NCBI RefSeq assembly: GCF_008035925.1
Contig: NZ_CP036264.1
Location: forward strand, 9,706,123-9,770,122
DNA: 64,000 bases
Source of the DNA: Stieleria maiorica
GTDB lineage: Bacteria > Planctomycetota > Planctomycetia > Pirellulales > Pirellulaceae
Direction of reading: 5' to 3'
Part shown: piece by piece, positions 1 through 64,000 of the stretch
Layout: every line of letters begins with the position of its first letter
How positions within the stretch are numbered: position 1 is the stretch's first letter
The notes under the pieces: generated by a model
What the model was told of the DNA's origin: nothing
Seen by the model: the letters and a program-made list of their open reading frames with translations, nothing else
Database searches by the model: none
Translations under genes and position numbers: made by a program

Positions 1-1004
1 TCCTGGCCGTGTCGCACGCCACGAGCCACTTCGGCCCCCGATTGCTAGACAACTTCATGCGTGATCGTGGTAACCAGATCACGCTAGGGACGTTTGTCGC
101 GACGTTTCTGTATTGCTTGTTAGTGCTTCGCGTCATCCGCGGGAATTGGGAATCCACGGCCATGGGCGTGACGATGGAAGCCTTTGTGCCTCAGTTCGCC
201 CTGATCATCGCGTTGGTTTTGACCATCGCCAGCGTGGCCGAACTGATCTATTTCATTCACCATGTTCCCGACAGCATTCACATCTCGACGGTACTGCAGC
301 GGCTGGCGACAGACATGACGGCGAAGTTCGACGAGCTGTATCCCGAAACACTCGGCGACCCCTTTGCCGTGAAGTCGAAGCAGCCCGAACCGGAGTTTGA
401 TTTTCGGCACCGGGTCCAGGCGACGCGCAGCGGTTACTTGCAAGGTGTCGACGATACCGAGTTGTTGGCATTTGCCAGAGCCAACGCGACCGCGGTGCGA
501 TTGCTGCGACGGCCGGGTGATTTCATTCGCGAAAACGAAGTCATCGCGGAGGTCGCCGCGCTGGAGGATTGGTCTGACGATCACGCCGACCAGGTCCGTC
601 ACGGAGTCACCATCGGGTCGATTCGGACACCGACGCAGGACGTGTTCTTTGTCTTGAATCGATTCGTCGAAGTCGCGACCCGGGCACTTTCACCAGGCGT
701 GAACGACCCGTTTACCGCCATGCAGTGTATCGATTGGCTGTCCGTCGGACTGGTCAAGCTCGCCGAGCGAAAGATTCCTTCCTCCCATCGCACCGATTGC
801 GACGGAAACGTCAGGATCATCACGACCGAAGTGACTCATTCCGATTTCGTCGAATCGATGTTGTCGCAATTGGTCCCGTACGTGAAGCGGGATCGGAACG
901 TCACTCGCTACTTCGTTTCTTCACTGCAAAAGGTGACTGCGATCTCCAAGAACGAATCCCTGAACGATCTGATCGGCGATCAGATCGAGCATCTTCAACA
1001 GTAG
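1..1004 (+). CDS. DUF2254 family membrane protein (3' part)
   Basis: The reading frame is open to the left edge of the window, so the true start lies outside; a GTG at 9 is unlikely to be the start because the preceding codons (Leu-Ala) continue the family's usual pattern. The visible part holds two hydrophobic segments (around residues 24-44 and 60-85 counted from the GTG) and the family signature FGPRLLDNFMRDRGNQ followed by a soluble C-terminal domain. DUF2254 proteins are normally about 400-450 residues with further N-terminal membrane helices; their function is unknown. The next gene begins 15 bp downstream on the same strand, so it probably belongs to the same transcript as the MscS channel and the AI-2E-type exporter. 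Confidence 0.8.
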   Translation, partial: LAVSHATSHFGPRLLDNFMRDRGNQITLGTFVATFLYCLLVLRVIRGNWESTAMGVTMEAFVPQFALIIALVLTIASVAELIYFIHHVPDSIHISTVLQRLATDMTAKFDELYPETLGDPFAVKSKQPEPEFDFRHRVQATRSGYLQGVDDTELLAFARANATAVRLLRRPGDFIRENEVIAEVAALEDWSDDHADQVRHGVTIGSIRTPTQDVFFVLNRFVEVATRALSPGVNDPFTAMQCIDWLSVGLVKLAERKIPSSHRTDCDGNVRIITTEVTHSDFVESMLSQLVPYVKRDRNVTRYFVSSLQKVTAISKNESLNDLIGDQIEHLQQ

Positions 1005-1019
1005 ACCTTTACCGAAATC

Positions 1020-2318
1020 ATGTCACGACTTCCATTCTCACTGCTATTTTTCGCACTCGTTCTGGCGTCGCCCGGACTTCCGTCGCTCGGACTTCCTTCG
1101 TTCGCCGTCGCCCAGGATCCGTTTGCTGCCGCTCAAGAGGTTGACGTCCCAGAGGAAGGTGGCGATGCCAATGAGCCCGCTGAGACCGTTTCGGTGCAGG
1201 ACGTGACGGACGATGCGGCGATCCGAGAACGTCTGGTTAGGATCTATGAGTCGGCTGAAAAGGCGGGTTGGTTGTCCGAGGCGGAGGTGGTGCTCGACAG
1301 CGGTATCGTGACGCTAAAAGGACAGTCTGACACCGAGGAGCACCGCGAGTGGGCGGCCAACGTCGCCCGCAAAACGGAAGATGTGGTGGCGGTGATCAAT
1401 GAATTGACCGTCGATCACCAAGTCGATTTGGAATCAACCAGCGATGTGGTCGCAGACTCGCTCAATACACTGTGGACTGATTTCCTGGCTCGATCGCCGC
1501 TGCTGTTGGCGGCGTTGGTCATCCTGGTGCTCACCAGTCTGGCTGCCAAGGGAGTCGGCTGGGGCGTTCATCGCCTGTTGGATCAGCGTGGGATGCGAGC
1601 CAGTTTAAAAGACCTGATTTACCAGATCACTGCGATCCTGATATGGATCGTCGGCTTTTTGGTTGCCACCGTGGTCGCGTTTCCCGGGATGACACCGTCC
1701 AAAGCCTTGACGGTTCTGGGGCTCGGTTCGGTCGCCATCGGATTCGCGTTTAAAGACATCTTTGAAAACTTCTTTGCCGGAATTCTGATTCTGTGGCGGT
1801 ACCCGTTTGACCGTGGCGACTACATCACTTGCGGCGACCTGACCGGCGAAGTGAAAGAGATCACGATCCGCAACACGATGATTCGGAAACTCGACGGAGA
1901 ACTGGCCGTCATTCCCAACGCCACACTCTTTAAAAACAATGTCGACGTGCTGACCAGCCAGCCGCAACGCCGCGTCCGGATCATCTGTGGTGTGGCGTAC
2001 GACGAAGATGTCGACCAATCGCGGGACGTGATCGCTCAGGCGGTTCAGTCGTGCCAGAGTGTGCAGGGCAAACGGACCGTTGAAGTGTTTGCCCAAGAGT
2101 TTGCCAGTTCCAGCATCAATTTCGAAGTCGCCTGGTGGACGGGATCCAAACCGGTCGAGATCCGCCGCAGTCGAGACGAGGTGGTTGCGGCGATCAAGCG
2201 AGCATTGGACGACGCGGGCATCGAGATTCCGTTCCCCTACCGCACCCTGACGTTCAAAAGCCCCGCGATCGCGGAGGCTGTCGCCAACTCGGTGCAACAG
2301 GCGGATGAGCTTTCATGA
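1020..2318 (+). CDS. BON-domain mechanosensitive channel (MscS family)
   Basis: This 432-aa protein is predicted to form a small-conductance mechanosensitive channel that releases solutes on hypo-osmotic shock. Residues 1-31 are a signal peptide or first membrane segment. Residues about 64-138 form a BON domain (alternating strand-helix pattern ending in a conserved Gly-rich turn, VTLKGQSDTEEHREWA), expected to sit in the periplasm and contact membranes or peptidoglycan. Three hydrophobic segments follow (about 155-180, 200-222, 226-262); the last carries the Gly/Ala-rich MscS pore helix (LGLGSVAIGFAFKD) and leads into the cytosolic beta domain. BON-MscS fusions are known in several phyla. 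It overlaps the downstream exporter gene by 4 bp (ATGA), indicating translational coupling. Confidence 0.88.
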   Translation: MSRLPFSLLFFALVLASPGLPSLGLPSFAVAQDPFAAAQEVDVPEEGGDANEPAETVSVQDVTDDAAIRERLVRIYESAEKAGWLSEAEVVLDSGIVTLKGQSDTEEHREWAANVARKTEDVVAVINELTVDHQVDLESTSDVVADSLNTLWTDFLARSPLLLAALVILVLTSLAAKGVGWGVHRLLDQRGMRASLKDLIYQITAILIWIVGFLVATVVAFPGMTPSKALTVLGLGSVAIGFAFKDIFENFFAGILILWRYPFDRGDYITCGDLTGEVKEITIRNTMIRKLDGELAVIPNATLFKNNVDVLTSQPQRRVRIICGVAYDEDVDQSRDVIAQAVQSCQSVQGKRTVEVFAQEFASSSINFEVAWWTGSKPVEIRRSRDEVVAAIKRALDDAGIEIPFPYRTLTFKSPAIAEAVANSVQQADELS

Positions 2319-3343
2319 ACGATCAACGCCTGGTCCGTAACACGTTGACCGTCTGCGCATTGGTGATCACCGTGGCGGCCGTCGCGTCGTTATTGTTTGT
2401 GGCACGCAATTTATTGCCGTTAGTGTTTGGTGCCATTTTGATTGCGGTGGTGCTCAATCGAATCGCAGGCAAGCTGGGCGGTCGGTTACTGGATCGACTG
2501 TCGCGACGCACGCGGGTCGCGTTGGTGATCGGTGCGCTGTTATTGCTGACGATCGGTTCGGCCTATGCGTTTGCCAATTCGGCCAGCGAGCAGATCGTGC
2601 GATTGACCGATCGAGTCGACGCATCGGTGGCCAAGGTCGTCCAGGCGGCCAAGGAGCAGCCGCTGGTGAAGCGTTATCTAAGCAAGGGGTCCGAACTCTC
2701 GTCTCTGTTGCCATCGTCGACCGAATCGCTCGGGTTGGCCAAGAACTTCTTCGCGACCGCATTCGGAGGGTTGGCCGACTGTTTGATTCTGTTGATCCTG
2801 GCGGCCTATTTCGGGTTTAACCCGGATAAGTATCGTGCCGCGGCGATTCGGAGCGTGCCGATCCGTTGGCGTGACCGGTTGTCAACGCTGTTGGATGATT
2901 CCGGCGAAACGCTTTGGCGCTGGATGCTCGGCCGCTTGTTGGCGATGCTGATCGTCGGCTGTCTGTTCGGTGCCGGGCTGGCCGTGATCGGGATCCCGAT
3001 GCCGGTGGAATTGGGTGTTTTCGCCGCCCTGGTGACCTTCATCCCCAATCTCGGCGGGATCGCGGCGGTGATTCCTGCCTTGCTGCTGGCATCCCAACAA
3101 GGGTCGACGGCGGTGATCAGTGTTCTGGCGCTTTATCTGACGATCCAGTTTGTCGAGAGTTACCTGATCACGCCGATGGTTCAAGAGCACCAAGTCTCGC
3201 TGCCTCCGGCGGCGGTGATCCTGGCGCAGATCGTCGCCGGGTTGGTGTTCGGGTTTTGGGGCGTGGTGTTCGCCACGCCGCTGGTCGCGATCGCGATGTT
3301 GTGGACGAAGCGGCTGTATGTGGAAGGTTGGCTGGAAGCGTGA
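2315..3343 (+). CDS. AI-2E family transporter (PerM/TqsA type)
   Basis: A 342-aa integral membrane protein of the AI-2E/UPF0118 family. It has the family layout: two N-terminal helix pairs (residues about 10-45 and 68-86), a soluble segment with Asp/Lys (about 90-140), then five or six hydrophobic segments with the conserved FIPNLGGIAAVIPA stretch near residue 243 and a C-terminal GFWGVVFATPLVAI signature. Members act as exporters of diverse small molecules or as cation antiporters; autoinducer transport cannot be assumed. The start overlaps the stop of the MscS gene (ATGA). A second paralogue lies at 5878-7101, so the cluster carries two of these exporters around a UbiB-type kinase. Confidence 0.85.
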   Translation: MNDQRLVRNTLTVCALVITVAAVASLLFVARNLLPLVFGAILIAVVLNRIAGKLGGRLLDRLSRRTRVALVIGALLLLTIGSAYAFANSASEQIVRLTDRVDASVAKVVQAAKEQPLVKRYLSKGSELSSLLPSSTESLGLAKNFFATAFGGLADCLILLILAAYFGFNPDKYRAAAIRSVPIRWRDRLSTLLDDSGETLWRWMLGRLLAMLIVGCLFGAGLAVIGIPMPVELGVFAALVTFIPNLGGIAAVIPALLLASQQGSTAVISVLALYLTIQFVESYLITPMVQEHQVSLPPAAVILAQIVAGLVFGFWGVVFATPLVAIAMLWTKRLYVEGWLEA

Positions 3344-3561
3344 TGGCTTTCGGCATGTGGTTTGCTGACTAAATTCAGCTGGTCATTCCAGGCATGCAGC
3401 GCCGTGATCGGTCGATCTCCGCGACCGCTTTCGGCCCTCCCTCCTTCCGCAAGCGACAGAACCGCAATGGACAACCAAACGGCCTGATCTTGGGGGCGCC
3501 CTGATCCTGGGGCAGCGTTGCTGGGGATGATGATTCCAACACTGAAACCCAGGTAAGCCGA

Positions 3562-4014
3562 ATGATTAAGCCGATCCCGTTTCACGGACCCATTCGGTCG
3601 CTGACGTCGTTGGGAATGCGAACCGCGCTGATCGTGGATGATGTCCCGGCGATGCGAGCCATCGTCGATCGTGCGGTTCGGCAACTCGACGTCGCGACAA
3701 TTCAAGCCCGAAATGGCAAAGAAGCCTTCAAGCAGCTTCAGCACCAACGCGTTGATGTGGTGATCACCGACGTCGAAATGCCCCTCTGGAGCGGGTTTGA
3801 TCTCTTGCAGGCGATCCGTCATTCGCAAGACCGCCGGATACGCGTGTTGCCGGTCATCGTCGTCAGCAGTCTGGATGAACGCACCACCGCGGCAAGGACA
3901 AAGCAATTCGCCGGGACGCATTTTTTGTCCAAGCCGATTTCGATTTCACGACTGCGAGTCACGTTGAAACGGATCGCCACTCGCTGCTGGACCCATCAAC
4001 GCAGTGTTCGCTAA
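3562..4014 (+). CDS. Single-domain response regulator (CheY-like)
   Basis: A 150-aa receiver-domain protein without an output domain. The acidic pocket is Asp26/Asp27 (LIVDDVPAMR), the phosphoacceptor is Asp70 (VVITDVEMPLWSG), the switch Ser pair lies in IVVSSL and the conserved Lys in FLSKPIS. The chosen ATG has an AGG-type Shine-Dalgarno 8-10 bases upstream; an internal Met at 3616 (MRTALIVDD) would give the minimal domain but has its GGGA directly against the start. No histidine kinase lies next to it, so the partner is unknown. It is flanked by two short non-coding gaps (218 and 193 bp), which suggests an independent transcript. Confidence 0.85.
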   Translation: MIKPIPFHGPIRSLTSLGMRTALIVDDVPAMRAIVDRAVRQLDVATIQARNGKEAFKQLQHQRVDVVITDVEMPLWSGFDLLQAIRHSQDRRIRVLPVIVVSSLDERTTAARTKQFAGTHFLSKPISISRLRVTLKRIATRCWTHQRSVR

Positions 4015-4207
4015 TCGACCAGCGTGGTCGGCGTTGCATCAATGAACAGGCGCACGGTCACCGTGCACCGGATTCCAATGGCCGATCGGCGTCATCGGCA
4101 TAGCGTTTGCTTTTCCGCCAAGGGTTTCCACCCTCGTTGCAAACGGATTTCGTTTCGCGATCGGAGGTCTCTGGCTGTAACCACTGAGCTGTAACCGCTG
4201 CTGAGCA

Positions 4208-5878
4208 ATGAACATGCTGACCACGCTGCCTTCTGATAGTCTCCATTACGCCAAGCTTTCTGTGCTGCTGTGGAAGCATGGACGGCGTGACATTGCTGAA
4301 AAGCTGGGGTGGACCGAAAAGCTTGACGATGACACCCCATCCGCTCGGCGTTCCAGTGCGACGGCCCGAGAGGCCGCCGAAGAATGTGCCCGCGACATCG
4401 AACAACTCGGCACGGCATACATCAAACTGGCCCAGATCGCCAGCACCCGCCACGACATGCTACCACCGGAATATGTCGACGCGTTCGGTCGATTGCAGGA
4501 TGACGTTGAACCGGTTCCTGTGGAGGAGCTTGAATCGATCTTAGAAGACGGGCTGGGCGCGAAACCCTCGGTCCTGTTTCGATCCTTCGACCGATCACCG
4601 CTGGCCACCGCGTCGATCGGACAGGTTCATCGTGCGGTCTTGCGCGACGGACGTGAGGTGGTCGTCAAATTCCGACGTCCCGGAATCGAGCAACAGGCGA
4701 CCGAGCAGATTGCCAGTCTGAAGCGGTTGGCGGCGACGATCGACGACAAGACGGAAATCGGAAGACAGGTTCGCTTTCGATCGCTCGTCGGCGCGGTCGA
4801 ATATGCGCTCAGCCGTGAATTAGACTATCGTCAAGAAGCCAATCATCTTCAGCACTTGGCCGAGAACCTGAAATCGTTCCGCCGCATCCGCGTTCCGCAA
4901 CCGATCGCGCAAATGGTCTGTAGCGACGTGTTGGTGATGGAATATCTCCGCGGTCCGGCGATCAATGCGGTCAGCGGCGTCGTGCTCAATGAGCTGGACA
5001 CGAGCGGATTGGCGGATGAATTGGTGCGCGCCTACTTGCAACAGATCTTGATCGACGGGTTGTTTCATGCCGATCCACACCCCGGCAACCTGATTCTGCA
5101 TGATGGCAATCAGATCGGATTGCTCGATGGCGGGATGGTCGTGAACCTGCCGCCGATGTTACGTCGCGAAATCGCCGCGCTGCTGTTGGCATTCAGTGCG
5201 GGCGAAGGCGAGCGGGCGGCAACGATCGCAAGCCGCATCGGTCAAACCGAAACGGGATTCGATGCCAAGGCGTTTCGGACTGCGGCGTCACGGGTGGTCG
5301 CCGCCGCCGGGGACGGTGCGTTCGATTCGATGTCGCTCGGCCGTACGCTCGTCGAGTTTCTAAAGATCTCCGGGGAACACGGGTTAATCCTGCCTTTCGA
5401 AATGATCTTGCTTAGCAAGGCATTTCTGCAACTCGAGACGACACTCGCGCGGCTGAATCCCGATCAAGACGCCAAGGCGATCATTCGCGGCTACACGTTT
5501 GAGCTTTTGGTCGATCGTGCGAAGGAACAATTGAGTGTCGGTCAAATCGCAGCGGCGGCCTTGGACTCGGCTACGCTGGCTTCGAACTTGCCGGCACGGC
5601 TGAACGAGATCACTCGATTGGCGGCCGAGAATCAACTGCGTCTGGACATCGATGCGATCGACGAAGCGGCACTGATCGCAGGACTGGGGAAGATCGCCAA
5701 CCGGATCACTTCCGGTCTGATCGTCGCGGCAATGATCGTCGCCGCGTCGCTGATCATGCGCATGCAAACGGGAGCACAACTATTCGGTTACCCGGTGTTA
5801 GCGACCGTGTTCTTTTTGATCGCAGCCGTCATCGGTTTGGTGTTGCTGTACAAAGCCACGATCAAGGACGAACGCTGA
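4208..5878 (+). CDS. ABC1/UbiB family atypical kinase
   Basis: A 556-aa ABC1/ADCK/UbiB family protein. Visible hallmarks are the N-terminal KxGQ-like region (LGTAYIKLAQIASTRHDMLP, near residue 75-95), the Ala-rich nucleotide loop (ATASIGQVHRA), the lysine in VVVKFRRPG, the catalytic-loop HADPHPGNL and the metal-binding LLDGGMV, followed by two C-terminal membrane helices (about 500-518 and 525-548). Most relatives have DFG where this one has DGG. Family members support ubiquinone/isoprenoid lipid metabolism as ATPases; the exact role here is inferred. The start has no good Shine-Dalgarno. The stop overlaps the start of the next gene by one base (TGATG), so it is coupled to an AI-2E-type exporter. 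Confidence 0.88.
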   Translation: MNMLTTLPSDSLHYAKLSVLLWKHGRRDIAEKLGWTEKLDDDTPSARRSSATAREAAEECARDIEQLGTAYIKLAQIASTRHDMLPPEYVDAFGRLQDDVEPVPVEELESILEDGLGAKPSVLFRSFDRSPLATASIGQVHRAVLRDGREVVVKFRRPGIEQQATEQIASLKRLAATIDDKTEIGRQVRFRSLVGAVEYALSRELDYRQEANHLQHLAENLKSFRRIRVPQPIAQMVCSDVLVMEYLRGPAINAVSGVVLNELDTSGLADELVRAYLQQILIDGLFHADPHPGNLILHDGNQIGLLDGGMVVNLPPMLRREIAALLLAFSAGEGERAATIASRIGQTETGFDAKAFRTAASRVVAAAGDGAFDSMSLGRTLVEFLKISGEHGLILPFEMILLSKAFLQLETTLARLNPDQDAKAIIRGYTFELLVDRAKEQLSVGQIAAAALDSATLASNLPARLNEITRLAAENQLRLDIDAIDEAALIAGLGKIANRITSGLIVAAMIVAASLIMRMQTGAQLFGYPVLATVFFLIAAVIGLVLLYKATIKDER

Positions 5879-7101
5879 TGTGCGATTCAATGGGAACAGT
5901 GGCCGTCCCTCCGGTGTCGGAGGAAACTCCGGAAAATGCGCCGTCGGAGATCGTCGTGGCCACCGAACTTCTCGCCCGCCGCGTCGGTTGGGTCGCGTCT
6001 GGAATCTGGTTTTGTGCAGGGCTGTTGTCGATCTACACGCTCTACATCGGCCGCAACCTGTTTATGCCGATCGCCGTTGCGCTGTTCGCGTACCTGACCG
6101 TTCGCCCGATGATCCGAGCCTGTTCGCGGTTGGGGATCCCGACGGGGGTGTCTGCCGCGGGAGTGATGATCGGACTGTGTTGCGTTTTGAGCACCGCGAT
6201 GTATTTGTTGTCCGGCCCAGCGCGAGAGATGCTGCAAGAGGTTCCGCGGTCGATGAAGGAGGTCAAGGTAAAGTTGGCGTTCGTGTTCGATCACCTGGAG
6301 ACCGTCAACGACGCCACCGAAGACATCTCCCAAGCGGCGGACGAAGAAAGTCTATCGCCGGATGAGAAGCCGGTGCCGGTACAGATCAAACCGACCGCCT
6401 GGACGACCACTTCGCCGTTGATCGCGGGGACGGGCAACGCGATGTCGTTTTTCTCGATCGCCGGCGTGCTGCTGTATTTCTTGATGGCAGCCGGTGATGC
6501 GTTGATCCGCAACCTGATGTCAGCGTTGCCGACGTTTTCCTCTAAGCGGCGGTTTATCGAAGCGGTGGAAAGTGTCCAGGATGCGCTGAGCAGTTATTTG
6601 GCGTGGGTAACACTGATCAACGCCTGTCTGGGGATCACGATCGGCACCGCGATGTGGGTACTCGGCATGCCGTCACCCGTGCTCTGGGGCGTTGCGGCGA
6701 TGCTGCTGAACTTCGTCCCGATCGTCGGCGCGATGGTCGGCATCGCGTGCGTCTTCTTCGTCGCACTGGTCAATCATGAACACGCTTCTTACGCGTTCAT
6801 CGTGGCGGGGACCTACGCCACGTTGACGACTTTGGAAGGCCAATTCATCACTCCATCGATCCTGGGGCGGTCGATGAAACTCTCGTCGGTGTTGGTCTTC
6901 CTGTCGATCGTGATCTGGGGATGGATGTGGGGCATGATGGGAGTGTTCCTGGCTGTTCCTATCTTGATCGCATTGACGATGATCAGCCAAAAGCTGGATG
7001 CGATGTCGCCGATCAATGCGGTGCTCGGAGGCAGCGGCGGCCGGGATCGCGGCAAACCGACGGATGACGATCACTCGCTGGAAACCGCCACCTCGATGTA
7101 G
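5878..7101 (+). CDS. AI-2E family transporter, second copy
   Basis: A 407-aa integral membrane protein of the AI-2E/UPF0118 family. N-terminal helices lie at about 40-60 and 62-80, a further one at 96-112, then a soluble segment with Glu/Asp (about 120-180) and a C-terminal block of five hydrophobic segments including LLNFVPIVGAMVGIACVFFVALVNHE, the equivalent of the FIPNLGG motif of the first copy. It is only distantly similar to the protein encoded at 2315-3343. The gene starts inside the stop codon of the UbiB kinase gene, so both are almost certainly made from one message. The substrate is unknown. Confidence 0.85.
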   Translation: MCDSMGTVAVPPVSEETPENAPSEIVVATELLARRVGWVASGIWFCAGLLSIYTLYIGRNLFMPIAVALFAYLTVRPMIRACSRLGIPTGVSAAGVMIGLCCVLSTAMYLLSGPAREMLQEVPRSMKEVKVKLAFVFDHLETVNDATEDISQAADEESLSPDEKPVPVQIKPTAWTTTSPLIAGTGNAMSFFSIAGVLLYFLMAAGDALIRNLMSALPTFSSKRRFIEAVESVQDALSSYLAWVTLINACLGITIGTAMWVLGMPSPVLWGVAAMLLNFVPIVGAMVGIACVFFVALVNHEHASYAFIVAGTYATLTTLEGQFITPSILGRSMKLSSVLVFLSIVIWGWMWGMMGVFLAVPILIALTMISQKLDAMSPINAVLGGSGGRDRGKPTDDDHSLETATSM

Positions 7102-7362
7102 CGACACTCACCAGAGCGTGGAAAATCCCCAGAAATCAACGTTCTGGCGATCGTTACCGGTGTTGCACTGTGCCGCGTGCTGGTCGTCGTTCGCTCAAAT
7201 TGTCGCCCCAGCCGCCATGCCGCTTTTGCAAGTGGCGTGGGTTTCCGCCCGATCGGCGCGTTTGGGAAGCCGCTCGGTGGATCGGCACGGACATTGCAAA
7301 CCGGGTTCGCCAGTGCGCGGCGACGAGTCACGCAGATCTCACCAATCCATCAGGAAGCAGCT

Positions 7363-7452
7363 ATGAGTCTTGAAACGAAGAAGCAGTACGCCAAGGTCAA
7401 AGCAGGGCACGATCAGATTCGAGACCTGCGCGATGCTTGCAAGGCGAAATAG
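7363..7452 (+). CDS. Putative 29-residue small protein
   Basis: A short frame encodes MSLETKKQYAKVKAGHDQIR followed by nine more residues. It is preceded by CAGGAAGCAGCT, giving an AGGAAG Shine-Dalgarno at good spacing. The peptide is Lys-rich, has no hydrophobic segment and could form one amphipathic helix. An upstream in-frame extension to 7177 exists but lacks any ribosome-binding site and has a biased, non-protein-like composition. It sits alone in a 450-bp gap between the exporter and the cupin gene. I do not recognise it; translation is plausible but unproven. Confidence 0.4.
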   Translation: MSLETKKQYAKVKAGHDQIRDLRDACKAK

Positions 7453-7554
7453 TCGCTTGACGTCGAATCAAACGGTTCGGGTGGGCGTTCGCGTCAGACT
7501 TGCGTCTCCCTAAGATTTCTCGGTTTTCTTTCCCAAAAACGCGACAACATACTC

Positions 7555-7890
7555 ATGGACATTCCCCAAATCACACCTCAACGTGACGCCCCGATCGGTG
7601 CGATGGGGCAAGAATACCTTGCCTCGGGCAAACAGGTGGCCCTGCGCCGCTGGAGCGAGCAGCCAGGCGATTTCAGTCAACTGCGATGTCGCGACTATGA
7701 AATCGTTGGCTATGTGGTCGAAGGGACGCTCCAGGTCGTCATTGACGGTGAAACTGCGACGCTGAACTCGGGTGACTCATGGTTGGTTCCCGAGCGTGCC
7801 GACCACCGTTATCGAGTGATCGAACCGGTCGTCGCCATCGAAGCGACCTGCCCGCCGGCACGTTTCAACGACCGCGACGATCCCGCCTGA
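7555..7890 (+). CDS. Small cupin-domain protein
   Basis: A 111-aa single-domain cupin. The beta-barrel motifs are visible as the glycine-rich turn VEGTLQVVIDGETATLNSGDSWLVPERADHRYRV: the Gly-Asp-x-x-x-x-Pro-x-x-x-x-His second motif is present (GDSWLVPERADH), while the first motif is poor in His, with Glu and Gly retained. This suggests a weak or altered metal site. Such small cupins serve as sensors, isomerases or quercetinase-like enzymes, and no specific role can be assigned. The neighbour on the opposite strand is a hemerythrin, convergent with it across a 16-bp gap. Confidence 0.8.
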   Translation: MDIPQITPQRDAPIGAMGQEYLASGKQVALRRWSEQPGDFSQLRCRDYEIVGYVVEGTLQVVIDGETATLNSGDSWLVPERADHRYRVIEPVVAIEATCPPARFNDRDDPA

Positions 7891-7906
7891 TCGCCGCAGC
7901 GACCGC

Positions 7907-8365
7907 TCAAGTAGATTCTTTCAGCAGGATGCCGATCGAGCGTGTTTCCGTCGATTCGTGTTGTTCCAAGCGATGAATGAACTTCTCCACTTCCTGCATC
8001 GCTGCCTGCCACGAACGAAACGGCGGATCGGTTTCGCCGAGACGCTCCAGCAGATCCTCCAAGTGGGCAAGCATCAGCCCATGCTCATTGGTCGACTCGA
8101 ATCGCAAATGGTCAAATTCCGCAGATGGTTCGACCAAGGAGGACGCAAGCTCGGCGATCATCTCGTCCTCACGCTCGAAGTGCTTGACCAGCCGATCATG
8201 CAGGGGCTGCAAACGGGTGGCGGTCTCTCCAAAGCGGGGGATGCCAAGCTGCTCCACTTCATTCATCCAATCACGAAGTTCCCGAAGCGCCGCCTCCATC
8301 GCCCGGTCTTCGCTCAGCCAATTCTGATAGAGTTGTGACAGCGGTTCACTGATGTTCAAACTCAT
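7907..8365 (-). CDS. Hemerythrin-domain protein
   Basis: A 152-aa hemerythrin HHE-domain protein likely binding a di-iron centre. Candidate ligands are His56, His62 and Glu66 (PLHDRLVKHFEREDE), His95/His101 (NEHGLMLAHLEDL), and His131 and His136 (FIHRLEQHESTE), in the expected four-helix order. Functions of such proteins include oxygen or NO sensing and iron handling. I start it at MSLNISEPLSQL; an alternative Met lies 4 codons upstream (8377), and the frame stays open to 8452, but no clear ribosome-binding site separates these options. It is convergent with the cupin gene. Confidence 0.82.
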   Translation of the reverse strand: MSLNISEPLSQLYQNWLSEDRAMEAALRELRDWMNEVEQLGIPRFGETATRLQPLHDRLVKHFEREDEMIAELASSLVEPSAEFDHLRFESTNEHGLMLAHLEDLLERLGETDPPFRSWQAAMQEVEKFIHRLEQHESTETRSIGILLKEST

Positions 8366-9038
8366 TTTGCCAACCATTGATGGGGACTGTCGGATTCCGT
8401 GAGGGGTTCCGTCCTGATCTGTTTCGACGTTGCCCTGTGTCAAACAGCACATGCAGCAACCACGGCAACACGTATGCCAATGTGAGCCTGTCTCGATGGG
8501 GTGAATTGCGCCCGATCCTTGTCCGCGTCGCGGGCGGCAGACATGGCGATCAACCTACGCTCAAAGCGAACAAATTGGCACGTCAAATGCTTGCAGCGAT
8601 TGGATCATTTTGTTGTTCGATGGCGACCGCGTTCGTCGATGATCGATGTGTTGGCGTCTAGAAACCATCGCGACAGCTTACGGGGTGTTCGATGCCGTTA
8701 ACTTGTTCTCAGCTGCATCCGAAGCGTCGGTAGCGCGTGTTGAGCCGAACGTCAAAAAACTTAAGAAGTTGCGGATGTGGCTTTTGAAGTCTAGGACTTC
8801 GGCTCGACACTGTGACAAATCAGCACGCTTAGGATGTCGCAGAATGACGCAGACGCATGGATTATCATGGCGATCGGTGGGTTCGCTCAGGTCGTCGTTG
8901 CTGGACACGACGCCTCGGCAACCGCTCGGGCCCTTCGTATCAGCATTGGCTTTGGCTTCGGCGGCTTCGATCTGGAATGCTGCGTTGGCCTGGAAACCGT
9001 GACCGTTTGCGTTGCGGTCAACAGGACGATCGCGGCCG
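8366..9038. other. Gene-poor interval
   Basis: About 670 bp between the hemerythrin gene (pointing left, its promoter should lie at the left end here) and the 3' end of the deacetylase-family gene. Short open frames exist on both strands, but none has protein-like composition, a recognisable domain or a convincing ribosome-binding site. I see no RNA gene, terminator or repeat in it. Confidence 0.5.
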
Positions 9039-9980
9039 CTAGTTTTGTCGATCGGCCAACAGAGTTTCCAAGTGAATTGTGACGCAATCGGTCAGGGCGT
9101 GTGGGTTGTATCCGCCTTCCAGAACGCTGACCAATTTGCCGCCGGCATGTTGATCGGCGACTTCCATCAGACACCGTGTCAGAGTCCCGAAATCTTCGCT
9201 CTCCAGCCCCAAAGAACCGATCGGGTCATTCTTGTGAGCGTCAAACCCGGCGCTGACGAGAACCAGTTGAGGCTTGATCGTCGCGGCAAAGTCGTTGACG
9301 TAGCGTTCGAAGGTCTGCAGGAGCTTTTCGCGTGATGTCCCGAATTTGATCGGCAGGTTGAGTGTCGTTCCGGTACCGGGTCCGGCTCCGATTTCGTCCG
9401 CCGCACCTGTTCCTGGATAGAAGGGGAATCGGTGCATCGAAAAGAAACCGACGTCGGCCGCCTCCCAAAACATTGCTTGGGTTCCATTGCCGTGGTGGAC
9501 GTCGAAGTCGACGATTAGCACCCGATCGAGTCCTAGCTCTTGTGTTGCGACACGTGCGCCGACCGCGATGTTGTTGAACAAGCAGAATCCCATCGCGTGA
9601 TCCGGCATCGCGTGGTGACCCGGTGGGCGAATCAGGCACAGCGCGGTGGTGTCTTGTCCGCCGACCACGCGGACCACCGCATCGCAGATCGCCCCGGCCC
9701 CAATCCGCGCGACTTCGTAGCTCCGCGGGTTAACGACCGTGTCGGGTTCGATGTAGCCGCCACCGCTGGCGGCAAACTGCTGGATCAACTCGACGTAGGG
9801 CGGTGTGTGCACGTAATGCAGCCGTTCCGGCGTTGCCGGCTCCCAGGCGGGCCGATTGCAGCTGGTGTCCAAGGCGACAAAGTTCAAATGACGGACCACC
9901 GGAAGGATGCGGTCGCCGTTTTCCGGGTGGTCTCCCGTGACATGTTCTTGAAAGGCCGGGTCGTAGTAAAGCAAGGTCAT
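9039..9980 (-). CDS. Histone deacetylase family amidohydrolase
   Basis: A 313-aa protein of the arginase/deacetylase fold, resembling class II HDAC-like and acetylpolyamine amidohydrolases of bacteria. The catalytic His pair is His122/His123 (IRPPGHHAMP), the zinc ligands are Asp160 and His162 (VDFDVHHGNGT) and Asp247 (SAGFDAHKNDP), and the substrate-pocket GGYN motif is near the C terminus (VLEGGYNPHAL). All catalytic residues are intact. Possible substrates are acetylated polyamines, acetoin-metabolism enzymes (AcuC) or other acyl-lysines; sequence alone does not decide. The DUF1579 gene lies 6 bp upstream on the same strand, so the two probably form an operon. Confidence 0.9.
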   Translation of the reverse strand: MTLLYYDPAFQEHVTGDHPENGDRILPVVRHLNFVALDTSCNRPAWEPATPERLHYVHTPPYVELIQQFAASGGGYIEPDTVVNPRSYEVARIGAGAICDAVVRVVGGQDTTALCLIRPPGHHAMPDHAMGFCLFNNIAVGARVATQELGLDRVLIVDFDVHHGNGTQAMFWEAADVGFFSMHRFPFYPGTGAADEIGAGPGTGTTLNLPIKFGTSREKLLQTFERYVNDFAATIKPQLVLVSAGFDAHKNDPIGSLGLESEDFGTLTRCLMEVADQHAGGKLVSVLEGGYNPHALTDCVTIHLETLLADRQN

Positions 9981-9986
9981 TGGGGA

Positions 9987-10460
9987 TCAAACGCGGGTGT
10001 GTGTGCCGGTCATGAATCGCACCCAGTTGCCCTCGTCGTCTTGCAACGCGCTCGTCATCAGCCAACGATCGGAGGCCGCAATTTCGATGGTGTCGCGATA
10101 GTCACAGGTCCCCTTGCCGTCGAAGCGTGGACCGACGGTATCGAGCACCAGTCGGTTGCCGCCGGCCTCGCGCTGGCCGCTGTACTGCCAGAGGTTGGCC
10201 ATCATCGACCCGACGAACGTGCCGACGTATTGGTATTGTGACGGGTCATAACCGAGTGTCATGATCGACGACCAAGGGCCGCTTTCGGGTGCATCGCCGC
10301 TGCTTTCGCAGACCAGCCAGAGCCCACCGAGGGAGCGACACGTCATTTTGCCTTCGGTCTTCGATGTGTTCCCGTCGGGCATTTGGCAGTCGTGTTCAAA
10401 CTTCCAATCGCCGATCAATTGATCCAACCAGGCGTGCTCAGATTGCGGTTTGGCAAACAT
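9987..10460 (-). CDS. DUF1579 family protein
   Basis: A 157-aa protein of the DUF1579 family, a lipocalin-like calycin beta-barrel of unknown function common in planctomycetes and proteobacteria. The signature WLDQLIGDWKFEHDC opens the barrel; LWLVCESSG, MTLGYDPSQYQYVGTFVGSM and the closing WVRFMTGTHTRV strands follow in the usual order, and the full length matches the family. No signal peptide is visible, so it is cytoplasmic. It is the first gene of a likely two-gene unit with the deacetylase-family gene. Its upstream side opens into the REP array at 10.7 kb. Confidence 0.82.
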   Translation of the reverse strand: MFAKPQSEHAWLDQLIGDWKFEHDCQMPDGNTSKTEGKMTCRSLGGLWLVCESSGDAPESGPWSSIMTLGYDPSQYQYVGTFVGSMMANLWQYSGQREAGGNRLVLDTVGPRFDGKGTCDYRDTIEIAASDRWLMTSALQDDEGNWVRFMTGTHTRV

Positions 10461-10696
10461 TCTCGATGTCCAGACGATTTGTTGGGGTAAAGGGTGGAAA
10501 GAACTGCCACATGCAGGACAGCCGATCCCGACCGATTGTTTCCCGAAAGTCGATTCCGTGTGCCCGAATTCGACACGAAAACCGGGAAATTTTCGAAATT
10601 CCTCCCCGCATCATCCGCTCCAAAACCCCAATCCAATGCGCGCTCAAACTCGTTCCCCGCGCTCGCCTGGCGGCCGCCCACCGGGGTCCGCCCACC

Positions 10697-11044
10697 GGGG
10701 TCTGTCCCCACATGGCACGCCCACCGGGGTCTGTCCCTGTTTGGGCGCGACGTGATCGGGGTCCGACGTGATCGGGGTCTGTCCCCGGCTCGCGCTAACC
10801 TGGGGTCCGCGTCCACCTGGGGTGTGTCCCCATTTGCGCGACGTGATCGGGGTCTGTCCCCGGCTCGCGCTTACCTGGGGTCCGCGTCCACCCGGGGTGT
10901 GTCCCCATTTGGGCGCGACGGTTCAAAGTGATGGCACGCCAGGGGTCTGTCCCCGCGCGACTGGGGGCCGTGACCGGGGTCCGTCCGCGTCTTCACCCGG
11001 GGGCTGTCCCCACGCACGCCCATCCGTGACCGGGATCTGTCCCC
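10697..11044. repeat. REP-like array 1, core GGGGTCTGTCCCC
   Basis: Nine copies of a 13-base imperfect palindrome lie in one orientation: 10697, 10726 (last base changed), 10774, 10819, 10849, 10894, 10942, 10999 and 11032 (start positions). Five are exact or differ only in the last base; 10819 and 10894 read GGGGTGTGTCCCC, 10999 has GGGGGCTGTCCCC and 11032 GGGATCTGTCCCC. Half-copies with GGGGTCCG lie between them. The four outer G and C bases form the stem. The whole 740-bp interval between the DUF1579 gene and the L9-like gene is occupied by this array and its degenerate flanks; open frames running through it are by-products of the repeats. Confidence 0.9.
10765..10914. repeat. 75-bp tandem duplication inside REP array 1
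   Basis: Two consecutive units of 75 bp (10765-10839 and 10840-10914), each beginning GACGTGATCGGGGTCTGTCC and containing one GTCTG copy and one GTGTG copy of the palindrome. They differ at only a few positions (for example CTAACC versus TTACC near the middle). The array therefore grew at least partly by local tandem duplication of a two-palindrome unit. Confidence 0.85.
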
Positions 11045-11086
11045 GCATATCGCCGTCCCCGCATATCGCCGTCCCCGCATATCGCC
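11045..11086. repeat. 16-bp tandem repeat GCATATCGCCGTCCCC
   Basis: Three units start at 11045, 11061 and 11077, the last one broken after GCATATCGCC. Each unit ends in GTCCCC, the right half of the neighbouring palindrome, so it appears to be a degenerate or slipped derivative of the REP array's edge. Confidence 0.85.
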
Positions 11087-11200
11087 CCGTCCTTTTTCAT
11101 CGCACCGTCGGAACAATCGAGAGGAATCAAGACACGCTATAATTTGGCAAGTCGTCCGATTGCGGTCATTGTCGATTCCGACCGCCAAATGGAGGTCACC

Positions 11201-11965
11201 ATGATCGGTTGGCTTAAGTCATTGTTCGCCAGCGAGAAACGGAGCGATCCGGAACCAGACGACTTGTGGAACGCCATGGAATCGATGGATCCGCGAAATT
11301 CCCTCGCTCGGCTTCACCAATTGAAATTGGACTCGGAGCAATTCCCGGTCGTCAAAGGATTGCTCGACGGTACGCTTTCTCCGGCGGATTGCCCAGGCGT
11401 CACCGACTGGTGTCAATCCGAAGCGGTGGCCCCGACTGGCATGGACGGGCTCGCCTTTGCCCTACAACTTGCACTGAGGAGCTCCCGCACAACCTACGTC
11501 ATTCCGAAAGGTCAGAGTGTTCCAGCCGCAGTGCTGCCAAAATATGTCAGTCGCGGCCAGCTGACGATTGTCGTCAGCTACCTGGGCGGCACGCCGGTGA
11601 TCATCACATCGCTGGATGAGTATCTTTCGAGCAACAGCCTCGTTGACTTCTCCTTGGAAACGCTAACGCCGTCAAAGTTGCGTCGGCGACTACCGAGTCA
11701 GCCGACGACCGTGCGAGATCGTGACGTCACTTCAAGCGTCACAATCGCGAAACGTATCAACGAACAGGATCGTCTAGTGGAACCGCTGGCGGTGAAGGAG
11801 TTGGTCGACGCGATCAACCAAGAACTCGGCTACGATTTGACAGCGGACCAGCTACCGGAGGATTTACGCCCCATCGATCAGTTGGGTCTCTATAGTCTTG
11901 ATGTTCAAATCGATCACTCGACCAAAAAGAAAATCAAGGTCTGGGTTGTTCCATCCGTGGATTAG
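11201..11965 (+). CDS. Protein with ribosomal L9 C-domain-like end
   Basis: A 254-aa cytoplasmic protein. I start it at the ATG preceded by GGAGGTCACC; an in-frame Met at 11144 has no Shine-Dalgarno. Residues 1-110 are unrecognised (MIGWLKSLFASEKRSD, acidic and helical). Residues about 180-254 resemble the C-terminal domain of ribosomal protein L9: ELVDAINQELGYDLTADQLP, then PIDQLGLYSLDVQI and KKKIKVWVVP match the helix-strand-strand order and the LG.Y.V.V.....KVWVV pattern of L9. It lacks the L9 N-terminal rRNA-binding domain, so it is not L9 itself. The domain match is by eye and needs a profile search; the function is unknown. Confidence 0.72.
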   Translation: MIGWLKSLFASEKRSDPEPDDLWNAMESMDPRNSLARLHQLKLDSEQFPVVKGLLDGTLSPADCPGVTDWCQSEAVAPTGMDGLAFALQLALRSSRTTYVIPKGQSVPAAVLPKYVSRGQLTIVVSYLGGTPVIITSLDEYLSSNSLVDFSLETLTPSKLRRRLPSQPTTVRDRDVTSSVTIAKRINEQDRLVEPLAVKELVDAINQELGYDLTADQLPEDLRPIDQLGLYSLDVQIDHSTKKKIKVWVVPSVD

Positions 11966-12372
11966 ACCGAAATGCGACAGGTGTGTCCGCAGCAGTGTCT
12001 CTCGGGCCAGTATTTCCCGAGTCTGTCCCCGGTGAACTTGACGCGTGTGCAAGGATGGAGCTCCGGAATCGGGTTCTCGAAGGGCTCGTGGCCGATGCGG
12101 TTGAGCGAACCGGCTCGGGCAAGATGGTTTGGGCGTGAACGCGGCCAAGTCCTTAGGTGCCGGATTGGTCTAGAAGATGTCGAAAGGATCCTGTCCATCC
12201 TTCTCCCTGCCGCAGCAATGAGGCTGTGGCGATGAATGCGAATGGGGGATAGATCGCGAAACTGGATTCGCGACACCGCTCAGGTTACTGTCAGTACCTC
12301 CGAAATCCTTCTTTCGATGGACTTCTGCATTGCGACGCTCCCAGCTTTTGCGTGATGGTTGACACACCGTAC
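11966..12372. other. Interval with one degenerate REP copy
   Basis: 407 bp between the L9-like gene and the 3' end of the transposase gene. It carries a half-degenerate palindrome (GAGTCTGTCCCC ending at 12030, left GGGG arm lost) but no gene I can support. It is probably the transposase's downstream flank. Confidence 0.5.
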
Positions 12373-13491
12373 TTAAGCCGCCTGCCCAAACAAGACGCGG
12401 GTCTGTTTCGGGACATAAAAACGTCGTCCGGTCTGTTTGGTCCGCTCGGAATCGATATGCTCCGGTCGGCCGGCGATGGTGGAAAAGAGCTCACCGAAGT
12501 TTGCGACCAGCGACAACCAAACGGTCGGCGATAGACCGAGGCGTTCAAGAATCGGAGGGAGATCGCTCGGCGTCTGGCCTGGTTTGCCTCGGGCCAAGTT
12601 GCGTGCACTCCAGTCTAATAGCTCCAAGTAGTGCTCCTCGCTCATCGGCAGGAAACCTTTATCACTACAGCGGCCGCCCGCCTTGTTCGGCTGGGGGCCC
12701 ACCGCGCCTGTCGCTTCGTGGAGATTGATGGGTGAAAGAAAGCTATCCGCTCGTTTTTCTTGGTTGGCGGGTTTTGGCGCCGCGCCGTTTGGCGATTGGT
12801 CATCAGACGCCGCCGTCGGCGTATCTTGTTGGGGTTGCTCGGGTGGCCGCACCGATTCGGCGCGACGTTGTGCCGACGTATGGTCACTCATTTCAACTGT
12901 TTCTGCGATGCACGCGCGGATCAAATTCAAATCGACATAGACAGAACACGCCAAAACCGATTCCTCGTCAATCAGTGGAACAGCTGTAAATCGTTCTTCG
13001 AAGAAATGCCCCTTCACGCCATCTTCCTTGTTGGCACGCTGAGCGATTCGCTGATTCAAAAGACGCATCCACCACGAAAGATCGCTCAGTCGCCGCCGAA
13101 TCTCGGTAACTTTTTGGGGAGCATTTCGGATGCGATCAAGCTCTGGCTGTGATGGTGGCATGGGATCGCCCTGGTCATCCTTACGAACCGGGCAGATCAT
13201 CAGCCAACGCCGCGCCACTTCGCTGTCATCCCACGTTCTGACAACGTCGGGGCGAGATCGCAGCATCAGGTGGAAGTGATTCGACAGGATCGAAAAGGAG
13301 AGTAAGTCGATTCCAAAGGAGGCCGCGAATCGCACAAGCAGTTCTTCGATCCAGGCTTTGCGGTAACCGAGGTCATTGCCAGAGATTGGGTCTTTGCCGA
13401 AGAACCACCACGACCGGTTGGTTCGGCTGACCGCGTGGAAGATTTGAACGTCGCTCGGATCGACGAATTCGGAACGGTTTGATCTTGCCAT
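12373..13491 (-). CDS. REP-associated tyrosine transposase (RAYT, Y1/HUH family)
   Basis: A 372-aa IS200-like (Y1_Tnp) single-strand DNA transposase of the domesticated RAYT type. The HUH metal motif is His72-Phe73-His74 (ILSNHFHLMLRSRPD), the likely nucleophile is Tyr185 in ACSVYVDLNLIRACI, the place of the YI..NP.RAGL motif in RAYTs. A long C-terminal extension (about 215-372, Pro/Gln-rich then helical) is unlike the short IS200 enzymes. The start Met follows GGGGGAGACTCTGCG, a strong ribosome-binding site; in-frame codons upstream to 13566 are not needed. It is not bounded by IS ends or target duplications, but by two arrays of the palindrome GGGGTCTGTCCCC, as expected if these are the REP substrates it moves. 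Confidence 0.88.
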   Translation of the reverse strand: MARSNRSEFVDPSDVQIFHAVSRTNRSWWFFGKDPISGNDLGYRKAWIEELLVRFAASFGIDLLSFSILSNHFHLMLRSRPDVVRTWDDSEVARRWLMICPVRKDDQGDPMPPSQPELDRIRNAPQKVTEIRRRLSDLSWWMRLLNQRIAQRANKEDGVKGHFFEERFTAVPLIDEESVLACSVYVDLNLIRACIAETVEMSDHTSAQRRAESVRPPEQPQQDTPTAASDDQSPNGAAPKPANQEKRADSFLSPINLHEATGAVGPQPNKAGGRCSDKGFLPMSEEHYLELLDWSARNLARGKPGQTPSDLPPILERLGLSPTVWLSLVANFGELFSTIAGRPEHIDSERTKQTGRRFYVPKQTRVLFGQAA

Positions 13492-13656
13492 CGCAGAGTC
13501 TCCCCCAACTCGTTTCTGGAAACTTCCGCGGGCATGAGGATCTTTCTCATCCATTCGCGGCGACAAAACGAGTAATCGTGCTACTCTGCCTGACTGCCGT
13601 CATTCCACCCGATTGGAGACGTAAAGTCAAGGAAAAAATCGTGCTTCGCTCCACGC

Positions 13657-13816
13657 GGGGTCTGTCCCCACACCTGATACCCACCACACGGGGTCTGTCC
13701 CCGGTGGAGAGATTCCACACGTGAGTGTGATCCGGGGTCTGTCCCCAGGGTCCGAGATCGGGTCTGTCCCCATGCCCACGAATCCAGGTCCGGCGCATAG
13801 ACCGGGGTCTGTCCCC
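13657..13816. repeat. REP-like array 2 upstream of the transposase
   Basis: Five copies of the 13-base palindrome GGGGTCTGTCCCC start at 13657, 13690, 13734, 13759 (first base C) and 13804, all in the same orientation as array 1. Spacing is 33, 44, 25 and 45 bp, and the sequence between copies is not conserved. The array fills most of the 429-bp gap between the divergent transposase and sialidase genes and so also lies in both promoter regions. Confidence 0.9.
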
Positions 13817-13920
13817 GGGTGGGGAGCGGATTTGGTAGGGTGGGCGGCGGTGGGGGCTTGGGTTGATGGTTGAATACGTGTTGCTGGTGGTGCAGCGGGA
13901 GTCCAATGTTGGAGTTTTCG

Positions 13921-15090
13921 ATGAAGTGGTTGGTTTTTATTGGGGCGGTCATCATGGTGTCCGTGACCAGTGTGGTGGTTGCCGAGGAAGCGGCCCGGCA
14001 GGCGGTGGTGCTTCGACTGCCGCCCACGCCTTCGAACCCTCGTAATAGTGAAGGTGATTTCGTGCGGCTAAATGATGGCCGGATCCTGTTCGTCTATACA
14101 CATTTCACCGGTGGCGGTGGCGATCATTCCACGGCGCATCTGGCCGGTCGCTTCTCCTCCGACGACGGCAGGACTTGGGATGACGCCGACACATTGATCC
14201 TGGAAAACAACGCCACGCAAAACATCATGTCGGTGTCGCTGCTGCGGCTGGCCGACGACCGCATCGCGATGTTTTACCTCCGAAAACAGTCGCTGCAGGA
14301 TTGCCGGCCGGTGGTCCGATTCAGTGATGACGAGGCGAAGACGTGGACTGTGCCGACCGAGATCATCCCTGATTCGGAAGTCGGTTACTACGTCCTGAAC
14401 AACGACCGCGTGATCCAACTACACAATGCCCAAGAATACAACGCCCAACAACACAACGGACGCCTGGTCGTTCCGGTCGCCCTGCATCACACGCCGGATC
14501 AAGAAAAACCGGATTGGACCGGCCGCGTGATGTGCTATCTGAGCGATGATGCCGGAAAGTCCTGGCAACGAAGCAAGACCACCATGCAGGCCCACGATCC
14601 TAACACCGGCCGACGTCTGGTCGCCCAAGAACCGGGCGTCGTCCAGCTTCACGATGACCGCGTGATGATGTTCGTCCGCTCCAACGCCGGAAGCCAGTTG
14701 TTCAGCCATTCGCACGACGGCGGTGACACGTGGTCGCCACTGACCCCGTCGACGCTTCAATCTCCGACCTCCCCGGCGACCATCGAACGCATCCCCGAAA
14801 GCGACTCGCTGGTCTGCGTCTGGAACGATCACGCGAACATCACGCCCGAACTGCGGGGGAAACGGACGCCGCTTTCCTTGGCCACCAGCAGCGACGGGGG
14901 AGCGACCTGGAGTCCTTCGATCACCCTCTTCGACAATCCCGACGGATGGTACTGCTACACCGCCCTCGAGTTCACGCCGGACGCCGTCCTGCTGGGACAC
15001 TGCGCCGGTGATCGCACCAAGAACAACGGCCTGGCCGAATCCCAGATCACACGCCTCCCGTGGAGCATTCTCGGCGAGCTGCGCCCGTGA
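13921..15090 (+). CDS. Secreted sialidase-like BNR-repeat protein
   Basis: A 389-aa exported protein with a six-bladed sialidase/neuraminidase fold. MKWLVFIGAVIMVSVTSVVVA is the signal peptide. Five Asp-box (SxDxGxxW) repeats are visible: SSDDGRTW, SDDEAKTW, SDDAGKSW, SHDGGDTW and SSDGGATW, with SEGDFVRLNDGRILFVYTHF at the first blade. Planctomycete members act on polysaccharides or glycoproteins; true sialidase activity is uncertain because the Arg triad cannot be assigned by eye. The start has GGAG six bases upstream; another ATG at 13906 would add 5 residues. The gene is divergent from the transposase and convergent with the UDG gene. Confidence 0.85.
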   Translation: MKWLVFIGAVIMVSVTSVVVAEEAARQAVVLRLPPTPSNPRNSEGDFVRLNDGRILFVYTHFTGGGGDHSTAHLAGRFSSDDGRTWDDADTLILENNATQNIMSVSLLRLADDRIAMFYLRKQSLQDCRPVVRFSDDEAKTWTVPTEIIPDSEVGYYVLNNDRVIQLHNAQEYNAQQHNGRLVVPVALHHTPDQEKPDWTGRVMCYLSDDAGKSWQRSKTTMQAHDPNTGRRLVAQEPGVVQLHDDRVMMFVRSNAGSQLFSHSHDGGDTWSPLTPSTLQSPTSPATIERIPESDSLVCVWNDHANITPELRGKRTPLSLATSSDGGATWSPSITLFDNPDGWYCYTALEFTPDAVLLGHCAGDRTKNNGLAESQITRLPWSILGELRP

Positions 15091-15238
15091 GGGCACGGTG
15101 TCCTGTCACGTCGGCGAGGGTCGGGAGAGGGATGGCAGAATAATACGGGGCAGAATGATGAGGTGCGCGCTGGCTGGCGCCATATGGCGGGTCGTCAGGA
15201 ACGACAGTGCTAGGCAGACAATCTCCACCGGTGTCGGT

Positions 15239-16651
15239 TCAGTGTGAAGCGTTGTTGGCGCGGACCAAATCGTCGAAGAGTTGTTGTTCCATTTCGGACT
15301 TCCTCGCCTGGTCGGGCATCCGCAAGATCGCGGAGGGGTGCCAGGTCGCAATCGTGCGCTCGCACCAATCGGTCGCGATCAACTTGCCGCGGCCCTTGGA
15401 GATCTGAAAGTCACGCCCAAAGAGCGATTGCGCCGCCGTCGCTCCCAGGCAGACAATCACCTGCGGCTGAATCAGTGCCAACTCGGCTTCCAACCATGGC
15501 CGGCACGCAAACACCTCGCGCACGTTCGGTTTCTGGTGCAGTCGACGTATTCCGCGAGCACCCGTCGCCTCGGTGAAATTAAAGTGCTTGACGACATTCG
15601 TGACATAAATCGCGTCGCGTCGGATCCCGGCCCGCTGCAACGCCTGGTCGAGCAACTTGCCGGCGGGACCGACGAAGGGGCGGCCTTGCCGGTCTTCCTG
15701 GTCGCCCGGTTGCTCTCCGACCAGCACGAGGCGAGCATCGGATGGCCCTTCACCGAAAACCGGTTGCGTCGCATGCCGATGAAGATCGCACGCTTGGCAA
15801 CGTTGAATCGCTTCACTTAAAGACACCAACTCCACACGCTCCGGCATGTAATGCATCGCCGTCTCGGCAAAGCCCTCCTGCCGATCGATCATCGATTCCA
15901 CTCGATCGGGCGCCTGTTTCAAAAGATCATCGATCAACGCGGTTTCAGGCAACGTCGGCCAATGACGTACCGGCATCTCGCGCTTCATCGTGGCGACTTT
16001 CACGCGAGCCGGATTGAAGATCGATGCATAATACGTTTTCCACAGTTCCTCGAGAGCATCGGCATCGGGCGCTTCGCTGACCGGAACACCGGGACCGTAC
16101 TGCAAGGCCGACTGGTCCCAAGTCACCGATTCGTCCGGCGTGAGAATCGACCACGTCATCCCGCTGAATCGCCGGCTGAAGAACGGGGCGACCAATTGGA
16201 CGATGCGATGATCGGGCCTGTGCCATGCGACGTAGTTTTCCTGGCCGCTGGCATCGATCACCCGACGAAACCGCACGAACGCCTTCATCTTATGGACGTC
16301 TCGCGTGACCGATTTCCGCATCTTCATCAACGCGTCAACATCATCGTCGGTGGTGATTTTCATCAGCTGAGGTTTACCATGGGCCAGTCGCCACAATGTT
16401 CGATAAAGTAAACTCCAACGCGCGGCGTCCCGGTGACAGGCGACGGTCTTGGCAAGATCCAGAAACGATTTTGGAACCGTGAACGTGTGCTGCGTCGTGA
16501 CCAACGTTGTATCGTCGACATCCGAATCGAATAAAGCAAGTTGCTGGTCGTCGGCCGTCCAACTGACCTGTTCCGGCGGCACGTCGGCCATAAGCAGTCG
16601 TCGCGCCGCGGATCGCCATTGGTCGAACGTCTGGACCGTCATGAACTGCAT
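15239..16651 (-). CDS. DUF4130-UdgX fusion uracil-DNA glycosylase
   Basis: A 470-aa two-domain DNA repair protein. The N-terminal half (about 1-250, FDQWRSAARRLLMADVPPEQ) is the TIGR03915/DUF4130 domain associated with radical-SAM DNA metabolism partners. The C-terminal half is a UdgX-type uracil-DNA glycosylase: GEQPGDQEDRQGRPFVGPAG is the water-activating motif, and RRLHQKP corresponds to the family's KRRIHxxP loop, whose His (here about 372) forms a covalent bond to the abasic deoxyribose in characterised UdgX. HPSAILR is the DNA-intercalating motif. The next gene upstream on the strand is the matching radical-SAM partner (16823-18076), a known pair. The start is one of two neighbouring Mets (16651, 16642), neither with a clear ribosome-binding site. 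Confidence 0.88.
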   Translation of the reverse strand: MQFMTVQTFDQWRSAARRLLMADVPPEQVSWTADDQQLALFDSDVDDTTLVTTQHTFTVPKSFLDLAKTVACHRDAARWSLLYRTLWRLAHGKPQLMKITTDDDVDALMKMRKSVTRDVHKMKAFVRFRRVIDASGQENYVAWHRPDHRIVQLVAPFFSRRFSGMTWSILTPDESVTWDQSALQYGPGVPVSEAPDADALEELWKTYYASIFNPARVKVATMKREMPVRHWPTLPETALIDDLLKQAPDRVESMIDRQEGFAETAMHYMPERVELVSLSEAIQRCQACDLHRHATQPVFGEGPSDARLVLVGEQPGDQEDRQGRPFVGPAGKLLDQALQRAGIRRDAIYVTNVVKHFNFTEATGARGIRRLHQKPNVREVFACRPWLEAELALIQPQVIVCLGATAAQSLFGRDFQISKGRGKLIATDWCERTIATWHPSAILRMPDQARKSEMEQQLFDDLVRANNASH

Positions 16652-16822
16652 GTAGAAGCCTATGCGCGCGAGTCGAACTGGACAGCGCAAGATTGCGGAA
16701 GAAGCATCGCGAAACTCAGGTCAAACGTAGCTACCTTCGCCAGAAGATGGATTCCCGGGGCGCTCCACACTCTGGCGAGCGTAGCTACGTCAAACTTGTG
16801 TTGTCCGGCCAATCGGATGCTC

Positions 16823-18076
16823 CTATACCTCGCCCGTCCTTGCGGATTGACCGGTGTCAAACAGCATCAGCTGCTTGTGTTTCGGTTTCGCGCGGTCGCG
16901 AAGGTCGACCTTGTCCAGATCGGCGAGTTGGGGATTGTGATCTGCGGTCAATACAAAGTACTTGGCTCGGTTCCAAGCCACACGCAACTTTTTAAGATCG
17001 TCGGTCTGCAAGCTCTTATAGCGACGAATGCTCAGGATGCGTTTCACGTTTTTAGCGCCGATCCCCGGGATTCGCAACAACTCTTCACGTCCGGCTCGGT
17101 TCACGTTGACCGGAAAGAAATGTCGGTTCGCCAAAGCCCACGCGAGTTTCGGGTCGATATCCAACGCAAGGTTCTGATCCGCCTCCGTGACGATCTCACC
17201 TGCGTCAAAGCCATAGAACCGCATCAACCAATCCGCTTGATAAAGCCGATGTTCGCGGACCAGCGGCGGGGATTGTCCGGGCAAGCGGGCATCGGCGTGC
17301 GGGATAGGACTGTATGCCGAATAGTAAACGCGACGCAGGTTGTGGCCATCGTAAAGCTGCGACGCCGTGTTCAAAATTGCGACGTCCGGCGTCTCGGTCG
17401 CACCGACGATCATTTGCGTGCTTTGTCCGGCCGGCGCAAAGCGTGGCGGGTGCATGCCCGATTTCTGATCCGCTTTGGTTTCATCGATCTTTTGTCGGAT
17501 GCCTTGCATCGCGTCGACGATTTGCGTCTTCTTCTTTTCAGGGGCGAGCGTGTGAAGGTCGCTTTCGGTCGGAAGTTCGATGTTGACGCTCAAACGATCC
17601 GCCCAGACGCCCGCTTCGTCGATCAGACTCTGTGACGCGTTGGGGATCGTCTTCAGATGGATGTAGCCGCCGTATTGCTGCTCGGTCCGCAGCTTCTTGG
17701 CGACCGAAACCAACTGCTCCATCGTGTAATCCGACGTCTGGATGATACCGGAACTGAGGAACAGTCCTTCGATGTAGTTGCGCTTGTAGAACTCCATCGT
17801 CAACGAGACCACTTCATCGACCGTGAACCGGGCACGCGGTGTGTCGCTGGAGATTCGGTTGACACAGTACTGGCAGTCGTAAATGCAGTAGTTGGTCAGC
17901 AGGATCTTCAGCAGTGAAACACAGCGACCGTCGGGCGTGTAGCTGTGACAGATGCCCATCCCTTCGGTGCTGCCGACCGTGCTGCCGGCGCGCGTCGACT
18001 TGGAGCCGCTGCTGGCGCAGGACGCATCGTATTTGGCCGCGTCGGCAAGGACGGCTAGTTTTTCACGAACATCCAT
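16823..18076 (-). CDS. Radical SAM protein of the DNA-modification/repair pair (TIGR03916)
   Basis: A 417-aa radical S-adenosylmethionine enzyme; Cys64, Cys68 and Cys71 (NYCIYDCQYC) bind the [4Fe-4S] cluster. The C terminus has a helix-hairpin-helix DNA-binding motif (LLRIPGIGAKNVKRILSIRR), and MGICHSYTPDGRCVSLLKIL is a further family signature. TIGR03916 proteins are predicted DNA photoproduct-lyase-like or DNA-modifying enzymes and are almost always encoded next to a DUF4130/UdgX protein, as here (171 bp apart, same strand). The reaction is unproven. I start it at MDVREKLAVLADAAKYDASC, where family homology begins; longer in-frame sequence to 18253 is low-complexity Arg-rich and not protein-like. 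Confidence 0.85.
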   Translation of the reverse strand: MDVREKLAVLADAAKYDASCASSGSKSTRAGSTVGSTEGMGICHSYTPDGRCVSLLKILLTNYCIYDCQYCVNRISSDTPRARFTVDEVVSLTMEFYKRNYIEGLFLSSGIIQTSDYTMEQLVSVAKKLRTEQQYGGYIHLKTIPNASQSLIDEAGVWADRLSVNIELPTESDLHTLAPEKKKTQIVDAMQGIRQKIDETKADQKSGMHPPRFAPAGQSTQMIVGATETPDVAILNTASQLYDGHNLRRVYYSAYSPIPHADARLPGQSPPLVREHRLYQADWLMRFYGFDAGEIVTEADQNLALDIDPKLAWALANRHFFPVNVNRAGREELLRIPGIGAKNVKRILSIRRYKSLQTDDLKKLRVAWNRAKYFVLTADHNPQLADLDKVDLRDRAKPKHKQLMLFDTGQSARTGEV

Positions 18077-18164
18077 TAACGCGTCGGAGGCACCGGAGAT
18101 GAGAGTCGAAGGGGAGCATGACAGTCGTCGTCTACCGCAGCGTAGTTTTCGATCGGACAGGACA

Positions 18165-18259
18165 GTCGCCGTCCTCTCCGAGGTCGGCACGGGGCAAAGC
18201 GTTGTTTCTCGGATTCGCCGAGTTCGGAGAACACGGCGACAATCGGAGAACACGGCGAC
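18165..18259. repeat. Hairpin-forming repeat downstream of jetD
   Basis: A 17-base motif TCGGAGAACACGGCGAC occurs twice in direct orientation (18224-18240 and 18243-18259), and a near-perfect inverted copy (GTCGCCGTCCTCTCCGA) lies at 18165-18181. The outer arms can pair to form a stem-loop. It sits between the radical-SAM gene start and the jetD stop, so it may act as a transcription end or be a small dispersed repeat. Confidence 0.7.
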
Positions 18260-18368
18260 TCTGGGAACGCATCGTCAACCCGCATCGCCAAGTAATCCTA
18301 GAATCCATCTGGAACAACTCACTAGTACGGTAGAGATCCGTCAAGTTCGATCAAGCGGCGCTGTCCGG

Positions 18369-19523
18369 TTAGTCCTGCGCCGAGACCAGCAACTCCATCG
18401 GAAGATGCTCTTGCTCGATCCGTCGATTCGTTTGGCACACCACTTCATAGCACGCCCGTTCCTCGGCATTCAGGTGGGCGAGTTCTTTCTTCTGTGCCCC
18501 GGTGCCGGCGGTGGCCAAGTCTTGAAACTGCTCCAGAATGCTCCGATCCATCAACACGCTCGTCACGTGGGGAAGCGATTGCCGCAACCGGTCCAGGATG
18601 ACGAACCCCTCCGCGTCCAAGTCACCCCAGTAGAGCAGTGGATTCTCATGCAGCCAGCCTACGTCGGCCAATTGAGTGACACCGGCTCCCAACCCTCCCA
18701 GCGCGATGCCGCGCTTCATTTTCGGCAGCGACAGCAGGTTGACCTTGTTCTCGACGATCAAGATGCGCACGTCTGCAACCGGCAATCGCGCCAGCGACTC
18801 CGCCGGCAACGACAACTCGTCAAAGGGAAGACCGAGTTCGGATTGCAGTTGATCGTCCAAGGTCCTGAGCAGGAAATGCGGACGGGCGTATCGCAGCCCG
18901 TACCGAGGTTCAAAGGCATCGTACCCGTAGCGATGATCGATGGTGTGCGGAGGCAAAACGATGTCCAGCCAAGTGGCCAACCGCCGCCGATGACTCTCCA
19001 ACAGCTTCGTGGACACCGCCAGTGGCAACTCGCGGGCGAAACAATCGGGGCGCGGGTGCGATTGGAAATAGTCCACGATGTCCAACAATCCATCCAGAAC
19101 ATCGGCGACTTCCAACAGCGTTTTCCAGTGGCTGCCTTGTACCAGCCAGGGCCACAATTCCGGTTTGCGGCGTCGGAGCGTCGCGGCGGCTTTCTGCAGT
19201 GCTTCCCACTGGGACTTGCACCCGGCCAGATGAACCAAATCGTCCATCGAATCAAGCAAGATGGCGATGGGAAACTGGTTCAACCCATACGTGCGGCTGC
19301 GGCGCGATTCGTAGCACACGGTGTAACCGCGACCGGTGACTTCTTTGGATGATTGGCGGAGTCGGTCCACTTGTTCGATTGCGGTCGCGTGGTCCTTGGC
19401 AAGCGACAAGTTGGCGGGGATGCGGTGTGGGAAGAACGCGTCGAATTCCTCCGACAGCCACGCGCCGACCGCTTTGGGAAAAATCCGTTTCGCCTTCTCG
19501 GCAATCGCTTCGGGTGTGATCAC
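18369..19523 (-). CDS. jetD: Wadjet subunit JetD (Toprim nuclease)
   Basis: A 384-aa protein of the DUF3322/DUF2220 type, the nuclease subunit of Wadjet that cuts small circular plasmid DNA extruded by the JetABC SMC complex. The Toprim fold is visible: Glu258 (ILIVENKVNLL) and the Asp pair at 301/303 (LLYWGDLDAEGFVILDRLR), with the winged-helix N-terminal region (DAFFPHRIPANLSLAKDH). All Toprim residues appear intact. The start is GTG, overlapping the jetC stop by 4 bp (GTGA). It is the last gene of the operon; the hairpin repeat at 18165-18259 lies beyond it. Confidence 0.9.
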   Translation of the reverse strand: MITPEAIAEKAKRIFPKAVGAWLSEEFDAFFPHRIPANLSLAKDHATAIEQVDRLRQSSKEVTGRGYTVCYESRRSRTYGLNQFPIAILLDSMDDLVHLAGCKSQWEALQKAAATLRRRKPELWPWLVQGSHWKTLLEVADVLDGLLDIVDYFQSHPRPDCFARELPLAVSTKLLESHRRRLATWLDIVLPPHTIDHRYGYDAFEPRYGLRYARPHFLLRTLDDQLQSELGLPFDELSLPAESLARLPVADVRILIVENKVNLLSLPKMKRGIALGGLGAGVTQLADVGWLHENPLLYWGDLDAEGFVILDRLRQSLPHVTSVLMDRSILEQFQDLATAGTGAQKKELAHLNAEERACYEVVCQTNRRIEQEHLPMELLVSAQD

Positions 19524-22500
19524 TGGTTCGCGTTTTCCTCTTCCTCGGCGGCGCGGTACTGCTGGGCCGTCAAACTGATCAGTTCGCTGCGATTCGTCTC
19601 GGGGTCTTTGATGATGTGTCCGTAGATCCCGACGTAGCTTTCGGTGATCTTCGCTTTGGCGTCCAAGGGCGCGACGATCGCCAATTGCAATCCGAATCGG
19701 GCGAACAAGTTGAGCGCGTACTTGGCCCTGGTGTCGTCGCTGCGGGAAAACATTTCGTCCACCATGACGAAATGAAAACGATCGCTGTCGGTTTCGTCGG
19801 GTTGCAAGTCATATTGGTACGCGATTGCGGCGACCAAGACCAGGAAGGCCAGTTTGCCTTTTTCGCCACCGGATTGTCCGGTTCCTCCGTCGTAGTAGCT
19901 GCCGGGGTTTCCCGTCGCGGCGTCGTATTCACGGGCGGCAAACCGAAACCAGTTGCGGACATCGATCACCTTTTCTCGCCAACGCAAATTGGCATCGTCA
20001 CGCAATCGCCCGACGAGTTTTTCGATCCGTCCGAACGTCGCTTCGTTGGCATCATCGGTGCCGTCGAGTGTGCCTTCCAGGCAGCCGGCCAGATCGCGAC
20101 GGAAGTCACGGATTTCGGCGTCGGTGGTGTCGCTCGGTTCGAGCCGCATGTAGGTGCCCGGTCGCCAATCGAGTCGTCGCAGGGCTTCGTTGAGCACTTC
20201 GATCTTGCTGCGAATCTCCTCGCGTTCGTCTTCCAGAGAACCATGCAGCAAGCCGATTTCTTGCAGCACTTTTTCTTTCAGTCGTTGTCGAAAACGGCGT
20301 TCATGCCGCGGCAAGTCGTCTTGGATGATGCGTTGTTGCAGGGTTTCGAAATCGGGCAACGATTGGGGCGTCGGACTCAATTCAGACTCAAAGACCGGGA
20401 ACTTCGTGAGCAATCTGCCCATCGCCCGGGTCAAGTCATCGCGGATCGGGCTGACGCGCTGTTCTCGCTGGTTGACTTGGGCCGACAGTTCATGGGTGAC
20501 CTCAGTCGGCAGTCGCCCCATGTTTTCGATCGTCAGCCGTCGATCGCCGAGTTGGGTTGTAATGCCCGCGAAGTGTTGCTGTACTCGTTCAAGGTCGCCC
20601 GCTTGACGTGCGTCGGCCAGCGACTTGTCGACCGACTGCAGCGTGCGATTGCCGCCTTCGAGTTGTTGTTGTGTCTTGGATCGTTCGTCGAACGAGCGAT
20701 CTCGATCCGCTTCCAATCCGTTGATCTCCGCCCGCACATCGGCCAGCTTCGTTTTCAGCTCCTTCACCCGGTCGTTGGAGGCTTCCAGTTTCTCTTTTTC
20801 CAAGCGCAGCTGCGACGCGTCGAATGCGTGGCGATGATCGTCCATGGCGTCGAAATCGGTCATCACGGACAGTTCGTCCAGAACGGTCAATTGTGCGGTC
20901 GCCTGATCACTGATTCGGCGGAGCGAAGCGATCTCGGATTCCATGCGGGCAATCTGTGCCTGTTGATCACGGATCGATCTTTCCAGGGCCTCACGTTTAG
21001 GGCGGTTGTCCCAGCCGAGGACGAAGTGTCGGCGATCGTCCTGGCGATTGCGGTCATCCTTGGCGTGCTGGCGATGGTTCTGTTTGACGTGTCGATGAAT
21101 CGTCATCGCCCGTCGGTTCGCCATTTGAAAGTCGGCGATCGTCTCACAGGCCAGATGGTCAAAACGATGCAGGATTTCACCGCGTACGTAAGACGCCAAC
21201 GGATGATCGTCCCGGTAGTGCAGCATTTCCGGCAGCGACAGGTCGTCGGAGAGCGGACCGGTCGGTGCCGCCGTGGGGGCGACTCGATCGTACGTCAATC
21301 GCAGTCCGCGGCCGTGTGAATCGGTCAGACGTGTCGCGTCGACGTATCCGGACACCTTGGCGTACAGATCGTCGGGCACCAGCAAGGTCCGCGCGAAGGA
21401 ATGCAGCACTTGTTCGATGGACGCTTCCCAGCGGCCGTTGTCCGGATCAACGGCGACCAGCTCAGCCACAAACGGCAGTTCCGTTGGCGGCAGCTTGAAT
21501 GCGGTGCAGATCGCCGCACGGACCTCGATAAAGGCGTCGGGCAGATTGCCTTTGCGGCGCCGCAACGAATCCAGCTCCCGCGCGTCTTCGTCCAACTGTT
21601 TTCGCAAAACGCCCAATTCATAGTCACAGCGACTTAACCGATCCGTGCTCTCCTGGCGTCGCTGCAACAATGCGTCGCGAGTTTCCGAGATCCTTTGATG
21701 GGCTTTTTCCAGCTGCTGGGCGCTGCTGATCGTGACTTGAATCCCGGTCTGTTGCAGTTTCGCCTCGAAGGAAAGCCGTTTTTCGCGTTTCGATTTTGCC
21801 TGCTGTTCTTCGGCGGCGATCAAGTCCGGCAGCCGCTGCAATCGGGCGCCGCCGCTGTGTGCGATCTCATGTTCCAGTCGGGCCGAATCACCGCGTTTGG
21901 ATTTCAACGATTCGTCCAGCAGTTCGATCTCCTGGTCCAAATGTTCGATTCGCAGCTGCCATTGCTGGCACAGCGGACGCAGCAATTCGCTGATCGCGTT
22001 GTCAAAGTACAATGGCGCGGACTCGTGTTGATCACGGGCTTGCTGTAGTTGTTCGTTGGCGTTTCGATACCGTTTTCCGGTTTTGATGATCGGTTCGAGC
22101 AACTCGGATTGCTGACGCACCTGAACGAGCGCGCGGTGGGCTTCGCTGAGTTCGGCGAAGTGCTGCAGCAGGCTGGAAACCTTGTCGTTCCACGGTTTCT
22201 TTTCAAGCATGTGGTCGCGGATGAACTGATCCAGCCGTTGTACATCCTTGACCGCAACGGTCTGGTTGAAGATGTCCATCGCTTTGGGACGAAACTTGAC
22301 CTGCCGTTGGAACCAGCCGTGGTACTGTTTATAGCTTTCGGTGACTTGGAATCCGCGGTCGGACATCTCGGATTTGATGTCGCTGCCAGACTTCAGCCCG
22401 CCAAGGTCGGCGGCGATGCTGCGCGCGGCGGTGTCGAATCCGTAATAGATTTTGCGGTCTCCCGAGGCGGTCAGGTACATGACCTGGCAGAGCGTGAACT

Positions 22501-22927
22501 GTTTGCCCGATGAGCCGCTGGTGAACGTCGCCAGCAGTGCGGTGTAGAACCCGCTGCCGTCGCGAAGGTATTGGATTTGTGGTTTTTCGTCTCTTCCGGC
22601 GGTTCGATCGTAGGCGCCACGAATGTAGGTCCGTTCGTCGCGTTCCTTCTTTGTGGCTCCGGCGGCGACGTTGTAATTGCGCACACCGGGGCGCACCAAC
22701 AGCGTCAACATCGCATCGACCAGCGTCGATTTGCCCGCACCGTTTTCTCCGACCAACAGCGCCGTTTCTCCGTTGGGATGAAAGGAATGCACTTGGCCGT
22801 CGAAGGTTCCCCAGTTGAAGACTTCGAACGTCGAGAGGCGAAACCCGGGGCGGAGCGGATCGGCGGGGGAATCTTGGGCGTCGTCAAACAGCGACACGGG
22901 CCGGGGACGCGAAGTGGATTCAGTCAT
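19520..22927 (-). CDS. jetC: Wadjet subunit JetC (MukB-like SMC ATPase)
   Basis: A 1135-aa SMC-like ATPase, the loop-extruding motor of Wadjet. Walker A is GENGAGKST (residues 60-68), the ABC signature GQSGGEKG is at about 1017-1024 and Walker B VMVDEMF at about 1054-1060. Between them are long heptad-rich coiled coils (for example LRQSELLEP to REQRVSPIRDD) with a hinge-like insert near the middle (around residue 500-650, CTAFKLPPTELPFVAELVAVD). The order and length match JetC/EptC/MksB family proteins. I start it at MTESTSRPRP, overlapping the jetB stop by 8 bp; an in-frame Met 13 codons earlier is inside jetB. No missing motif was seen, so it is predicted active. Confidence 0.93.
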   Translation of the reverse strand: MTESTSRPRPVSLFDDAQDSPADPLRPGFRLSTFEVFNWGTFDGQVHSFHPNGETALLVGENGAGKSTLVDAMLTLLVRPGVRNYNVAAGATKKERDERTYIRGAYDRTAGRDEKPQIQYLRDGSGFYTALLATFTSGSSGKQFTLCQVMYLTASGDRKIYYGFDTAARSIAADLGGLKSGSDIKSEMSDRGFQVTESYKQYHGWFQRQVKFRPKAMDIFNQTVAVKDVQRLDQFIRDHMLEKKPWNDKVSSLLQHFAELSEAHRALVQVRQQSELLEPIIKTGKRYRNANEQLQQARDQHESAPLYFDNAISELLRPLCQQWQLRIEHLDQEIELLDESLKSKRGDSARLEHEIAHSGGARLQRLPDLIAAEEQQAKSKREKRLSFEAKLQQTGIQVTISSAQQLEKAHQRISETRDALLQRRQESTDRLSRCDYELGVLRKQLDEDARELDSLRRRKGNLPDAFIEVRAAICTAFKLPPTELPFVAELVAVDPDNGRWEASIEQVLHSFARTLLVPDDLYAKVSGYVDATRLTDSHGRGLRLTYDRVAPTAAPTGPLSDDLSLPEMLHYRDDHPLASYVRGEILHRFDHLACETIADFQMANRRAMTIHRHVKQNHRQHAKDDRNRQDDRRHFVLGWDNRPKREALERSIRDQQAQIARMESEIASLRRISDQATAQLTVLDELSVMTDFDAMDDHRHAFDASQLRLEKEKLEASNDRVKELKTKLADVRAEINGLEADRDRSFDERSKTQQQLEGGNRTLQSVDKSLADARQAGDLERVQQHFAGITTQLGDRRLTIENMGRLPTEVTHELSAQVNQREQRVSPIRDDLTRAMGRLLTKFPVFESELSPTPQSLPDFETLQQRIIQDDLPRHERRFRQRLKEKVLQEIGLLHGSLEDEREEIRSKIEVLNEALRRLDWRPGTYMRLEPSDTTDAEIRDFRRDLAGCLEGTLDGTDDANEATFGRIEKLVGRLRDDANLRWREKVIDVRNWFRFAAREYDAATGNPGSYYDGGTGQSGGEKGKLAFLVLVAAIAYQYDLQPDETDSDRFHFVMVDEMFSRSDDTRAKYALNLFARFGLQLAIVAPLDAKAKITESYVGIYGHIIKDPETNRSELISLTAQQYRAAEEEENANQ

Positions 22928-23594
22928 CGGATGCCTCCACGGCGGAGTCCGATTCGACGTCCGCATCGTTTTGGGCGCGTCGCTCCAGTTCCACGGTCAG
23001 ATCGGTGCGCAGGCGTTCCAATTCCTCCAGCGGCAGGCGGGCTTTGAGGATGCGACGAACTTCCCAGCTGGGCGGTTGTTTTTCAAACCTGCGGACAAAC
23101 TTGAGTTCTTCCAGCTTTCGAAGTTGCCCGCCCAAGTTTCGATTCGCGCGGACGGCGTCATCGTTGCCGGGGACGAGCGATTGCCAGATCTCCAGCAACG
23201 AGGCCTGGGTGACCACGCAGCGATCGTCGCGATGGATTTCTTCTTCAAAACGTCTCAGCTCGTCGCGCAACAGCACGCACAACAGCGAGGCTTCGAAGCT
23301 CAGCCGGATGCTGCGAAACAGCTTGGGGATCGACGGATAATCCGGCGGCAGCACTTCCGGTTCGATTTGGCGCAGGTAAGCCATGCCGTCTTCTTCGTTG
23401 ACGATCAACATCAATCCGATGCGGGCAAAGTAGTCACTTAGCGGCGTCGCTCCGGCGAGGATTCGTTCCCAGGTATCGCCGGCGTCGTCATGATAGACGA
23501 TGCCTTGCAGCAAGCGAACCGCGGCGGGCGCCCAGGGGACCGGCGGCGGCAACGCATCGGATGCAAGGACTTCGTGATTGGAATGGTTCGTCAT
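22920..23594 (-). CDS. jetB: Wadjet subunit JetB (MukE-like kite protein)
   Basis: A 224-aa DUF4194 protein, the kite/MukE-type subunit that bridges the kleisin JetA and JetC heads. Recognisable parts are AAVRLLQGIVYHDDAGDTWERILAG near the N terminus, winged-helix stretches (LSDYFARIGLMLIVNEEDGMAYLRQI), RLSFEASLLCVLLRDELRRFEEE and the C-terminal EELKFVRRFEKQPPSWEVRRIL. The start is fixed by the ATGA overlap with the jetA stop; upstream in-frame sequence to 23777 lies inside jetA. It is the second gene of the operon. Confidence 0.88.
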   Translation of the reverse strand: MTNHSNHEVLASDALPPPVPWAPAAVRLLQGIVYHDDAGDTWERILAGATPLSDYFARIGLMLIVNEEDGMAYLRQIEPEVLPPDYPSIPKLFRSIRLSFEASLLCVLLRDELRRFEEEIHRDDRCVVTQASLLEIWQSLVPGNDDAVRANRNLGGQLRKLEELKFVRRFEKQPPSWEVRRILKARLPLEELERLRTDLTVELERRAQNDADVESDSAVEASDD

Positions 23595-25120
23595 CGCGGT
23601 CTCTTGGTTCGAATCGGCGTCGTTGCTTTTTCGTGGGTTCGGTGAAAGGTGACCACCGGGACCCTGACACGCAACGGGCGTGTTTGCCCAGTGATTACGT
23701 CTTCGGCGGTCACGTGGATCTCTTCGGTCGCATCGCGATCGATGCGGTGTCCGTCTTCGTGGGCGATTTGAATCCATCCCACCAGTTCAATGATGCCGAC
23801 TTTCAGGGGACGGGTTTTGAGCAGCTGTGAGAGCCGGATCGAAGGCGACTTTCCGGTGGCGTGTGCGATCACCTCCCGCATTCGATCCCACTCCAATCGC
23901 TTCAGGCCGGCGAGTTTTCTGGCCTCGCGTTGGGCCGTTTCCATATCGACGACGCGGGTTTCGGGTGTCGTTTCAAAGACCTGCGGCGGCGTCCAGAAGG
24001 GGCGGGCAAACGGATTGCCCAACCCGATCGTCGTTTCGACCTTCAATCCGATTTCGTCCGGCGGCGGCTGATCGGACTGGGCGACGTGGTGTTTCAGACG
24101 TGAAGCCAACGTGCGGATTTCGCGGAGGACTTCCGCAGTCCGTTTTCGATGGCCGGCGGATTGGTCGTCCAGCAGTCGCCGCAGGGTTTGCGACAGTCGG
24201 CCGGTTTGCCGCAGCACGTTGTCGGCTTCGGCCAACAGCGACGGGACCATGGCGCGGATGTGCTGGATGGCAGCCCGTTCGCCGGTCAGGGCATCCAGAT
24301 GCGTGACTTCGGCGATCGTTTCGCGCAGTTTCGCCTGGGCCTGGGGGGCAAACAGAAACGCGACGAAAGCGTCAAAACTGACCCCTTCGTCTTGCTGTTT
24401 GATCAAGTCTTCGGCGTCGAGTGCGCTGGCCAAGATCTCTCCGCGGCGGCGATCGTCTTTGATCGCTTCGCGTTGCACCTGTCGGCCGATCGCTTCGAAA
24501 CGGTCTTCCACGGCGCGAAAATCACTTTGCAGCGTCTTCAGCAGGTCGACGGCGGTGTAAAAGCGTTCGCGGATTTGCGCCGGGTGATAGGTTTCCACTT
24601 CACCGCCGCTGCGAATCGATGCGATTTCGTCGTCGATCTGCTGTCGCCGCTGCAGCAGATCGTTCAAACGCCGATCGGGATCCGGCGAGGCGTTGCGGAC
24701 CAGATCGACCAACGTGTCGATGACCAATCTCAATCGGCTTTCGGTACCGACCAGACGCGAGTCGCGATTCAGCGCGGCATCGACGATCCGGATGGCGTCT
24801 TCGCTGTAGCGGGTCAGTTGGTAGTGGGGGCCGGTGGAATCGGCGGGCAAGAACCGTCGCAGCCATCCGGCGTCGGACCACTCGCGCAGGTAGCGATCGG
24901 CCGAACCGAGCATCTCGGGGCGTTCTTCGTCGCGAAGTTCGTCCTGAAAGACCTGCAAGCGGCTGGCCAGTTCGTCGTGCGAAAACGAGATCGCCGAATC
25001 GTCGCTGTCGGATTTGAATGCGCGTCGCAAAAAGAAAACGACGAACGGGGCCAAGTCCGCCTTGAGCAAGCGGATGGTGGGGGAGGATTCCAGGAACGTC
25101 AGGATTGCGTCGAGATTCAT
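23591..25120 (-). CDS. jetA: Wadjet subunit JetA (MukF-like kleisin)
   Basis: A 509-aa DUF3375 protein, the kleisin of the Wadjet SMC complex, which dimerises and bridges the JetC heads. Family stretches are LLKADLAPFVVFFLRRAFK near residue 20, FLPADSTGPHYQLTRYSEDAIRIV, RLNDLLQRRQQIDDEIASI (coiled coil) and a C-terminal winged helix (KSPSIRLSQLLKTRPLKVGII). The length agrees with JetA. Only 34 bp separate its start from the stop of an upstream NtrC-type regulator gene, so the jet genes have almost no room for their own promoter unless it lies inside that gene. Overlaps with jetB (4 bp), jetC and jetD indicate one four-gene unit. Confidence 0.9.
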   Translation of the reverse strand: MNLDAILTFLESSPTIRLLKADLAPFVVFFLRRAFKSDSDDSAISFSHDELASRLQVFQDELRDEERPEMLGSADRYLREWSDAGWLRRFLPADSTGPHYQLTRYSEDAIRIVDAALNRDSRLVGTESRLRLVIDTLVDLVRNASPDPDRRLNDLLQRRQQIDDEIASIRSGGEVETYHPAQIRERFYTAVDLLKTLQSDFRAVEDRFEAIGRQVQREAIKDDRRRGEILASALDAEDLIKQQDEGVSFDAFVAFLFAPQAQAKLRETIAEVTHLDALTGERAAIQHIRAMVPSLLAEADNVLRQTGRLSQTLRRLLDDQSAGHRKRTAEVLREIRTLASRLKHHVAQSDQPPPDEIGLKVETTIGLGNPFARPFWTPPQVFETTPETRVVDMETAQREARKLAGLKRLEWDRMREVIAHATGKSPSIRLSQLLKTRPLKVGIIELVGWIQIAHEDGHRIDRDATEEIHVTAEDVITGQTRPLRVRVPVVTFHRTHEKATTPIRTKRPR

Positions 25121-25154
25121 GGCCAGATCTTAATCACAATCTGGACACGGTTGG

Positions 25155-26621
25155 TCAGCCGCGTTGGGGGGCGTCGACGGTCTCGGAATCCTGCTTGAGC
25201 CGCTTCTCGAACGTCAGCCCCAAATCGGTGATCTTGGTCCTCAGCGTGCTGCGGGCGATGCCCAACAGCTCGCTGGCCTGGGCTTGGTTCCCGTCGGCAT
25301 GGTTGAGCACCTCGGGCAGCAGGATGCGGTCGATTTCGCTGTGCACTTCTTGGTACAGGTTCGCCGGCCCGTCGGACATCAGGTCTTGAACGAATTTGCG
25401 GATGTTGTCCGCATCCAGTTTCGGCGGCGCTTCGCTGGCACCGGCCGGGGCGACACGCCGACAGGTTTCCGGCAGCGAGGAGACGGTCAGGACTTCGCCG
25501 ACGTTTCGCACCAGGGCGTGCTTCATCGCGCTTTGCAGCTCTCGGACGTTGCCGGGCCAGAGGTATTGTTGCAGCCGCGCCATCGCATCGGGGGCGATGG
25601 ACCGAATCTGCTTGTGCATGTCCCGGTTCAGCAGGTTGATGAAGTGTTCGGCGAGTACGGGGATGTCTTCGGGGCGATCGCGTAGCGGTGGCAATTGGAT
25701 CATGAAGACGCTCATACGGTAGTACAGGTCTTCGCGGAATTCGCCGTCCTGGACCATCTGCAGCAGGTTGCGGTTGGTCGCGGCGATGATCCGCACGTCG
25801 ACGCGAATGGTTTCGTTGTTGCCGACGCGTTCGAAGCTGCCGTCTTGCAGCAAGCGAAGCACTTTGGCCTGGGTGGCCGGTGTCATGTCACCGATTTCGT
25901 CCAAGAAGATCGTGCCGCGATTGACTTGCTCGAACTTTCCGATCCGCCGTCGATCGGCGCCGGTGAAGGAACCGCGTTCGTGGCCGAACAATTCACTTTC
26001 GAGCAGATTCTCCGGCAACGCGGCGCAATTGATCGCCATGAAGGGTCGGTCGGCGCGGCGGCTGTGTTGATAGATCGCACGGGCGACCATTTCTTTGCCG
26101 GTCCCGCTTTCACCCAGGATCAACGCGTTGACATCCTGCGGGGCGACTTGTCCGATCAGCTTGTAGACTTCCTGCATGGCCCTGGAGCGGCCGACGATTT
26201 GATCGGCCGACGTGTCCCCGTCGCCGGCGATTCCGAACTGGGCGGGAATGCGGCTCATCAAACTGACGTCGATGGCGCTTTGAACGGTCGCCAACAACTT
26301 TTCGAACTCGACCGGTTTGAGCAGGTATTCGAACGCGCCGTGCTTCATCGCGTTGATCGCCGTTTCGGTCGTCGAATAGGCGGTGATGATGATGACCGGA
26401 ACCCTGGCATCGAGTTCATGGATGATGTTGAACGCGTCCAGTCCCGACATGTCCGGCAGACGCACATCGAGGATGACGGCGTCGGGTTGGTGCTGGCGGA
26501 CCGCGGCGATGCCGCTTTCGGCGGTCGCCGCGGTGATGACTTCCAAGGAATCCGATTCCAGACTCTTCTTGAGCGAGTAGCGGAGGTTGGGTTCGTCATC
26601 GATGATGATTAGTTTCGGCAC
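25155..26621 (-). CDS. NtrC-type sigma-54 response regulator
   Basis: A 488-aa three-domain regulator. The receiver domain has Asp8/Asp9 (LIIIDDEPNLR), phosphoacceptor Asp52 (AVILDVRLPDMSG) and Lys102 (YLLKPVEFEKL). The AAA+ domain has Walker A GESGTGKE (170-177), the sigma-54 contact loop GSFTGA (217-222) and Walker B TIFLDEIGD (237-245). The C terminus has a Fis-type helix-turn-helix (NQAQASELLGIARSTLRTKI). It should activate RNA polymerase with sigma-54 when phosphorylated. Its likely kinase is encoded upstream at 26833-28356, and jetA starts 34 bp downstream, an arrangement that hints at control of or co-transcription with the Wadjet genes; this last point is inference. Confidence 0.93.
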   Translation of the reverse strand: MPKLIIIDDEPNLRYSLKKSLESDSLEVITAATAESGIAAVRQHQPDAVILDVRLPDMSGLDAFNIIHELDARVPVIIITAYSTTETAINAMKHGAFEYLLKPVEFEKLLATVQSAIDVSLMSRIPAQFGIAGDGDTSADQIVGRSRAMQEVYKLIGQVAPQDVNALILGESGTGKEMVARAIYQHSRRADRPFMAINCAALPENLLESELFGHERGSFTGADRRRIGKFEQVNRGTIFLDEIGDMTPATQAKVLRLLQDGSFERVGNNETIRVDVRIIAATNRNLLQMVQDGEFREDLYYRMSVFMIQLPPLRDRPEDIPVLAEHFINLLNRDMHKQIRSIAPDAMARLQQYLWPGNVRELQSAMKHALVRNVGEVLTVSSLPETCRRVAPAGASEAPPKLDADNIRKFVQDLMSDGPANLYQEVHSEIDRILLPEVLNHADGNQAQASELLGIARSTLRTKITDLGLTFEKRLKQDSETVDAPQRG

Positions 26622-26655
26622 CTGAGGATCGTCCGATTGCGGGATGGGAATTAGT

Positions 26656-26713
26656 GCTCTGTCGGCGTTAAGTTTACGGGTTGCGTTTGTCGAGCGGAAA
26701 AAGGGTCAGGTAC
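26656..26713. repeat. Upstream element, copy 1 (before the NtrC-type regulator)
   Basis: This 58-bp sequence lies 35-92 bp upstream of the regulator's ATG and matches 28400-28456, which lies 44-100 bp upstream of the sensor kinase's ATG, with few changes (shared core CGGGTTGCGTTTGTCGAGCG, then GGGTCAGGTAC). The same distance and orientation relative to two start codons suggest a shared promoter or regulator site, or a mobile repeat that landed twice. Confidence 0.75.
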
Positions 26714-26717
26714 GAAT

Positions 26718-26831
26718 GGCACGGGCTTAGTGAGCCGACGGCGCTAGCCGCGGGCCTTGATACGCCTTTAACACGGCGGTCAGGCCCGAGGCTAGCGCCT
26801 ACGGCTCAGCGTATTGGTTTAAGCCCGTGCC
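26718..26831. repeat. Long inverted repeat between kinase and regulator genes
   Basis: A 114-bp element whose ends are perfectly inverted (GGCACGGGCTTA at 26718-26729, TAAGCCCGTGCC at 26820-26831). Inside lie further paired arms: GAGCCG with CGGCTC, GGCGCTAGCC with GGCTAGCGCC, and CGGGCCT with AGGCCCG. It can fold into one long imperfect hairpin. It ends 1 bp from the sensor-kinase stop codon, so it could act as an end for that gene's transcript. Confidence 0.85.
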
Positions 26832-26832
26832 A

Positions 26833-28356
26833 CTAGTGGCGTAAGGGGACAGGAGACGGCAGCGGCAGGATCACATTCATCACCGTTCCGCCTTCGGGGC
26901 GATCTTCGGCGACAAGTCGACCGCCGTGTGCATCGATGATCCGCTGCGAGATCGCCAGACCGAGTCCCAGGCCGGGATCTTTGGTGCTGAAGAACGGTTC
27001 GAACATTCGGTTTCTCTCGCTCTGGTCGGTGGGCATGCCACAGCCGTCGTCGGCGACACTTAAGCATACCCACTCGCGGGCCGCATCGAATGCCGGATGT
27101 GATGTGTCTCCGCGGCGTCTGCGTTCGACCGCGATGCTGATGTGCCCGTCGTTTGACACGGCGTCCAAAGCGTTGAGCAGTAGATTCAGCAGCACTTGGC
27201 GCAACTGCATCGCGTCGCCGCGGACCTCGGCTGATTCGCACGGGAGCTGACATTCGATCTGGATATGTCGCGTCTCGGCGCGACCGGCGACAAGATCGAC
27301 GGTTTGGCGGACGATCGGCGCCAGTTCGACCAAGCAGAACTGTGGCTCCGACGGCCGTGCGAAATCGAGGAACGTTTGCAGCAAACTGTCGACCCGCGTG
27401 ATCTCCTCGTCCAACACCGCGATGTCGGTCGCGTTCAGACTTGCCGAATCCGGATTCCGCGCGGCCGCTTGCACCAGGGTCTTCATGCACATCAACGGAT
27501 TACGCAGCTCGTGCGCCAATCCGGCCGCCAGCTTGCCGACGGCGGCCAGCTGGTCGGCGCGGACGATCTCCTGGTGCCGTTGATGCAACTGTTCGACGAC
27601 GGAGCCGACTCGTGAGGAAACCGTTTCCAGAACCAGTTGCAGGTCTTGTAAACTGGGGTCCGCCGAAACCTCCACCGGGCCGACGACGGTTTCCAGTTTG
27701 CCCGCCACGTCGCGGATCGGAACCGACAGCATGAACATCGTTCGATTGATCGCCCGGGCGACGCCGTAGCCGGCTTCCAAACCCGCGATCGCGCCGCAGA
27801 CGCCCAAGAAGACCATCACCATGGCCAGTTTCTGTGCCAGCCGTTGGTTCTCCTGGTTGCTCTGCTGAAGCTCCGATTCATTGAAACGCAGGTAATCGTG
27901 GGCGGCGACCAGGACCTGCTCGGACAACGTCTTCTCTTCCAACGTGTCGACCGCTTGGGGAGAGATCTCCATGTCGGGATCGTCGATCAATTCGTGGAGC
28001 TGCTGAAAATAGCTCTCCAGCCGCTGCTCAAGGTCTGCGACGAAGGCACGCTCCTGGTCGGAGGCGGACAGTTGCCTTGCTTTGGACAGCCAATCGTTGG
28101 TCTGAGATTGCTTTTCCGCGGCCCGAAGCAGATAGCTGCGGTCCATCGTCAACAGGAAACGATCGAGTTCGTGACGCATCTCGCGGGTGACCAATTCCAG
28201 CTCTTCGGCGCCGCGGATACTTGCCACGTTGACGTCCAGAAGGTGAGAATTCTGTTTCTGAAGTTCGATCACGTACCAGGCCCCGGCCACGCCCAGGCAT
28301 AATAGGACGCATCCCGTGATGGGCAGGAAGCAGCCGAGCTTGTCTCGCAACTTCAT
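26833..28356 (-). CDS. Membrane sensor histidine kinase
   Basis: A 507-aa sensor kinase. Membrane helices at about 9-29 (CFLPITGCVLLCLGVAGAWYV) and 178-199 (AMVMVFLGVCGAIAGLEAGYGV) enclose a roughly 145-residue helical periplasmic domain of the four-helix-bundle type. The cytoplasmic part has a coiled linker, the phosphorylatable His282 in AAGLAHELRNPLMC, the N box (Asn395, NLLLNALDAV), the G1 box VADDGCGMP and the G2 box GLGLGLAIS. Gene order (kinase then NtrC-type regulator, same strand) marks it as the likely partner of the 25155-26621 regulator. What the sensor domain detects is unknown. Confidence 0.9.
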   Translation of the reverse strand: MKLRDKLGCFLPITGCVLLCLGVAGAWYVIELQKQNSHLLDVNVASIRGAEELELVTREMRHELDRFLLTMDRSYLLRAAEKQSQTNDWLSKARQLSASDQERAFVADLEQRLESYFQQLHELIDDPDMEISPQAVDTLEEKTLSEQVLVAAHDYLRFNESELQQSNQENQRLAQKLAMVMVFLGVCGAIAGLEAGYGVARAINRTMFMLSVPIRDVAGKLETVVGPVEVSADPSLQDLQLVLETVSSRVGSVVEQLHQRHQEIVRADQLAAVGKLAAGLAHELRNPLMCMKTLVQAAARNPDSASLNATDIAVLDEEITRVDSLLQTFLDFARPSEPQFCLVELAPIVRQTVDLVAGRAETRHIQIECQLPCESAEVRGDAMQLRQVLLNLLLNALDAVSNDGHISIAVERRRRGDTSHPAFDAAREWVCLSVADDGCGMPTDQSERNRMFEPFFSTKDPGLGLGLAISQRIIDAHGGRLVAEDRPEGGTVMNVILPLPSPVPLRH

Positions 28357-28399
28357 GAATCTCGGTCTCGTGGGGGTGCGGGGGGATCCGGCTGCTTGC

Positions 28400-28456
28400 G
28401 CTCTGTCAGCGTTAAAACTTCGGGTTGCGTTTGTCGAGCGGAAAAGGGTCAGGTAC
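28400..28456. repeat. Upstream element, copy 2 (before the sensor kinase)
   Basis: Second copy of the roughly 57-bp element at 26656-26713, differing mainly at AAAACTT versus AGTTTA and by one A. It ends where the large inverted repeat at 28459 begins, just as copy 1 is followed by an inverted repeat, so both copies may be edges of composite repeats. Confidence 0.75.
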
Positions 28457-28458
28457 CT

Positions 28459-28666
28459 GTTGGTGTCCAGCCTTTAGGCCAATGCCGCTAAGTTGAAGCC
28501 CGGACGCTCGCGCGAACCGGCTGATGTCAACCGATTATCAGCCGTTTGGCGCGAGCCTACGGGCCCTCCCCAGAGGAAACGACGCTTTACTTAGCGGCAT
28601 TGGCCTCTAGGCGGCACCCTCGCTGCTACGCAGCGACCGGGATTCGCCTAAAGGCTGGACACCAAC
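28459..28666. repeat. Nested inverted repeat, 208 bp
   Basis: The outer 21-base arms are perfectly complementary (28459-28479 with 28646-28666, starting GTTGGTGTCCAGCC). Inside are a perfect 17-base pair of arms (28477-28493 with 28589-28605, GGCCAATGCCGCTAAGT), then GCTCGCGC/GCGCGAGC and CGGCTGAT/ATCAGCCG. The right end contains CGCTGCTACGCAGCGACCGG, a small hairpin found also at 31371 and 39398. No gene was found in the gap 28357-28970, which this element dominates. Confidence 0.88.
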
Positions 28667-28970
28667 GGTTCTCGCGGCGGGCAAACGCTGTGCCTACCCG
28701 GTTTAAATCGCACGCTGTGCTGTTTTGTCGTCGCAATTTCGGCCCGAGTGGCGGAAATCTACCAGTGCGACTGAATTTCGACATCCGTGCGGGTGGCTTT
28801 GGCTGCGGCGATGTTGAACGTAATCCCTGTGGGCAAGGATTTCCGGAAATGCCGTAGGAATTCATGGGGACGTTGAACCGGCCCGAGCGAGTTGGCGCAA
28901 GCTTTGCTAATCCGGGAGGCTAACTGGGCAAGCTGCCCGCTACCGATACTTGATGGAGACCAACAGGACG

Positions 28971-31247
28971 ATGGACGATTCCTCCAATTCGATGCTTTCA
29001 CCTGGAAACCTGTTTCGCGATTTTACCGCGTCGATTGTGGTGTTTCTGGTGGCGTTGCCGCTGTGCCTGGGGATCGCGTTAGCATCCGGGGCTCCGTTGT
29101 TTTCCGGGTTGATCGCCGGGATTGTGGGCGGAATCGTGGTCGGATCGCTGAGCGGATCGCACACCAGCGTCAGCGGGCCGGCGGCGGGTTTGACGGCGGT
29201 GGTGTCCGCCCAGATCGCGAACCTGGAAACCTTCGATGCGTTTTTACTGGCCGTAGTCGTCGGCGGCTTGATCCAAATCGGGCTGGGGATCGCGAAGGCC
29301 GGGGCGCTCTCGGCGTTTTTTCCCAGCAGCGTGATCAAGGGGCTGTTGGCGGCGATCGGTGTGATTCTGATCCTGAAACAGATCCCGCACCTGTTCGGTC
29401 ACGATACCGATCCGGAAGGCGAGATGTCGTTTTCTCAGCCCGATGAGGAGACGACGTTCTCGGAGCTGGGAACGTTGATCGACGGCGAATTGCACCTGGG
29501 GGCGGCGGTGATCGGACTGATCTCGCTGGCCTTGCTGGTGTTTTGGGATCGGACGAAACCGCTGAAGAATTCCGGTGTCCCGGGGCCGCTGGTGGTGGTG
29601 CTGTTCGGCGTCGCGCTGCAGGCTCTGTTTGCGACCTTCGGCGGCAGCTGGTCGGTCGGCGCGTCGCACTTGGTCCAGATTCCGGTCGCGGAAAGCCTTT
29701 CGGACTTCGGCAGCTTTCTGCGGCTGCCCGATTTCTCCCAGTGGGCCAACCCCGCGGTCTACATCGGGGGCATCACGATCGCCATCGTGGCATCGCTGGA
29801 AACGTTGTTGAACCTGGAAGCGACCGACAAGCTAGACACCCAGCGCCGCAACTCTCCGCCAAGCCGCGAGCTGTTGGCGCAAGGGGTCGGCAACGTGACG
29901 GCCGGAATGATCGGGGGCATCCCCGTCACGTCGGTGATCATCCGCAGCAGCGTGAACGTCAATTCCGGCGCCCGGTCGAAGTTGTCGACGATTTCCCACG
30001 GCGTGTTGTTGTTGGTGTGTGTCGGTTTGTTCCCGGCCTATTTGAACATGATCCCGCTGTCCTCGTTGGCCGCGATTCTGTTGGTCACGGGATTCAAACT
30101 CGCCAGCCCGAAGCTGTTCAAACAAATGTGGAGCGAAGGCCGCTATCAGTTCATCCCATTCTTCACGACGGTGGCGGCGATCGTGCTGACGGACTTGCTG
30201 ATCGGCATCCTGATCGGATTGATCATCAGCGTGCTGTTTATCCTGAACAGCAACCTGCGGCGTCCGATCCGCCGGATCGTCGAGACCCACTTGGACGGGG
30301 ACATCATTCATATCGAATTGGCCGACCAAGTCAGCTTTTTGAACCGCGCCGCATTGGACAAAGTGTTCACCGAGGCAAAGCGGGGAACAAAAGTATTGAT
30401 CGATGCTTCCGGATCGGATTACATCGATCCGGACATCTTGAGCCTGATCCGGGACTTCAAGAACAACATCGGCCCGGCACACGGCGTCAGCGTCAGTCTG
30501 CGTGGCTTCCGCGAGAAGTATGAACTTCACGACGACATTCAGTTTGCGGACTACTCGACACGAGAGCTGCAAAGTCGCATCACGCCGGATCAGGTGTTGA
30601 CGATTCTGCGTGACGGGAATCAGCGGTTCCGCACCGGACACCGGATCAGTCGTGACTTCGGGCGTCAGGTGGGTGCGACGGCGACGGGGCAAAGTCCGTT
30701 GGCCGTGATCCTCAGCTGCATCGATTCCCGCGTCCCGGCCGAGTTGGTCTTTGACCTTGGGATCGGAGACATTTTCAGCGTCCGCGTGGCCGGCAACGTC
30801 ATCGGCACCAAGTCACTGGGAAGCATGGAATACGGCGTGGCGGTGGCCGGTGCAAAACTGGTGGTCGTGCTGGGCCACACGCGCTGCGGCGCGGTCACTT
30901 CGTCGGTGGAATTGTTCGATCAGCGGGCCGATGTGGAACAGGCCAGCGGTTGCGGTCACCTGCATTCCATCGTGACGGAGATCCAGCAATGTATCGAGCC
31001 GGATCAATGCAGGGGCATCGGCGAGATGACACCCGAAGCCAAAGACGCGTGTATCGATAGCGTCGCACGGAAAAACGTCCAGCGAACGGTGCACGAGATC
31101 ATCACCCGTAGCAGCGCGATTCGTCAGGCCGTCGACGCTGGCGAAGCGATGGTCGTTGGGGCGATGTATGACGTGAAAACCGGTGAGATTGACTTTATGA
31201 TCGATCAGGCGGTCACCGCGGAAACGACCGGTAACGTTAACGTCTAA
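28971..31247 (+). CDS. SulP bicarbonate/sulfate transporter fused to beta-carbonic anhydrase
   Basis: A 758-aa fusion. The first about 400 residues are a SulP (SLC26) anion transporter with 10-14 membrane helices (FRDFTASIVVFLVALPLCLG, SGPAAGLTAVVSAQI, the family SGP motif), followed by a degenerate STAS-like domain (about 430-530). The C-terminal about 180 residues are a beta-class carbonic anhydrase: zinc ligands Cys583 and Asp585 (SCIDSR), His636 and Cys639 (GHTRC), and the usual GNV and GSMEYGV motifs. A transporter moving bicarbonate and an enzyme converting it to CO2 in one chain is a known arrangement. The start at 28971 is favoured by AGGA/GGAG upstream; an ATG at 28953 would add 6 residues. 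Confidence 0.9.
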   Translation: MDDSSNSMLSPGNLFRDFTASIVVFLVALPLCLGIALASGAPLFSGLIAGIVGGIVVGSLSGSHTSVSGPAAGLTAVVSAQIANLETFDAFLLAVVVGGLIQIGLGIAKAGALSAFFPSSVIKGLLAAIGVILILKQIPHLFGHDTDPEGEMSFSQPDEETTFSELGTLIDGELHLGAAVIGLISLALLVFWDRTKPLKNSGVPGPLVVVLFGVALQALFATFGGSWSVGASHLVQIPVAESLSDFGSFLRLPDFSQWANPAVYIGGITIAIVASLETLLNLEATDKLDTQRRNSPPSRELLAQGVGNVTAGMIGGIPVTSVIIRSSVNVNSGARSKLSTISHGVLLLVCVGLFPAYLNMIPLSSLAAILLVTGFKLASPKLFKQMWSEGRYQFIPFFTTVAAIVLTDLLIGILIGLIISVLFILNSNLRRPIRRIVETHLDGDIIHIELADQVSFLNRAALDKVFTEAKRGTKVLIDASGSDYIDPDILSLIRDFKNNIGPAHGVSVSLRGFREKYELHDDIQFADYSTRELQSRITPDQVLTILRDGNQRFRTGHRISRDFGRQVGATATGQSPLAVILSCIDSRVPAELVFDLGIGDIFSVRVAGNVIGTKSLGSMEYGVAVAGAKLVVVLGHTRCGAVTSSVELFDQRADVEQASGCGHLHSIVTEIQQCIEPDQCRGIGEMTPEAKDACIDSVARKNVQRTVHEIITRSSAIRQAVDAGEAMVVGAMYDVKTGEIDFMIDQAVTAETTGNVNV

Positions 31248-31370
31248 TGCTGCGCTCTGATTCTCTTGTTCCGGTTCATGGGTGGTTTGCGATGTGGGCA
31301 GGTGCGCATGGCACGGGGATAAGGCAATAGGGATGCAGCAACTGCTGGTATTGGGCTTTAGCCGCCTCTG

Positions 31371-31417
31371 TCGCTGCGAAGCAGCGACCGGGAATCGCCT
31401 AAAGGCTAGACACCAAC
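31371..31417. repeat. Dispersed hairpin repeat, copy at 31.4 kb
   Basis: TCGCTGCGAAGCAGCGA forms a perfect hairpin, followed by CCGGGAATCGCCTAAAGGCT and AGACACCAAC. The block matches the right end of the 28459-28666 element and, in inverted orientation, 39371-39416. It lies in the 235-bp gap between the SulP-CA and antiporter genes. Confidence 0.8.
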
Positions 31418-31482
31418 ACTTACGCCCGTAACATTCGTATCTGACTTTTTTCGCTAGGCCGTCGTCAACAGGAGGGACGCGG

Positions 31483-33672
31483 ATGCATCCCAATGAGAGT
31501 TTGACGACGTTCACGTTGGCCGCTGCGCTGGGCGTGTGTCTGTTCACGGTGGCGACATATTTGCGGACGTCACCGATCGTCGTGTTGCTGCTCGGCGGCG
31601 TGATCGTCGGTCCCGAGGGTCTGGGGCTGGTCCATCCCGATTCGCTGGGTGAAGGGCTGGGCACGATCATTTCCCTGGCCGTCGCGGTCATCCTGTTCGA
31701 AGGCGGATTGACACTGGACCTGGGCGGCTACCGTTCGGTCAGCCAGGAGATCTGGCGGGTGCTGACCATCGGCGTGTTCGTCACTTGGATCGGCACGACC
31801 GCGCTGCTGCGATTGATCTTCGGATTCGACCTCGTCTTTTGTGTGCTCGCGGCCAGCTTGGTGATCGTGACCGGACCGACGGTGATCGGTCCGTTGCTGC
31901 ATCGCATCCGAGTCCAAGCCAAGCTGCATCACATCTTGCACTGGGAAGGCGTGCTGATCGATCCGATCGGAGTCTTCCTGGCTTTGTTGAGCTTTGAGTT
32001 TTTTGTCAGCACCGATGGCACGTCACAGTTGGTCATCAAGGACTTGTTGCTGCGGTTTGCCGTCGGCGTGGTGCTGGGGATTGCGTTCGGGTTTCTACTG
32101 GACTGGGTGCTCCGTCGCGACTGGATCGGCAAGGCGCACATCAACACCTTCGTGCTCGCGATGGCGATGTTGAACTTTGCGTTGGCCGACATGGCGATCA
32201 GTGAAAGCGGCTTGCTGAGTGTGACCGTTGCGGGGCTGGTGCTGGGAAGTCGCAATTCGCCACCATTGCGTGACATCGTTCGCTACAAGATGGCGCTCAA
32301 GGATTTTTCGATCGGACTGTTATTCGTCTTGTTGGCGGCCAACCTGGATCTCGGCGCGTTCGTCCGCTATGGCTGGCATCTGGTCGTGGCCGTCGCCGGG
32401 ATCATGTTGATCGTCCGCCCGCTGAACATTTTTCTGTCGATGCGGCGGAGTCTGCTGACTTGGAAAGAGAAACTTTTTCTCGGCTGGATCGCACCGCGGG
32501 GAATTGTCGCCGCGTCGATGGCATCGGTCTTCGCACTCGAACTGGGGCGGCGCGGGGTCGACAACGCCGTCTTTCTCGAATCGTTCACCTATTCGGTGAT
32601 CGCCGGCACCGTTGTGGTGCAAGGGATCACTGCCGGGTCGGTCGGACGGTGGCTGGGTGTCGTTCGGCCGGTGCCCACCGGATGGATCATCGTCGGGGCA
32701 CATGCGCTGGGCCGACAGATCGCCAAGTTCTTCATCCGGCACGGCATCGATGTCGTGCTGATCGACACCAACGCGCGCGAGGTGCGGGATGCCGAACGCG
32801 AGGGGCTGGTCGCGATCAGCGAAGACGCCATGCAATTGAATCCCGAAAATCACGCCGAATTGTATCGCTGTGGAAACCTATTGGCGCTGACTGCCAATGC
32901 CGACCTGAACCGGATGCTGTGTCGACGTTGGTCGGAATTGCTTGAGGATGCGGCGCTGTTTCGGTGGGAAAAATCCGGTTACCAAACCGCGGGGAATGAA
33001 CACCTGTTGGTCGGTCAGCGCGTTTGGGTGGAGTTGCCGTTGAATCGCTGGATGCATCCCAACAGCGAATCCCCGCCGCTGCAGGTCAAACGACGCGAGA
33101 CGGCCGCCGTTCCCGACACCAAGAACGTGCTGATGACGGTCCGCGGAGGAAAGGTGATCCCGGGAAGCCCACGCGACATTCAAGACGACGACATCGAATG
33201 GTTGGTGTACGACGGTAGCGATGCACAAGATTCGAGCGTCCTGCCATTGGTTGCCCAGAACGTGGTGTTCTCCGAGCAAACGGATCTGCAGGAGCTTTAC
33301 CGCGAGATGCTTCATCACCTGCATCGGCAACTTCCGGGCATCGATCCTGAACAGATGCTGATCGAAATCTGGCGACGTGAAGAAGACTACACCAGCTTGC
33401 TCGGTCACGGGATCGCGTTGCCACACACTTGGTCGCCCGCGGTGGACCGCGCGACGTTGATGGTTGCACGCCCAAAACATCAACTGCTTTGCCCGCTGAC
33501 GGATCTGCCGATCGAAATCGTGTTCATGTTGCTCAGCCCCATCGGCGAGCCCGACGAACATTTGGCGTGTCTGTCGCACATCGCGCGTCTGATCGGAACG
33601 GAGTCCCAGCGGCAGCGGATCCTCGATGCTTGTGACGCTGACGAGTTGCATCGGCTGATCGCGTGCAGCTGA
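31483..33672 (+). CDS. Cation:proton antiporter with TrkA-N-like and EIIA domains
   Basis: A 729-aa fusion. Residues about 5-390 form a CPA1-type Na+/H+ antiporter with 12 or so helices (for example TYLRTSPIVVLLLGGVIVG and GWIAPRGIVAASMASVFALELG). A cytosolic nucleotide-binding RCK/TrkA-N-like domain follows (about 400-470, GWIIVGAHALGRQIAKFFI, then DVVLIDTN), then a poorly conserved linker. The last about 140 residues are a PTS fructose/nitrogen-type EIIA domain whose phosphoacceptor is His648 (LLGHGIALPHTW). EIIA domains attached to transporters let phosphotransfer status control transport. No other PTS gene is seen here. A terminator follows at 33797. Confidence 0.85.
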   Translation: MHPNESLTTFTLAAALGVCLFTVATYLRTSPIVVLLLGGVIVGPEGLGLVHPDSLGEGLGTIISLAVAVILFEGGLTLDLGGYRSVSQEIWRVLTIGVFVTWIGTTALLRLIFGFDLVFCVLAASLVIVTGPTVIGPLLHRIRVQAKLHHILHWEGVLIDPIGVFLALLSFEFFVSTDGTSQLVIKDLLLRFAVGVVLGIAFGFLLDWVLRRDWIGKAHINTFVLAMAMLNFALADMAISESGLLSVTVAGLVLGSRNSPPLRDIVRYKMALKDFSIGLLFVLLAANLDLGAFVRYGWHLVVAVAGIMLIVRPLNIFLSMRRSLLTWKEKLFLGWIAPRGIVAASMASVFALELGRRGVDNAVFLESFTYSVIAGTVVVQGITAGSVGRWLGVVRPVPTGWIIVGAHALGRQIAKFFIRHGIDVVLIDTNAREVRDAEREGLVAISEDAMQLNPENHAELYRCGNLLALTANADLNRMLCRRWSELLEDAALFRWEKSGYQTAGNEHLLVGQRVWVELPLNRWMHPNSESPPLQVKRRETAAVPDTKNVLMTVRGGKVIPGSPRDIQDDDIEWLVYDGSDAQDSSVLPLVAQNVVFSEQTDLQELYREMLHHLHRQLPGIDPEQMLIEIWRREEDYTSLLGHGIALPHTWSPAVDRATLMVARPKHQLLCPLTDLPIEIVFMLLSPIGEPDEHLACLSHIARLIGTESQRQRILDACDADELHRLIACS

Positions 33673-33796
33673 CCGGGATGCCGGTTCGCAGAGATGTCCA
33701 ACACCAATCGCACGACGACGATGAAGCAATGCAGTTCGGTGAGGCCAATCGGGGCTGTGAAGGGGCCCACGCTCGCATCCGATGTCATTGCTACAT

Positions 33797-33831
33797 GGCC
33801 GGGTCCGAGCCAATGGACGCGGCCTTTTTTT
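33797..33831 (+). terminator. Rho-independent terminator after the antiporter
   Basis: GGCCGGGTCC pairs with GGACGCGGCC (nine of ten bases), separated by an 8-base loop and followed directly by seven T. It lies about 125 bp downstream of the antiporter stop in a 350-bp non-coding gap (33673-34022) that otherwise holds nothing I can support. Confidence 0.8.
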
Positions 33832-34022
33832 GTAGAATTGGGGCGGAGAATCTCACATGGGTGCTTCCTGTCGTGACCAAGCAGATCATTGAATTTGAAA
33901 GACACTCAAGGAAAAGCCTTCAATCAAACTGGTAGCACCAGCCCTCTGCGTTTCCACCCGCGGAACGGTGAGCGTCCGACAAGTTGAGCCCGATTCGCGT
34001 TTAGATTGAGCTGAATCAAATC

Positions 34023-34907
34023 ATGCATGTATCCATTAAGACCGACGACTTCATTGTCACCGGACAAGACCGACTCAAGCTCGGCGAGCACAAGACAAGA
34101 ATCAAGGACGTCTACGACGGTAAGAAAGAATACAAGAGGTGCATCGAAGAGTTTCAGGAAGAAATCAACGACCTGCAGCGGATGATGTATGCTCACGACC
34201 GCCACAGCATGCTCTTAATCTTTCAAGCGATGGACGCGGCCGGCAAGGATGGCACCATACGGGCCATCATGTCCGGCGTAAACGTCCACGGTATCGTGGT
34301 TCATCCTTTTAAGCAGCCAACCGCCGAAGAACTGGATCATGACTTCCTTTGGCGGACCACGAAACGGCTTCCGCAGCGGGGCCGCATCGGCATCTTCAAT
34401 CGCTCGTACTACGAGGAAGTGTTGGTGGTGAAGGTCCACCCGGAGATTGTGCGAAAATCGCAGAAGCTGCCGGCCGAACTGACCCGCGACATGCACAAGT
34501 TCTGGAAGCATCGCTACGAATCGATCCGCGACTTCGAAAAACACTGCGGACGAAACGGGACCAAAGTACTGAAGTTCTTCCTGAATCTTTCCCGTGACGA
34601 GCAGCGCGAGCGCTTTCTCGACCGCATTGACGAGCCGGACAAAAACTGGAAGTTCAGCGAAGGCGATGTCGCTGAGAGGAAGCACTGGAACGCCTATCAA
34701 CAAGCCTACGAAGAGGCCATCAATGCCACGGCGACCGAGGAAGCGCCTTGGTTCGTCGTGCCGGCCGACGACAAGAAGAACATGCGGCTGATCGTCGCGC
34801 AGATCATTCTGGAACAACTGAAGTCGTTGGACATGAAGTATCCCGAGGTGAGCCAAGACCGCTTGGATGAGCTAACGAAGTACCGTGAAATGCTCAAAGA
34901 AGATTGA
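34023..34907 (+). CDS. Polyphosphate kinase 2 family phosphotransferase
   Basis: A 294-aa PPK2 family enzyme that uses polyphosphate to phosphorylate nucleotides (AMP or ADP). Walker A is DAAGKDG (residues 71-77) in LLIFQAMDAAGKDGTIRAIM; the following VHPFKQPTAEELDHDFLWR and GRIGIFNRSYYEEVLVVKVH with the Walker B and lid signatures are typical of the TIGR03709 group. The C terminus carries the substrate-lid HRYESIRDFEKHC and PWFVVPADDKKNMRL. The sequence is closest to the class III type that accepts both AMP and ADP, but this is by eye. No neighbouring gene is in the same pathway. Confidence 0.9.
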   Translation: MHVSIKTDDFIVTGQDRLKLGEHKTRIKDVYDGKKEYKRCIEEFQEEINDLQRMMYAHDRHSMLLIFQAMDAAGKDGTIRAIMSGVNVHGIVVHPFKQPTAEELDHDFLWRTTKRLPQRGRIGIFNRSYYEEVLVVKVHPEIVRKSQKLPAELTRDMHKFWKHRYESIRDFEKHCGRNGTKVLKFFLNLSRDEQRERFLDRIDEPDKNWKFSEGDVAERKHWNAYQQAYEEAINATATEEAPWFVVPADDKKNMRLIVAQIILEQLKSLDMKYPEVSQDRLDELTKYREMLKED

Positions 34908-35063
34908 CGTGCGTATCCGTCCCACAAAGCAGTTCCTGCATGGAGCCACGTGAATCGATTCTTAAGATGTCAGACGCAATGAACGCCGCCGTCATTGGAC
35001 GGCAGGACGTTGTCGAGCGGATGCTGATTGCCCTCTGTGCCAGGTCGAGTCATCGTCGCGACC

Positions 35064-35930
35064 TCAATAGCGCCACCCGAAACCGGTATTGGAGAAGAAG
35101 TGTGGCGATTGATGATTGAGTCCCCAACCCAAGCGGAGGCCGATCTCTAGGTTTGGGGTAAGCAGGTAGTGAGCACCAGGCGAGAAAAAGTGCTGGGACG
35201 ACTCCTCCTGACGGCCATCCGAGAAAATCCCGAAGTACTCGACGTGTGCCTTCCAGCGTTCACCGACCGGTACTTTTAGCACGGTCGAGGGCGCCCAGAC
35301 GTTGAAGTGGTCTTCCTCCAGGCTGCTGGTGCTGTAGCGAATGGCGGAATCCCAGAGCACACCTTCCTTCAATTCCCAACCAAAAATGTAGGTGGCGGAT
35401 AGCTGAGTCTCTGTCGACTCGCCGCTCGTCGGAGTAAAACCCTGCACCAACACGGAGCGTTCCGGTCGCCACCCGCACTGTTCGGCTAGCAAAGCCTTCG
35501 CGCCGTAAAATATTCGCGACTCCCGCTCGAGTTCCGATCCCTCTCGTAGGTCGCTGGGCACATTCGCAGAAATGGGGCTCCCCGCGCCGCCGGTTTCGTA
35601 GTTCCAGCCGAGCCTAAGCTCCAGCCATTCGCTCACGCCTCTTCGGAGCAGGAGTTCTGGGTAGCTATGCGTTTCAGGCACTGTCCGGTTGTCGATAAAC
35701 GAATACGCCGCCTCAGTGATCCAACGCCCTTTGCCAGCCGTCGTGGTGGCAGGTGTAAAGGAGTCTCGGTCCGTCTCGATTTCGTCTTCTACTTCGACTT
35801 CTGTGGCTCTCTGATCGCTCAGCAATGGCTCAATACCCAAGGATGTTTGGGCATGCAATTCGCCGCACGCAAACAGCCAGATTGCGAAGAACAGATGCCA
35901 TTTTCGTTGCAAATGCACGGATTCTACCAA
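35064..35930 (-). CDS. Outer-membrane transporter-like beta-barrel
   Basis: A 288-aa exported protein: a signal peptide at residues 1-28 (HLFFAIWLFACGELHAQ), then alternating hydrophobic/polar strands of a beta-barrel with the motifs TDRDSFTPATTTAGKGRWITEAAYSF, ELLLRRGVSEWLELRLGWNYETG and the C-terminal aromatic end GFGWRY. This is the pattern of the phenol_MetA_deg (PF13557) family of putative transporters. The end in Tyr fits outer-membrane assembly. The substrate is unknown. It does not share a strand with the PPK2 gene. Confidence 0.82.
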   Translation of the reverse strand: MVESVHLQRKWHLFFAIWLFACGELHAQTSLGIEPLLSDQRATEVEVEDEIETDRDSFTPATTTAGKGRWITEAAYSFIDNRTVPETHSYPELLLRRGVSEWLELRLGWNYETGGAGSPISANVPSDLREGSELERESRIFYGAKALLAEQCGWRPERSVLVQGFTPTSGESTETQLSATYIFGWELKEGVLWDSAIRYSTSSLEEDHFNVWAPSTVLKVPVGERWKAHVEYFGIFSDGRQEESSQHFFSPGAHYLLTPNLEIGLRLGWGLNHQSPHFFSNTGFGWRY

Positions 35931-36208
35931 TCAACAAGGAATGCGGTCTCTGTGTATCATCGTCGGGGAAACTCCGCCGAGAGCAGGTCTGCGACTATTG
36001 TCCGTCGCAATTCAAATATCTGCACCGGATGCCGCAGGCCGTGTGACCGGCTCAACCGCTACTGCTTTTCGGTCCACTTCATCACCTCGGCACGCGAACG
36101 AGAGCGGATGTGGTCGGGGGAGTGCGGGGAGGTTGCACGATCGAGGCGGGGGCGACGAAACGCGTTGTCTTGGACGAGACTCATTTTTAAAGATGCCAGG
36201 GACCGGAT

Positions 36209-37444
36209 CTATCCGCCGCATCCCCCGCGGGGACAGTGAAACGTGAATCCGAAGGCGATGAAGTAACCGTCCACCTTTGCGGTCGTGTCGCCAAACGATT
36301 TGTCGTTTTCGAACACGCCCCCGACGGTCACGTCAAAGTTCATGTTGGGAACAAGATTCGTGATGCCGACGCCGCCGGTGATGCGATGCTGGGCGATCGC
36401 TGCAAATTGGCCCTGGACATACTGTACCGATGGGATGCCGCCGACGGGGACCACGCCGCCGATCGTGCCCGGAACGGCGTCGCGAGTTGGATCTTCATTG
36501 AACGCGTAACCGAATCGCAACTTCAGCCGCCGTGTTGCTCGGTATTGACCGCCGAACTGGAATGCCCATTGATCGTGGTACAGGGAACGAAAGAAATCGG
36601 TGTCGTCCCAGTTCTTGTAGATCACATCGGCGGCCAACAACAGTCTGCCGCCCATCATGCAGCGGTTCGCAATTCCCAATCCAACATTCATCGGATGATC
36701 CAGATTCAGATCCTGGTAGGTGTTTGCCAGCGGACCGGTTGCGAATCGAACGACGTTGTCAAACTCCAGTTGCTTTTCCGATTGCCAATACCCTCCGATG
36801 CTGGTGCCGCGGCCCAGGTCATAGTTTGCTCCCAGGGTAAAGCGAGTCGCATAGTCGGTTTGTGAGGAGCTGGACTGAACAAAAGGTCCGTCCAGCACGG
36901 AGGTGCCCAGCGTGAACGATCCGCCGACCGCCAGTCGTGGCGTGAGATTCACCGCGGCGCCGCTGACAAGGTCCAACGCCAAGTAAGATGCCTGCGTTCC
37001 GTTGGATTCGGGGATATGTCGAAAGTCGACCGCCAGACCGGCATTGGTCATGAACCCCAAACCGAAGGTCACCGGCAACCCCAGGAACTCAGTCTGGTGA
37101 ATCGCTCCGATGTTCGGCGCAAGCGCGAGTGGTGCATCGGATTTTGCAGAATAGGGATCAACGCCGACCAAAGGCAACGAGTCCGTCTGGGTGACGTTGT
37201 AGGTCGGTTCGATCAAGGCGCCACCGAAGCCGAAGGTCGGGCCGCTGAACTGAGCCATCGTTGCCGGATTCCCGTTGATCGCCGACTGCAAGTCTTGGGG
37301 ACGCGATAGACTTGCACCTCCCATCGCGCCTGATGCGGGCATCATGTTGTTGTGCAGTTCAATGCCATAGCTTTGTGCGGTCGCAGTCCGGACCGCAGTA
37401 AGCGAGCCGAGCAGGAGTAACAGGCATAGAATGAATCGTTTCAT
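36209..37444 (-). CDS. OmpP1/FadL family outer-membrane protein
   Basis: A 411-aa protein with a signal peptide (MKRFILCLLLLLGSLTAVRT followed by ATAQ) and the FadL/TodX barrel signature NPATMAQ (AINGNPATMAQFSGPTFGFG), the hallmark of the N-terminal plug, followed by GASLSRP and strand-rich sequence ending FIAFGFTFHC. It is predicted to let hydrophobic compounds cross the outer membrane. I start at the Met of the signal peptide; upstream in-frame sequence to 37786 is unrelated. The gene is divergent from the OprP-like porin at 37718 with a 273-bp shared intergenic region. Confidence 0.85.
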   Translation of the reverse strand: MKRFILCLLLLLGSLTAVRTATAQSYGIELHNNMMPASGAMGGASLSRPQDLQSAINGNPATMAQFSGPTFGFGGALIEPTYNVTQTDSLPLVGVDPYSAKSDAPLALAPNIGAIHQTEFLGLPVTFGLGFMTNAGLAVDFRHIPESNGTQASYLALDLVSGAAVNLTPRLAVGGSFTLGTSVLDGPFVQSSSSQTDYATRFTLGANYDLGRGTSIGGYWQSEKQLEFDNVVRFATGPLANTYQDLNLDHPMNVGLGIANRCMMGGRLLLAADVIYKNWDDTDFFRSLYHDQWAFQFGGQYRATRRLKLRFGYAFNEDPTRDAVPGTIGGVVPVGGIPSVQYVQGQFAAIAQHRITGGVGITNLVPNMNFDVTVGGVFENDKSFGDTTAKVDGYFIAFGFTFHCPRGGCGG

Positions 37445-37717
37445 GATCAAACCGTCTGTCAGCGTAACAATCGGGAAACAGCGTTCAGCCCACAACATCG
37501 GTCCAGCCTGACCTGCGGCGACGGATAATCGGTCGAAACGACACGGGGCCGGGGGCAAATCGCAGCGAAAATCCGCACTGCCGGCACAGGGCCGGCAATC
37601 CGCAAACCTTGCCGGGCCGGGACAGCCGGAACTTGCCATTGCGTGTTGCGGATTCTGACGGTTGTTGTCGATTTTCGAATCAGTCGCTTTGTTCTGTTTC
37701 CGAGCACGAGTCTGCTG

Positions 37718-39019
37718 ATGCGATGGTTCGCCGCAATCACCGTTTGCATGATGCTGTCGATGTTCTTGCATCGATGCAGTGCTCAATCCTCAGGCACTGA
37801 GGATGACTTCAGTTGGCTCGATCGTGTGAAGGTGGGCTATGACGGTGGCTTTGTGATTGCCAGTCAATGTGACGCCGATCTGCATGCCGGGCGCGAACCC
37901 TACCGATTGAAGATCAACGGCTGGGGGCAACTGCGACACACCGTCACGGATTGGTCATCACCGGATCGAGATCTGAATCAACTGCAGCTCAAACGTGGAC
38001 GTCTCGTCTTTTCCGGAAACGCCTTCAATCCGAACTTTCAGTACTTTGTCCAGCTCGATGCCCGCAGCACCAGTGGTGACGACGTGCGATTGCTGGACTA
38101 CTACCTCGACTACGACGTCGGCAACGATCAGCTAGGGCTCGCGCCGGGAACGGTGACGTTTCGAACCGGCAAGTACAAAGTGCCCTTCACGATGTCGCGT
38201 TGGTTGTCCGGCCGCGACTTTGAGTTTGCCGACCGCAGCGTTGCCAGCATCTTCTTTGATGTCAACCGAAGTTTTGCGTGGGGGCTGCATGGCAAAAGCG
38301 AACGATTGGGAGTGCCTGTTTTCTGGGACGCGGCCTTGTTCAACGGGTTGGTCACCGGCGGTGCCGAGACCGGTAGCAGCGGGACGCTGGATGACAACTT
38401 CGCCTACTCGGGACGTGTCCGCGCCTATCTGATCGGGGATTGGGGTGATGAAAACCTGGCCGATTTCGAATGTCACGATCGACTGGCGATGCGGGTCGGA
38501 GCGGGGTTCGCCGCATCAACGATTGAGCGATTCGGTACGACGGAATTCAGTCGTCTTCGCGTCGTGGACTCGGGCGAACCCTTGGCAAATCTTCTGCCGG
38601 CGGTCGTCTCCGGCTACGACGTCTCGCTTTATGCGGTCGATGCGTCCATGAAGTATCTCGGCTGGTCATCGAGCTTTGAGTACTACTTTCGCACCGTCAG
38701 CGACATTCGTGGCGCCGCGATCGGCGAGCTGTTCGATCATGGGTTTTGGTATCAACTGGGGAAATTTATTGTTCCCGGAAAACTTCAGGTCGCGACCCGT
38801 TGGTCTCGCGTGCAAGGTGATTCGGGAACCCTGGGCGGTAGCGATCAGAGTGCAGAAGAAATCGCCGCCTCGCTGGCCTGGTACTTCCGCCGCAACCAAG
38901 CCAAGTTGGTCGTCGACATGACCCACGTCGACGGTGCACCGGTCAGCTCACAGGCACTCGACATCTCGCCGGGCAATCACGGCTGGCTGTTCCGATCGCA
39001 GATCCAGTTTAGTTTTTAG
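37718..39019 (+). CDS. OprO/OprP-like phosphate-selective porin
   Basis: A 433-aa outer-membrane porin. MRWFAAITVCMMLSMFLHRC followed by SAQ is the signal peptide; the barrel contains the typical INGWGQLRHTVTDWSSPDRD, LKRGRLVFSGNAFNPNFQYFVQ and FRTGKYKVPFTMSRWLSGRDFEFADRS stretches of the OprP family, and the chain ends in a Phe (RSQIQFSF), an outer-membrane assembly signal. In Pseudomonas such porins take up phosphate or polyphosphate; specificity cannot be read from this sequence. The ATG at 37718 is at the signal peptide; earlier in-frame Met codons to 37643 lie before it. Confidence 0.85.
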   Translation: MRWFAAITVCMMLSMFLHRCSAQSSGTEDDFSWLDRVKVGYDGGFVIASQCDADLHAGREPYRLKINGWGQLRHTVTDWSSPDRDLNQLQLKRGRLVFSGNAFNPNFQYFVQLDARSTSGDDVRLLDYYLDYDVGNDQLGLAPGTVTFRTGKYKVPFTMSRWLSGRDFEFADRSVASIFFDVNRSFAWGLHGKSERLGVPVFWDAALFNGLVTGGAETGSSGTLDDNFAYSGRVRAYLIGDWGDENLADFECHDRLAMRVGAGFAASTIERFGTTEFSRLRVVDSGEPLANLLPAVVSGYDVSLYAVDASMKYLGWSSSFEYYFRTVSDIRGAAIGELFDHGFWYQLGKFIVPGKLQVATRWSRVQGDSGTLGGSDQSAEEIAASLAWYFRRNQAKLVVDMTHVDGAPVSSQALDISPGNHGWLFRSQIQFSF

Positions 39020-39124
39020 CGTCTCCGCATCGGTTCTGGCTCCTCGCAATGAATCAATTGGGGTAGACTGGTTCACCGCCGCCAACGGCTGCGACTCGAT
39101 CGTCAGGTCCACCGGGGAATGGAA

Positions 39125-39367
39125 ATGAAATGCGTTCAATGTCAGTCGGAACGTCTCGTCTACGATGCGAAGGCGGTGGATTATTTTGATATGGCCATGA
39201 AACGACCGCTGAAACTGGAATTGGATTCGAACCCCGATGCTTGGTTGTTCAAGGGCACGCAGGCGGGCGAGCTCAACGCGAGTGTTTGTGTCGATTGTGG
39301 CTTCGTGATGTTTTCGATGGCCAAAGAAGACGCGGAAAAGCTTTATCGCATCCAAAATGCTCGATAA
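39125..39367 (+). CDS. Small zinc-ribbon protein
   Basis: An 80-aa protein with two Cys pairs (MKCVQCQSE and SVCVDCGFVMF), forming a zinc-ribbon knuckle pair about 45 residues apart, and an acidic C-terminal helix (KEDAEKLYRI). Such small proteins are common in planctomycetes but have no known function. I start at 39125 because GGGGA lies 6-9 bases upstream; a Met two codons earlier (39119) places it too close. It is followed by the hairpin repeat at 39371. Confidence 0.75.
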   Translation: MKCVQCQSERLVYDAKAVDYFDMAMKRPLKLELDSNPDAWLFKGTQAGELNASVCVDCGFVMFSMAKEDAEKLYRIQNAR

Positions 39368-39370
39368 GCG

Positions 39371-39416
39371 GTGGTGTACAGCCTTTGGGCGATTCCGCGT
39401 CGCTGCTTCGCAGCGA
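39371..39416. repeat. Dispersed hairpin repeat, copy at 39.4 kb
   Basis: TGGTGTACAGCCTTTGGGCG is followed by ATTCCGC and then GTCGCTGCTTCGCAGCGAC, a perfect 8-base-stem hairpin. It is an inverted relative of the copy at 31371-31417 and of the right end of 28459-28666. It sits between the zinc-ribbon gene stop and the NmrA-type gene start. Confidence 0.75.
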
Positions 39417-39490
39417 CAGTCGGCCGGCTCCGTCGCAAACCTCGGTGTCTTACAATCGCCAAATCACAATCCAACCGAAAAGAAAGTCCG

Positions 39491-40336
39491 GTGAGCAAAA
39501 TCGCGGTCACGGCAGCCGGCGGGCAATTGGGAGCCGAGATCGTTCGGGCGGCGGTCGCGATCCGTGGTGGAGACAACGTGGTTGGCTTGGCCCGAACACC
39601 GGACAAAGCGCGTTCGTTGGGGATCGAGATCCGGCCTGGTGACTATGGGGCGCCAGAGGAATTGAAACAATCGCTCGACGGGATCGACGCCGTTTTGTTG
39701 GTCTCGGGAATGGACGCGCCGGAAAAGCGGATCGAGCAACATCGCAACGTGATCAACGCTGCCAAACAGGCCGGGGCCAGCAAGATCGTCTACACCAGTA
39801 TCCAAGGTGCAGAAGAGGGCACCGCGTTTTCGCCCATCGTTCAAAGCAATCGGCAAACCGAAGCCGACATTCGCGACAGTGGATTGGCTTGGGGGATCGG
39901 TCGCAACGGTATTTACATCGAGCCCGACGTGGACTACACCGACACGTACAAGAAGCGTGGTGAAATAGCGAACTGCGCCGGGGACGGAAAGTGCGGTTAC
40001 ACAACACGCCCCGAACTCGCCTATGCCTACGCAAGGATGTTGACCGACGCGAAACACGACGGTCAGGTCTACAACTTGCACGGCCAGGCGATCAGCCAAC
40101 AACAACTGGCGGACTACCTCAACGATGCGTTCGGGACAGACCTGCGGTATCGAGACATGTCAGTGGAGGAATACCGTCGAGACCGCACCGCCGAACTCGG
40201 AGAGTTTCTGGGCAACATCATCGCCGGGATTTACGAGGGAATTCGCAATGGTGCGGTGGACAACGAAAGCCACTTCGAGCGCGCCGCCGGTCGCCCGCAT
40301 CAAGACTGGCGGTCGTACTTTGATGCGCTGAATTAG
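39491..40336 (+). CDS. NmrA/QorB-like NAD(P)-binding oxidoreductase
   Basis: A 281-aa Rossmann-fold protein starting with GTG (VSKIAVTAAGGQLGAEIVRA). The nucleotide loop is TAAGGQLGAEIV, with VVGLARTPDKARSLGIEIRPGDY as the second strand and NADPH-binding Arg. The family includes QorB-type quinone reductases and NmrA redox sensors; a catalytic Tyr-x-x-x-Lys is not obvious, as is normal for this atypical SDR group. An ATG-started frame exists further upstream (39371) but lies within the hairpin repeat and lacks a ribosome-binding site, while AGAAAG precedes this GTG. No operon partner is evident. Confidence 0.85.
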   Translation: MSKIAVTAAGGQLGAEIVRAAVAIRGGDNVVGLARTPDKARSLGIEIRPGDYGAPEELKQSLDGIDAVLLVSGMDAPEKRIEQHRNVINAAKQAGASKIVYTSIQGAEEGTAFSPIVQSNRQTEADIRDSGLAWGIGRNGIYIEPDVDYTDTYKKRGEIANCAGDGKCGYTTRPELAYAYARMLTDAKHDGQVYNLHGQAISQQQLADYLNDAFGTDLRYRDMSVEEYRRDRTAELGEFLGNIIAGIYEGIRNGAVDNESHFERAAGRPHQDWRSYFDALN

Positions 40337-40424
40337 CGCAACAGATCGAAGCGACGTTACGATCGATTACGCTAGCGGCGCGTTGATGTCGGTCAGCCGG
40401 GGGCGAATCGATTAAACTGGGTTT

Positions 40425-41708
40425 ATGTCGAAATCAACACACCACCGTCGCATCGTCCTTCAATCCATCGCCGGATCCCTCGCCCTGCCCGGGCTGCAGT
40501 CATTACGGGCCGAATCGGTTGGCAGTTCTTCACCTGTCCAAGCCGCGCGCGGGGCCGGTGTCGGGACGCGACGGTTTGTCGCAGTAGGTAATTTGCTCGG
40601 GTTCCAGCAAAATCAGTTTTTCCCGGAGACGCCGGGCAGAGCGTTCGAGGAAACGACACTGCTGAAACCGTTGGCAGAAAACCGTGACCAGATCACCGTC
40701 TATCGCGGGCTCGATCACGGACTACGCGGCGGGCACTTTGCTGTCCACACCTTTCTCTCCGGCGTGCTGCATCACGAGTCCAAACAGCGGCCCGACGGCA
40801 ATGTCACCATCGACCAGTTCATCGCCGATGAGATCGGGCCCCAGACCCGTTTCCCGTCACTCACCGTCGGTTCTGAAGGCGGCATCCATGGTGGTTGCCA
40901 GCTTTCCTGGACCAAGTCCGGGGTCCGCGTTCCCCCGATCACCGGTCCCGCCGAGCTGTTCGAAAAGCTGTTTGTCACCGAATCGAAAGAGCGTCGCTCA
41001 CAGCAGGTCCGAGAGAATTCGCTGCAAGCGTCGATCCTGGATTCGGTTGTCGAACAGGCTGATTCGCTTGCCGGTCGCGTCAACCGAGACGACAAGGCCA
41101 AACTGGACGAGTACTTCAGTTCGATTCGCGATGTCGAAAAACGATTGCAAGCCCGCCGCCGCTGGGCCGACCAGCCGAAGCCCCGGCCGCCGTTTGAAAA
41201 GCCTGCCGACACCAACACGGTGGACGATCTACCGTTGTTGTACGAGCTGATCGCTCTGGCGCTTCAAACCGACTCGACGCGGGTTGCCACCCTGGAAATC
41301 GGCGGCAGCTTCTTGCCCCAAGATCTGGGCATCGACAAGTCCTATCACAGCCTTTCACACCACGGGAATGATGACGTATCGATCGCGAATCTGATCACGT
41401 TGGAGACGTACCAGTTGGAACAGTTTGGCAAATTCTTAAGCCGGCTGGCAGCGATCGAGGACGGGGACCAGACGCTGCTCGATTCGACGGCGGTGTTGTT
41501 CGGAAGCGGGATGGGCAACGGAAATTCGCACACCAACACCGATCTGCCGATCGTTCTGGCCGGCGGAGGCTACGGGCGCGGCGAGTTCAAAAAGCTCGCC
41601 ACCAAAGGCCCCGCCAAGATTCCGCTGTGCAACTTGTTCGTTGACATCGCCCAGAAAATGGGAGTTCCGACGGAGTCCTTCGGGACCAGCACCGGCAGTT
41701 TCTCCTGA
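40425..41708 (+). CDS. DUF1552 family protein
   Basis: A 427-aa exported protein of the DUF1552 family, abundant in Planctomycetes and Verrucomicrobia. The N terminus HHRRIVLQSIAGSLALPGLQ has an RR-containing, Tat-like signal. Family features include GLDHGLRGGHFAVHTFLSG, SLSHHGNDDVSIANLITLE and VLFGSGMGNGNSHTNTDLPIVLAGGG. The fold resembles alkaline phosphatase-like sulfatase domains and the function is unknown, perhaps in polysaccharide breakdown. It is followed 15 bp later by its usual partner, a DUF1592 cytochrome-like protein. Confidence 0.88.
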   Translation: MSKSTHHRRIVLQSIAGSLALPGLQSLRAESVGSSSPVQAARGAGVGTRRFVAVGNLLGFQQNQFFPETPGRAFEETTLLKPLAENRDQITVYRGLDHGLRGGHFAVHTFLSGVLHHESKQRPDGNVTIDQFIADEIGPQTRFPSLTVGSEGGIHGGCQLSWTKSGVRVPPITGPAELFEKLFVTESKERRSQQVRENSLQASILDSVVEQADSLAGRVNRDDKAKLDEYFSSIRDVEKRLQARRRWADQPKPRPPFEKPADTNTVDDLPLLYELIALALQTDSTRVATLEIGGSFLPQDLGIDKSYHSLSHHGNDDVSIANLITLETYQLEQFGKFLSRLAAIEDGDQTLLDSTAVLFGSGMGNGNSHTNTDLPIVLAGGGYGRGEFKKLATKGPAKIPLCNLFVDIAQKMGVPTESFGTSTGSFS

Positions 41709-41723
41709 CAGCAACCCACCTCC

Positions 41724-44264
41724 ATGCCTTCCTTTGATTTTTTCACGGCGGCGGCCCGTCGTGCCGCGTGTGCGATTGCGCTCGCCCTCGCCTCGTTGGC
41801 CGTACCACAGGCGGCCCAATCGGAACCTACCGAACCATCGTCGGCCGGTCGCCAAACGCCGGTCGCTGAGTTCCTTGGTCGTTACTGTGCCGAGTGTCAT
41901 AGCGCCGGTTCGGCCGAAGGCGATCGTCAGTTCGATTCGTTCCGGCTGCCGCTCACCTCGGTCGATCAATTGATCACCGCTGACGAAATCGTCGATCAGG
42001 TGACCTTGAAATTGATGCCGCCGGAGGACGCCGGGCAGCCGACCGAAGAGAAGCGACTGGAGCTGTTGGATGTGCTACGAAAGACCATCGAAAGCTCACG
42101 TGAGCGATTCAATACCTCCGGCGGGCAGACGGTTTTGCGTCGGTTATCCAATCGAGAGTATGAAAACACATTGGCGACACTCTTTGATCGACGTGTCGAT
42201 ACGCTCGGCTTGACCGCCGATTTTCCCAAAGACAATACCGTCGCCCATATGGACAACCTGGGTGATGCCCTGGTGACATCCGGCTTCTTGCTCGACCAGT
42301 ACCTTCAGTCGGCGTCGCGGCTGGTGGAGGCTCGATTGGGCAAGACTCGGATGGAGCCGAAAACATGGCACTTTCGCGATAATTTTCAGCAATACGAAGA
42401 ACTCTCCGGTGCCCACCGCAGTGTCTTCAACTACGAGTACCTGTGTTTGTACGAACAGCCTAACACCGACACCCGGCAGGGAGGCTACGGGCACATCGAA
42501 GACTTTTTAAAGGGCGTGCCGGTCGCCGGGCTGTATGACATCGAAGTCCACGCCCAGGCGATGCACCGCGACACCCACTACGACCCAAAGATCTTTCGCA
42601 TCGATTTCTCCGAACCCTTTCAACTGGCCGTCGTCCCCGGCGACGTGACCAAGGGACACATCCATTACCCCCAAGCGATCGAACCGGTTTTGGGGCAAGC
42701 AATCGTGCCGGACGAACAACCCGAGTGGTTGAAGTTCCGCGTCTGGTTGGAGGCCGGACAGACGCCGCGATTCATTTTTCCCAACGGTCCGTACGAATCG
42801 CGTGCGTCGGTGATCGAAGTCAACAAACAGTACAAAGACGAGTTCGACCCCAAGAAATACAAAGCCGGTGTGAGTCGGACGCACATCCTTCGCGAAGGCG
42901 AGTTACCACACATTCGGATCGGGGAAATCAAAGTTCACGGTCCGATTTCCGAGCCGCAGGGCGGCAAGGAGGAAGTGGCCGTGTTCGGACCCGACGGATT
43001 CCAAGTCGAACGCGCGGTCGAGCAACTTCATGCTTTCGGTCGGCGCGCATATCGTCGCCCGTTGGAACCGTCCGACCGCGGGCGAATCCGTGCGTTCTAC
43101 CAACAGCGATTAGACGAGGATGCGACGCCGCGACAGGCCGCGCTGGACACGTTGAAGATGATTCTCTGTTCGCCGTCGTTCTTGTACCTCAGTGAGATCA
43201 CGGCGGAAAATGAAACGCTGCTGGGACCCTTTGACTTGGCCGCACGTCTTTCGTACGCACTGTGGGCCGCTCCACCGGACGATGTGCTTTTTGCTGCAGC
43301 CGAATCCGGTCGGCTGACCGCGCCGGAAGAACTAAAAAAACACGTCATCCGGATGCTTGAGGACGATCGATCCGATGCGTTTGTCAACGGTTTTACTGAC
43401 AGTTGGCTGAACTTGCGAGAGATCGGCAATCTGCCGCCGCCGCGGAAGTCAGTTCCGCAGTATTATTCTGAAAACCTGCCGGAATCGATGAAGCGGGAAG
43501 CGCGCCAGTTCTTCCGTTACCTGTTGGATCAGAACCGACCGGTGAGCGAGTTTTTGGATGCCGACTACACCTTCGTCGATAAGAAGCTTGCCAAGCTGTA
43601 CGGGTTGCCCCAGCAGGATACGCTCCGCCTGGCCGACGGATTTCAACGCGTCTCATTGGTCGGCAACCAGCAGCGTGGAGGCGTCTTGGGGATGGCCGGT
43701 GTGCTGACCGTCAGTGCCAACGGGGTCGATACATCGCCGGTCACCCGTGGCGTGTGGGTGATGGAAAACATCCTCGGCATCACGCCGCCACCGCCGCCGG
43801 ACGAGGTGCCGTCGATCGACGCCGACGTCAGCGGGGCGACCACGATTCGAGAGAAATTGTCGAAACACAGCGAAGACAAAACGTGTTTCGTTTGTCATCG
43901 GAACATTGACCCGCTGGGATATGCACTGGAAACCTACGATCCGATCGGGCGTTGGCGGACCAACTACCCCAGTCCCAAAGGGAAAGGTTCCGCGGCAACG
44001 ATCGATGCCTCGGGCGAACTGCCGTCAGGAGAATCGTTTGAGGACTTCGCAAGTTTTAAAAAGGTGTTGCACAAGAGTCGCGGAGAGTTATTCGTTCGCA
44101 ATTTGATCGAAAAACTGGCCACTTATGCGACGGGGCGTCAGATGGAACACGCCGACCGCTTCCGGATCGACGATTTGGCGGCCCGGCTGCATTCCGACGA
44201 CGCCAGCGGGCTGCGAACGATGGTCGTCGAAGTCCTGACCAGCGAGCTGTTTCGGTCACGCTAG
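41724..44264 (+). CDS. DUF1587/DUF1592/DUF1588/DUF1585 cytochrome c-type protein
   Basis: An 846-aa exported protein with the planctomycete multi-domain layout: a haem-binding motif CAECH at Cys55-His59 (FLGRYCAECHSAGSAEGD), then DUF1587 (VLRRLSNREYENTLATLFD), DUF1595, DUF1592 (AARLSYALWAAPPDD), DUF1588 (YTFVDKKLAKLYGLPQ) and DUF1585 at the C terminus. A second CxxCH (CFVCHRNIDPLGYALE) lies near residue 730. The N-terminal stretch is a signal peptide of about 33 residues. Function is unknown but c-type haem suggests electron transfer outside the cytoplasm. It is co-transcribed with the DUF1552 gene. Confidence 0.88.
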   Translation: MPSFDFFTAAARRAACAIALALASLAVPQAAQSEPTEPSSAGRQTPVAEFLGRYCAECHSAGSAEGDRQFDSFRLPLTSVDQLITADEIVDQVTLKLMPPEDAGQPTEEKRLELLDVLRKTIESSRERFNTSGGQTVLRRLSNREYENTLATLFDRRVDTLGLTADFPKDNTVAHMDNLGDALVTSGFLLDQYLQSASRLVEARLGKTRMEPKTWHFRDNFQQYEELSGAHRSVFNYEYLCLYEQPNTDTRQGGYGHIEDFLKGVPVAGLYDIEVHAQAMHRDTHYDPKIFRIDFSEPFQLAVVPGDVTKGHIHYPQAIEPVLGQAIVPDEQPEWLKFRVWLEAGQTPRFIFPNGPYESRASVIEVNKQYKDEFDPKKYKAGVSRTHILREGELPHIRIGEIKVHGPISEPQGGKEEVAVFGPDGFQVERAVEQLHAFGRRAYRRPLEPSDRGRIRAFYQQRLDEDATPRQAALDTLKMILCSPSFLYLSEITAENETLLGPFDLAARLSYALWAAPPDDVLFAAAESGRLTAPEELKKHVIRMLEDDRSDAFVNGFTDSWLNLREIGNLPPPRKSVPQYYSENLPESMKREARQFFRYLLDQNRPVSEFLDADYTFVDKKLAKLYGLPQQDTLRLADGFQRVSLVGNQQRGGVLGMAGVLTVSANGVDTSPVTRGVWVMENILGITPPPPPDEVPSIDADVSGATTIREKLSKHSEDKTCFVCHRNIDPLGYALETYDPIGRWRTNYPSPKGKGSAATIDASGELPSGESFEDFASFKKVLHKSRGELFVRNLIEKLATYATGRQMEHADRFRIDDLAARLHSDDASGLRTMVVEVLTSELFRSR

Positions 44265-44300
44265 ACGCGTTGCACACCACGGACGTCAGAAAAGCGCTCA

Positions 44301-44333
44301 GGCACCAATGGTACAGGCATTCGAATTGGTGCC
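44301..44333. other. Hairpin between convergent genes
   Basis: GGCACCAAT (44301-44309) and ATTGGTGCC (44325-44333) form a perfect 9-base inverted repeat with a 15-base loop. It lies between the convergent DUF1592 and HAD genes and may serve both as a transcription end, although no T-run follows on either strand. Confidence 0.65.
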
Positions 44334-44376
44334 AGAATGCTAAACTCCCTCCAACCGCGGTCGTGGACGACTTTCG

Positions 44377-45375
44377 TTACTGTGCTGGATAGATCCGCTT
44401 CCAATCTTGCTTCATGTCGACGACCGTCCAGCCTTGGCGGGTTGCGTCGTCAAGCGCTTGATCGAGTTGTCCGATGTGGGAATCGCGGTCGTAGGCCCAT
44501 TCACGCTGGTCGTCGGTATGGTGCACGATCAAGGCAAAGCTGGGTGAGCGGCCGATCGTGGCGTACTGAAGCATTTGCCAGTCGCCATCGGAATTGCCAG
44601 CGGCAAAGATTGGTCGACGCCCGACATGCGAGTTGATCCCGACCGGCTTTCCTTCCTTGTCATCGATAAAGTCGATCTCCGGCAGGCGGACGATCACAGG
44701 CTTGCCGTCACGGAGTTCGAACCGAGTTTTGACGCTGCTGCCGACGACCTGTTCCGGCGGAATACCGTAGGTCGCCTCGGTCCAGGGTCGCATAAACTCG
44801 ATGCCGCCGCCGGAAACGATAAACGTTTTAAAGCCATTGGCCCGCAGATAGGCCAGCAGCTCGAGCATCGGTTGGTAGACCATGTCTTTGTACAGTCGCC
44901 CGGTTTGAGGATGCTTTGCAGTGGAGATCCAGTCGGCCACGATTCGCTCGAAATCTTCCGACGTCATTCCTGAATGTGTTGCGGCCACGATTTCCAACAG
45001 TGACTTTTTCCCACCCGCCAGGACGGCCTTGGTGTCCGATTCAAGCACTCCCTTGAACGGCTGTTGGTCCTTCCACTCGGGGTGCTGGGGCGCCATCGCC
45101 TTGACCCGATCAAAGGCGAAGGCGAGTTGAAAGTACATCGGCTGTTCGCTCCAGAGCGTGCCATCGTTGTCGAACGTGGCGATGCGTTCCGCCGGTGGTA
45201 CGAACCCGGCCGATCCTTCGCGAGTGACCCTTTCAACAAAATCAATGATGGCCGCTTTGGTCGCAGTATCATTCCACGACGGAAGTGGGTCGGCAGCATA
45301 GGAACCGCTACCGACGAATGCGAACACGCCGACCAGTAGAACGGAAAGAAGTTGGCGATCATGATTCGCGGTCAT
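44377..45375 (-). CDS. Exported HAD-family phosphatase
   Basis: A 332-aa haloacid dehalogenase-type hydrolase. A signal peptide is present at residues 1-28 (LSVLLVGVFAFVGSGSYAA), so it acts outside the cytoplasm. The nucleophile motif is Asp69-x-Asp71-Gly-Thr (IATFDNDGTLWSEQ), the second motif lies in IVSGGGIEFM and the third in FAAGNSDGDWQM. The sequence resembles phosphoserine phosphatase-like members found in bacteria; the substrate is unknown. An upstream terminator (45397-45430) isolates it from the arylsulfatase transcript. Confidence 0.85.
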   Translation of the reverse strand: MTANHDRQLLSVLLVGVFAFVGSGSYAADPLPSWNDTATKAAIIDFVERVTREGSAGFVPPAERIATFDNDGTLWSEQPMYFQLAFAFDRVKAMAPQHPEWKDQQPFKGVLESDTKAVLAGGKKSLLEIVAATHSGMTSEDFERIVADWISTAKHPQTGRLYKDMVYQPMLELLAYLRANGFKTFIVSGGGIEFMRPWTEATYGIPPEQVVGSSVKTRFELRDGKPVIVRLPEIDFIDDKEGKPVGINSHVGRRPIFAAGNSDGDWQMLQYATIGRSPSFALIVHHTDDQREWAYDRDSHIGQLDQALDDATRQGWTVVDMKQDWKRIYPAQ

Positions 45376-45396
45376 GTCGTAGAACCTGCTGTAGAG

Positions 45397-45430
45397 AAAA
45401 AAAGCGGACTCTCACGGGTGAGAGCCCGCC
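45397..45430 (-). terminator. Rho-independent terminator after the arylsulfatase
   Basis: Read on the minus strand, GCGGGCTCTCACCCGTGAGAGTCCGC with a CTCTCAC/GTGAGAG stem is followed by seven T. It ends the arylsulfatase transcript 16 bp after its stop codon and 22 bp before the next minus-strand gene. Confidence 0.85.
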
Positions 45431-45445
45431 AGACTCGTGAATGAA

Positions 45446-47008
45446 TCAGCGGCCACCCATGCTCGCCTCGATCTGCTTTTGAACCTTTTCCAGGTTAAAC
45501 GAACCGGGCGTTTGGCTTGGCGGAAACTCTTTCATCGTCATTAAAAAGTTTGCGGCCAGCTGTTGCATCGGGGCGAGCACAAACACGCGCTCTAAAAACC
45601 AATCGTTATAGGTGTTGGAATTGTGTTGTGCCTTTTCGAACGGATCTCGACGCAGATTGAACAGCAACGGGACGCGAAGTTCGGTAAACGGTTCACGCCA
45701 AACTCCGAATGCAATCCCGCGATTCTCCAAGAATATGGCTTTCCAGGCATTGTATCGCATGGCAACAATTTGCCCGTCGTCGTTGACGTACATGAATTCT
45801 TTCCGCGGAGAGTCGTCGGATTCTCCCGTCAGATAATCCAATAGGTTGTAACCGTCGATGTGGTTTTTGTAATCCCGGCCGTTGAGCGTCACACCTGATT
45901 TCAATTCATCCTTGATGTCCGTGTTTCCGCCGATCGCGGCGAAGGTGGGCAACCAATCTTCGTGGGCCACGATTCCGTTCAGCACGGTTCCGGCGGGAAA
46001 CTTACCCGGCCAACGGACGTAGCAAGGCACGCGGTACGCGCCTTCCCAGTTTGAATTCTTTTCGCTGCGGAACGGCGTGGTGCCGGCGTCGGGCCAAGTG
46101 TTGTAGTGCGGGCCATTGTCGGTCGAATATTGAACGACCGTGTTGTCGGCTATGCCAAGTTCATCGAGCAGATCGAGCAATTGCCCCACGTGCATGTCAT
46201 GCTCGATCATCCCATCGGTGTATTCGTCGTTGCCTTCATGCCGATGCTCTTGCTTCACATGGGTGCGGAAGTGCATTCGGGTACCGTTCCACCAGCAAAA
46301 GAAAGGTTTGCCAGCCTCATGCTGACGCGTGATAAAGTCTTTGGCTGCGGCGAGCGTTTCTTCGTCGATCGTCTCCATTCGCTTTTTGGTCAGCGGACCG
46401 GTGTCTTCGATGGTCTGGCCTCCGTTTCCGTCGGCTTTGCAACGCAAGACTCCGCGGGGACCAAAGACGTCCATGAACTTTTTGCCGTTCGGCAACACCA
46501 TGTCGGTCGGATAGTCTTCATTCTCAGGTTCTTCTTCAGCATTGAGGTGATAAAGATTCCCGAGAAATTCATCAAATCCATGCATGGTTGGCAGGTGCTC
46601 GTCGCGATCACCCTGGTGATTCTTGCCAAATTGTCCGGTGGCGTAACCGAGGCTTTTCATGACCGTCGCCATCGTTACATCGGTTTTCTGCCAACCCTCT
46701 TTCGCTCCCGGAAGCCCAACCTTCGTCATTCCACTGCGGACCGGAACGCTTCCGCTGATGAATGCTGCTCTGCCGGCGGTGCAGGATTGCTGGCCGTAGT
46801 AGTCCGTGAAAAAGACGCCTTGCTTTGCGATGCGATCGATATTGGGCGTCTTGTAACCCATCATGCCACGGTTGTAATGACTGATGTTTTCCGTGCCGAT
46901 GTCATCGCCCCAGATGACCAAGACGTTCGGTTTTTCTTGAGCGTGCAGCGAAGTGGAAATCGCTAACCACAAAACAACCGCGATTACTCGCGACGAGCAG
47001 ACTTTCAT
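45446..47008 (-). CDS. Arylsulfatase
   Basis: A 520-aa exported sulfatase. Residues 1-23 are a signal peptide (VIAVVLWLAISTSLHAQ). The calcium-site acids are Asp35/Asp36 (VIWGDDIG), the formylglycine motif is Cys76 in CTAGRAAF, and DNGPH and the MHGFDEFLGNLYHLN region follow. Maturation of Cys76 by a formylglycine-generating enzyme or anaerobic sulfatase-maturing enzyme encoded elsewhere is required. It should cleave sulfate esters of marine polysaccharides or glycosaminoglycans. I start at the signal-peptide Met; upstream in-frame codons to 47140 are unlikely to be translated. Upstream lies a 16-bp triplicated motif. Confidence 0.9.
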   Translation of the reverse strand: MKVCSSRVIAVVLWLAISTSLHAQEKPNVLVIWGDDIGTENISHYNRGMMGYKTPNIDRIAKQGVFFTDYYGQQSCTAGRAAFISGSVPVRSGMTKVGLPGAKEGWQKTDVTMATVMKSLGYATGQFGKNHQGDRDEHLPTMHGFDEFLGNLYHLNAEEEPENEDYPTDMVLPNGKKFMDVFGPRGVLRCKADGNGGQTIEDTGPLTKKRMETIDEETLAAAKDFITRQHEAGKPFFCWWNGTRMHFRTHVKQEHRHEGNDEYTDGMIEHDMHVGQLLDLLDELGIADNTVVQYSTDNGPHYNTWPDAGTTPFRSEKNSNWEGAYRVPCYVRWPGKFPAGTVLNGIVAHEDWLPTFAAIGGNTDIKDELKSGVTLNGRDYKNHIDGYNLLDYLTGESDDSPRKEFMYVNDDGQIVAMRYNAWKAIFLENRGIAFGVWREPFTELRVPLLFNLRRDPFEKAQHNSNTYNDWFLERVFVLAPMQQLAANFLMTMKEFPPSQTPGSFNLEKVQKQIEASMGGR

Positions 47009-47183
47009 GTTGATGGTCTCTGATTTGTATTGATGAGTGTTTGCCACTTGTGGCCGCCGACGGCGACACAGGTTTGCCGTAGTGTAATGAGTTGCATAGA
47101 CCGAGTTGTAACAACCGGCGCAAATCTTTTTGCAAATCAAAATGACGTCAATGACTTGTTAGGAACTGTGTCGAATTGACACA

Positions 47184-47231
47184 CAGTGTTTTGTTATGCC
47201 AGTGTTTTGTTAAGCCAGTGTTTTTTTGATG
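47184..47231. repeat. Three 16-bp direct repeats upstream of the sulfatase
   Basis: CAGTGTTTTGTTATGC, CAGTGTTTTGTTAAGC and CAGTGTTTTTTTGATG start at 47184, 47200 and 47216, an exact 16-base period. They lie about 175-225 bp upstream of the sulfatase start in a gap (47009-47323) with no other supported feature. Such spacing suits a helical regulator site. Confidence 0.75.
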
Positions 47232-47323
47232 TGAATGATTGGCATGATTTTTACCTTTCCCGCTGGCCATGACGCAATCGTTAAGAAGAGGTAGGTGCGT
47301 CGGTGGTTTCGAATTGCCGGTAG

Positions 47324-47800
47324 CGGAAAGCCGGAGATCTGTACCTGGCGAACGTGATGTTCACACAGTTCGTAACGGGATCCTTTGCCGTTTACGCGGG
47401 GAAGCTGGACACTCTCGATGGTGACGCCAATGCCTACGCCAGCGGACGCAGGATTTCACAGTGTTCGAATGTCGACTTCATCGCAAACCCGATCGTCCTT
47501 CGCGCGGTCCCGTACGCTTCACTGGGCTGAGGTTTCATCGTGGTCGGAGACGAAGGTGAACGACTGCTGAGCTTTCTGGTGATCCATCCGACGGACACGG
47601 CCGACTCGGACGGATTGAGCGAATTGTTCGCCGACGGGGTCGCCCTCTCGGCGGAGCTGTGTATTGCCACGCTTCATTTAAGTTTGCAGGGGCACCGGCT
47701 GTTTGACGGACTGCCCCGTCAGTCACGACTGATGGTCCCATCGAGCGTTGGATCCTTCGTTGCAGCCGGTGTGCCGACCGGGATCGGTGCGAGATCCGTC
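47324..47800 (+). pseudogene. Carbohydrate porin (OprB-like) remnant
   Basis: One frame encodes barrel-like sequence typical of planctomycete carbohydrate-selective porins: LYLANVMFTQFVTGSFAVYA, then GKLDTLDGDANAYASGR and FIANPIVLRAVPYASLG. It is interrupted by an in-frame TGA at 47528-47530 and continues as GFIVVGDEGERLLSFLVI and then LSELFADGVALSAELCI. The start is missing: a TAG lies in frame at 47321, and no upstream match was found. Both ends are lost, so it is a fragment of a broken gene with one clear nonsense change. The downstream limit is approximate. Confidence 0.55.
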
Positions 47801-47809
47801 GATCGCGAT

Positions 47810-48757
47810 TCAGGCCGCCGCGGCGATCGCTTGGGGTTGGGCGAGGGCGACGATGGTGATGCCGTGCTGTTTTGCCAGACGGAAGGTTTCTTCACGCTCG
47901 ACCAGGATCGTCTTGTCGGCTTCGATCACGATCGCGGTGCCTCCGTTTTCGGCCACCCGCGTGACCGTTTGCGGGCCGATCGTGGGGACGTCGAATCGCA
48001 TGTCCTGGTTCGGCTTGCTGACTTTCACCAACGTCCATCCGCCGCGACGGCAAAGTGTTCCGGTCCGCGCGATGCACTCGTCGGTTCCCTCGACCGCTTC
48101 GACGGCCAACACCGTCCCATCTTTGATGGTGATCGATTGGCCGATGTCCATGCCGCCCATCTGCTTGGCGACTTGCCAACCGAACTCGGCGTCACGAGAT
48201 TGCTTGGGGGTCAGCGGCGTTCCGATCAAATGGCCTTGGTCCACGAGCAGCTCCGGGGCAAAGTCGGTGGCGGGGCAGATGGTCAACGATTGTTTGGCGT
48301 ACGTGTTGGTGACGGCCAACAGCAAACTGTCATCGCGTGAATCGGGGCGGTTGCCCAGCAAACACGGGCCGAAGGTTCGAATCGCCGTCAGGTCGGGACA
48401 GTGTTTGATCCAGACGCTGCCCTGAAACAGCAGTTCCGATTTGAACAACTTGCCGGCCATCGTGACTTGGCGGATCCCGTGGCGGCGGAAGTAACGGATG
48501 TGGGCGCCGATCTTGCCGACGCCGGACCACTTCACGTGATCACAAATCGATTCCAAGTCGGTCGACGCATGGTCGGTGATCGCGATGCAGCAGATACGCC
48601 GTCCGCTGGCGACCACCTGTTCGGCGACTTCAACGGGAAAGCTGCCCCAGCCGGCGATCAGCCCGATCGGCGGCTGAATGGACGCGTTTGATGATGAAGA
48701 GAACCCGGGCATCAGATTGCGAATCAGCTCGCGCCCGTATCCACGACGCTGGATCAT
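47810..48757 (-). CDS. lpxI: UDP-2,3-diacylglucosamine pyrophosphatase LpxI
   Basis: A 315-aa LpxI/DUF1009 protein that hydrolyses UDP-2,3-diacylglucosamine in lipid A synthesis, the step LpxH performs in gammaproteobacteria. Signatures: PPIGLIAGWGSFPVEVAEQV, GKIGAHIRYFRRHGIRQVTMAGKL, MDIGQSITIKDGTVLAVEAVEGTDE and MRFDVPTIGPQTV. It starts within the lpxD stop (ATGA overlap), so the two are translationally coupled. With LpxD it indicates that the organism makes lipid A and has a true outer membrane. Confidence 0.9.
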   Translation of the reverse strand: MIQRRGYGRELIRNLMPGFSSSSNASIQPPIGLIAGWGSFPVEVAEQVVASGRRICCIAITDHASTDLESICDHVKWSGVGKIGAHIRYFRRHGIRQVTMAGKLFKSELLFQGSVWIKHCPDLTAIRTFGPCLLGNRPDSRDDSLLLAVTNTYAKQSLTICPATDFAPELLVDQGHLIGTPLTPKQSRDAEFGWQVAKQMGGMDIGQSITIKDGTVLAVEAVEGTDECIARTGTLCRRGGWTLVKVSKPNQDMRFDVPTIGPQTVTRVAENGGTAIVIEADKTILVEREETFRLAKQHGITIVALAQPQAIAAAA

Positions 48758-49827
48758 GCCGCCCGCTCCGATCGGCCTTGATCCGACCGCCCCTCGCCGA
48801 GTTGCCCCTCGCCGAGTTGTGTGTTGATTGCATCGAGTCGCTTGCGCAAGGCTTTCAGTTCGCGGCGCATCTCGGGCAGCTTTCGCTCGATCGCAAAGAT
48901 CTGCATCTGGTCACGTTGCGGCATCGCGGGCGACCCCAGCAACACCTGATGTCCTTGGCAGTCGTCCATTACACCGGCTTTGGCGCCGACGATCGTGTGA
49001 TCGCCCAACGTGACGTGATCCTTCAATCCGACTTGGCCGGCCAGGATCACGTAGTCGCCGGTGCGACAGGATCCCGCAACGCCGACTTGGCTGCAGATCA
49101 AATTGTGGCGGCCGATCTGGCAGTTGTGTGCGATCATCACTTGGTTGTCGATTTTTGTTCCTTCACCGATCCGCGTCGCCCCGTAGCTGCCGCGGTCGAT
49201 CGTCACCCCGGCCCCGACGTCGACGTCCGAATCGATTCGCACATAACCGAGTTGTGCCGATGGCAGATGCCGACCGCCTCGTTGTTGGTAACCAAACCCA
49301 TCGGCCCCGATGGTCGTTCCGGCGTGCAAGACGACGCGATCACCCAGTGACGAATACTCGTACAGCGTGACGCCGGGATACAGCACACAGTCGTCTCCGA
49401 TCGTGCAGCCGGGCATGATCACGACGTTGGGCATCACCAGCGTTCGCTCGCCGATCGAAACTCCGGCACAGACCGTTGCTGTGGGATGGACCTTGGCCGA
49501 GTTTGCGATCGAGGCTGATGAATCGACGCCGACGCCAGGTAGTGATGCCGGGATCGGTGGACGAAACTTGGTAACCACCGTGGCAAACGCCGCACGGGGA
49601 TCGTCGACAATGATTTGGGGCCGCCGGTCCGATTCGATCCGTTCGGCACAGATCACTGCCAAGGCATCAGAACGAGCCAGATTGGCCGACGCGTTTTTGC
49701 CCACCAACATCGTGATCTCGCTTGTCGACGACTCTTCCGGCGGGTTGGCGCCGTTGCAGATCAGTGTCCCGTCACCGTGGAGGGTTCCGCCAACCAGTTG
49801 TGCGATTTCATCAAGTCGGATTTCCAC
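48754..49827 (-). CDS. lpxD: UDP-3-O-acylglucosamine N-acyltransferase LpxD
   Basis: A 357-aa LpxD, which adds the second hydroxyacyl chain in lipid A synthesis using acyl-ACP. The N-terminal uridine-binding domain begins VEIRLDEIAQLVGGTLHGDG; a left-handed beta-helix of hexapeptide repeats follows (VVIMPGCTIGDDCVLYPGVT), with the catalytic His in NQVMIAHNCQIG, and a C-terminal helical extension of coiled-coil type (LKALRKRLDAINTQL). I start at the GTG at 49827, preceded by AAGGA seven bases upstream; this fits the family N terminus, while the ATG at 49920 adds an unrelated segment. The family length (about 340) agrees. Confidence 0.92.
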   Translation of the reverse strand: MEIRLDEIAQLVGGTLHGDGTLICNGANPPEESSTSEITMLVGKNASANLARSDALAVICAERIESDRRPQIIVDDPRAAFATVVTKFRPPIPASLPGVGVDSSASIANSAKVHPTATVCAGVSIGERTLVMPNVVIMPGCTIGDDCVLYPGVTLYEYSSLGDRVVLHAGTTIGADGFGYQQRGGRHLPSAQLGYVRIDSDVDVGAGVTIDRGSYGATRIGEGTKIDNQVMIAHNCQIGRHNLICSQVGVAGSCRTGDYVILAGQVGLKDHVTLGDHTIVGAKAGVMDDCQGHQVLLGSPAMPQRDQMQIFAIERKLPEMRRELKALRKRLDAINTQLGEGQLGEGRSDQGRSERAA

Positions 49828-50178
49828 GGCGAAGTCCTTTTCGCTGAACAGATTGTCGATTCGGACGGTCCGAATCCTCCACTGGCCTCCGGTATACCGC
49901 CAGTTCCGCGATCGCTGCAAGACAAAGTTGGCAGTTCGCTCGACCGGCAGGACGTCACATCGATCCGCCCAGGCGTCCGCTTCTGAGATGAGTTGTTGTC
50001 AATCAGATATCGTGACGGGACGGATGCCACTCCGCGGCGACGCCCCCGGCGAAAAGCTAAGTCATGCCAGATTCCGAGTTTAGTGACATTGCAGCGGGGC
50101 GGCGGCACGCGGGTTGCGGTTTTTTGGCGGGGATTTGTCTGGCCGGGTCGATGGGCACTCAACGAGGGAGGACTTCAC
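49828..50178. other. Divergent intergenic region
   Basis: 351 bp between the divergent lpxD and repeat-protein genes. The frames crossing it on both strands have no homology I recognise. It must hold both promoters, but I cannot assign -35/-10 boxes with confidence. Confidence 0.4.
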
Positions 50179-51069
50179 GTGATTAGATCGGGCAGTCTAC
50201 GGACGACAATGTTTGCATGCATTTTTACTGCGGTGTTGACACCGCGCTGGGCCGAAGCCGGCGGCAACTCGCCGATCTACGTGGCGGCGAGCGATTACCG
50301 AGACGCGGTGAAAGCGTTTGAACGCGTGGTGCTGCGGACGCCGAAGATTCGCAGCAGCGTCGAGCGTCTGGTGGATGACTTGGAGGACAGCACCAGTGAT
50401 TTGAAGTCGGCCGCCCGCGATCCGGCGCGACTGGACCGATTGCTCAGCCGGTTTGTCGCGACCGACGCATTGCACTGTCGCGTCGAGTTGACGTTTTTTG
50501 GCGACCCGATTTTTCCGGCCGAGCCTCGGTTGGAGGAAAGTTGGATCGCGGTTTACGAAGCATACGGCCGGTTGGTTTACGAGATTCGTTACCTTCAGCA
50601 ATTACGCAGTGCCAAGCGAGGTCGGCCGATCGCGATCGTCGACCACCGGTACGCCCCCCCAACCGCCTACGAGCCGGCAGTGGTCGCCCGCAGCCCGGCC
50701 GACGCCTACCGATCCGCCACCACGGGGTCTGTCCCCAGCTTCAGATCCGCCACCGCGGGGTCTGTCCCCAGCTTCACGGGGTCTGTCCCCGGAGTCGCTG
50801 GAGTCATCACGGGGTCTGTCCCCGGTGTCACGGGGTCTGTCCCCAGAGTCATCACGGGGTCTGTCCCCGGTGTCACGGGGTCTGTCCCCAGAGTCAACCG
50901 ATCCGCCACGACGGGGTCTGTCCCCGGAGTCAGCGGTCCGGCGGCTTTGCCGCGTGGTGCACGGCTACAACGTCCGCCGGGGGCACCGGCACCGACGCGT
51001 CGAATCATTTCGACTCCCGAACAGCTCCGTTCTGCGATCCTGGGGGCGATCTTGCAGCGGCAGCGTTAG
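50179..51069 (+). CDS. Secreted protein with inserted GSVP repeats
   Basis: A 296-aa protein starting with GTG, preceded by GGGAGGACTTCAC, a strong ribosome-binding site. Residues 1-30 are a signal peptide (MFACIFTAVLTPRWAEAG). Residues about 35-165 form a helical domain of unknown function (DYRDAVKAFERVVLRTPKIR, VDDLEDSTSDLKSAARDP, VYEAYGRLVYEIRYLQ). Residues about 180-255 are eight (T/A)GSVP units produced by the palindrome GGGGTCTGTCCCC, in frame. A Pro-rich C terminus follows (PTRRIISTPEQLRSAI). The repeats have no counterpart in the helical domain, so they look inserted. The function is unknown. Confidence 0.8.
   Translation: MIRSGSLRTTMFACIFTAVLTPRWAEAGGNSPIYVAASDYRDAVKAFERVVLRTPKIRSSVERLVDDLEDSTSDLKSAARDPARLDRLLSRFVATDALHCRVELTFFGDPIFPAEPRLEESWIAVYEAYGRLVYEIRYLQQLRSAKRGRPIAIVDHRYAPPTAYEPAVVARSPADAYRSATTGSVPSFRSATAGSVPSFTGSVPGVAGVITGSVPGVTGSVPRVITGSVPGVTGSVPRVNRSATTGSVPGVSGPAALPRGARLQRPPGAPAPTRRIISTPEQLRSAILGAILQRQR
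50724..50925. repeat. REP-like array 3, inside a coding sequence
   Basis: Eight perfect copies of GGGGTCTGTCCCC start at 50724, 50757, 50778, 50811, 50832, 50856, 50877 and 50913, in the same orientation as arrays 1 and 2. Spacings of 33, 21, 33, 21, 24, 21 and 36 are all multiples of three, so the frame of the host gene is kept and each copy reads GGG TCT GTC CCC (Gly-Ser-Val-Pro). Perfect conservation contrasts with the degraded copies at array 1. Confidence 0.92.
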
Positions 51070-51227
51070 TGCCCCGGGGAAGAATGAAGAAACGATGTGA
51101 TTTTCGACCGATCGGGGGGTGCGTTCGTAAAAAGTTTTTGTTTTTTCAGAATCCCCCCGCTTGGGACTCGACTTGGGCTTCCTGATTTACTAGCCTTGTA
51201 GAGGGTGCTGAGCACGGCTCGCATCAA

Positions 51228-51271
51228 GCGTCTGGGATATTTTGCCCCGATATCCCGGACGCGTTTTTTTT
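51228..51271 (+). terminator. Strong rho-independent terminator
   Basis: GCGTCTGGGATAT pairs with ATATCCCGGACGC around a short loop (TTTGCCCCG), followed by a run of eight T. It lies about 160 bp after the repeat-protein stop, in a 618-bp gene-free gap (51070-51687). It could end that gene's transcript, or a short RNA made from this gap. Confidence 0.88.
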
Positions 51272-51602
51272 AATCGCTGAGCGTGATTTCTTTTTTCGTC
51301 GTCTGGTTGGAGACTCCATCACGCTGGCCGAGTCGCGCGCCGGAATTGTTTCAGGTGTCGTTTTGACTTGCTTGATTGTCCAGCACGCTGCTGATTCGCA
51401 CGGGCGCCGATGAGACTCGGTCCTTGTTTGAAAAAAAGAATTTCAAAATCGGCAGAATTGGTGGCGGAGACCAAGCCGTTGTCTTGATCCTCTGAGTGCC
51501 TGTCCAGCAATTGTCAGGTCTCGGGACTGAATCAACTCCATGATTTGGGGGGCGACCCGCGGTCTGAGGGGGCAAGCTGGACAGGTGTTATTTTGCACAG
51601 GA

Positions 51603-51664
51603 GCGAGTGCGGTCGTGACGGGGCATACTTACTTGCGTAGTGAGTAGTTCGTGACCGCGCTCGC
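51603..51664 (+). promoter_or_regulatory. Leader hairpin before the ECF sigma gene
   Basis: Arms GCGAGTGCGGTCGTGA (51603-51618) and TCGTGACCGCGCTCGC (51649-51664) pair at 13 of 16 positions, with a shorter inner stem CTTACT/AGTGAG. The structure ends 12 bases before the GGAG ribosome-binding site of the sigma gene, so it could influence translation or be an operator. Regulation is inferred. Confidence 0.6.
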
Positions 51665-51687
51665 CCGTTGCAAACTGGAGGCGACGG

Positions 51688-52359
51688 TTGAGTTTGGGGC
51701 AGTGGCGGTTATGGTTTCACCTTCCGATCCGCGTTGATAATCCTGCCCCCGACCGACTTGTGAGTCCAGCGTCCCCCAATCCAATCGAGCTCACTCCGAC
51801 GGACAAGTCGCTGGTTGTCATGATCCGCGATGGCGACGAGGAGGCGGCCGAAGCTTTGTACGACCGATACGCGCGGCGCGTTTTCGGACTGGTGCGGTCT
51901 AAACTCGGCTCACGTTTGGGCGCGATGACCGAACCGGAGGACATCGTGCAATCGGTTTTCAAGAGCATGTTTCGTGGCATGCAATCGGGAAACTACGACG
52001 CCCCACCGGGGACAACGCTCTGGAATCTGTTGGCGGTGATTGCCGTTCGCAAGCTCAGCAACAAAGCCAGTCACTATGCGGCACAGCGGCGTGATGCCAG
52101 TCGCAATGTGCCGTTGGATGCGGAGCTTGACGGGGTCGACGATGGAATGGACTTGGCGTCGGCGGAGTTCTTTCAGGTTTGCATGCAGGAGGCGCTCGAT
52201 TTGCTTCGGCCACTGCATCGCAAAATCCTGTCGTTGCGGATTCAGGGGCACAGCATCGACGAAATCCGCGACCTGACCGGTCGCAGTCGCCGCACGATTG
52301 AACGCAGTTTGCAGAAAAGCCGCGAACTGCTGGCCGAATCGTTGCTGGATGAAGGTTAG
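51688..52359 (+). CDS. ECF-type RNA polymerase sigma factor
   Basis: A 223-aa sigma-70 family protein of the planctomycete ECF type, starting with TTG after GGAGGCGACGG. Region 2 is visible (LVVMIRDGDEEAAEALYDRYARRVFGLVRSKLG, with MTEPEDIVQSVFKSMFRGM for -10 recognition), and region 4 as LLRPLHRKILSLRIQGHSIDEIRDLTGRSRRTIERSL, which should contact the -35. Such factors in planctomycetes often precede a giant Ser/Thr kinase gene, as here (298 bp downstream). No anti-sigma gene is seen, so the kinase is a possible control point, known in some related systems but unproven here. Confidence 0.9.
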   Translation: MSLGQWRLWFHLPIRVDNPAPDRLVSPASPNPIELTPTDKSLVVMIRDGDEEAAEALYDRYARRVFGLVRSKLGSRLGAMTEPEDIVQSVFKSMFRGMQSGNYDAPPGTTLWNLLAVIAVRKLSNKASHYAAQRRDASRNVPLDAELDGVDDGMDLASAEFFQVCMQEALDLLRPLHRKILSLRIQGHSIDEIRDLTGRSRRTIERSLQKSRELLAESLLDEG

Positions 52360-52656
52360 CTGGCGAACGAAAACGGGCAAGACAGTCTGTCGCACGTGCC
52401 TTGCCGCTGGATCGGCCTTCCCCCGCCCAAGTCGTGCGGATGCATGCCTCGTTCCCGGGCTCCGCCTGGGAACGGGAGCTTTCTGAGACGCTGCCCCGAA
52501 GCCGCAGTGGACGACCTGCGTTTACACACGGCAACTTTTTTTGCTAAATCCGTGGCGGACATCAGGGCGGTTCGCTGCTCCTCCTGGCAACGCTTTCAAC
52601 GGTCTGTGATGCGACGGACTGAATCTCACCTTTGACACGCCTAGGTTCATAACCGG

Positions 52657-55600
52657 ATGATCAATCGAGGCACACTGGATCGACTTGAAGACGCAATCGA
52701 TCAATTCGAGGAAACGTGGTCGCCAGAATCGCACGCGAAGATCGAAGAGATGTTGTCGGCTTATGGACTGAGCGACGACGACGAAGCGATTGTCGAATTG
52801 ATTCGCATCGATATCGAACTGCGCTATGAACGCGGGCTGTCCATCGAGCTCGGCGAGTACTTGGACCGGTTCACGATTCTGCACGACCGGCCTAAACGGG
52901 TGGCCGAGATCGCGTTTGAGGACTATCGATCGCGTTCGGCCAACGGTCATCCCGTTTCAGTGATGCGTTGGCGAGGGCTGCCGGGGGTCAACCGCGAACG
53001 CTGGTTCCAGGACTTGATGCGGGAGACGTCGGTTCATCCGCGACGTTCTCGCAAGCTCAGGTCAGATTCGGACTGGGTGCCCGATGAGGCGTTCGAAATG
53101 GCGTTGGAAGAAGCCGGGTTTCATTTGGTGCATGAGATCGGCCAGGGCGCCTTCAGCCGAGTGTACTTGGCCAATCAGTACGAGCTGGCCGATCGGTTTG
53201 TGGTGCTGAAGATCGTGACCGAGACGTTGGCCGAGCCGGAGTACATGGCATTGCTGCAGCATACCAACATCGTGCCGATCTATTCTTTTCATCGCATCTT
53301 GTCTCGATCGATCATCTGCATGCCCTATGCGGGCCGCGTGACGTTACACGATTTCTTGCAGGACAAGACCGACGTTTCGGCGCGCGGGGGACAGAGTCTG
53401 ATTCGGACCGTTCGCGATCGAATCGACGAGACGACGAAATGGACCGACGAGGGATCGTCGGTTGATTCCGAGGGGCCGCATCCGCCGCTGGCCCCCGCGG
53501 CGGAGGACCAGGGTTTGATCCGGCCACTGGAGGCGTTTCGGTCGTTGGATTGCCAACACTTGGCGATCTGGATGTTTCAACGTCTGGCCGGGGCACTGGC
53601 GCATGCGCACGCCCGCGGTGTCTTGCACAACGATCTCAAACCCAGCAACGTGCTGATCCGCAACGATGGAGAACCGGCGCTGTTGGATTTCAACCTGTCC
53701 CAAACGCTGGGGCAAGAGAATCTGCGTCACGCCGGGGGAACGCTGCCGTACATGTCGCCGGAAACCTATCGTGCGCTGATGGGCCAACAGACCCACAGCG
53801 GTACCGCGTCGGACGTCTATGGGTTGGGGGTGATGCTATTCGAGTTTGTCACCGGTCGGTTGCCGTACCCGACACCCGCGTCGATCGCAGCAATCGATCT
53901 CGATGCCGCGATCGAAGCTCGGCGGGGGAAACCGTGCTGGCAGGACAGCGACAACGTTCAACCCGGGCTGCACTCGATCATCGATCGTTGCCTGCACTTT
54001 GATGCCAAGCGACGTTATGCCAGCGCGGACGATCTGCAAATCGATTTGCAACGCGAGCAACAAAGCTTGGCGCTCGTCCATGCCGCCGAACCGACGTCAT
54101 GGAAGCTCAAAAAGTGGTCGCGTCGACACCCGCGTGCCGTCTCTTCGGGACTTGTCGCGACACTGTTGCTCGCACTGCTGGTGCCTCTGACGTACATCAC
54201 GCTTGATTCACTCCGCGACAATCGCGCGTTGCGGTCTCAGGCGACCTTCAATACGTTTTCGGACGAATCGGCGGAGTTTCTGTCGACGTTGATGGCCGAT
54301 CCGAATCGGCACAAGGCGTCCAACGTCCGCCAGGGCGTGGAGATGCTGGAGCGGTTCAACGCGCTGGAGCGGAACGGGATCGAGCGTTTGGTCGGGCATG
54401 GGGATTACCAACAGCAACAAGTCGCTCGCGAAACGCTGTTTCGCCATCTCGCTCATATTGCGATCCTGGAAACTCAGAATCTCGCACAACTGCGTTTTTC
54501 GGACCCCGACGCATCTGCCGACTACCAGCGACTCGATCGACTGATCGAAGCGGCCAAGGTGGTGGAAAATGGCGTCCCGGCTCGGGCGCGATTGTTCATC
54601 GAAGCCGAGCGAGCCCGTTTGGCGGGCAACGACCAGCGGTATCGGGTGTTGCAAAAAATCGCCTCGGACACCCCGGCACAAACCGATTCGCAGCTGTACC
54701 TGGAAGCGGTGCGATTGTTGGCCGGCTACGATCACGAGCGGGCATCGGAACTGCTCGCGGCATTGGCCGACCGAAACAGCGTCCCGCCCGCGTTGCGTTG
54801 GACGATGCTCGGTCGCGCACAATTCGCCGCCGGTCGCGTCGAAGATGCCAAGCTTTCTTTCACGCAATCGATCGAGCGGGCACCGAACTCGGCAAAACTG
54901 CGCGTGTTGAGGGGACGCTGTCACTTCGACCTCCGCGAAGCCGCCAATGCCGAACGCGACTATCGCAAGGCGATCGAATTGGATCCGGACAGCGTCGGCG
55001 GTTGGTCGCAGTTGGGACTATTGCACCACGCAAAACAGGAATACTCTGAAGCGTTGGAGTGCTTCAATCGTTCGCTGGAGCTGGCGCCCGATCGCATCTG
55101 GACCTTGCTGAAGCGGGCGAAAACGTATCGCGAGCTCGGCGAGACTGAATTGGCCGATGCAGATTTTTCGGCCGCGATGTCGGTCCCCTGTGACGACCCC
55201 AACGAGTTTTATTATCGCGCCTACGCGAGATACAAGTCTGATCCCGAAGCGGCGCTTACCGATCTGCGATCGGCTTACAAACTGGATCCCGACAGGCCGA
55301 CCTTGCAGCGGGAAATCGCCCACGTCCTGGCGACCGGGTTGGGGCAACACGAAGAAGCGATCAAAGCCTACACCAAGGCGCTCGAAATGCAGCCCAATAA
55401 CGAGGTTGCAAGGATCGACCGCGCCTTATCTCTGGTGAGACTCGGGCGCACGAAGGAGGCACTGGAGGACACTCAAATCGCGATGGAGGATCCCAATTCT
55501 GGAAGAACCCTCTACCAGGCCGCCTGCGTGCACGCCTTGATCGGAAAAGACGTCAACAAACGGCGGGCGGTCACCCTGCTCGCCAAAGCGGTCGCCCACG

Positions 55601-55767
55601 GGTACGAGCCCGACGATATCGGGCGTGACTCGGATCTCGAAGCGATTCGCGACTTCGAAGAATTTCGCATCATCGAACGCTTCCTACAGACATCGCGACG
55701 TGATCAGCGTCGACGGCTTCGGGCCGCCAATGACGAACCGCAGTCCCCCGACTTGCAAACTTTTTAA
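52657..55767 (+). CDS. Membrane Ser/Thr protein kinase with TPR repeats
   Basis: A 1036-aa protein. After an N-terminal helical segment, a Pkn2/Hanks-type kinase domain spans about 155-440: nucleotide loop IGQGAFSRVYL, Lys185 (VVLKIV), catalytic loop HNDLKPSN (324-331; Asp326, Lys328, Asn331) and DFN (344-346), where DFG is usual. A membrane helix at about 493-515 (SSGLVATLLLALLVPLTYIT) is followed by a C-terminal half of TPR units (for example SVGGWSQLGLLHHAKQEYSEALECFNRSLELAP). All catalytic residues except the Gly of DFG and the Arg of HRD are present, so activity is likely but altered. It follows an ECF sigma gene and precedes a secreted protein gene. Confidence 0.9.
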   Translation: MINRGTLDRLEDAIDQFEETWSPESHAKIEEMLSAYGLSDDDEAIVELIRIDIELRYERGLSIELGEYLDRFTILHDRPKRVAEIAFEDYRSRSANGHPVSVMRWRGLPGVNRERWFQDLMRETSVHPRRSRKLRSDSDWVPDEAFEMALEEAGFHLVHEIGQGAFSRVYLANQYELADRFVVLKIVTETLAEPEYMALLQHTNIVPIYSFHRILSRSIICMPYAGRVTLHDFLQDKTDVSARGGQSLIRTVRDRIDETTKWTDEGSSVDSEGPHPPLAPAAEDQGLIRPLEAFRSLDCQHLAIWMFQRLAGALAHAHARGVLHNDLKPSNVLIRNDGEPALLDFNLSQTLGQENLRHAGGTLPYMSPETYRALMGQQTHSGTASDVYGLGVMLFEFVTGRLPYPTPASIAAIDLDAAIEARRGKPCWQDSDNVQPGLHSIIDRCLHFDAKRRYASADDLQIDLQREQQSLALVHAAEPTSWKLKKWSRRHPRAVSSGLVATLLLALLVPLTYITLDSLRDNRALRSQATFNTFSDESAEFLSTLMADPNRHKASNVRQGVEMLERFNALERNGIERLVGHGDYQQQQVARETLFRHLAHIAILETQNLAQLRFSDPDASADYQRLDRLIEAAKVVENGVPARARLFIEAERARLAGNDQRYRVLQKIASDTPAQTDSQLYLEAVRLLAGYDHERASELLAALADRNSVPPALRWTMLGRAQFAAGRVEDAKLSFTQSIERAPNSAKLRVLRGRCHFDLREAANAERDYRKAIELDPDSVGGWSQLGLLHHAKQEYSEALECFNRSLELAPDRIWTLLKRAKTYRELGETELADADFSAAMSVPCDDPNEFYYRAYARYKSDPEAALTDLRSAYKLDPDRPTLQREIAHVLATGLGQHEEAIKAYTKALEMQPNNEVARIDRALSLVRLGRTKEALEDTQIAMEDPNSGRTLYQAACVHALIGKDVNKRRAVTLLAKAVAHGYEPDDIGRDSDLEAIRDFEEFRIIERFLQTSRRDQRRRLRAANDEPQSPDLQTF

Positions 55768-55803
55768 CTCACCGAGATTTCTCACAACCAGGATCCCAGC
55801 GAC

Positions 55804-57807
55804 ATGAAACGTGTCATTCGCGGTCGGACCGTCCCGGCCGCTTCCCTCCAAGCCCTCGAAGATCGACGCATGTTGGCGGTCTTCGGTGATGCTTGGTCCG
55901 ACCCACGCGATTTGACGATCAGCTTTCCTGACGACGGCGTTCAAATCGGCAACCAACAGAATGACATCAACGCGTTGCTGGATGTCATCGCCGATCGGCC
56001 CCAATGGCAGGAACTCGCACTTCGCGCCTATCAGACATGGGCCATCAACGCGGACATCAATATCGGGTTGCGCAATGATTACAACAATGCGTTCGGAACG
56101 CCGGGGATGATCGTCGGCGACCCGAGGTTCGGGGAGTTTCGTATCGGTGCGTTTCCGCAAGAAGGGGTGGTAGCCAATTCGATTCCCTTCCAGGCCGTTG
56201 CCGGAACCTACTCCGGCGATCTGCTGCTCAATTCCAACGAACAGTTCACGTTCCATGATTGGGCCGACGATCAAGGCCCCGATCTGGCGACGATCGCCGC
56301 CGGTGACCGAGACCTGTTCAGCGTCCTGCTGCACGAAGCGGGCAATACATTGGGCGTGGACGACAACCTGCTGCACTGGTCGGTCATGTTTCGCCAATAC
56401 ACGGTACCCAAGGGAGCCTTAGCGGCCGAGGACATCAATGCGATCACCGCGCTCTACGGACAGCGCAGCGACCCCTACGAACAAGTCGACAACGGCAGCC
56501 TGTATACCGCCTCGACGATCCCGACGCCGGTCGGACTGGATCCGCAGACCCAGGTGATCCGTTCGCGGGGCAGCTTGTCCAGCGGCGGCGATGTCGATCA
56601 CTACAAGATCGAACCGATCGCCGGCATGGACTCCGTGACCGTTCGCGTCCGGGCGTCGGGTGTCAGCTTGTTGCAATCTCGCTTGGAAGTGATCAATTCC
56701 TACGGCCACGTGGTCGGTCAAGCGACTGCCGCATCGGTCTTTGAAAACGACAACGAACTGACGATCCATGGTCTCGCCTACCAGGGGGACCTGTACCTGC
56801 GTGTCTCAGCGGTTGATCCCAGCGATATCTATGCCGTCGGGGACTACTGGGTTGAAGTCGACTATCGCAGCGAAACCGCGCGGGCCGCCGATCCGGTCCC
56901 GGGTGCGTATGATGCGGGGCCGGATTCATTGTTCACGAATTTCGATCTCAACGATCCCGAGTTCGGAACCAACGACGCATTGGCCGACGCGATTGATCTG
57001 GTTCCCGGCGCGACGCCACAGACAGAGCGCTATGAAGTGCAGTCATCGGTTTCGTCCGCGTCGGACGTCGATTACTTCAAGGTCACCGCCCCGGATGCGA
57101 TTGAAGGGCGTTTGGTGGTGCACATCGCCGGCGTCGGTGCGGCTCGACCGGACGTGCGGTTGAATGTTGTTGACGCCGGCGGCCAACCGGTCGGGACGGC
57201 TGCAAAGCTTCATCCCGACGGGACGTTCACCGTCGAGGTCGCACAGCCCCAAGCGTCGCAGGACTATTTCGTCAAAGTCAGCGTCGACCCCAGTTCAACC
57301 GTCGGCGTCGGGAACTATGTGGCCGTCGCCGAATTCGAATCGCCGCAAACCCAGATGAACGATCTGGCAAGTGGAGACTTAACCAGCGAATCGGACAAGT
57401 TCATCCGTTGGGCGGCGGGGAAAACCCGGCTCTATCGATTTGATTTGAACGCCACCAGTGCGGACGCCGATCAGGCGGTGCGGTTGACCGTGTACGACGC
57501 CCACACGCGAGAAATCAAAATGGTCGCCGTCGCGCACGCCGGCATCACCCGCGGCGCGCTGGCGTGGTTGGAGCAAGGGGAATACATCCTGCGGTTCACC
57601 GCCATCTCGATCGGGGACGCGCCCGTCACCCAAGTCAGCTTTGCACTCGCCGCGGACGGGATCTCCGATGACCAAGACGACGATTGGGTCGACCCGGCAG
57701 ACGATCCCTATTACGACCCCTACGACTACTACGACGGATCGTACTACGACGGTGACTACAACTACGGATCGGACTATTACTACTACTATTACGATTACGG
57801 GTATTGA
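55804..57807 (+). CDS. Secreted protein with degenerate metalloprotease domain and Tyr/Asp-rich tail
   Basis: A 667-aa exported protein. ALEDRRMLA at residues 17-25 is the LEPR-XLL-type N-terminal motif of planctomycete surface proteins. Residues about 30-225 have a matrixin/serralysin-like fold: LLHEAGNTLGVDD (His177, Glu178, Asn181, Asp187) where the family has HExGHxLGxxH, and a Met-turn-like SVMF at about 193-196. Two or three beta-sandwich PPC-like domains follow (about 240-560; GDVDHYKIEPI, ASDVDYFKVTAPD). The last about 40 residues are almost only Tyr, Asp and Gly. With the second His lost, proteolysis is doubtful. The function is unknown; a binding role is possible. Confidence 0.75.
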   Translation: MKRVIRGRTVPAASLQALEDRRMLAVFGDAWSDPRDLTISFPDDGVQIGNQQNDINALLDVIADRPQWQELALRAYQTWAINADINIGLRNDYNNAFGTPGMIVGDPRFGEFRIGAFPQEGVVANSIPFQAVAGTYSGDLLLNSNEQFTFHDWADDQGPDLATIAAGDRDLFSVLLHEAGNTLGVDDNLLHWSVMFRQYTVPKGALAAEDINAITALYGQRSDPYEQVDNGSLYTASTIPTPVGLDPQTQVIRSRGSLSSGGDVDHYKIEPIAGMDSVTVRVRASGVSLLQSRLEVINSYGHVVGQATAASVFENDNELTIHGLAYQGDLYLRVSAVDPSDIYAVGDYWVEVDYRSETARAADPVPGAYDAGPDSLFTNFDLNDPEFGTNDALADAIDLVPGATPQTERYEVQSSVSSASDVDYFKVTAPDAIEGRLVVHIAGVGAARPDVRLNVVDAGGQPVGTAAKLHPDGTFTVEVAQPQASQDYFVKVSVDPSSTVGVGNYVAVAEFESPQTQMNDLASGDLTSESDKFIRWAAGKTRLYRFDLNATSADADQAVRLTVYDAHTREIKMVAVAHAGITRGALAWLEQGEYILRFTAISIGDAPVTQVSFALAADGISDDQDDDWVDPADDPYYDPYDYYDGSYYDGDYNYGSDYYYYYYDYGY

Positions 57808-57813
57808 TCCGGC

Positions 57814-59910
57814 ATGCACCTCAGCGCCCCAAGATCACTTGTCCTTTCGATTGAAATCGACTGTTCCGCGTTGACCGATTTGTTGGAATCGATCTGTCGC
57901 CGCGCCGGACGGTCGGTTCGGCAGTCCAGGGAGTCGATCATCCGGCAGTCACGGCAACGGTTGTCCCGCGATACGTTTGACATGCAATCGCTGCACGTCG
58001 TCGCGGCGTCATCCTTGGTGCACAAGCAGCCCGAAAAGGCGTTGGATCTGTTGGCGAAAGCCGGCGACAGATTGGCGCGCGATCCGATGGGCAATCGGCT
58101 TGCCGGGTATGCCTGGCTGGTTCATAAAGATATCGGCCGGGCGAAACAATCGTTCGATCAGGCCGTCCGATTGGATCCCAACCAACCGGACTGTTGGAAA
58201 TGGTTGGGCCATCTCGCCGAGCACGACGACCGATACGAGCAAGCCGCCGAGTACTATCAGCGCGGCATCCTGTTTGACGATGGCGGCCACGAATCGGCGA
58301 TCGCCCTTTCACGGTTGCATGCCCGGCATCGGCAACTCAAAGACGCGATTCATACCTTGCGTGTTTGTCTGATTCGCGATCGTCGTTCGGCGAAGCTGAA
58401 TTTTGCTCTCGCCCGCCTTTTGGATCGACGCTCGATCATGTTGGGCCGCAAGCGGATGCACCTTGCCCAGCACCGGTTGCGACGCGAGGCGTTGGAGTGC
58501 TATCGAATCGTCAATGCGGTCGCACCGACCGCCCAAAGCTGGTTGATGCAAGGCCGCCTTGAACAGCAATTGTTCGAGCACACGGCCGCCCGAACGTCCT
58601 TTCAAAAAGCCGTGGATTTCGATCCGGCGTCGGCCAAGGCGCTCAGTCATTTAGCCAGTGCCAACGTGGACTTCGGCGAGATCGAAACCGCATTGGGGCA
58701 GTTCGAGCAATCGATCCGGCTGGATCCGCAGCGAGGCGAAGCTCATTTCCGATACGCGCGGGCCAAGCGTTTCAAATCCGGCGCTGACACGCGGAACTAT
58801 CTGGCCCAATTGGAACAACAGTTGTCCGCGGACGATCAACCGCGCCAGAAAGCGATCTATCTGAATTTTGCGATCGCCAAGGTGCACGATGACATCGGCA
58901 ACCATGACCGGGCGTGGGAGCACTACGATCGGGCGAATCGGCTGAAAGTGTCTCGTGCCGAGTCGGCAGCCCAACGCCGGCAAACGCCCACGACGACCGA
59001 ACGGACCTCGTCCGCCCCCACGCCGTCGGGGCCGGTCGAAGATGGCCCATGGTTTGAAGCATTCACGCGTCATTCCCTGCAGTCCTATTCCCCCGAGTAT
59101 TTTCAGTCGATACAGGGGACAGGGCATCTCAGCCGCACACCGATCTTCATCGTCGGCATGCCGCGTTCGGGAACCACGCTGACCGAACAGATTCTCAGCA
59201 GCCATCCGGCGATCGCCGGCGCGGGCGAGCTGAACTACATCAATCAAATCCGCCAGGAAATCTCGCGGCTGCGTTCGCCCGTTCCAGACCGCCAGGCCGG
59301 ATGGAGTCGGCCTCCGGAGCTATTGCAGGCGATGAATGCGGGCGACGTGATGCACTATGCCGATCGCTACTTGGACCAACTGGAACGATTTCGGTCGGGG
59401 GCACAGCACGTGACCGACAAGATGCCGACCAACTTCATGCATCTGGGGTTGATCGCGACACTGTTCCCGGGCGCGACGGTGATTCATTGTCGCCGCAATC
59501 CGATGGACGTGTTCGTCTCGTGTTATTGTCAGAACTTGAACGCCCCGTTTTGCGATCTGGACCAATTGGTCGTCTACCACCGCAACTATCGGCGGATGAT
59601 GGCCCACTGGGAACGCGTCTTGCCGATCAAGATTCACACCAGCGACTACGAGTCGCTGGTCGCGCAACCTGAAACGCAGGCCCGCCAGATGATTCGTCAT
59701 TGTGGATTGCCGTGGGACGATGCATGCTTGCAGTTTCACAGCAATGATCGCGCGGTGCACACGCCCAGCAAGTGGCAGGTGCGGCAACCGATGTATCGAT
59801 CCTCGGTCGAGAAATGGCGCCGCTTTGAAAAGCATCTGGCACCGATCGCGGAACAGGTGTTCGCGGAGATCGATTCGGAAACCGCCACGACAATGCAGGG
59901 GGCGACGTAG
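57814..59910 (+). CDS. TPR-repeat sulfotransferase
   Basis: A 698-aa protein. Residues about 50-400 carry TPR units (AGYAWLVHKDIGRAKQSFDQAVRLDPNQP, MQGRLEQQLFEHTAARTSFQKAV), and the C-terminal about 260 residues are a sulfotransferase domain with the PAPS 5'-phosphosulfate loop GMPRSGTT (about 449-456, in IFIVGMPRSGTTLTEQIL) and the 3'-phosphate region ATVIHCRRNPMDVFVSCY. TPR-sulfotransferases are frequent in planctomycetes and may sulfate tyrosines or polysaccharides. The gene starts 6 bp after the stop of the previous one, whose Tyr-rich tail would be an attractive target (inference). No signal peptide. Confidence 0.85.
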   Translation: MHLSAPRSLVLSIEIDCSALTDLLESICRRAGRSVRQSRESIIRQSRQRLSRDTFDMQSLHVVAASSLVHKQPEKALDLLAKAGDRLARDPMGNRLAGYAWLVHKDIGRAKQSFDQAVRLDPNQPDCWKWLGHLAEHDDRYEQAAEYYQRGILFDDGGHESAIALSRLHARHRQLKDAIHTLRVCLIRDRRSAKLNFALARLLDRRSIMLGRKRMHLAQHRLRREALECYRIVNAVAPTAQSWLMQGRLEQQLFEHTAARTSFQKAVDFDPASAKALSHLASANVDFGEIETALGQFEQSIRLDPQRGEAHFRYARAKRFKSGADTRNYLAQLEQQLSADDQPRQKAIYLNFAIAKVHDDIGNHDRAWEHYDRANRLKVSRAESAAQRRQTPTTTERTSSAPTPSGPVEDGPWFEAFTRHSLQSYSPEYFQSIQGTGHLSRTPIFIVGMPRSGTTLTEQILSSHPAIAGAGELNYINQIRQEISRLRSPVPDRQAGWSRPPELLQAMNAGDVMHYADRYLDQLERFRSGAQHVTDKMPTNFMHLGLIATLFPGATVIHCRRNPMDVFVSCYCQNLNAPFCDLDQLVVYHRNYRRMMAHWERVLPIKIHTSDYESLVAQPETQARQMIRHCGLPWDDACLQFHSNDRAVHTPSKWQVRQPMYRSSVEKWRRFEKHLAPIAEQVFAEIDSETATTMQGAT

Positions 59911-60038
59911 GAATCAACGAACTTCGGCTCTGAATTCAAGATAACGTCGGACGGCACGGACGCACGGAATACACCCGGCTTCGTGCTTGGGTTGCCGGCG
60001 AAGGGAGTGGCCGGAAGGTGGGGAGTTTTGGGAGTGCA

Positions 60039-62429
60039 TCACTCCGGCAATAAGGACTTCATGCGAATGTGACCTTCATACCCCGTGCTGTCGGCGATCT
60101 CGTTGGTCAACATCGGGTATCTCGATCGATAGTACTCCGCTAAGTCTTCGCACAGTCGACGTGCGTTCTTGGCGTACGCCGAGTTGGCGGCCGGCGCACC
60201 CGCTCGGCTGTGTGAACCGGCGACCAAGCGGATGGCTTGTGGAGTGCTTTGCTCTTGGTAGTATCTCGTGTCCAATCCGTACTGAATGCCGGCGAGGACG
60301 CGATTTCCGTCGACATGGGCGTAATTGAAAAACGCGTACGGAAAAACACTTGCAATCTGTTCGATGCATCTTGAATAGATGAAATCGCCCATCGGCGGTC
60401 CAATCGCCTGGGCGACTGCGGCGGCGTAGGCTGCCCCCGATCCGCGTGTTCCGCCCCAGCGTTCCAGTCGCCGGTTCATCATTTGACGATGCAACATGTC
60501 GTCGTGGGGGAATCGCTCCAAAAACTCACGGGCCTCATCATCGGTCGCATCGTAGCTGAGGGACGCGTCGCGGGCCAAGCCGATGAAGATCCCGTAGGCG
60601 AATGCCGGGACGTCACCGGTCTGACGCAGTTTGTTCCACATTTCGAGCGCCCGTTTGTTCTCCGATTCAAACGTCCGCCAGCCATCCTCGGAGACCGAAT
60701 TGGCCCAGCCGTGGCCCCTGGCCAACCACGCTTTTCGGACGCAGTATTGCATTTTGGTTGCCAGCGCAAGGGGAGACTGCTTCTTTTCCCATTCGGAGAA
60801 TCCCGCCAATCGTTCTTTTACCAGGGCACGGTCTTCTTCGCCCGTCTGGTCATTCTCAAGTGCTTGTTCGTTGTTGATCCATTGCCCGGCAATCGCCTCG
60901 ACAAACACCATGTAGAGTTGTTCTTTGGTGCGATTGAACCGCCGTTCTGGTAGGGCTCGGATTACCGAGTGCAGCGTTTCCAAATCGTCGAAATGATTCT
61001 GCCAAGCCCAGGAGCGGGCCAAATCCCCCAAGCGGCTCGCGCCCTGGGGCGCGTCCATGATGCGCGCGTACAGGTCAATCGTTCGACCGTCATGGTAGGC
61101 TATCACGTCACCCGACGCCGCGACCACCAGCGTGCGATCGCCGAAATCTTCGGTCGGGGTCGGCCGATCAAAGCGGCGATCACCGAGGGCGGTGTGGTAC
61201 ATCACCCGCTCGCGACCGCCGCCGGGCAACGGACGATCAGCGATGCAGAGTTGGGAACTCTGCGTGGGGAAATTGTGCAGCTCGATCACGTCAGCGATGT
61301 CCCAGTAGATCGACGCCCGCCAGCTTTTGCGATCTGCTCCGGACTCATTCGGATAATTGGGGCGTTTGTGGCGGGCATTCTTCTCGATCCATAGGTCATA
61401 GGCTCGCGAGCATCGGACCATCATCGGTTCGCCGGGATTGATGAGGGGGACGTAAAAATCGTCGTCCAAGACCCCCTCGTCGAGTTTGAAAACGCGACCG
61501 GTTTGTTCGTCGTGCCATGCCGCGATCCGGGCCGCTTCGGGCGAAATCGCCGGCATCGGAAACTGCAGGTTGACCTCGCCGATTTTTGTCGCTTCGGACA
61601 GCTCCGGGGCGGTCACGTACAGATTGCCCGATCGGTCGACGACGGCCGCATGCCCTGTTTCCGCCGCCACGCTCAAGTGTGCGATGTTCTCGTCGAATGA
61701 AAGCGACCCGATCACGGCGGCTTGGTTGCAAGCGACCAGATGAAGTTGTTTACCCGACGCGACGATCATTCGGGAATCCGATCCGTCCGGTTGCCGTTCG
61801 AAAAAACCGACCTGCAGCGCGTCTTCACCCGGGCCGGACAATGGAACCTGTTGGAACTTGCTCGCGTCACCGGGTTCGTCGAGTTCCGTCGGCGGCGTGC
61901 CCGGCAATGCCCACCACGGCCGCCACGGCAACCTGGAAATCCACAACCCGTTGTCGCCGCCGATGACCAGGTGTCGCGCCGTCTTGTCCAGCCATACGGT
62001 CGGATCGGCGATCTCGGGCGGGATGGCAATCGTCTCACGGAGCATCGGGTGGCCGTGAATCTCTTCAAGGGCAAGTCTTGCCGCTGTCGACGCTTCGCCG
62101 GTGATTCCACTCGATTCGACGCTCCACGGCGGCGGTTGTTGGCTGGATTTCGATGCTTCGATCTGCTTGAGACCGTCCGCGATGATCTGGTCGGCGATTC
62201 GGCCAATCGCACCAGGCTCGATTTGGCGGAGGAAGCTGCTGTCGGTCGGTTTCGTGGCTTGCCACTTCTTTTCGATCACCGGCCAGCGGATTTGATTTGC
62301 GGTTGCCGGTGAGGCAACAAGCGTTTCGTCGCTGGGAACAGAAAACTGACGTTCCGGCGGGACCGGGTCACAACCTGACAAGGCGATCGCAGCAATGGCC
62401 GCCAGAGAGACAATCGCTGGGCACTTCAT
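60039..62429 (-). CDS. Large lipoprotein of unknown function
   Basis: A 796-aa protein with a lipoprotein signal (MKCPAIVSLAAIAAIALSGC, lipobox LSGC at residues 17-20), so the mature N-terminal Cys is probably lipidated and the protein sits at a membrane surface. Residues about 100-480 look like a beta-propeller-like series of strands (RHLVIGGDNGLWISRLPWRP, VVAASGDVIAYHDGRTIDLY), and the rest is mostly helical. I do not recognise a family. The start overlaps the stop of the upstream LRR-like gene by 4 bp (ATGA), so the two are co-expressed. Its downstream side is gene-poor. Confidence 0.65.
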   Translation of the reverse strand: MKCPAIVSLAAIAAIALSGCDPVPPERQFSVPSDETLVASPATANQIRWPVIEKKWQATKPTDSSFLRQIEPGAIGRIADQIIADGLKQIEASKSSQQPPPWSVESSGITGEASTAARLALEEIHGHPMLRETIAIPPEIADPTVWLDKTARHLVIGGDNGLWISRLPWRPWWALPGTPPTELDEPGDASKFQQVPLSGPGEDALQVGFFERQPDGSDSRMIVASGKQLHLVACNQAAVIGSLSFDENIAHLSVAAETGHAAVVDRSGNLYVTAPELSEATKIGEVNLQFPMPAISPEAARIAAWHDEQTGRVFKLDEGVLDDDFYVPLINPGEPMMVRCSRAYDLWIEKNARHKRPNYPNESGADRKSWRASIYWDIADVIELHNFPTQSSQLCIADRPLPGGGRERVMYHTALGDRRFDRPTPTEDFGDRTLVVAASGDVIAYHDGRTIDLYARIMDAPQGASRLGDLARSWAWQNHFDDLETLHSVIRALPERRFNRTKEQLYMVFVEAIAGQWINNEQALENDQTGEEDRALVKERLAGFSEWEKKQSPLALATKMQYCVRKAWLARGHGWANSVSEDGWRTFESENKRALEMWNKLRQTGDVPAFAYGIFIGLARDASLSYDATDDEAREFLERFPHDDMLHRQMMNRRLERWGGTRGSGAAYAAAVAQAIGPPMGDFIYSRCIEQIASVFPYAFFNYAHVDGNRVLAGIQYGLDTRYYQEQSTPQAIRLVAGSHSRAGAPAANSAYAKNARRLCEDLAEYYRSRYPMLTNEIADSTGYEGHIRMKSLLPE

Positions 62430-64000
62430 TCTTCGTCCACCTCGTTTGAGTTGTCGATGTCGTCAACGCCCGCGCCGGAGAAGTTGATCGATTGCAGCAA
62501 TCGGCCGATCGCCGAACGGGCACCCGCGCCGACCGGGGCGGCGGAAACGCCGACGGTTCCGGCCGGAGCGATGAAATCGGGATCGGGGCGGAAAAAATCG
62601 GTTGACCAGTCGGGGCGTTCGAATTCGCTCGGTCCCTTGTCGCGATCGAGATCCGCGTAGACGGGGAGCCCCCGCGGGTCGTAGCCCAATAACTGGGGCG
62701 CCGGCGGCTGGAACCACGTCTCGAAGGCATCACGCTCCAATATCAACCGTTCCTCGACGGTCAGTCTTGTGATCAGGGCGACCGTCGCGTCGACCGGCGA
62801 AAGTCGAAATTTGAGCGCTTGGTTGGTTCGGATCATCGGATCGATTTCCGACCAATCAGCGCTCGCGCCGGTGAGGTCGATTTCGGTCAAAAAACTCGCA
62901 GTGTCCATGATCGACGCAAGTCCGCCCGATTCAATTGTCGCGCCGGCAAGATCCAACTTCATCAGAGATTGAAGGGGGCCCATCGCGTCGATCACCTGCT
63001 TGTTGATGGTGATTCCGCTCAGACTGAGCTCAAAAAGTGAGGGGCTGTTTCGCAGTTCGGATAGGGAACGGACATCGATCTCGTTCCCCCGAAGCAGCAG
63101 TCGCTCCCAGCGTCCGCGAGCAATGATGTGACTCGTCGTCGCCGCCGAAAGTCCGCAATCTCGAAGATCCAACTCGGTGAGTGTCTCGGGGAGCTGCCAC
63201 TGTTGAAACAACTCGTCGTCGAGAGCCGCCCCGGGAAGGGCCAGTTGCTTGAGCGATCGCAGGTCCGGCACCCGGTCAAACGTTTGCGAGGACGCCGAGG
63301 GATACGCGATCGTCAATTCAGTCAACCCGTCGGCCTTGAGCACCTCCGAAACCGCTTCGTCATTCATCCCCTCGCCGCCCCCGAGAAACCACTTCAACCC
63401 GGCGACGCCACTGATTTTGACCTCCGGAAGCGAACTCAAAACCGCCAAACCGGAAAGCTTGGGGGCAGATTCCACATGCAGGTAGTTTCCGATCGGGGAG
63501 AGAACCAAGGGAGACCGAAGTTCTGGCACATTGATCAATCGCAATGCGGTGATCTGTGATTTGTTGTGCTGGTCAAAGATGATCGTTTCAAGTTTCGGTT
63601 TGTCTTCGACGCGAATCGCGTTGACGTCCGAATTGATCAGCAGCGATTCTAGATTTTCCATCTGGGAGCTAAGCGAGTTGACAAACGAGACACCCACCGT
63701 AGCGTTTCGCAGGTCAATGGTTGTCGCAGACAGCGAAGCAATCTCGTCGGCTGACTTTTTCGCCAATGAGCTGTATTGAAAGTCAAGTGTTGCAACCGCG
63801 GAGTTTTGTTTCAGAGGTGCAAAGTCGACGTTTTGAAGATCACACCCTCGCAAGGCCAGCAGCGGCGGCCCGGTCAGCTTTCCGAACTGGTCGATCACTC
63901 GTTGAGTACACGCCCCGCTGATCGACGTGTCATAGGTCGCATCCCCAGCCCCCGGCATGATCTTGCTGGTCCCGACCAGATACGTCATCGCAGCGCAATC
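62426..64000 (-). CDS. Leucine-rich-repeat-like protein (5' end outside window)
   Basis: The frame stays open to the right edge of the window; an ATG at 63988 is present, but codons beyond it are also open, so the true start is uncertain. The visible about 520 residues have irregular LRR-like units of about 22-25 residues with Leu/Asn positions (LTELDLRDCGLSAATTSHII, LFELSLSGITINKQVIDAM, SLMKLDLAGATIESGGLASI). The C terminus is Gly/Ala-rich (PAGTVGVSAAPVGAGARSAI). No signal peptide is visible. It is coupled to the lipoprotein gene by an ATGA overlap. The function is unknown. Confidence 0.65.
   Translation of the reverse strand, partial: DCAAMTYLVGTSKIMPGAGDATYDTSISGACTQRVIDQFGKLTGPPLLALRGCDLQNVDFAPLKQNSAVATLDFQYSSLAKKSADEIASLSATTIDLRNATVGVSFVNSLSSQMENLESLLINSDVNAIRVEDKPKLETIIFDQHNKSQITALRLINVPELRSPLVLSPIGNYLHVESAPKLSGLAVLSSLPEVKISGVAGLKWFLGGGEGMNDEAVSEVLKADGLTELTIAYPSASSQTFDRVPDLRSLKQLALPGAALDDELFQQWQLPETLTELDLRDCGLSAATTSHIIARGRWERLLLRGNEIDVRSLSELRNSPSLFELSLSGITINKQVIDAMGPLQSLMKLDLAGATIESGGLASIMDTASFLTEIDLTGASADWSEIDPMIRTNQALKFRLSPVDATVALITRLTVEERLILERDAFETWFQPPAPQLLGYDPRGLPVYADLDRDKGPSEFERPDWSTDFFRPDPDFIAPAGTVGVSAAPVGAGARSAIGRLLQSINFSGAGVDDIDNSNEVDEE

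Follow-up and report, generated by a model that had tools for sequence, protein, structure and literature searches.

IS200/IS605 elements combine HUH-Tyr chemistry with short hairpins at their ends, and in this they resemble the locus described here, which lies in a 64-kb stretch of DNA (the window). Where the published classification of TnpA_Y1 proteins defines IS200/IS605, it does so by a short TnpA, a Y[IV]ENQ motif and near-identical mobile copies (PMC6006769, Quentin 2018). In the RAYT/REPtrons (E. coli, Stenotrophomonas TnpA_REP), an HUH-Tyr gene is flanked by a short palindrome dispersed through the genome; the motif is specific to the transposase lineage, and new copies were proposed to form near the gene (PMC2817692, Nunvar 2010). 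The E. coli enzymes belong to subclass 2.2. Subclass 2.3, to which the window protein is compared below, appears in that classification with Chromatiales and Alteromonadales as its listed hosts and the entry 'REP: no'; its criteria there are the motifs NHYH, WE and YVDLNP, core insertions of 10 and 55 aa, and a long C-terminal tail (PMC6006769). In a further group, TIRYT, terminal inverted repeats (TIRs), some of the form GGGGWSAS, surround a Y1 gene, and some TIR families are scattered, as dimers or in clusters (PMC3733652, Di Nocera 2013); 20 of 26 TIRYT examples were assigned to subclass 2.1 in the classification (PMC6006769).

The transposase gene and its flanking palindromes

The original prediction described a RAYT gene at 12373-13491 lying between nine palindromes on one side and five on the other, all in one orientation, with a degraded copy near 12020. 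Each of these elements was recovered (Table 1). The gene is an open frame, and its matched part, 12376-13491, contains no stops. The left cluster consists of four exact copies of GGGGTCTGTCCCC (at 10697, 10774, 10849 and 10942) and five with one mismatch (10726, 10819, 10894, 10999 and 11032), the right cluster of four exact copies (13657, 13690, 13734 and 13804) and one with a single mismatch (13759), and the orientation is identical in both clusters. The exact palindrome occurs 16 times in the window and in none of 100 shuffles.

Table 1. Positions of the features in the 64-kb window
Feature	Position	Strand	Remarks
Left palindrome cluster, downstream side of the gene	10697..11044	+	4 exact and 5 single-mismatch copies; one orientation
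Degraded palindrome copy	12018..12030 (approximate)	+	two mismatches, by eye
RAYT-like HUH-Tyr (Y1) transposase gene, 372 aa	12373..13491	-	open frame; subclass 2.3 fit; His72, His74, Tyr185 (Met = 1)
Right palindrome cluster, upstream side of the gene	13657..13816	+	4 exact copies and 1 single-mismatch copy
Reading frame holding the third array	49993..51069	+	searched product starts MFACIFTAVL
Third array, 8 exact copies	50724..50925	+	same orientation as the gene-flanking clusters; inside a coding frame

In an alignment of 30 sequences, from which L092 (which has a stop) and L139 were excluded, H71, H73, Y184 and N188 (numbering without Met) were invariant; the Y motif of the window protein is YVDLNL, and the consensus is YVDLNP. 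The AlphaFold2 model of the protein (pTM 0.85) had TnpA_REP (4er8) as its best structural match in the PDB (probability 1.00), a match that is only moderate because the TM-score is 0.65 when normalised to the target, 0.31 when normalised to the query, and the E value 1.4e-3; the model also matched the IS608 and ISDra2 structures. Profile and sequence searches gave little: NCBIfam REP_Tyr_transpos scored 17.1 bits (E 0.0039), below its cut-off of 80, a Pfam search of the protein returned no match at 0.001, the Pfam Y1 model matched four other loci in the genome and missed the window gene, and a PDB sequence search yielded tryparedoxin only, at E 0.047 or worse. We conclude that the window protein is an HUH-Tyr transposase with a predicted TnpA_REP-like fold.

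The protein carries NHFH, FFEERF and YVDLNL, and another row of the alignment has FWEGRF and YVDLNP. It shares with subclass 2.3 the NH.H and YVDLN motifs, insertions of about 10 and about 55 residues that the model places after beta-1 and beta-3, a long C-terminal tail, and the occurrence of several genes per genome. Judged by motifs, alignment and model rather than by a subclass-profile score, it fits TnpA_Y1 subclass 2.3. The two core insertions, the long C-terminal part and the length of 372 aa set it apart from the RAYT proteins, and the same length, the YVDLN motif and the identity of only 68% between the two clade copies in this genome place it outside the IS200/IS605 definition; the dispersed hairpin clusters are a further difference. 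The second of these copies has the same palindrome on both flanks, and the two genes sit in opposite orientations relative to their arrays. Other transposase clades of this genome have different flanking motifs; one of them, with a GGTGCCA tip, is represented by five dispersed gene copies at least 98.9% identical, four of which carry the tip at position -70 or -72; between the members of two pairs, homology begins 5-7 bases outside it.

Form and genome-wide distribution of the palindrome

The palindrome comprises 13 nt, with a 4-bp G4/C4 stem and a 5-nt loop. The bases on either side, as a rule a pyrimidine at the front and a purine at the end (C/T at -1 in 99% and G/A at +13 in 89% of the 82 exact copies), often add a fifth pair, and the window hairpin including the flanking C/G is predicted to have a folding energy of -5.0 kcal/mol. 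Unlike REP sequences, this 13-nt hairpin has no GTAG foot: neither GT[AG]G or CGTC nor any other conserved tetranucleotide was present in the flanks of the 82 exact copies. A literal search with four 13-mers in the main text of open-licence papers did not find the motifs in print.

Genome-wide we counted 82 exact copies (43 + 39), compared with none of the reversed-pattern control, well above the random expectation that the original prediction had named as evidence against it. With up to two mismatches there were 284 sites for the palindrome vs 134 for the reversed pattern, and therefore some two-mismatch sites are due to chance. A chance origin of the palindrome copies as such was ruled out by the window shuffles and by the absence of reversed-pattern copies from the genome, and a known structured RNA by the lack of any Rfam match across 10400-14200.

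The exact copies form 15 clusters, each of a single orientation. All 67 neighbouring exact pairs in these clusters have the same orientation, and none is an inverted pair of the REPIN/BIME type, in contrast to the alternating BIME/REPIN pairs of RAYT/REP systems; mixed orientation was seen near L066 and in places of the genomes G417 and G414. The orientation of clusters along the chromosome followed no pattern discernible by eye. The preferred array unit is 21-22 bp, that is, 13 nt plus 8 or 9 nt, and spacings of 20 bp are also present. Separate clusters whose 8- or 9-nt spacers are unrelated to one another show such 21-22-bp units, both in this genome and in G417, and in one array a larger unit of 252 bp (spacings 26, 197 and 29) is itself repeated. 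Thirteen of the 15 clusters have no adjacent clade gene, and nine of these 13 fall within 400 kb of one or other clade gene, where 16% would be expected (binomial 2.9e-5); the median cluster-to-gene distance gave p 1.1e-4. The 400-kb limit was set after viewing the data, and array copies and relatedness inflate these tests.

In the third array, the spacings between copies (33, 21, 33, 21, 24, 21 and 36) are all multiples of 3, and the array translates in frame into TGSVP-type repeats. The palindrome was absent from the 12 homologues of this gene examined in other genomes, five of which are 73-77% identical.

Flanking motifs and transposase lineages across relatives

We compared 145 transposase loci, 141 of them distinct after four duplicates were dropped; the 145 include six distant tipless loci (five in G313, one in G236). 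Filtering by length and score and dropping identical proteins left 110 rows for the protein tree (FastTree), which has several long branches. The flanks were scored for GGGGACA/AGGGACA or GGTGCCA tips, which were chosen after viewing the data. The members compared are mostly planctomycete, and at least two flanking tips were found at 94 of the 141 distinct loci, in a subclass that the published classification lists without REPs; the remaining 47 had fewer than two copies, some owing to contig ends. An automatic motif finder exceeded all ten shuffles at 95 of the 145 loci, but because it also takes unrelated simple repeats we rely on the tip counts instead. With tips chosen post hoc, a profile of density against distance is a fairer test: at 80 named loci the outward GGGGACA/AGGGACA tip reached 6.3 per kb at 200-300 bp on the left and 5.0 on the right, and fell below 0.7 beyond 1 kb. 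At the named loci the GGTGCCA tip was enriched to the left of the gene and barely to the right.

Tip class required three changes on the protein tree (77 labelled rows), compared with a mean of 17.1 and a minimum of 11 in 300 shuffles. The inner half of the motif also followed tree distance among 48 rows of the GGGGACA class (r 0.43; none of 5000 permutations as high). Three or more window palindromes (at most one mismatch) lay within 700 bp at all eight loci of the window clade, a clade taken from the protein tree with support 99, and at 0 of 133 other distinct loci; the 700-bp limit was set after viewing the data, and relatedness inflates the tests. This covariation of motif and transposase across relatives therefore suggests that the enzyme recognizes the motif and spreads it.

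The tips were inverted at 46 of the 94 tip-bearing distinct loci, direct at 12, and one-sided or mixed at 36, so that in most classifiable relatives the motif takes the form of outward-tipped terminal inverted repeats. The window gene differs from the 46 inverted loci in that the copies on its two sides share one orientation, and a one-orientation palindrome on both flanks is confined to few clades. Neither the sister-clade motif nor a typical inverted tip, the two that were tested, was predicted to fold alone, so the hairpin is not required by the whole family. The GGGGWSAS form given for TIRYT repeats fits GGGGACAG in the window clade and GGGGACAC or GGGGACAG in many relatives, whereas GGGGACAT and the AGGGACA tips of other relatives do not fit. 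TIRYT repeats, as described there, are long, whereas here a 7-nt tip and a clade-specific inner half stand in tandem arrays; in the window clade, moreover, the motif is palindromic rather than an inverted repeat. The sister-clade motif (L038-type protein) is GGGGACAYGGCACC. Motifs of the G4/C4 type also occur beside some non-clade genes of G328 (L186, L195), and one exact palindrome copy adjoins L109.

The palindrome was present in 14 of 119 genomes of the family, and the genus was split into seven genomes with 58-231 copies and seven with 0-8. The original prediction asked whether palindrome number and presence follow the transposase gene. They did so in this genome (G000), G417 (TBK1r) and G418 (JC639), each with two clade genes, the latter two being likewise palindrome-rich, and in the palindrome-poor congeners G401, G376 and G328, where the best matches scored at most 460 bits vs 604-688 for rows of the clade. 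Among the rich genomes of the genus the clade-gene search covered G000, G417 and G418, the others being G409 (231 copies), G413 (79), G412 (74) and G410 (69); 240 kb of G409, picked by guessed synteny, contained neither clade gene nor palindrome, which says little. An exception is G236, a draft (84% complete, about 900 contigs) with 63 palindromes and no subclass-2.3 match. This genome also goes part of the way towards the palindrome-rich genome lacking any RAYT that would speak against the original prediction, since its only Y1 gene is distant, of another type and flanked by different repeats. G313 also bears on this point: its distant, multicopy Y1 elements carry the palindrome on the downstream side of their gene. 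Each of the 33 listed palindromes (of 39) belongs to such an element, at 2.1-2.9 kb past the start of a same-strand Y1 gene.

A candidate enzyme-substrate pair and its alternatives

The placement of the palindrome on both sides of the gene, its genome-wide excess, motif-protein covariation, the hairpin strand, the catalytic residues and the TnpA_REP-like fold are the sequence and model basis on which we propose a RAYT/REP-type enzyme-substrate pair made up of gene and palindrome. Quite probably, the protein is a subclass-2.3 single-strand HUH-Tyr enzyme and the 13-nt hairpin its substrate. The transposase would bind the hairpin as single-stranded DNA, Tyr185 would cleave the DNA next to it, and rejoining of the ends would deposit or duplicate palindrome copies; the expected outcome would be single-orientation arrays with the preferred 21-22-bp unit, new clusters arising mostly within a few hundred kb of the gene. 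The TnpA_REP-like fold, the genome-wide spread and the lineage-specific motif support the original reading of a planctomycete counterpart of RAYT/REP, but the locus cannot be equated with an enterobacterial RAYT whose REP has become shorter, since it differs in subclass and in its TIR-type relatives. The RAYT reading is thus partly supported, because most classifiable relatives have TIRs and the window-clade motif has no GTAG foot: the pair appears cognate, yet TIRYT-like.

One could envisage that the arrays grew by tandem-repeat expansion through slippage or recombination, and that the transposase, now inactive on them, was responsible only for the initial insertions in the distant past. Spacers do recur within an array, one array repeats as the 252-bp unit, and every cluster of this genome has a single orientation, but plain slippage does not predict 21-22-bp units with unrelated spacers in separate clusters (20-bp units also occur), and the catalytic residues are intact; we regard this as unlikely. 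The clusters might also be remnants that mark the ends of a complete transposon, with the present transposase not mobilising single palindromes. The inverted, direct and one-sided or mixed tip arrangements of the relatives, the near-identical GGTGCCA-class copies with their tip positions and the homology starting just outside them, and the multicopy Y1 elements of G313 agree with such an origin. It is nevertheless distinctly unlikely for this genome, given the 13 clusters that adjoin no clade gene and the in-frame array, which consists of palindromes and short spacers only.

It is very improbable, finally, that the palindromes belong to the host, as terminators or as protein-binding sites such as those of nucleoid proteins or regulators, and that transposases landed at their hairpins without spreading them. 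The predicted short stable hairpin, the many clusters lacking a neighbouring clade gene, and the copy-rich G236 would suit such elements; a host site, however, is not expected to vary with the transposase clade or to be missing from most relatives, the clusters concentrate near clade genes, and the eight in-frame copies lie in a gene whose examined homologues have none.

For the enzyme-substrate pair, the ancestry may lie in transposons ending in inverted GGGGACA-tipped repeats, or be shared with them, the motif having turned palindromic in the window clade. Tentatively, and with more doubt than conviction, we suggest that the window clade records a birth of REPs, in which the non-palindromic GGGGACA-tipped TIRs of a subclass-2.3 transposon became a short self-complementary hairpin, the two ends could be read in direct orientation on one strand, and single ends turned into a dispersing repeat that forms arrays, its 21-22-bp copying unit reflecting cuts at a fixed distance; subclass 2.3 would then be a broad, overlooked REP/TIR system that uses a GGKGMCA tip and a clade-specific inner half where others use the GTAG code. 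On the question of how REPs derive from transposon ends, the family offers, in related genes, a series of non-folding inverted tips, weak hairpins and full hairpins with matching protein changes. A subclass published without REPs thereby gains a testable candidate substrate with a recognition code open to in vitro exchange from one clade to another, and the 21-22-bp unit makes concrete predictions of the cleavage position. The in-frame array, which the original prediction had missed and which we add to it, similarly yields concrete predictions on how new protein repeats can arise; the start codon of the frame that holds it probably lies further in.

The palindrome and the neighbouring transposase gene in the window genome

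The 13-nt hairpin palindrome GGGGTCTGTCCCC was found 16 times as exact copies in the window and in none of 100 shuffled windows. The original observation of nine and five copies in one orientation around a RAYT-like HUH-Tyr (Y1) transposase gene was borne out, and the genome-wide count, 82 exact copies in the single contig of 9,894,293 bases and no exact copy of the reversed pattern, is above random expectation. When gaps of up to 5 kb between copies were allowed, the 82 copies fell into 15 clusters, within each of which all exact copies had a single orientation. A pyrimidine at −1 (99% of the exact copies) and a purine at +13 (89%) were the only conserved bases outside the 13 nt in the flank profile.

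Location of the transposase gene and the palindrome clusters in the window
Feature	Coordinates	Strand or orientation	Description
Transposase open reading frame	12373-13491	minus	372 aa, between the two palindrome clusters
Palindrome cluster	10697-11044	one orientation	9 copies, ≤1 mismatch
Palindrome cluster	13657-13816	same as 10697-11044 cluster	5 copies, ≤1 mismatch
Third palindrome array	50724-50925		8 exact copies

The third array lies inside a 358-codon frame, where every spacing is divisible by three and TGSVP-type repeats result; homologues of this gene from 12 further genomes of the genus, among them five with 73-77% identity, lack the palindrome. At another locus of the window genome (L056, 9.8097-9.8106 Mb), the spacings 26, 197 and 29 recur three times over, making a 252-bp larger tandem unit.

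The window transposase was hardly recognised by sequence libraries. Its two His residues and Tyr did not vary across 30 aligned sequences, and the AlphaFold2 model built from this alignment (pTM 0.85) had as its top PDB match 4er8, a REP-associated tyrosine transposase with bound REP hairpin (E 1.4e-3, prob 1.00); most of the next matches were IS200/IS605-type transposases. Two core insertions, one after beta-1 and the other separating the HUH strand from the long helix that comes next, agree with TnpA_Y1 subclass 2.3 as defined by Quentin et al. 2018, and so do the motifs NHFH, FFEERF and YVDLN. REP-like flanks are reported absent from this subclass in that paper (PMC6006769), whereas the window gene has palindrome clusters on both sides. 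The stretch 11144-11965, which separates the transposase gene from the left array, encodes a protein whose C-terminal part weakly matches Ribosomal_L9_C (E 1.8e-5).

Judging from sequence comparison, we consider it quite likely that the transposase and the palindrome form a cognate transposase-hairpin pair, which would work like a RAYT/REP system, with the enzyme presumably acting on the palindrome. The GTAG test of the window palindrome was negative, and no REPIN arrangement was found in this genome. The proposed RAYT counterpart is kept as a probable cognate pair with RAYT/REP-like working, but its family place is that of a subclass-2.3, TIRYT-like variant.

Searched with the transposase, the window genome yielded ten matches, of which nine are long genes. 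The relative at 3.83 Mb (68% identity) has GGGGTCTGTCCCC on both sides, two relatives with 61-62% identity have GTGCC[AG]TGTCCCC in their flanks, and five with 39% identity have GGTGCCACCCACC (20 exact copies in the genome) or close variants. The last five frames (L059-L063, GGTGCCA class; about 4.64, 5.01, 5.13, 5.88 and 7.37 Mb) are at least 98.9% identical among themselves. In the upstream 60 bases, however, three are unlike the other two (17-20/60 identical), and the grouping by right flank is a different one; the pattern resembles gene conversion of the frame, or else its mosaic transposition.

Flanking motifs and the protein tree

We compared 145 loci, comprising 80 from named public genomes (the best 80 of 163 relatives), nine from the window genome and 56 from further genomes; six distant loci, five from genome G313 and one from G236, were included. 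All held a match, and 141 were distinct once duplicates were removed. Flanking motifs were classed by their tips, a class being assigned when at least two tips lay within 700 bp of the gene and outnumbered the other class: 71 distinct loci had [GA]GGGACA, 23 had GGTGCCA, and 47 had fewer than two of either. Among the 80 named loci, outward-facing [GA]GGGACA tips reached 6.3 per kb at 200-300 bp to the left and 5.0 per kb to the right, where the density was more than 1 per kb over the whole interval of 100 bp to 1 kb. At distances above 1 kb the outward strand had fewer than 0.7 tips per kb on either side. GGTGCCA, with few loci of its class in this set, peaked at 1.0 per kb to the left and had no clear peak to the right.

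Pooled over distinct loci, [GA]GGGACA tips numbered 188 plus and 31 minus on the left and 166 minus and 56 plus on the right; the corresponding numbers for GGTGCCA were 38, 2, 45 and 3. The 94 loci with tips were inverted (tips outward on both sides, TIRYT-like) in 46 cases, direct in 12, of which two (L099 and L101) had two copies only, and one-sided or mixed in 36; none had tips inward on both sides. A gammaproteobacterial relative (L143, Candidatus Azophilus) has seven GTGTGTCCC-type motifs in the inverted arrangement, suggesting that the tip code may extend past planctomycetes.

In a FastTree tree of 110 proteins, tip class changed three times over the 77 labelled rows (shuffled mean 17.1, minimum 11 in 300 shuffles), and within the [GA]GGGACA class the inner motif half correlated with tree distance (r 0.43, 48 rows, 0/5000 permutations as high). 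The window clade (eight rows) and its sister clade (seven rows, motif GGGGACAYGGCA) each had support 99. Three or more window palindromes (≤1 mismatch, ≤700 bp) were present at 8/8 window-clade loci and 0/133 others, although these three tests partly reflect shared ancestry; L109, outside the clade, has one exact copy beside the gene. The tests show clustering of motif with protein in sequence, not binding. Related G4/C4-type motifs lie to the right of two genes of genome G328 outside the clade (GGGGCCAGACCCC and GGGGACAGGCCCC at L186, GGGGACACACCCT at L195), which argues against a strict motif-clade code; a second origin of such hairpins is possible.

Folded as single-stranded DNA, the window motif gave −5.0 kcal/mol and GGTGCCACCCACC gave −3.3 kcal/mol, the latter no better than many shuffles; neither the motif of the sister clade nor a typical inverted tip folded. 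Copies in the window clade averaged 3.4 of 4 stem pairs, compared with 1.6 in 46 other [GA]GGGACA-class loci, and in this class direct loci (2.96, nine loci) exceeded inverted ones (1.51, 25 loci). GGTGCCA-class motifs pair well yet are inverted, so that hairpin and direct orientation are not tied together.

Spread and spacing of the copies

Of the 13 clusters away from clade genes in the window genome, nine are no more than 400 kb from a clade gene, of which there are two (expected share 16%, binomial 2.9e-5; p 1.1e-4 for the median distance). The 400-kb limit was picked after the distances were seen, and the clusters may be interdependent. The commonest spacing of exact neighbouring copies was 21 bp, with none shorter; some 20-bp spacings involve one-mismatch copies, both here and at L074. 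Spacings of 21 or 22 bp occurred in 8/13 close-set clusters of the window genome and 10/12 of G417 (eleven stretches examined). Slippage alone would not account for 21-22-bp units that recur in separate clusters with 8- or 9-nt spacers unrelated in sequence; an enzyme cutting at a fixed distance would generate such units. At a subclass-2.3 relative in genome G395 (L236-L238), long 19-bp tandem arrays of the GTGAGTGTCCCC motif lie on the left and a few copies in the same orientation on the right; that genome also has another multicopy family, with GGTGGGTGCCT motifs.

Distribution over genomes

Seven of 14 genomes of the genus had 58-231 exact copies and the other seven 0-8. The window genome, G417 (TBK1r) and G418 (JC639) have two clade genes each. 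The palindrome-poor G401, G376 and G328 (8, 5 and 3 copies) gave best transposase matches of at most 460 bits, compared with 604-688 for window-clade rows, and those placed on the tree lay outside the clade. In the palindrome-rich G409 (231 copies), 240 kb read by place contained neither the transposase gene nor the palindrome. Any copy was present in 14/119 genomes of the family, a transposase relative (E 1e-20) in 72/119; across the phylum, 29/294 had any copy, and more than three were present in just two of them, the window genome and G236.

The expectation that palindrome number follows the transposase held in G417, G418 and the three poor genomes. In G236, 63 copies accompany one distant Y1 gene only, flanked by GGGGTCAGCCCCC-type repeats. 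This may go part of the way towards the palindrome-rich genome lacking a RAYT that was to refute the pairing, in an assembly 84% complete and in about 900 contigs; in 3/4 contigs examined, the distance from copies to a contig end was about 700 bases or less. The flanks of this gene (L177) carry AAGGGGTCAGCCCCCGTGCG and an inverted copy, another G4-N5-C4 motif, within which GGGGTCAG fits GGGGWSAS.

G313 had 39 copies of the palindrome and 46 matches to a distant Y1 protein, of which many lie in long frames. All 33 listed copies had a Y1 gene start 2.1-2.9 kb upstream of them, on their own strand; 42 longer matches were examined, and 13 of these had the copies beside them. Over about 2.75-2.85 kb, seven palindrome-bearing elements shared 92-96% identity with an eighth. 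This pairing with a distant Y1 element supports the reading of the palindrome as a Y1 substrate, not a one-to-one code. Many of the long Y1 frames (L221-L232) are about 540-650 aa, and the elements form two subfamilies with GGGGTCTGTCCCC or TGCCTGGCACC repeats in their downstream parts.
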